NCBI GenBank assembly: GCA_004114245.1
Contig: QZWS01000120.1
Span: forward strand, 1 to 24,745
From: Zoopage sp. CT-All
Taxonomy: Eukaryota > Zoopagomycota > Zoopagomycetes > Zoopagales > Zoopagaceae
Direction: 5' to 3'
Length of the DNA stretch: 24,745 nt
The position numbers and the translations under genes are program-made. Of this stretch, positions 1 to 24,745 are shown in pieces (within the stretch, counting starts at the first letter, position 1; the number at the start of each line of letters is the position of its first letter). The notes below the pieces were generated by a model, which saw nothing but the letters and a program-made list of their open reading frames with translations, was not told the DNA's origin and ran no database searches.

Positions 1-485
1 ACAGGCCGCGCCTCCATCGTATCTAGGGTGTGCGTGGTTCGTTATTGCCTGTGCGAGGTTGTGTTAAAGGCGCGATGGGGAGGCGCGATGGGGAGGCGTT
101 AATCGTCGCAGAGAGCGAGTGGCTGGTGAACGGGCAGGTAGGGGGGCAGGCAGAGGTGAAGCGTAGTGCAGTCAGCCAGCCAGCAGACAAAATACCCCAC
201 AGTTTTTGCGCACTGCCACGTCAGTAGCCATTCTTGGCGAGACATTGGGCCTCACGCGCACGGCATCTGCAGGGGTGCTTATTTTAGGCGCTTAGCTCTT
301 TGAATAATTAAGGCAGGCGCCTAAAATAAACACCCCTGGGCATCTGCAATTCAATATCTTCTCGTCTACCACGTCCATGGCTGGTGCTTTGTTCACTGAA
401 TGACTTCCTGCTTTCACTGCCTCTCCGCTTGTGAAGGTCAGTTTAGAGTATATGTGGTCAATGACTTGCTGTTATTCCTATTGCG
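1..485. other. Gene-free left edge containing one MITE-like element
   Basis: No open frame here looks like a gene: the short frames lack recognisable domains and their composition is not protein-like. The only structured element is the palindromic insertion at 262-347, described separately. The 3' end of the minus-strand membrane protein begins at 486, so part of this stretch should be its 3' untranslated region. Confidence 0.5.
262..347. mobile_element. Tiny MITE-like palindromic element with 9-bp target duplication
   Basis: Two inverted arms, 270-291 and 317-338, are complementary over 22 bp with a single mismatch and enclose a 25-bp spacer. Directly outside lies the 9-bp direct repeat GGCATCTGC, at 262-270 and 339-347. 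Its innermost left base can also pair as part of the arm. The arms begin AGGGGTG and end CACCCCT. Terminal inverted repeats flanked by a 9-bp duplication are the usual signature of Mutator-like (MULE) non-autonomous elements. At about 68 bp between the duplications it is far too short to encode anything. An alternative is a simple stem-loop whose flanking repeat arose by chance, but an exact 9-bp repeat at exactly the arm ends makes insertion the better reading. No second copy occurs in this window. Confidence 0.6.
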
Positions 486-1691
486 TCATGGTGGGTGCGG
501 CATCTCGATCATTGTGGACCAGTCCCGCAGCGTCACTTTTCTCCCGCCACCCGCCACTATCATATCCACGCCGTCATCGCCAGGAATGCTTGCCCTGTGA
601 TCATACGGACGCGTGCCCATCTGTGTCGGACCACTCTTGTCATACCAAGCGCCTAACGGCGTCGTCACGCTCGTTGTCACCGTCTCCCCTCGCGACTCTG
701 TTTCATGCGCGTACCCCGACAGCGACGCGAATTGCGCCTCTGGGACAAAATCCAGGTATGTCGAGACCCGCGCCACCCACCCCAAGTCGCCAATGATATC
801 GTCTGCACAGAGTAGCAAAACGGTCCAGGTTTCCCACATACCCGTCACGGTCATCCAGGCCGCGTATGCTATCACCGCGCTACCATCGCTCCCCATCGCT
901 GCATCCGACAGCGCGCCGTCATGGAGAAGATTGAACATCTGGGGCGCGATGGCAGCGGGTGCAAGGATGACGGGGAGCGGGACGAGCCAGAGCAGCTGCG
1001 AGCGAGTCTCTACCGACACCGGGGTTCCGCCCATCGGACGCAGAAGCACCCGAATCCATGCCAGCGTGGTGGCCAGCAGCAGATACGCCTCGACGAGGGT
1101 GAGTGACACCAAATGGAGCGCGATGGGGACGCGGGCGCCAAGGACGACGTATGCCAGGACACACGAGCAGGTTAGAAGCAAGCCTAGGTAGACCACCAGG
1201 TGAGATGCATACGGCGCGTGGAGCCTCCACTTGGACACTCCCCGATGCACTGCATATGTGCCGTCTTCGTGGCGGCTCGATGCAGAGCGAGTGTGTGAGG
1301 AGGGGGTGGGGCACTCCTCCTGCTGCCGATACCGCAGCCCATCGACCACCATTCTCGAGCTTCCCACCCTCAGTTTTCTGAGCAGCCGCGCGACCACGCT
1401 CCCGGTCACAGCCACGATGCCGAACTGCGATGCGGCCAGGAGGGGCAGCTCGGCCCGCGCAGGATCAATGCGATACCACCGCGCAAGCATGGTTAGAATC
1501 CCGCGCGGGAATACAAGCGTCACAAGGAGCGCCAAGACCAGGAGCATAGGGGATTGACAAAGATGGGTTGTTGATGGGCGTGTCGAGCGCGCGAGTCGGC
1601 GAAGAAGAACGAGGATGGCGGTGAGGGGGATGAGAGGATGCAGAAGGCCGGCCATGGAGCCCGTCGTCGTCGTCGCGAACGGCGTATCCAT
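486..1691 (-). CDS. Unrecognised seven-transmembrane protein
   Basis: This is a single-exon frame of 401 residues opening with ATG at 1689-1691. Hydrophobic stretches of membrane-helix length lie at about residues 14-32, 48-69, 82-104, 162-186, 189-212, 233-256 and 271-296, giving seven in total. A hydrophilic loop of about 58 residues separates helices 3 and 4, and a polar tail of about 100 residues follows helix 7. The seven-helix count and long C-terminal tail resemble fungal GPCR-like proteins in outline. I see no family signature, so no function is assigned. A second Met at residue 13 could be the real start and would leave helix 1 intact. Several antisense frames overlap but show no such pattern. 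The gene stands alone, transcribed away from the rest of the window. Confidence 0.6.
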   Translation of the reverse strand: MDTPFATTTTGSMAGLLHPLIPLTAILVLLRRLARSTRPSTTHLCQSPMLLVLALLVTLVFPRGILTMLARWYRIDPARAELPLLAASQFGIVAVTGSVVARLLRKLRVGSSRMVVDGLRYRQQEECPTPSSHTRSASSRHEDGTYAVHRGVSKWRLHAPYASHLVVYLGLLLTCSCVLAYVVLGARVPIALHLVSLTLVEAYLLLATTLAWIRVLLRPMGGTPVSVETRSQLLWLVPLPVILAPAAIAPQMFNLLHDGALSDAAMGSDGSAVIAYAAWMTVTGMWETWTVLLLCADDIIGDLGWVARVSTYLDFVPEAQFASLSGYAHETESRGETVTTSVTTPLGAWYDKSGPTQMGTRPYDHRASIPGDDGVDMIVAGGGRKVTLRDWSTMIEMPHPP

Positions 1692-2247
1692 TGGGGATGG
1701 GGGCGGGGATGGGGATCTGGAGTCTTTCGTGTTGAGGGCCGGCCCTTGATATGAATGCTATAATGGTGAATGATGGCAGATGTGCAGGTAGTGAGGATGT
1801 CACGAGGGCTCGAGCCGCTGCATTGGGCGTGGCGTCACGCTAAGCAGCTATATGCTCCAGTCTGACAGCCATCAGGGTGGACTGCTGCATGCACGTGCGG
1901 TTACCTATCTGAATCCGAATCTGGATCTGAATCTGGATCATTCATCGGACCCTTCACGACAGAGACTAGCGTGCTTCACTCGCCCATGTGCCTCTAGCGC
2001 AGCATCTGCTTAGGGAAAGCACTTTGAGCTGCTGCAGAGTTACAAACTACCAACGTGCAAGTCGACTTATCACCTGGCATCGTCAAGCAGCACGTCGAGA
2101 GCATCGACACGCTCTCTCTCCTCCTTGTCCCCCGTCAGCCTACTATGACCCTCGATGCATCCAAACGATGCCATCCACTCTTGGCCATCGACGTTGTCGT
2201 AGAATATTCGCCGTATTATGAATGTCTGGTAAAGCCACATCATAGAG
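1692..2247. other. Gene-free stretch upstream of the 7TM gene
   Basis: No convincing gene is visible. It should contain the promoter of the minus-strand membrane protein that starts at 1691. The only structure noticed is a short tandem repeat at 1911-1940 (GAATCTGGATCT followed by GAATCTGGATCA, preceded by a partial copy). The short plus-strand frames at about 1988-2321 have no recognisable content. Confidence 0.4.
1911..1940. repeat. Short 12-bp tandem repeat
   Basis: Two copies of a 12-bp unit (1917-1928 and 1929-1940) differ only in the last base and are preceded by a half copy (GAATCC, 1911-1916). The element is A/T-balanced and non-coding, and looks like a young slippage product. Confidence 0.5.
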
Positions 2248-2562
2248 TCATAGATCAGGGACAGTATCCCTATCGCATGTCATCAGCATCCATTGCATGC
2301 TCATGGGCGGCCTACACATGACGCAGTAGGCTACCTCTGCCGCAGACACGAGCACCACGAAGCCCAGATGGACTAGGAACACCACGAGGACGCAAAGCAC
2401 TGCATGAATGTAGCCTCGTATTCTTCGCGGCAGCGTGCGAATATGCTCTGGGAAGGTTCTGAAAAAGACATGGGCCTCCGACCATGCGAACGACATTAAA
2501 AGAACGAGCACGGTCTTTGTGGGCGACTGCTCGTGTGTGGACAGAGCTGGGTCGTGTGACAT
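2248..2562 (-). CDS. Doubtful small single-pass membrane protein
   Basis: An ATG at 2560-2562 opens a 104-residue frame that begins 47 bp downstream of the NCA2 stop on the same strand. It contains one strong hydrophobic stretch, around residues 50-80 and rich in V, L and F, that could be a membrane helix. Nothing else in it is recognisable. It may be a real small gene or a chance frame in the 3' untranslated region of NCA2. The hydrophobic run is the only argument in its favour. Confidence 0.22.
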   Translation of the reverse strand: MSHDPALSTHEQSPTKTVLVLLMSFAWSEAHVFFRTFPEHIRTLPRRIRGYIHAVLCVLVVFLVHLGFVVLVSAAEVAYCVMCRPPMSMQWMLMTCDRDTVPDL

Positions 2563-2609
2563 CTGGGCACCAGTGAGTTTGGGGAAAATGGCGCTTTGAC
2601 GTGGCCCGT

Positions 2610-4594
2610 TTACCCTGCACAGTGCAACACCCGATAGCTGCGGCACATCCTATCGACAACCCGCAGCCGCTGATCGACGCTCAGTTCTGCATCCTCCAGC
2701 TCCGTGACGTCCTCTATTAGCTTCACCCGGTCTTCGCGCGACAGGTTCAGTCGAGGGACCGTATCGTTCAGCACGCGGTATGACTCGCACAACACCATGC
2801 CTTGGGTGAACGAGGGAAGGGCACTGTTCTGCGCACTCCCGATCCGCCTGTTGTTCTGGTTGAGCAGTTTTTCCACACGCCTAGAATGCAGCATCAGACA
2901 CCTGGGCCGGAGCAGCACGCCTCACCGGATGTACTCTCGAAACCGTTTCAGATACATCTTTTCGCCCGTCACCCCCATCACCACCCATTGCCATGCGCGC
3001 ATCGTCAACTTGATGCCGAACCAGGCCACGGCAAATGCCGGAAAGATTGCAATAAAGGCGAAATTCAACTCGTTGGATCGTAGCAGCTGATCAAGCGACG
3101 TCATGGCCAGGTCGAGATCGACTTTGGTCTTCTGCACTTGTATCAGCAAAATACGTATCAAGGAGTCTACAACGACATCCGATTGGTTAGAGGGAGGCGG
3201 CAGAGTTAATCGACGAATCATATACCAAATAACGCGCTCTTGACAGGGGTCTAATAATCATTAGTCTTCCCAGCATACGAGCCACGCCCAAGGCTCACCT
3301 TGATCTCCTCCTCGTAGGCACGCAGCACCACCGACATGTCACCATCACGAACCTGTCTTCGCACAGCCTCCAGCACATCTCCGTTCACCGCCCCGCGCCT
3401 TGCGTCTCGCACAAACCCCGCCACCATACGCTCAAGACTCTCGATGTCCGAGGCGAGAGATTTGGCGCTGGTCACCATGAGGCGTCGCTCACGGTATCGC
3501 ACTGTCTCGTATAGCCCAACCACGGGTCCAACGATCCAATCCTGCATGAATGCAACGCCGGTATCACGAGCCGCGTGGATCCATTCTACGATGTCCATGC
3601 GTGTGCGGTAAGCGTATCGGGTGGAGGCGAGAGTTATAGCAGTATAGAGGATGAGGCGCGGCCAGGCGAGCTCAAGGGCTGATGGGCGTGAAGGGATAGT
3701 GCGGCTGGCCAGGGCCATGTGTGGATGGGCTGACCAGCGTTGAAGAGCGATACTGCACTTGCGAAACCGGTCATTGATAGTTGCAGACGACGCATCGTCC
3801 GCTCTTTCTGCGCTGTTTTCGAATGAAAGAGACTTGAGGACCGTATCAAGCAGATGCACGATGGCACCGATGGCCCCTCCCGTGCCCGGTGCAGCATCAA
3901 ATTTCAGCTCCGATAACGTGCCCAACGCGTTTGCAATACAAGATTGGGCCTCTTCCAATGTCTTGACATTTTTCGCGGCCTCTTTCTGAAGCGAGCGCAG
4001 CACAAAATGCACTCCGGACCACCTCATGAGTGATACAGAGCGTATTCCGGGAGATACAGCGCTGGAAAAGGCCGTAGATGGGTCCGAGAGCAGTTGGAAG
4101 ATGCGTCGCGGCGAGACTTGAAGAAAATGCAGCGCTGCCAACGACCGTCGCGACATGACGCTGTTCCAGTATTCCAACGTCTCTGAGAACGGCATCACAG
4201 CGTGAAGAAGCACTGTCGCAGCAGATTGGTAGGTAATCAAAGCAAGCTCCGACATGACCGCCAAATGCAGCCCAGCGATCTCTACATCAGAGGACGACGA
4301 TGCGATGAACGCCTCGTATTTGGATGGAACCTCTCTCAATTCTTTCAGCGTAGACTCGATCGCAGTGATGCATTCGGTGACAGCCATGTGATTCCGCGAG
4401 CCGAGTGTCTGGAGCTGTGCTAGACGACGCAGCAAGGTGTCGACCCAGGCGCGTCGCGTCTCAATGTCATCTGCCGTTGATGGAAGCAGATATAAATCCC
4501 TAGGAATGGTCTCTGCGTGGAGAAGCGGGTCGAGGACGCGTCGGAGCGCGTCGGTGCGACGCTTGGGGAACGCAGCAGGTTCGTGTTGAGACAT
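2610..4594 (-). CDS. NCA2: Nca2-like mitochondrial membrane protein (four exons)
   Basis: Exons are 4594-3299, 3250-3226, 3166-2926 and 2880-2610 (minus strand), and all junctions are GT/AG with consistent phases (0, 1, 2). The protein is 610 residues, matching the roughly 600 residues of yeast Nca2, which is needed for proper expression of the mitochondrial ATP6/ATP8 genes. Family hallmarks run in order: a 'WPRLILY' membrane segment; the 'SLERMV.GF.RDA' block; an acidic 'EEEIKTPVKSALFDSLIR' stretch created only by splicing the 25-nt exon; 'LLIQVQKTKVDLDLAM'; 'LDQLLRSNELNFAF' running into a second membrane helix; and a C-terminal 'GMVLCESY...LRVVDRM' block. I chose ATG 4592-4594 because the frame upstream opens only with non-ATG codons. 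The divergent neighbour MPP10 starts 43 bp away. Intron lengths are 48, 59 and 45 bp. Confidence 0.9.
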
Positions 4595-4637
4595 CAGGAC
4601 AAAACACGGTATAAATTTTTTGTTCTTCAATCCGACG
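4595..4637. promoter_or_regulatory. 43-bp bidirectional intergenic gap between NCA2 and MPP10
   Basis: Only 43 bp separate the two divergent start codons. The gap holds TATAAA (4610-4615) running into an AAATTTTT tract. That tract is the reverse complement of the core of the yeast ribosomal RNA processing element (AAAAATTT), which is found at ribosome-biogenesis genes such as MPP10. The TATA is only 23 bp from the MPP10 ATG, closer than a normal TATA box, so at least one promoter probably extends into the neighbouring coding region. The regulatory reading is inference from motif similarity. Confidence 0.4.
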
Positions 4638-6592
4638 ATGCCTATTCCGCTGCCCCTCCCGCTGCCTTACTCCGCCGATGACGATGCATCCACTGCCAGC
4701 AGTGATCTGTATTCGTTCGCGTTAGAGGACCATTCGCTGCCAGCGCTCGACAGTTTCGCGTTTCAGGATGATGGCTCGGTGGCCATGTTCACTTCGATCG
4801 CGAAGCTGCTCTACCGCCATGGTAAGCGCCAAACCTACTCTTTCTTGCAATACTGATTGGCTGCTTTCATGTACTTATAGCAAAGGCAGTAGAGGAGGAT
4901 GGAGAGAGGTTCGGTGCATTGGATACGATTCCCAAGGGGCTGGATCTCGAGCAGATCTGGGCCGTACTGGATGACCGTCTCCATGGAACTGGTGGCAGTG
5001 GGATGATGCAGTGGGCAAAGGATGGGTTGGATGAGCTGGAGGAGGCATTGGCTGGAATAGACGCTATCGGAGACGGTGATGCTATCGAAGTAGAGGAAAG
5101 CGGTGAGGACAGTGTGTCACATAGTGACGACGAGTCAGATAGCGAGGATGCCAGCGACGAGTCGGAGGCCGTGGTGGATGTGGATACCGCCTCGGATGTC
5201 GACATATCTGATTCGCCGTCCTCCGACAATATTCAGCCCAATGATGCCGACGAAGTATCTTCGGAACCAGACTCGGAAGAAGAAGCCCTTGATGACGGAT
5301 TCTTCTCGATGCGCGAGATGGAAAAATTCGCTGACCGCATGGAACGTGCTTCGGACGAGGAGCGCAGCGACGAGGATGATAGTGAGGAGATTGATTATAC
5401 CCAGGATCCGGACGAACTACGCGGCTCCGACAGCGAGGGGGGGAGCGATGACGAGAATATGGAGGATAATGCTAACGAAATTCGTTTCGCGGATTTCTTC
5501 CGGCCACCGAGGAGCTCTATCCGTGGCAGCAAACCGACAGGTGCACAACGCGCTGCGCGGGCCGAGAAGCGTGTCCAGTTCGCGGAGAAGACTGCCATGA
5601 CGTCTACTCAAGAATTCGAAAATGATTACTACAGTGATACGGCTGCTGGAAATGACAAGTCTAGCGACAAGAAGGCGGATCTCTTTCGCATGGATGACCA
5701 TTCGGACAGCGACAAAGACAGTGGAACGCACAGGTCGGGGTTTGAGAAGCGCCAGGAAAAGATGCAGGCCACTATCAAGGAGCTCGAGGCGGAGCGGATC
5801 GAGAAGAAAGAATGGACCATGACTGGCGAGGCGTCGGCCCACGACCGTCCCCAAAATAGTCTGCTTGAGCAAAACCTGGAGTTTGACCATGCCAACAAGA
5901 CCGTTCCGGTAGTCACCGTGGAAAAGACCAACACGCTTGAGGACATCATCAAGGCGCGCATTTTAAACGGCCTGTTTGACGACGTGGTACGAAAACGCGA
6001 TCCGAAAGAAAAGCCGTTCCGTTCGTCGGAGCGCGTGGAAATCGACGAGGAGAAATCGAAGAAATCGCTGGCGGAGATCTACGAGGCCGAGTTTATCAAG
6101 CAACAGGCGCCGGCATTGCAGCCCGGCACAGCCAAAAACGAGACGATCGATCCTGTGCTGCAGAAGCAGCATGATGAGATCACGCAGCTCGCACGCACTC
6201 TCTTTCACAAACTCGATGCTCTCTCCTCGCACCATCACCGCGCCGAGCTCCCCGAGGCCGAGATCCGCATCATTCGGGACGTGTCTGCCATTGAAATGGA
6301 GGAGGCCATCCCGATTGCCGTGACAGATGGCAGTCGGCTTGCTCCGCACGAGGTGTACCAGAAGCCGCGCGGGGATGTGCGTGGAAAAAGCGAAATGGAG
6401 CAGGAGGAGCGTCGTCGGGTGCGGAATCGCAAGAAGCGGGTTGCCAAGGTGCGGCAGGTGGCCAAGGGCGAGGCGGGAGGCCAGGCGGATGTGGAGAAGG
6501 CCAAGGATGCTGCGGTCAAGAGCATGGTCAAAGTTATCAACAAGGACGGCTCGACCGGTGACAAGAAGCAAAGGCGGGCCAAAGCGGAGTAG
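4638..6592 (+). CDS. MPP10: Mpp10, U3 snoRNP / SSU processome protein (two exons)
   Basis: Exon 1 is 4638-4821 and exon 2 is 4881-6592, joined across a 59-bp intron (GTAAGC...TTATAG), giving 631 residues. Mpp10 is a core component of the U3 snoRNP that acts with Imp3 and Imp4 in 18S pre-rRNA cleavage in the nucleolus. An N-terminal domain ('SIAKLLYRHAKAVEEDG', then 'GLDLEQIWAVLDDRL') is formed correctly only after splicing. A long Asp/Glu/Ser-rich region spans about residues 125-265, interrupted by 'LDDGFFSMREMEKFADRM' and 'RFADFF'. The family signature 'EWTMTGEASAHDRPQNSLLE' lies at about 372-391. 'LEDIIKARILNGLFDDV', 'EIYEAEF' and a basic, Lys/Arg-rich tail (about 571-631) follow. ATG 4638 is the first in frame. 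The gene is divergent from NCA2. Confidence 0.95.
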
Positions 6593-6825
6593 GGTGACAG
6601 TGGATGCACCAGGCGGATTGGAGCACGGTTGCGTCAGCGGAGGAGCAATTCAAATTCATTTCCCGTGGGCACAAACGCAGACTTTGTGCATACACTGCAA
6701 CTGGCTGCGTCAGCCCGAACTTATCGGCTTGGATTTCCCACGGCCCCCTGCTCCACCAACCACTCTGTGTGCCTCCGTACCGCCGCCTTCTCGCCCAGCA
6801 TGTGTACGAATCCATCAAAGCCTGC

Positions 6826-7272
6826 ATGCATCTCGAACACACTGTAGCTGCCTCTGCAACCAGCACCACAAACGGCGCGGCGCACGACAGCCATATCGCT
6901 GCAGGCCATAAGCTCGCCTCGCTGCTTGCCCAGCGCCCGGACCCGCAGACCCTCGTTGAGCGTCACATCATTCCCACCGACAACCTCACCATCGCCCCGG
7001 CGCTTCAGGCGTCGCTGATGAACCTGGAGCGCAGCAAGCTGGAAGATAAACTGGAGCATTTACTGGAGCACCGTCCCACCAAAGCCGAGCTCGTGCAGCA
7101 GCATATCTTGGTCGGCGAGAGCCACGTGGATCCGAGTCTGGTGGCAAGGCAAATGGAACTGGAGCACAACCTGGTTGCAGATAAATTGGACAGTGCTCTG
7201 GAGAGTCGGCCGCCGCCCGAAGAGTTGGTAAAGCGGCGGATTTTGAAGGAGGATGAGAAGCCCGGCGTGTAG
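6826..7272 (+). CDS. Small RPEL-repeat protein
   Basis: The protein is 148 residues with three RPEL motifs, at about residues 28-50, 74-96 and 118-140. The cores are RPDPQTL, RPTKAEL and RPPPEEL, each followed by a 'V..R/Q.I(I/L)' tail. RPEL motifs bind monomeric actin in animal MRTF and Phactr proteins. The fungal small RPEL proteins are little characterised, so actin binding here is an inference. The linkers repeat too: 'M.LEH' or 'LMNLER' precedes each motif, giving a period of about 46 residues. This supports ATG 6826, whose 'MHLEHT' matches the linkers. An in-frame extension to 6604 has no family similarity and would start 12 bp after the MPP10 stop. The first motif has Thr where Glu is usual, so it may be weaker. 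Confidence 0.75.
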   Translation: MHLEHTVAASATSTTNGAAHDSHIAAGHKLASLLAQRPDPQTLVERHIIPTDNLTIAPALQASLMNLERSKLEDKLEHLLEHRPTKAELVQQHILVGESHVDPSLVARQMELEHNLVADKLDSALESRPPPEELVKRRILKEDEKPGV

Positions 7273-7606
7273 ATTGGATGCTGCAGATATGAATTGCCGT
7301 GTTTAGTGCTGTCCTATAGAGGCTCTTGTCTCGCACTCCTGATAACGGCGAGTGCAACGGCGTGCTGTTGAGAGAGAAATGCCATGTATTGGGCCGTGGC
7401 ATCAATACAAGCTGTCGTTACTTAGTTCCTATTCGATTGCCTTATACTGCTTATGGGTGCATTGTCTCGACCTGGGTTAAAAAACCCCGCTCGAATGACG
7501 GCGTGCTGCCGAAACTAGTCCCGGGTCTTGTCGCACTGCGTCAGCTTTTTTTCTTTCGTGCCCGGCGCTGACTCTGACGCTGCCGATCCCAGTCCCGCCC
7601 ACGACC
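7273..7606. other. Intergenic region upstream of RRN3
   Basis: No gene is visible. It should hold the 3' end of the RPEL gene and the RRN3 promoter. A small palindrome (GGGTT, four A, AACCC) at about 7474-7487 and a pyrimidine tract (about 7545-7558) lie 50-130 bp ahead of the RRN3 ATG. Confidence 0.4.
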
Positions 7607-9899
7607 ATGGCCGAGACCACCACCACCGCAGATGACTCTCGGGTACCAGTAAAGCGGAAGGTGTGCTCGGCTAACGCCCGGACCTCTGCCGCAACGGCTG
7701 CTCGCGCGGATGGTGGCATCGACCGCATGTCCGTGTCGCCAGTGTCGCCAGTGCACAATACATCTCTCAAACGTAGTCGATCCAATCCCGGCGAGTTGCA
7801 AAAAAATGAATATACCGCAAATGATCAGAGTTTGATTGATGAGACGCATGAGGGCGATATCGTGGTAGAGGCATATATTCAGAACGCGTTTTCGGAGCTC
7901 GATAAGGTGCGGCACTCCAGCTTGCCGTCAACACCCTCGCTAATGTGCGCTGCGATAGGGCTCCAAGATGGCGTACGACGAGTTGTGCCGGCAATTATTG
8001 TCGCTTTCCCGCTCCCAGCTCGCGCCAGACCACGCTTCGGCTCGGCACCCAATGACACCATGGCTGCGCACCCTCACCCATCTTGTCGCACGCCTGCACC
8101 GTACCCATCACCAGGCGCTCATTCAACTCATTCTCGAGCTGGACTGGGCCCGTGTGGTGATTGGCGACTGCGGCGCCGGATTCTGTCGCGTCTACACCCG
8201 ATTCATCGAGACCCTGGTCACCGTGCACCCCCACTGGGCCGCCATGGAGGTGTGCCAGGCCCTGGCAAGCAGCATCATTTTAGCCTCTTCTTCGTCTTCC
8301 CCCGACCAAACCATGACGCTGTCCGCGGATGCTGTGCGTGATCGGATGCATTCGCTTCTTCGTCGCGTTGCCGTGGACCTCGTCCCCGCCATTGCCGCCT
8401 CCTCTCGCTCGCTTACCTCGCTGCTCCTGCGCACATTGAGGCCGCACCCTGCCCAATCAATCGCCGACCAACGCGTGTCTATTCGTGCGCTGCTGCGAAT
8501 TGCCCAAGATATTCCCGGAATGCGGGTCCGAATATGGCTGGTATTAATCGAGTATGCCCTGGAGTTGGATGTTGAGCTGGGCGATGTCGAGGCTGCCGGT
8601 GAGGACGACGAGGAGATATTCAAGCTTGATGAGGATGCAGCGGCCGAGAACGAGGATGCCGCCAGCGATAGCGGTTCCGATGCTTCCTCTGTGGCGGCCA
8701 CCGATGACGAGGATAGCGACGATGGGTTTCACCAGGCAAGCGAAATGGCTCCCGAAGAGCGATTTGAGTATCACAAAGTTGCCGCCAAGAAACTTGACAT
8801 GGCCATGAATATTCTACTCGCGACACAATCAGCATTTCCTCGCCATTTGCCGGTCGAAACCGAGCATTTCAACCTCCTCCTGGACGCATTCCACCAGCTC
8901 GTACTCTCCACGCACCGCGCACGATACGTCCAGTTCCTCATGTTTCACTGGTGCGCCCGATCCGATGAGTATGCGGACGCCTTTATGGGCGCTCTAATCC
9001 AAGAAATCGTCGGCGGGACTGATCCTTCCCTTCCCACCACCGGATCCCGCAATCCAGATCGGTCCGTCAATGCTGCTGGGTACATTGCGAGCTTTGTTGC
9101 GCGGGCACAGTACCTGCCTCCTGACGTTGTGCGTGGCACCGTTAATGTGCTCGTAAGCTGGGGCCTGGCCTACGTCGACGCCGATCGGGCTCGAGCTTAT
9201 GGCAGCAATGGCATGGATCAGTACGAGGAATCCCGCGACGGCGTCGGAGGACGGCGTCATCTGGTATGGTACGCTGTTGTGCAGGCCATCATGTATGTGT
9301 TTTGCTTCCGATGGCGGGATCTGCAGCTCGGCGATGGACTCGACGGCGAGCAGGAAACGGCCGAAGATGGGCATGCCACTGGGTCGGCACAATGGATACC
9401 TGCATTGAGCGTGCTGCTGCAACTCCTGCAATCCAGGCTGGCGCCGATGCGCGTGTGTTCGCGCGGTGTTGCGGAGCAGTTTTGCCGGCTTGCACACACG
9501 CATCGCCTTGCATACTGCTATCCCTTGCTTTACAATGTCGGCAAGAAAGACGAGCAGAGCGCAGTGTCGACGAACCGCAGTGCATTGGCCGTCATCGCCA
9601 TGACCTACGACCGTCTTGAAACGTTTTTTCCGTTCGATCCGCTGCGCTTGCCCCGATGCCGCAGCTATTTTGATGGCATCTACAACGAGTGGCAAGACGA
9701 TGAGGAAGACGGAGATTCGTCAACAGCAGAGTCCGAGGACGAGGCCAACTCGGATGAGGTGCAAGAAATCGTGCTCAACCGCAGCATGCAAGCATTGAGC
9801 ATTACCCCGCCGGGGTCTGGGCTGGATGCGAGCCGAGCGATGCTCAAGGAGCAGCTGCAGCGACTCCTCCGAAATCACACACCCACTAGCGATCGATGA
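7607..9899 (+). CDS. RRN3: Rrn3/TIF-IA, RNA polymerase I initiation factor (two exons)
   Basis: Exon 1 (7607-7906) and exon 2 (7959-9899) are joined across a 52-bp intron (GTGCGG...GCGATAG), giving 746 residues. Rrn3 binds RNA polymerase I and recruits it to the rDNA promoter. The junction yields 'AFSELDKGSKMAYDEL', as expected at the start of the HEAT-repeat region. Diagnostic blocks are 'RYVQFLMFHWCAR' (about 422-434), 'AAGYIASFVARAQYLP' (about 472-487), 'WYAVVQAIMYVFCFRW' (about 537-552), and 'FFPFDPLRLPR...YNEW' (about 656-678). An acidic insert (about 308-357) occupies the position of the acidic loop known in Rrn3 proteins. The length exceeds the 627 residues of yeast Rrn3, because of a Ser/Thr/Arg-rich N terminus of about 85 residues and the acidic segments. 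It ends 55 bp from the convergent GCN5. Confidence 0.95.
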
Positions 9900-9954
9900 A
9901 CAAGTCTATATGTATACTGTACAATGCATGCGAACGTTTACTTTGATTCCAGCG

Positions 9955-11349
9955 CTAGGCGCGGTCAATATCCATTGGGCCTGGTGGCGGCGGCTTGGCG
10001 CGACGCGTGAAGGTGGGCAGCAATTCAAATTCCTGGCGCGGCTTTGTGGGTGGAGTTGCAGGCACCGCCGTCTCTGCCTTGACCTCGGCCATCGCCACAG
10101 CATCACGCTGTAAATCCCGAGGCATATGGCCAGTACTGGACTGTCTCCTTCGCATGCTGCCATCCACAGCATCCTTCCACACACTGGCCTCGACGTCCTT
10201 CACCTTGTCCCAGAAGAATTCCTCCAGCTTGTTTCCGTTTCGGACATATGCACTTGTCTCTTCGTTGAACAGCCGACAGTTATCGAAAATTAGCTGCGCG
10301 TGATGGCAGAAGGCGGCCAGATTGGGGTACATGTCCTCCTCGACGTTCTTCTCGAGCGTGCTCAGGTCCATTGGCTGCTGAATGAAGTCATAGTACCCGG
10401 GGACTTCGTCCCGCGGCACTGGTTTCTGGAACGGCCAAGACGTGGGGTGCTGGTTCATTTCCTCGAGGAGGTGGCCTAGCCTGCGTTGGAGCGGGGAGCG
10501 CACCATGTGTCGTTGGCCGGCAGCGCCAGCGGTCTGCTCCGCAGGCGCCTGATCTGGCGTCCATTTGGTAGCCGAGATCCCAGGGATAGACAGTGGATCG
10601 ACGGGGCCGTCGGCGAATATGGATGGGTCCAGGCCGGGGTGCACGACGCCGGCCTGAGTGACATGTCGCACGCATCGCAGCACCTCCTGCTTCTGCTCCC
10701 ATAGTACGCGCCCAATGGTGGTGTATTCGACCTTTTCGACGAGCGCACAGTGCATCATCGTCCCGCCCTCGTAGTCTTTGATGAGGCCACGCCATGCGGC
10801 CTCGTCGAGCGTGATTTCCTTGGAGAAGCCCTGTTTGCGGAAATACCCAACGGCGTAGTTGTCCGCATAGGTCATGAAGTGCCGCATGCCGTATGCCGCA
10901 TGGACATGGTCCTTGAACTTGTTCATCAATCGAGCACCGTACCCGCGCACCTGCACGGGGGAATGGACGGCGCAGAAGACAATCTCTACAAAGCCGCAAA
11001 TCGCGTGACGGCCGCCCTCGTCAGCACGGGCTGGGAACACACGGTAGGCGATCCCAGCCAACACATCCACCGTCCCCGCCGCGACAATCAGCAGCGATCG
11101 GTGGGACGGATCGAATACGAGCCGCGCAATGTACTCTCCGGGCATTTTCGGGAGCTGGCGCTGAAACAGTGTCTTGGCGTTTGAGAGCAGCATGAGGGTT
11201 TTCGGGGGCGTTGCCGGCGGCATGTTTGCCACGTCGAGGTACTCGATCGCGTGCGTGTTTTCATCTTCGATGACGGGCTTTGCGGGCGGCGGCGGGAGGG
11301 TCGCGGGATCGGGGAGATGCAGGATGCCAGCGGCGGATGCGGATGACAT
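9955..11349 (-). CDS. GCN5: Gcn5 histone acetyltransferase (single exon)
   Basis: This is an intronless frame of 464 residues from ATG 11347-11349. Gcn5 is the catalytic lysine acetyltransferase of SAGA/ADA complexes and acetylates histone H3. The GNAT domain begins at about residue 52 ('LMLLSNAKTLFQRQLPKMP'). It includes 'VEIVFCAV' with catalytic Glu at 122, the acetyl-CoA loop 'QVRGYGA' (133-139), 'TYADNYAVGYFRKQGF', and 'IKDYEGGTMMHC'. A 'VHPGLDP...IPGI' linker leads to a bromodomain (about 290-390: 'WPFQKPV', 'YYDFIQQPMDLSTLE', acetyl-lysine Asn at 362). Two features are unusual: about 10 extra residues (about 106-119) just before the catalytic strand, and a Pro-rich tail of about 75 residues beyond the bromodomain, where yeast Gcn5 stops. 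It lies convergent to RRN3. Confidence 0.95.
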   Translation of the reverse strand: MSSASAAGILHLPDPATLPPPPAKPVIEDENTHAIEYLDVANMPPATPPKTLMLLSNAKTLFQRQLPKMPGEYIARLVFDPSHRSLLIVAAGTVDVLAGIAYRVFPARADEGGRHAICGFVEIVFCAVHSPVQVRGYGARLMNKFKDHVHAAYGMRHFMTYADNYAVGYFRKQGFSKEITLDEAAWRGLIKDYEGGTMMHCALVEKVEYTTIGRVLWEQKQEVLRCVRHVTQAGVVHPGLDPSIFADGPVDPLSIPGISATKWTPDQAPAEQTAGAAGQRHMVRSPLQRRLGHLLEEMNQHPTSWPFQKPVPRDEVPGYYDFIQQPMDLSTLEKNVEEDMYPNLAAFCHHAQLIFDNCRLFNEETSAYVRNGNKLEEFFWDKVKDVEASVWKDAVDGSMRRRQSSTGHMPRDLQRDAVAMAEVKAETAVPATPPTKPRQEFELLPTFTRRAKPPPPGPMDIDRA

Positions 11350-11807
11350 GTCAACAGTGGGAGATAAACGCGGGTCATCAACGCGATCACAGCATAAGCA
11401 ATCGGCAACTATCCAGCGACTAAGCGTTTTCCACGGGGGTTTTCACGCTTGACGGTGGATCGGTAGTGCCAATAGTAGCTGGAGAGCATCGAGAGGTTAG
11501 CCCGCGCCATCCAGTGTGCCGTGCCAATGGAATCACTGGTATTTGCCTCGGGGAATGGAGTGCTGGTTGGAAGAAATGGTCAATAGTGTGTGGAATGCAG
11601 AGCTGGACACTGTGCCCCAATGTCAGGTCACTCACGAACAGAGCGGGGTGCTTAAAAAGAAAACCAGCTTTTTTAAATTCTACAACTTGGAAGTAACTCT
11701 TTGTCGCGACAGCGGATGACGGGAAGGACCAACCGCCACCTGTCTGCTTGAACCACGCGACGACGGCAAGCACCCCACGTCATTTTAATACCACACAAGG
11801 GCACCCA
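11350..11807. other. Gene-free spacer, GCN5 promoter side
   Basis: This stretch lies upstream of GCN5 and downstream of the first Pmp3-family gene. A minus-strand frame spans 11420-11773 but has no domain, no convincing start and no composition typical of its neighbours. A weak A/T hairpin (TTAAAAAG...CTTTTTTAA, about 11652-11677) is the only structure seen. The boundary marks the change from housekeeping genes to the Pmp3-rich island. Confidence 0.4.
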
Positions 11808-12251
11808 CTAGATATACCATCCACGATGCAATACAGCAGACGGCTCAACGGGAACAACCGCGTCAATTGCAATTGACGGCCTAGCGCCCGCCCCGCCGCC
11901 GCCCCCCCCATTTGCCGCATACCCCTGAAACCTGCCAGGCGGGTATGGTACCACTGTGTTCATCTGTGGCACATACGATGACCGATACTTATCTTTCCTG
12001 GCTGACATACTCGAGTACCCGCTGCTGCCGCCGGCTTCTAGGCCCTTGTAAAAGGTGTCTTTATCTCGGTGGGCTTCTTCGTAGAGGTACACGATGAGAA
12101 TGGCGTGGATGATACCCGGAATGAGGAAGAAGAGGGTCAGGAGGATGGAGAGGAGCAGGTCCTGGGAGAGACCGCGTTTTATAAAGACGGGTACGGGCGG
12201 GCAGAGGACTGCGAGGGCCAGCATCATGACGTATCGAGGTGACGGCGCCAT
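11808..12251 (-). CDS. Pmp3-family proteolipid with Gly-rich tail (copy A)
   Basis: The protein is 147 residues from ATG 12249-12251. The Pmp3/UPF0057 core, two closely spaced membrane helices, spans residues 8-57. It carries the family landmarks 'CPPVPVF' in helix 1 and 'LLLSILLTLFFLIPGIIHA' in helix 2. Pmp3 proteins are small plasma-membrane proteolipids that affect membrane potential and salt tolerance in yeast and plants. The typical protein is about 55 residues, so the extra 90 here form a hydrophilic tail. The tail has the 'GLEAGG' motif at about 70-75 that most of the window's other copies share, then Ser/Tyr- and Gly-rich low complexity. The Cys of the usual 'GCG' in the inter-helix loop is missing ('RGLSQD'). 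The gene is divergent from copy B. Confidence 0.9.
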   Translation of the reverse strand: MAPSPRYVMMLALAVLCPPVPVFIKRGLSQDLLLSILLTLFFLIPGIIHAILIVYLYEEAHRDKDTFYKGLEAGGSSGYSSMSARKDKYRSSYVPQMNTVVPYPPGRFQGYAANGGGGGGAGARPSIAIDAVVPVEPSAVLHRGWYI

Positions 12252-12805
12252 GACAGAGATGCTGCGGTGCTGGTGAGATGAATGGGCGAATGCTTATAAA
12301 ACGATGAGGATTCAGCGGCGCTGGTTTGGCGATTCTAAGCAAATACGGATGTTGGATCGATCCTGCGACCAGAATTTTCCCGGCTGAGTTGCGCACAGGT
12401 GAGAATCAAATAGAGACGATGCTCACGAGCGGATTGAGCGTGGGTGTGTGTTGGGCGGCGATACCAGCGCGCGCTCGCAACCAACAATGTCTTGGAAGCT
12501 TGGTAGGTGTGCCGCACGGTCTGGCGGATGGTGATGAGGAGAGGGGCGGTTGTGCTGCGCGTGTACCCGACGGTCTTCGGAATGTAGGGGACGGTCGGCG
12601 GTGGCGCGGCGGACAAGCACGCGGATGGAGATGGACGTTGAGGTTGAGGCAAAATGGTGGCCGTGCCGTGATGGCACCTGCCAGACATCACCACCACCAT
12701 CCTCCGCCACTACTGGCTGTATATCCTCCAAAACTTCCCCAAAATCGCGAGAAATACGTCACGAACGCGCTCTGACTGAAGCCCTTGCGCTTGTAGTCCA
12801 AACCA
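12252..12805. promoter_or_regulatory. Divergent promoter region between Pmp3-family copies A and B
   Basis: The region is 554 bp between two divergent starts, with no convincing gene. A TATAAA string at 12295-12300 reads as TTTATA followed by AG on the minus strand. It lies about 44 bp upstream of the copy A ATG, a reasonable spacing for a minus-strand TATA-like element. Open frames across 12326-12775 appear on both strands, as expected in G+C-rich DNA, and show no domain. Confidence 0.35.
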
Positions 12806-13987
12806 ATGTACTCCACCGACCACCGACAGCCGCGAACGGCTGCATCCACTCCCAGAACACCCCCGTCACGGCAGCCATTCGCCGATAGGAGTAATGCGTA
12901 TACGCAGCCCTACGTTGCGTCATCTCTTGCATCGCTCATGCCGGTCCATGTGCGCGATATCGGATCATCGCCTGTGTTTGGCCAGCCGCCGCGAGCACCG
13001 TCGGGACCAATACGGATACAGAACGCTACACTGCCATCCCCCCTCACACTTCCCAGCAGCCAACCACAAAATCAAGGCAGCCGACGATATGCTTTGGAGA
13101 AGCCGACGAGGGCACAGCCGAGAAGACCACACGGACTGCTACTCGCCCTACTTGCCATCCTTCTCCCCCCACTATCAGTCTATCTCGCCAACCAACGGAA
13201 AATAACGGCAGACTTTTACGTAAATATCTGCTTGACAGCATGCTTTTGGGCCCCTGGAGTACTGCATGCTTGGCTTATGCAGGCATTTTATGTGCCTAAG
13301 GTTGAAGAATATGATATCAGACATGGTGATGGCCAAGGAGTATACGCTGGCTACACCGGCAGTATGGTGAACGGCAGAGTCGAGCGCCTGCCGTTCGAAG
13401 CTCCGGATATGCCCATCGCGGTGTCGAATCTTGTCGGAATAGTGGTGGGCCACCCTCTCCATGATGCCAACAACCGGCACAGCGAGGCCGGGCTTTCCTC
13501 GATATTATACGGTGTGGAATTCGAACAAGGCTTTGGTGGTCCTAGTCCGACTTACTCGGCAGTGCCACCACTTGGTCCTGGTCTGCAGCCACGCGCCAGG
13601 GACTACACTCGCGACAGCACGGCGAGCTTCCAAAATTCGTACGCCATGGCATCATCCCTCGGCGTTGATACCCTGGCACCCGGCCTTGCATCCTCTCCCA
13701 CCAAAGGCCGATCCTCGTTCCTCAGTGTGCTGCCATCACCATCAAAACCCTGGCATGGCGGTGCGCCGCCGGATAGCGCCCTGGGAACCTCGTTTGACAC
13801 GACCCAGCTCCCGTTCGCCACTCTCCCTGGGACGTCGCCTGGAGCCAGGCCCTTGGTAATTGATGTGTCGCGTATTCCGCCCGCACCGAGACTTCCCCCG
13901 CCTGTACTAAGCAAGCTTGGTGAATGGCCAAGGAGCGGCACGTATGCAGAGGCAGTATCACACCCCAGCGGGGATGGCATGGTATGA
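12806..13987 (+). CDS. Pmp3-family protein with long N- and C-terminal extensions (copy B)
   Basis: This is a single-exon frame of 393 residues from ATG 12806. The two-helix Pmp3 core sits in the middle (about 108-162): 'LLALLAILLPPLSVYLA', a loop, then 'FYVNICLTACFWAPGVLHAWLM'. The N-terminal 107 residues and C-terminal 230 are low-complexity, rich in Ser, Pro, Arg and Gly. They show no recognised domain. It is the most divergent of the six: the loop is 'NQRKITAD' rather than 'GCG.D', and the 'LE.G' tail motif is absent or unrecognisable. An N-terminal extension this long is unusual for the family. Start and frame are supported by the continuous open frame. The stop codon begins a tandem 8-bp repeat. 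Confidence 0.8.
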   Translation: MYSTDHRQPRTAASTPRTPPSRQPFADRSNAYTQPYVASSLASLMPVHVRDIGSSPVFGQPPRAPSGPIRIQNATLPSPLTLPSSQPQNQGSRRYALEKPTRAQPRRPHGLLLALLAILLPPLSVYLANQRKITADFYVNICLTACFWAPGVLHAWLMQAFYVPKVEEYDIRHGDGQGVYAGYTGSMVNGRVERLPFEAPDMPIAVSNLVGIVVGHPLHDANNRHSEAGLSSILYGVEFEQGFGGPSPTYSAVPPLGPGLQPRARDYTRDSTASFQNSYAMASSLGVDTLAPGLASSPTKGRSSFLSVLPSPSKPWHGGAPPDSALGTSFDTTQLPFATLPGTSPGARPLVIDVSRIPPAPRLPPPVLSKLGEWPRSGTYAEAVSHPSGDGMV

Positions 13988-14016
13988 GCGGATGAGCGGG
14001 TGAGCGAGTGAGCGGC
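13985..14016 (+). repeat. Four 8-bp repeats starting at a stop codon
   Basis: Four tandem copies of TGAGCGNN (13985-13992, 13993-14000, 14001-14008, 14009-14016) begin with the TGA stop of Pmp3-family copy B. The unit length is not a multiple of three, so successive TGAs fall in all three frames. The rest of the array is in the 3' untranslated region. Confidence 0.7.
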
Positions 14017-14018
14017 GA

Positions 14019-14024
14019 AATAAA
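14019..14024 (+). terminator. Canonical AATAAA poly(A) signal of copy B
   Basis: AATAAA lies 32 nt past the stop of Pmp3-family copy B, directly after its 8-bp repeat array. Placement downstream of a plus-strand gene fits a polyadenylation signal. Fungal signals are loose, so this is suggestive only. Confidence 0.4.
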
Positions 14025-14148
14025 TCCTGCTGCGCAAGGTTGTGCAGCCCACATGCAATCCGCCTCTGCTCCCCTCACCATCGCACACTTCGCGTCCGCC
14101 GCACTCTAGCCTTAGCACCTCGCACTTCACATCTCTTGCACCACAACT

Positions 14149-15768
14149 ATGCGCACCATCTCTATCGCCGCTCGTATGGTCGTCGTCCTCGTCGTCCTCG
14201 CCGCCCTCCTTGCTACCTTCATGGCCGCCTACATTGCCACCGGCACCAGGCCGGCCTCTCCCGCTACCATCTCCAAGGCCCCCACCTACCTCGGCCGCGC
14301 CCTCTCAAGGTAGTAGCTCCCTGATGTGTGTAGTTGTGCGTAATGCTGACCTCGTTGGTTGCCTTGTCTAGTCTGACGGGCTTGTTGCCGGACGCTGTTC
14401 TTGGTGGGACTGCCCAAGCCGACCGCTCCGTAGGACCGCCCAAGACACTCTCCGCTGCTTCTATCGTTGCCTCCATCGCTGCTTATATCCCGGCAGCCAT
14501 GTCGGAGATGATTGGCATGTCGTCCGAGCTGTCACATGCCAAAGGCGCCGACGCAACGTCTCTGGTTGATGCTGGCCGCGACTCGCTCTCCTCCGCCATC
14601 TCGTGGCTCTCAAGGTACGTTTGCTTGCCCATGTACTGCACGAATGTGTTGGCTGATGCTGTGGGTTGTGCTTGCTCTGTAGTGTGGCCGATGTCGACGT
14701 CCCTATGTCAATGACATCATGGCTCGGTCCGCTTTCCTCCATGCTCGCTTCGATCCATCTCTCGCCCGGCCAACAGTCTCTGCCCGAGAGCGACCAAGGA
14801 ATCGTGCATACTGCCATCGCGTCGTCTCTGCACTGGCTGGATACTGTCCTCGACGCTGCGCATCAACCAACTCGGACCATGTGGACCGACTCACTCGGCG
14901 AATCCGCCAGACTCGATTTCCACGACAATATGGTATTTCAATCCCTTCTTCTCGTATGCCTCTTGCTCACTGTATTGGCTGTTAGGGCCTGGTGGAAGCG
15001 CTTGTCCACGCCACCACCAAAATGGCCGATATGCCGTTGGCCGCGATTCGGCTCATCGCCCAGAAAACCCTCGCCCGTGCGACCACCTTTTGTGCCAGCG
15101 CTGCATCCAGTGTGGCGCATTATGCAAATATCTTCTGGAGCGCACTAATGTTTATTGTGTTTATGCTACTCGCTCGTACAATGGTCTGCTGCCAATCCCC
15201 GCCGCTTACCGCCACCAACATTGCTTTGTAGATGTCCTCTCGGCTCCTAACCTTACAGAAGTGGTTGCAAGTTGCACCCGAGTGCTTTGCCGCGCAAGAC
15301 AATTCAATGCCGCTTGTGAAAGAGGAGGTCGATCAGGCACCCGCTGTTCGCAACAGTAAATTAATTTCGCCAATATCGGGGCTAGCTCATATCGCCGTAG
15401 AAGCCATTGCGCAGGAAGATCCCTCGCTTGTACCTCCTATCAGCTTGATGAGCGTTTTGCTATCTAAAGAGGAGAATGTTACTCCAGGCCGTCCAAACCG
15501 TCCAGCCCTTGAAAGATGTAAGATTCACCACCATGGTAAAGATACTACTGCTAAACTATTGTCATTAGTGTTAAACATTGAGCCGCTAGTTCCAAGACGG
15601 CGCACAGGTTTAAGAGTAACTTTTGCCGAAGAGGGGCCGGAAGAATCGTTACTGGCAAGGATCCGACGAGCCAACTCTCAGCCCTCATATCGTGCCCGCA
15701 AGAACGCAAGCAGGCCAACTGTCGACCCAGCAGCCATTAGTAAGCTTCTAAGTCGCCGCGAAGATTGA
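14149..15768 (+). CDS. Orphan multi-exon protein with terminal membrane segments
   Basis: Proposed exons are 14149-14309, 14372-14614, 14683-14932, 14986-15156 and 15232-15768, giving 453 residues. The first three introns (62, 68 and 53 bp) have good GT/AG sites and keep the frame open. An N-terminal signal-anchor-like segment is rich in V, L and A (about residues 9-30). Exons 2-4 are Ala/Ser-rich and amphipathic. No known family is recognised. The last junction is uncertain. Without splicing, exon 4 reads through a membrane helix ('FWSALMFIVFMLLA') to a TAG at 15229-15231, giving 299 residues, and the next base starts an ATG opening the 178-residue final frame. The sequence before that ATG (TTGCTTTGTAG) looks like a splice acceptor. 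A phase-compatible donor is GTGTTT at 15157. A better-looking donor (GTACAA, 15174) would end the protein early at 15359. Confidence 0.5.
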
Positions 15769-15919
15769 GGGTGATGAAGTTATGTAATACAAGTTGTACT
15801 CAAAGTAGCCGGCGGCAAAGCGATGGCGGCAAAACGACTGCGACTGCAATACGCTTGCCTCTGTTCTCAGCCAGCATCGCCGCCGCCGTATCACCACCGC
15901 ACGCCGCACACCGCACGCC

Positions 15920-16210
15920 ATGGCTCTGTCCAACCGAGACTTCTTTCTGCTGCTTGTCGCTGTCTTCCTCCCGCCAGTTCCTGTTGCAGTTAAGCGCGGC
16001 TGCGGCGCCGACTTCCTAATCAACATTCTCCTCACCCTGCTTGGCGCGCTCCCGGGCATCCTGCACGCATGGTACGTGATCTTTGAGTACAACGACGTGG
16101 ATGGATACAGGGAGCTGGAGGATGGCAGCGGCGGGTACGTGCATGCGCGCGAGGGCGAGCAGCGAGCATCGATTCCCCGACCCGTGGTGCATCCCAACGC
16201 GCAGCATTAG
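15920..16210 (+). CDS. PMP3: Pmp3-family proteolipid, most canonical copy (C)
   Basis: The protein is 96 residues from ATG 15920. It matches the classic Pmp3 layout best: 'FLLLVAVFLPPVPVAV', then 'KRGCGADFLINILLTLLGALPGILHAWYVIF', with the usual GCG loop and PG..H in helix 2. It should be an intrinsic membrane proteolipid, probably of the plasma membrane, where yeast Pmp3 limits hyperpolarisation and cation entry. The tail after helix 2 (about 40 residues) contains 'ELEDGSGGY' at 65-73, the clearest form of the motif shared by most copies here. No intron is visible. It lies convergent to copy D, with 114 bp between stops. Confidence 0.92.
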   Translation: MALSNRDFFLLLVAVFLPPVPVAVKRGCGADFLINILLTLLGALPGILHAWYVIFEYNDVDGYRELEDGSGGYVHAREGEQRASIPRPVVHPNAQH

Positions 16211-16324
16211 CAGCCCTAGCAGCAACGTATGCGGAGATGGAACGAGTGTTTTTCAGTATGAAGAGTGATTGTTGCCAAACATATCAGAGTTTTATTGGCT
16301 CGAGAGGGCCCACGCCTGTCTCGG

Positions 16325-16852
16325 TCATACTGGCCACATTTGCAGCGCCGGCTGCGGTGCCTTTATCTTGAACGCCGCCACGGCACCATTCAGCGACACC
16401 CCAGCGCCCCACGCCACGCTCGGGGTATACCCTGGCCCGTGGTAGTACCCCTCGTAGCGCTCGTACGCTCGGGCAGCCATGGCCGGCTCATTGCCCGTGA
16501 TCCCCGATCTCCTCCGCCCGTTCAGCTCCGTCTCTCGCATTCCACCGTTCCCATCTTCGATCGCACTCCATGCGTCGTGCGTGCCACTTCTTCGCCGGGC
16601 GCCAAGCAACGGGCTCAAGCCCTCCCACCGCGCATTCACGCGGAACCCGCCGCCCCCACGGGTGCGGTATATCACCAGCCAGGCGTGGAGGATGCCTGGC
16701 ACGAGGAGCAGGAGCGTGAAGAGGGCGTTGAGGAGGGTTGCGCGTGTGAAGAGCCCAAAGCGGATAGTCACGGCCAACGGCGGCAGGGGGATGGCGAGGA
16801 TGAGCAGGAGGATGTCGGGGCAGAAAAGACGGCGCTGTTTTTGCACAGGCAT
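16325..16852 (-). CDS. Pmp3-family protein (copy D)
   Basis: The protein is 175 residues using ATG 16850-16852. The core at residues 12-62 has 'DILLLILAIPLPPLAVTI', then a loop lacking GCG ('RFGLFTRAT'), then 'LLNALFTLLLLVPGILHAWLVIY'. The start was chosen because the core begins ten residues after it, as in normal Pmp3. An in-frame extension to 17134 would add 94 Pro/Ser/Thr-rich residues. That extension cannot be excluded, since copy B does carry such an N terminus. The tail is Gly- and Arg-rich and contains 'AIEDGNGGM' (about 97-105), closely like 'ELEDGSGGY' of copy C, its convergent neighbour. Pairing and motif suggest that C and D arose by duplication. Confidence 0.85.
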   Translation of the reverse strand: MPVQKQRRLFCPDILLLILAIPLPPLAVTIRFGLFTRATLLNALFTLLLLVPGILHAWLVIYRTRGGGGFRVNARWEGLSPLLGARRRSGTHDAWSAIEDGNGGMRETELNGRRRSGITGNEPAMAARAYERYEGYYHGPGYTPSVAWGAGVSLNGAVAAFKIKAPQPALQMWPV

Positions 16853-17249
16853 TGTGGTGGTGGAGATGCCGCGGGGGGCGATCGCTTCGGCGGCGGTTAA
16901 TACTGGGTTGGCGGAGGATGTACGTGAAGGTGATAGGCGGCGTTCCTGTCTGGCTGGCGCACCGATCCAATCACTAGTGGTTCCCGGCGAGCTGAGCAAG
17001 AGTTTTTCTGTTGGCGCAGATGTTACAGGTTGTTTCGGGGGAGAGGGAGGGTTGGGGCGGTAGCGGGCTGTTGCCGCAGGGCTGGTTTGCGATGGACAGC
17101 GATGTGGATGGCCCGTTGTCCGCTGCCATGCCACCTTGACCGCCCAGCCTGCCCTCCCCGGCCGCCTGTGCTGCCACCCCAGTTACCGAAACTGTTTTGG
17201 AATCGCCAGCCTCGCATGTGCGTCCCACCACGTGGTATCATGAGCGGGC

Positions 17250-17277
17250 GCTGGGGAGCGAGTGCTGGGGAGCGAAT
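17250..17277. repeat. 14-bp tandem duplication
   Basis: GCTGGGGAGCGAGT (17250-17263) is followed at once by GCTGGGGAGCGAAT (17264-17277), with one difference. It is non-coding and lies about 430 bp upstream of the first secreted-protein gene. Confidence 0.6.
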
Positions 17278-17357
17278 CCCAGCGATAGGAACGGAGAATA
17301 GCTACGTGAACGGACTGGCGTGGCCAGCACCAGGACGATGGCGCAGGGAGCCCTACG

Positions 17358-17385
17358 GGTGTGGCAGAGATGGTGTGGCAGAGAT
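17358..17385. repeat. Second 14-bp tandem duplication
   Basis: GGTGTGGCAGAGAT occurs twice in perfect tandem (17358-17371 and 17372-17385), followed by a decayed partial copy (GGTGCGGCA). The unit length equals that of the duplication at 17250-17277, but the sequence is unrelated. Confidence 0.6.
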
Positions 17386-17650
17386 GGTGCGGCAAAAGGA
17401 GGCGGAATCGACTTTCACGAGGGTGGCTGACCAGTGCGGTGGGGGCCTTATGCATCCGGGGACTAGTATTGCTTGCGTGTCTGTGTTTGTGTCTGCGTCT
17501 GTGTATCGTCAATATCAAGTCTACTCGGCACTTGACAAGTCTGCCGCATTGCCTAATGACGTGGCATTGATTCCCATACGGCAGTTTGACTGTCCAGCGC
17601 AAACCGTGCCAGCTTTGCCCTTACTTCCCCATCTAGATGCCCAACGCATC

Positions 17651-17704
17651 GCACCACACGTCCACTCTGTGCTGCACCTCTGCAATAACAAATCACAAGA
17701 AACC
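17651..17704 (+). promoter_or_regulatory. Conserved 5' leader, secreted gene 1
   Basis: These 54 bp immediately before the ATG match 18453-18506 at 47 of 54 positions without gaps. The sequence is A/C-rich with few G, and no ATG occurs before the start codon, as expected of a 5' untranslated leader. Conservation with the paralogue reflects shared duplication and possibly shared regulation. Confidence 0.55.
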
Positions 17705-18211
17705 ATGCTCTTCCGCTGCCCATCTATTGCTCTCATCGCCTTTGCTGCCATCTACATCTCGGTCACGATCAATGCCAGTGGCAGCGACACTAGTTTCGAT
17801 GATGTGTGGAAATTGCTCAGATATGAGCAGTATGCCAATCTGATGAGTGAATGGAAGGCTGAGAAAAAAAGGCGTCCTACTGATGCTGAAATCAGGCAGA
17901 TGGAGAATAAAGCGCAGCAGTATGCTGAGCAGCATTATCGTACAGTCAGCCAGAAAGAGTATGCTCATCGAAAGGCAGTATTCGACAAAAAAGAGCAACG
18001 CTATATGGACAAGCATGATGCTGCATTAGAGGATGCATCCAAGAAACTAAAAGATCTTGATATTCCATTGCATTTCAAGGATCGTATTGCATTCAGAGAA
18101 GCTCTACTTGCAGTCAATCCAAACGTGTCTGTACAAGACGAAAAGAAGCTGAGGGAGGATATTAATAGGATGAAACCAGTGCGATCTAAAGCGAAACATA
18201 GAAGAGTGTAG
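17705..18211 (+). CDS. Small secreted protein, tandem paralogue 1
   Basis: The protein is 168 residues from ATG 17705. A clear signal peptide (about residues 1-24, 'IALIAFAAIYISVTINA', cleavage likely near 'NAS') is followed by a highly charged, probably helical mature protein. The mature part has no cysteine and a basic C terminus ('SKAKHRRV'). The block at about 48-90 ('SEW...KKR.PTDAEI..M.N.A.Q...YRTV.Q.EY.HRK') is the part best kept in paralogue 2. No known family is recognised. Secreted, duplicated, lineage-specific small proteins are typical of fungal effector-like sets, but nothing here shows a host role. The open frame continues upstream to 17030, but using it would bury the signal peptide. 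The coding sequence is visibly A+T-richer than its neighbours. Confidence 0.8.
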   Translation: MLFRCPSIALIAFAAIYISVTINASGSDTSFDDVWKLLRYEQYANLMSEWKAEKKRRPTDAEIRQMENKAQQYAEQHYRTVSQKEYAHRKAVFDKKEQRYMDKHDAALEDASKKLKDLDIPLHFKDRIAFREALLAVNPNVSVQDEKKLREDINRMKPVRSKAKHRRV

Positions 18212-18506
18212 GCTGTTGAGAAGGCGGAAATGGCTGTTGGACTGGTGTCAAATGCTTTTTGTTCACTGTTCTGTTTACGTGCTCTTATGTGCTGCGTTTT
18301 AAATGAATTAATTATGGCATACTTGAAATGGTTAGACTATTGAGTGGAGGCGGTGAGGGGGGGGGAAGCATGCCCAGCAAGAGATCTGCCAAAGGCAGCG
18401 GGGGGAAGACTTGACTGTCCTTTTACTCCTCCCCAGCCCAACACACCGCACTACACCACACGTCCACTCCACGCTACACCTCTGCAATAGCAAATCACAA
18501 AAAACC
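18212..18506. other. Spacer between the two secreted-protein genes
   Basis: The spacer is 295 bp. It holds the 3' end of gene 1 and the promoter and leader of gene 2. An A/T-rich patch (about 18296-18316) and a run of ten G (18357-18366) are visible, but no gene is. Confidence 0.4.
18453..18506 (+). promoter_or_regulatory. Conserved 5' leader, secreted gene 2
   Basis: This is the counterpart of 17651-17704: 47 of 54 positions are identical with no gaps, and it directly abuts the ATG of the second gene. The shared block (CACCACACGTCCACT, then TGCAATA.CAAATCACAA) shows that the duplication included the transcript leader. Confidence 0.55.
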
Positions 18507-19064
18507 ATGCTCTCCCGCTGCTCATCTATCGCCCTCATTGCCGTTGCTGCCATCTGCATCTCGGTCTCGATCAATGCCAGCAGCAACCCTCCCAAGGACG
18601 TCAGTTTTGATCATGTGCGGAACGTTCTCACAGCCCATCGGTATGATGATCTGATAAGCGAATGGATGGTCAAGAAAAAAAGGAATCCTACTGATGCGGA
18701 AATCATAAAGATGTATAACCGAGCAAAGCAGCATGCCAAGCAGAACTATCGTACAGTCGGCCAGAGAGAGTATGGGCACCGAAAGGAAGCATATAAAGAA
18801 AAAACACGACAGCAGGAAGTCAACCATAATGTCGCATACGATGTTGAATTCAAGAAGCTGCAAAAATATGATTTTCCATTGGATACCATGGATCGTTTTG
18901 CAGATAAAGAGGCCGAACTCATGAGCAATCCAAAGGTGTCTGCAAAAAATGCAGACAAATGGAAGAAGGATATTAATATGGCAAAGGCAGGGCGACGCAT
19001 CAACAAACGTCATAGAAGGATGCGGGCTGAGGAGGAGAGACCAAGCGTGGGTTATTTTGCCTAA
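18507..19064 (+). CDS. Small secreted protein, tandem paralogue 2
   Basis: The protein is 185 residues from ATG 18507. Its signal peptide matches that of paralogue 1 at 20 of the first 25 positions. The mature parts agree at only about 44% by my hand alignment. The conserved block lies at about 51-93 ('SEW', 'PTDAEI', 'YRTV', 'EY.HRK'). The mature protein lacks cysteine, is rich in Lys, Arg, Glu and Asp, and is probably helical. Its basic C-terminal segment ('RRINKRHRRMR') is extended by about 14 residues relative to paralogue 1. The gene is single-exon, A+T-rich and on the same strand as its twin, so a tandem duplication. No function can be assigned from the sequence. Confidence 0.8.
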   Translation: MLSRCSSIALIAVAAICISVSINASSNPPKDVSFDHVRNVLTAHRYDDLISEWMVKKKRNPTDAEIIKMYNRAKQHAKQNYRTVGQREYGHRKEAYKEKTRQQEVNHNVAYDVEFKKLQKYDFPLDTMDRFADKEAELMSNPKVSAKNADKWKKDINMAKAGRRINKRHRRMRAEEERPSVGYFA

Positions 19065-19306
19065 GCAAATGTACTGCGCTTGGGCACTACAATTTGCTAG
19101 CATTCTGCCAAATCAGCCGATCCATTGCCATGCATAACCCAGTGGAAAGCACCTTATTGATGAACTGCATGTTGCTGGTTTAGACTATGCGCATGCTTAC
19201 AATCCAAACAGCTGAACGCCATCTACGTGCCGCATCTTAAATAGCCAGGCCATTATTGACGTAGCTGGACCATTAGGAGGCAGGCCTATGCAGCTTGACG
19301 CGCCCT

Positions 19307-20377
19307 ATGCCTCCAGTATCATCCGTCGTTGATGCCGTCGACGCCCTTCTCGGCCCAGACAATCGCCACATCACCCAATCACCCGCCGCGTCGGCCGGCC
19401 AAGATAGAACTGCCATGCCCCCGCAAACCACCGCCCCTTCCTTCGCCGCCAAGTACCGCCTGCCGCTGCTCTGCCTCGCCGTCGTCTGCCCGCCGCTGCC
19501 CATCGCCCTCATCCACGGCATCTGTTCCCAGGACTTTGCCGTCTCCATCATCCTCACGCTGTTTCTCTTCCTCCCCGGCGTGATCCACGCCGTCGCTGTT
19601 GTGCTGCATGTGGCTTCGGGGATGGCCGAGGGCGAGCGGGATCGGCGCCGCAGGACCAAGGGGCTGTCAAGCGGAGACCTCGAAGCTGGGTTCATGCGTG
19701 CCGGCGGCCACGGCGTGTCGACCGATGGTCGTAGCAGGGGGAGGCTGTCAAAGGATGGCTCGCGTCATGTGCTGTCGTCGACGCGAGCCTCTGGCGGCGG
19801 CGGCTCGTCGCGGCGGCCCTCGGCGACGTCGCTGGGAACGAAATCCCCCGGGTTGCTGTCGCCACTGCCCCGCGAACCCAAGTCTGTGCATGCCAGAAGC
19901 AGCAACAGGCATGATTCAGGCGCCGGCGTGTATATGGAGAAAGCAGGGCGCGCATCGCCGTCGGCGTCGGCTCCGGATTTGAGTCCCAGTGTAAAGTCGC
20001 GTTCCGCTGCGTCTCGGCGGCGAAGCAGCTCGGTATCCGCAATCACAGAAATACAAACACACACATCGCAATCCATGCCAATACTCTCTGCGGTGGGAAG
20101 CCCGCAGACACCGCTCCCATTGGTGCAGGCCTACCCCCAGCCGCCGAGGACCAGCACCACAGATGCCAGCATTGGTCGCGGCGATGGATTCCTCGACCCT
20201 ATCCTCGAATACGATAGCTTTACTGACGAAGATGTCACTGGCGAGGATGACTTGTACGGTGCAGCCAAGTCAATGGAAGGAAAGGGCAGGAACAGAGTCG
20301 ATTCAGCTGGTTTGAATCGCACCAGCTCCCACCCGCCGTCATCAGCCGCTACAAGGCCAAGAGCCACCACTCGATAG
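19307..20377 (+). CDS. Pmp3-family protein with long Ser-rich tail (copy E)
   Basis: The protein is 356 residues from ATG 19307 (the frame upstream opens only with TTG). The two-helix core spans about residues 51-102: 'LPLLCLAVVCPPLPIALI', loop 'HGICSQDFAV', then 'SIILTLFLFLPGVIHAVAVVL'. An N-terminal extension of about 50 residues precedes it; Met 37 is an alternative start. The tail of about 250 residues is Ser/Arg/Pro-rich. It has 'GDLEAG' (about 123-128), possible phosphorylation clusters ('SRRPSATS', 'SRRRSSSVS'), and a C-terminal acidic segment beginning 'LDPILE' (about 296-301). Copy F carries the same 'LDPI(L/M)E' plus acidic arrangement. The gene is convergent with F, with 127 bp between stops. 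Function beyond membrane insertion is unknown. Confidence 0.85.
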   Translation: MPPVSSVVDAVDALLGPDNRHITQSPAASAGQDRTAMPPQTTAPSFAAKYRLPLLCLAVVCPPLPIALIHGICSQDFAVSIILTLFLFLPGVIHAVAVVLHVASGMAEGERDRRRRTKGLSSGDLEAGFMRAGGHGVSTDGRSRGRLSKDGSRHVLSSTRASGGGGSSRRPSATSLGTKSPGLLSPLPREPKSVHARSSNRHDSGAGVYMEKAGRASPSASAPDLSPSVKSRSAASRRRSSSVSAITEIQTHTSQSMPILSAVGSPQTPLPLVQAYPQPPRTSTTDASIGRGDGFLDPILEYDSFTDEDVTGEDDLYGAAKSMEGKGRNRVDSAGLNRTSSHPPSSAATRPRATTR

Positions 20378-20504
20378 GGAGAATCATTTCAATTGGAAAC
20401 CGCAAATATGTATAAGAATGTTGTCCTGCCTGCGTGATACATTCTGTCCTCATCCCTCATCCCCCAGCCATCGTTGTCAACATATCTGCATTCACGTGTT
20501 GGCA

Positions 20505-21470
20505 TCACAGAGCAGGCGGCGGGACGGTCGGCATATCGCCTATCCACGAGTCGTTACCCCACCCAGCATCACCATCTCCAGGCAGCGTCTCATGACTGAC
20601 ATTCACTGATGGGCGTCTACCCATCGCAACACTCGCGATCGCATCTCTCCATCCACCACCGCCCACCGCCTCTGCATCGCCCTCCGTATCGCTCTCCGAC
20701 ATTAGCACATCCTCCATGATAGGATCCAGCCCCGCACTGCTCGCCCCTGGTCCTCCTGCACTCGGTGGCCGCGCACTAGTCCCTGGGCCACGTCTCGGCT
20801 TCAGCTGACTGAGCTTGGTGGCCCCAATTGCCTGTGTTTGCATGGATGGCAGCTGCGGGATGTTGGTAAGCCCGCGCAGGGTTGGTACCGCAGGCGCCGC
20901 AGACAACCGTCGAGCATCGCCCACGGTAATCGCAAACGGGCTCGAACTTGTGCTTGGGCGACGGCCACTCGGTCCATATCCTTGGAAGGAGAGTTTGCGG
21001 CCTCCGGGAAGCTCTATCCCCACGGCGGGCGGCAGGTATGCGCCTCCACCGCCAGCACTCGACGGTTTCCTCGTGGAGCCTCCCGTCTCCAAATCCTTTG
21101 CCATCTTGTCCTTGGACTTGCCACGGCGACTCGTTTTCGCTGTCCTGATATCCCCACGCGCAAACCGTCGAACGGTCAACAGCGAGTGAACCAAGCCTGG
21201 GAAAAACCCAAGGATGGTCAGCATCAAGGAAAGAACAAAGTCTTCGCCGCATCCGTGGATATAGAGGACCGGGACCGGGGGCAGAAGGAGTGCTAGACAT
21301 GAGAGCAGAATGAGCAAGCCGGTCGATGGAGTCGGCGCCTCGACCACTGTAGAGGCCTTATCGGAGTAAGTGCGGGAGTCAACTAGGGTTTCAGAGGATA
21401 TTTTCTCGAGACCGGCGGAGGAAGCCAATGCGTAGGCCTGTTGGTACGGCGGCACGTAGGTAGACTGCAT
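20505..21470 (-). CDS. Pmp3-family protein with long tail (copy F)
   Basis: The protein is 321 residues from ATG 21468-21470 (the frame upstream reaches only a TTG). The core at about 51-102 has 'LLILLSCLALLLPPVPVLYI', the canonical 'HGCGEDF' loop, then 'VLSLMLTILGFFPGLVHSLL'. An N-terminal extension of about 50 polar residues precedes it. The tail starts with a very basic stretch (about 101-125), then 'KDLETGG' (125-131), Gly/Ser-rich sequence with 'GRRPSTSSS', and the 'LDPIME' motif (248-253) followed by an acidic run. The overall plan matches copy E (N extension, core, LE.G, Arg-Arg-Pro-Ser, LDPI.E, acidic). E and F are therefore probably sister paralogues in convergent orientation. Confidence 0.88.
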   Translation of the reverse strand: MQSTYVPPYQQAYALASSAGLEKISSETLVDSRTYSDKASTVVEAPTPSTGLLILLSCLALLLPPVPVLYIHGCGEDFVLSLMLTILGFFPGLVHSLLTVRRFARGDIRTAKTSRRGKSKDKMAKDLETGGSTRKPSSAGGGGAYLPPAVGIELPGGRKLSFQGYGPSGRRPSTSSSPFAITVGDARRLSAAPAVPTLRGLTNIPQLPSMQTQAIGATKLSQLKPRRGPGTSARPPSAGGPGASSAGLDPIMEDVLMSESDTEGDAEAVGGGGWRDAIASVAMGRRPSVNVSHETLPGDGDAGWGNDSWIGDMPTVPPPAL

Positions 21471-21821
21471 ACAGCGGGCAGAGCGGTGCGTCCGCAAGTA
21501 CCTCAGCTATCGCACCTAGCAACTAACTGCTTAATGGAAGTAGAAAGCCGCGATGCTTGTTGGAAAATTCGCTCGATTCGAGGCGAGGATGCTACGGAAA
21601 CGAAACTGGGATGTCTGGGAACGAAGCAAAGTGGCCAGCGCGTCGGTCAACGACGGAAACACAGCCACAAAGAAAACGGGAAGAAATGGGCGGCGAATGC
21701 CGCGGAAGAAGGGCTGGGAAGGGAGCGATGACACCCGCGGGCAAGGCAGGCTGGCTGCAGTGTTGGGTCCAACCGGCTGACTGCTATTTTGGTATGCATA
21801 CAAAGCATGCTCTCGAATGCC
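21471..21821. other. Intergenic region between copy F and TOP1
   Basis: These 351 bp hold the promoter of copy F and the 3' untranslated region of TOP1, both minus strand. Overlapping plus- and minus-strand frames have no domain, and I see no repeat. Confidence 0.4.
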
Positions 21822-24578
21822 CTAGAATCGCCAGGTGTCGTCCACATCCATCGCCCAGCGGAACTTGTCCCGCAGCGTTTTGCTAAACATCTTCTCGAGC
21901 GGCACCTTGTGCTTGGAGCACCAGGCAGCTGTGATCCTCGGGTCAATATAGTTCAGCTTGGATGTACCAAGCGCCGTGGCTTTGTTCTCCTCCTGCAAAC
22001 CAAATCAGCCGTAAGCATGGCAAGGAAAGGAGAGCAAACCCTGTCCGTCACCTGCGTCCGCATCGTTGCGATGCGCTCCGTGATCTTTGCCACCGCTTTC
22101 TCGCACTTCTCTTCAGTCGCGCTTTTGACAAGCTCAACGGGCGTGCCCTCGGAACGGAACTCGATGATGTCCGATTCCAACACCAGGACACGGTCCAACG
22201 CCAATTTCAGCGCTGCTTTCGCATTCGTGGCCTCCTCCGAATTCTCGGCCTTGCCTTCCGCTGCCAACGTCTCCATGGTTTTGTCAAATTTTTTCTGGGC
22301 CTTTTCTCGCTCGACAACGATCAGGTCCTTCTCATGCTGTACGCACCAGTCATCCTCGAGATCCGACTCCTCTCCCCATTCTCTCTCCAGCTTGGTGCGA
22401 CTGGATTTGTCTACCAACCCGGCCCATTGCTTACGAATCATCCTGCGCTGATACTTGAGTGCGCGTAGTTTATCGCCCAGTTTCTCCATAACCTGCTGGT
22501 GCGAGCGGGGAATCGTCCGTTGATGATTGCACAGGACCGCAACCTCGCGATTTGCACGGTTGTAGGCCAGCACTAATTCCGGAACACTGGCACCCTCCAT
22601 CGTCAGCTTGTCCAGTTCCTTCTCCATCGTAAAGCTGGCATTGTACGTACGGAACACCTTGGCGGTCAGTCCCGGCATAATCTTTGTCAAGTGGCTGTTG
22701 AGTGCAGTTGGCGCCAAGCGGTCAAAGATGGCATCGCCCGCCTCCTTTGGCGGTCGCTTGAAGATGGCCAAGTTCTTGTATACTTGCGGCGATACCTGGA
22801 CTTCGTTGAAATAACGCATAGAATCCTTTCCGAGAAAATCAAATATGACCGTGCTTGGTGGCTGGAGTTCGATGTGCTCGAGCCGCAACGAGCAGCAGCC
22901 GACTGTGTCCGCCTCATCCTCGCCCTTCTCGTGCCCAGCACGCAACGCTAGTCGATCAATCAGGTACAGGGCAGTGGCACGCTGGCGAATGACCATCTGT
23001 GGGTCGCGCAGCTCCTGCTCGTATGTACGTCGAATGGTCTCGATGTGTCCCTAACGTGGTCCCTTAGCTGTTCAATGCCGGGAGCAATCCACCCACCTTG
23101 AGCTCTCGTGCCTTTTCAAACTTCTTGAAATCACTCTGGCCCTTGAGCGAGCTGTTTGCGGCGAGAAATACATACTTGACATTGCCGTTGACGTTATCCT
23201 TCCAAGTGGCAAGCCAGGTAACGGTGTTGTCGCGCACAACCTTGCCCCATTTTTGACCTGCAGGCGGTTCGGGTACGGGCGCATCTTCGCTCAGATTGAG
23301 CGTCACCTGTTCGGGCACGACACGCTGCTTCAGCTTTCCCGTCTTGGGATGGGCGCCACGCCCACGGAAGAGACCTGGCGGCTCAATGCGATAGTTCCCA
23401 ACCTTCTCCTTGCGGCCATCCAGCAGAGCCCAGCCATACTTATCATCAAGCAGTTTCTTTTCCTGCTTTGCCTGCTCTTTTTCTTCCTTGGTTAGCTGCT
23501 TCTTCTGCGATTTTTGCTCCTCAAAGTACGCATGTATCGGCGTGAAGTCGCACTTGGCAAACTCCTTCATTGGAGAAGGCTACGGTGGATTAGTGGCTAT
23601 TGCTGGGCACCGCCGGACTACCTTCTTGCCCTTGGTAATGATGTCCTTGAAATCCTCAAAAAAATTCTCGCAAAAAGTCGGATTCTCGGTGTGCTCAGTG
23701 CCCAGCATTGCCGCAAAAAACGATGCGACCTCTTCTGCCTCGGGTTCGAGCTCGATGTCGTCTCCTATCGAAAGATTGTGGACAAGAATCTCGTCGACAT
23801 ACGTTGCATACCATTGTACTTCATCCTGATACCGTGAGGTACATAGGCAGGCGGGAATAATACTCCACTATGATGCAGGGTGGACCACTTGACCGTATTG
23901 TCCATGTCACTCTGCATCCACCACTTGTACTCGGCTTCCTCGGCATTCTCGTCATCTTCGTCCTTGATCTCAGCCTTGGACGCATCACTGGCTTCCTTCT
24001 TGACCTTGGCGCGTGCTTTTGCTTTGGCCTTGGCGGGAGCAGGCAGCGTCGCGTTCGTTACACCATTTTTGCCCGCAACCGGGGATTCATCCATTGACTC
24101 GTCTTTCACCAATGACTCGGCGCGTTTAACTGGGGTCTTTGCTCTGGATGCGGAAGCTTGGCTTGGTTTGGCTGCGTCGCCGCCCTTGAATGTATCCCCA
24201 GAATTTGCTACGGATTTGGGCTTCGTCGCAGGTGTTTTTCGACGCAGCGGAGCCTCCAAACCACCGGCGTCTGGCTTGGAGGCGGGAGGATGTGCAGCTG
24301 CCGTCGACTTGGGAGCCCCGTTCTGCGACATTGCCTCATCATTCGCACCCTCAGGTGCTAAACTCTTCATTATTGACCAACAAGAGGAGGCACAACAAAC
24401 CTGCATAGTCCATATCACCGTCAGAGTCATCCACTGTTTGCCTCGACTGCCGCGGCCGCTTCGTCGTGGACACTCGCGGCGTGTCATCCTCACTTCCGCT
24501 GCTCAATACATAGTTGACTCGCTTCACAGCGCCTCGTTTGCGCACGGCCGGGATCCCGCCGGAATCATCGGAGGACAT
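21822..24578 (-). CDS. TOP1: DNA topoisomerase I, type IB (six exons)
   Basis: Exons are 24578-24401, 24357-23812, 23764-23622, 23579-23097, 23050-22052 and 21992-21822. Five introns of 43, 47, 42, 46 and 59 bp all have GT/AG and keep phase, giving 839 residues. Top1 relaxes supercoils through a 3'-phosphotyrosyl intermediate. The N-terminal 240 residues are charged and low-complexity, rich in Lys and Ser as usual. The core begins at 'KWWMQSDMD' and includes '[14 protein letters not shown]', 'KCDFTPI' and '[17 protein letters not shown]'. Catalytic residues are all present: Arg487 ('LALRAG'), Lys525 ('LGKDS'), Arg584 ('VFRTYNAS'), His626 ('CNHQRTIP') and Tyr798 ('[10 protein letters not shown]'). 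Residue 490 is His where most eukaryotes have Asn ('RAGHEK'). A coiled, Lys/Glu-rich linker joins core and C-terminal domain. Confidence 0.96.
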
Positions 24579-24745
24579 GGAGGCTGGAACTGCAGAGCTT
24601 CCCTGCAGTCAACGGCGTGCTGTTTTCGCCCAACGCTGCTGTCCCGCCGCCTTGTACCGCTGCTCAGCCCGCCGCGCTTCTCTCCGTCGCCGTCGCAGCA
24701 CCCCATCCTTCTTCGCCGCTACAAAATGACGTCCACTGTCACCAC

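Follow-up and report, generated by a model that had tools for sequence, protein, structure and literature searches.

The closest described counterparts of the genes treated here belong to the Pmp3 family (UPF0057), for which both tailed proteins and tandem gene pairs are already known (PMC7835403; PMC6288971). Yeast Sna2, Sna3 and Sna4 as well as the tailed RCI2 proteins (group II or PMP3-like) combine the common core with a hydrophilic C-terminal tail, and some of them possess an N-terminal extension in addition; Sna2 is located by motifs in its tail and Sna3 is a ligase adaptor (PMC7835403). In wheat two tandem pairs, i.e. local Pmp3 gene duplications, occur among ten Esi3/RCI2 genes, about 27 and 109 kb being quoted for one pair (PMC6288971). 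The family is also expanded in the genome of C. elegans, which has 15 PMP3-like proteins in all, PMPL-1 included; a monotopic fold is favoured for them, and PMPL-1 is needed by a toxin (PMC12136403). Proposals for the molecular role of Pmp3 proteins include membrane potential, lipid binding, trafficking and channel partnership (PMC7835403; PMC10399984; PMC12136403), and yeast Pmp3 was put forward as a phosphoinositide-regulated stress sensor (PMC10399984).

The window, i.e. the whole stretch of 24,745 nucleotides analysed from Zoopage sp. CT-All, contains six Pmp3-family genes (copies A to F) packed between positions 11808 and 21470. All six cores lie above the curated cut-off of Pfam PF01679 (22.9 bits) with 46.7 to 79 bits, including B and D, on whose family membership the preliminary description had made its reading depend. 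A search of the whole genome (8,620,231 bases in 419 contigs) gave seven matches at E ≤ 0.001 and the identical seven at E ≤ 10, a count from which an intron-split core or an unassembled copy might be missing because the search went exon by exon through a fragmented assembly. Six of the seven are those of the 9.7 kb region and the seventh is found on contig C287; under random placement of seven genes, six would fall inside 9.69 kb with a probability of about 7.5e-14. The natural reading is a local expansion of the family, as had been supposed: the clustering is far above chance, although a tree of the cores does not resolve the six as a single clade. Pmp3 genes had also been said to be usually dispersed. 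This is broadly true and holds for wheat, apart from its two tandem pairs (PMC6288971). In comparison with these pairs, it is unusual that 9.7 kb should hold six of the genes, most of which encode long diverged tails, and in titles and abstract openings of the open-licence literature no description of a fungal Pmp3 gene cluster was found.

Copies A (11808–12251, minus strand) and B (12806–13987, plus) are divergent, whereas C (15920–16210, plus) and D (16325–16852, minus) as well as E (19307–20377, plus) and F (20505–21470, minus) are convergent, which is the arrangement described before. Each copy is a single open frame, its length being counted from the first ATG. Copy A (147 aa) consists of the core (12087–12230, minus; 57.3 bits) and a 90-residue tail with LEAGGSSGY. 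Copy B (393 aa) has an N-terminal extension of 109 residues, the core (13136–13276, plus; 52.4 bits) and a 231-residue tail without LExG. Copy C is a canonical short Pmp3 of 96 aa with the best score of the six (79 bits; core 15938–16084, plus) and a 39-residue tail containing LEDG. For copy D (175 aa) the frame is open upstream of the first ATG at 16852 as far as a GTG at 17134; its core (16667–16816, minus; 47.2 bits, scored on the 269 aa frame) is followed by 111 residues with IEDG and two RRRS. Copy E (356 aa) begins with about 50 residues, a length obtained by subtraction, followed by the core (19466–19603, plus; 46.7 bits, scored on the frame from 19295) and a basic, Ser/Arg-rich tail of 254 residues with LEAG and the acidic block LDPILE. 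Copy F (321 aa) has an N-terminus of 52 residues, the core (21177–21311, minus; 48.3 bits, scored on the frame from 21497) and a 218-residue tail with LETG, five basophilic sites and LDPIME. By codon use the open frame ranked top of the six frames in every copy, with small margins of 0.03 to 0.14 and a training set of just five stretches of the window.

At the DNA level, the only repeat of at least 24 nt between Pmp3 copies is one inverted pair of 24 nt and 79 % identity, with one arm within B and the other just beside or at the end of F. The origin of E/F as a duplicate of the C/D pair was also considered and is unsupported because of the core identities (C–E 43 %, D–F 35 %, C–D 47 %, E–F 41 %). 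An Rfam scan of the window gave no match at the gathering score. Stress-element words (AGGGG, CCCCT and heat-shock-like ones) are spread throughout the window and show, by eye, no enrichment at the Pmp3 copies.

The cores are 31–47 % identical in pairwise comparison. As noted in the preliminary description, the PP in helix 1 and the PG..H in helix 2 are common to them: P72, P73, P99, G100 and H103 are invariant in all six. Copy C resembles yeast Pmp3/Sna1 and plant RCI2, and the segment CGADFLINILLTLLG is shared by C and its fungal Pmp3 matches; C differs from the yeast and plant proteins by its 39-residue tail, and the other five copies do so by tails of 90–254 residues. Its identity to the proteins P0001–P0003 is 66–75 % over 59–98 % of its length (75 % for the core against that of P0001), and the 13 matched proteins with an organism name are presumably all fungal. 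Together with the short introns and the genome size of 8.6 Mb, these matches point to a fungus. When the six-copy alignment and the F core were used as protein queries (7991 and 63 candidates scored, respectively), nothing was obtained at E ≤ 0.001, but both searches depend on shared five-residue words, so that tailed relatives may still exist. A tree of 33 cores (26 from 24 proteins and the seven own ones; 51 columns; P0002, which lacks the PP, left out) is little resolved. The phylogeny of the cores yielded just a group of A, E and F at 93/70, with A and E together at 89/48, both under the starred level; the partner of D is P0001, at 84/44. Long branches lead to B, D, E and F and a shorter one to A, while the canonical C is short-branched. 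Poor resolution together with long branches points either to old duplications or to fast-evolving copies, both of which would fit these sequences.

The core had been described as a pair of helices. This view does not agree with the AF2 model of copy F, in which the core is predicted as four short helices and matches in fold PscF (Ric1) of the Chlorobaculum tepidum reaction centre (7ueb_F), a protein that was also matched by sequence profile (E 1e-7). PscF differs from the cluster copies in being a tail-less protein of 58 aa and part of a photosynthetic complex. The predicted match supports a one-face fold in this eukaryotic branch of the Pmp3 family too, such as has been argued for the C. elegans proteins (PMC12136403). 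The model of copy C is poor (pLDDT 61.3) with one long second helix; Foldseek found no PDB match for it at E ≤ 0.001, and PscF is absent among the seven matches listed.

The tails of A, B, D, E and F are hydrophilic, with 17–28 % of ILVFWYM. Tails of low complexity, anchored on the core, had been proposed: they are biased in composition, but several of them have ordered motifs in common. In the F model 172 of 321 residues have a pLDDT below 50, which suggests that the long tails of the five copies are probably disordered. A motif [LI]ExG starts 8–33 residues into the tails of A, C, D, E and F. Counting the C287 copy, five of seven tails have it against 0.23 expected, a number reached by none of 20,000 shuffles; it is missing from B and C287, and all ten control frames taken from the window are without it as well. 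Furthermore, the six tails contain 11 R[RK]x[ST] sites, where 1.67 would be expected (none of 2000 shuffles had as many); this motif resembles the RRxS recognised by PKA-type kinases. In the ten control frames, 5 such sites compare with 4.19 expected. Both motifs were picked after inspection, so that these statistics overstate their strength. The R[RK]x[ST] sites are limited to D (two), E (four) and F (five), the tails of A, B and C being free of them. The acidic block LDPI[LM]E is common to E and F.

Local alignments of all 21 pairs among the seven tails, again with C287, were compared with 500 shuffles each. The real score was matched by no shuffle for A–F, by one for E–F, by four for C–D and by nine for A–C, and by at least 51 for each of the other 17 pairs. 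With 21 pairs tried, the A–C and C–D similarities can be taken as weak hints; for the tail of B no counterpart was found among the seven. Used as a genome query, F aligned with the core and proximal tail of E and A, some 130 residues in all, and with the core alone of C; at E ≤ 1 (six candidates scored) this search recovered neither B nor D nor the C287 copy.

Six clustered copies, five of them with long diverged tails, suggest a local family of membrane-anchored adaptors. By analogy with yeast Sna2, Sna3 and Pmp3, copy C would be the canonical proteolipid, and A, B, D, E and F tailed paralogs, proteins of the Sna2/Sna3/Sna4 sort, that sort or organise plasma-membrane proteins under stress, an explanation to which we give about an even chance. 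In this view four short helices, sunk into the membrane from one face, would make up the core, with PP and PG near the kinks and both protein ends on the same, cytosolic, side. The core would serve as the anchor of the protein, and larger membrane proteins or lipids may be its docking sites. The adaptor function would fall to the diverged tails, which mostly contain [LI]ExG and would be regulated separately, and the basophilic kinase-type sites of D, E and F could serve their regulation by phosphorylation. The preliminary description had likewise thought of membrane scaffolds or stress-response variants, which these proteins may be.

A simpler explanation is that none of the six departs from the usual Pmp3 proteolipid: all would share one role in ion homeostasis, and their tails would be near-neutral decoration that drifts in a fast-evolving lineage. 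It would account for the fact that every core passes Pfam and for the strong divergence of the tails, 17 of 21 pairs not standing above shuffles. However, open frames were kept over up to 393 codons, and [LI]ExG and R[RK]x[ST] are found above both shuffles and control frames. Tailed plant forms, moreover, rescued pmp3 yeast only once they had been truncated (PMC7835403), and altogether this explanation appears rather unlikely.

Adaptors of the Sna3/Sna4 type, which recruit the ubiquitin ligase Rsp5 via PY motifs, share the architecture of a Pmp3 core with a long tail and, in some, an N-terminal extension. Sna4 uses PPxY too, and by eye this motif is present in the tailed relatives P0016, P0018, P0021 and P0023. 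In a scan of the seven own-genome copies PPxY was absent, F having just a VPPY in its N-terminus, which makes Rsp5 recruitment distinctly unlikely here. In this respect, as in the LExG of five of the six copies and in the clustering of the genes, they differ from the tailed Sna and RCI2 proteins, the Sna proteins being compared by description. The pair of YxxQ motifs in the tail that is typical of Sna2 is absent as well; a Y..[LIVMFQ] scan of the seven copies found one YxxQ, the YVPQ of A.

The copies might also be diverse because they are subunits that form a cation conductance with different partner proteins. The precedent is PMPL-1, a Pmp3-family protein that forms a monovalent cation channel with PEEL-1, in an animal whose Pmp3 family is also expanded; however, PEEL-1 was found only in C. 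elegans and its combination with yeast Pmp3 was not toxic (PMC12136403). No partner candidate was identified in this analysis, and we regard such a role as very improbable. That distant paralogs were gathered by chance rearrangement, for which the low core identities, the unresolved tree and the mixed orientations could be quoted, is hardly credible in view of the placement probability given above and of the proximal tails common to A, E and F.

The adaptor explanation can be extended to locally duplicated monotopic anchors, in which one canonical Pmp3 provides the core function and each paralog exposes a disordered tail of its own, some of these tails being regulated by kinases, as a combinatorial membrane-scaffold set of one lineage; the secreted-type paralogs between D and E would then belong with them to one block that diversifies locally and faces the environment. 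In this full form it seems unlikely. One short canonical copy and five with tails, whose motifs are partly common and partly individual, are in any case a natural set for separating core from tail function.

Three other genes had been counted between the Pmp3 pairs; there are three or four. A spliced gene between B and C (14149–15231, plus) is indicated by splice sites and an open spliced frame, with putative introns at 14310–14371, 14615–14682 and 14933–14985, and a hydrophobic N-terminal segment points to a membrane protein; its scanned frame (14334–14711) has no Pfam match. The following open frame (15232–15768, plus), with an in-frame putative intron of 51 nt (15518–15568) and likewise without a Pfam match, may be a separate gene or the continuation of this one. 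A small protein of 168 aa (17705–18211, plus), by eye of secreted type with a hydrophobic N-terminus, is followed by a tandem paralog of 185 aa (18507–19064, plus; 50 % identical). No Pfam match was found for the latter, the former being scanned inside a longer frame only. The two long DNA repeats of the window (74 % and 86 % identity) belong to these paralogs, extending upstream of their starts, and not to the Pmp3 copies. Their family has eight matches in the genome, both neighbours counted, each within one open frame; six members with a visible start (further members being L010–L015) share the near-constant hydrophobic N-terminus MLFRCxSI. A family protein was extracted from five of the eight loci (L009, L010 and L012–L014). 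Pfam identifies the following flanking genes, all of the housekeeping kind: NCA2, Mpp10, an RPEL protein, RRN3, a GNAT acetyltransferase containing a bromodomain, which we take to be GCN5-like, and topoisomerase I. The cluster is situated between the last two of these.

The seventh copy on contig C287 (open frame 1132–1962) is a weak, highly divergent Pmp3 (28.3 bits), in which the loop joining the two halves of the core is longer and the conserved H is replaced by Y. By eye it adjoins GTPase-like and FHA-like frames. Among the relatives, the four with PPxY are tailed proteins of 153–160 aa that carry the motif in the tail, as reported for Sna3, and P0004 and P0005 (126–127 aa) contain two Pmp3 cores per chain.
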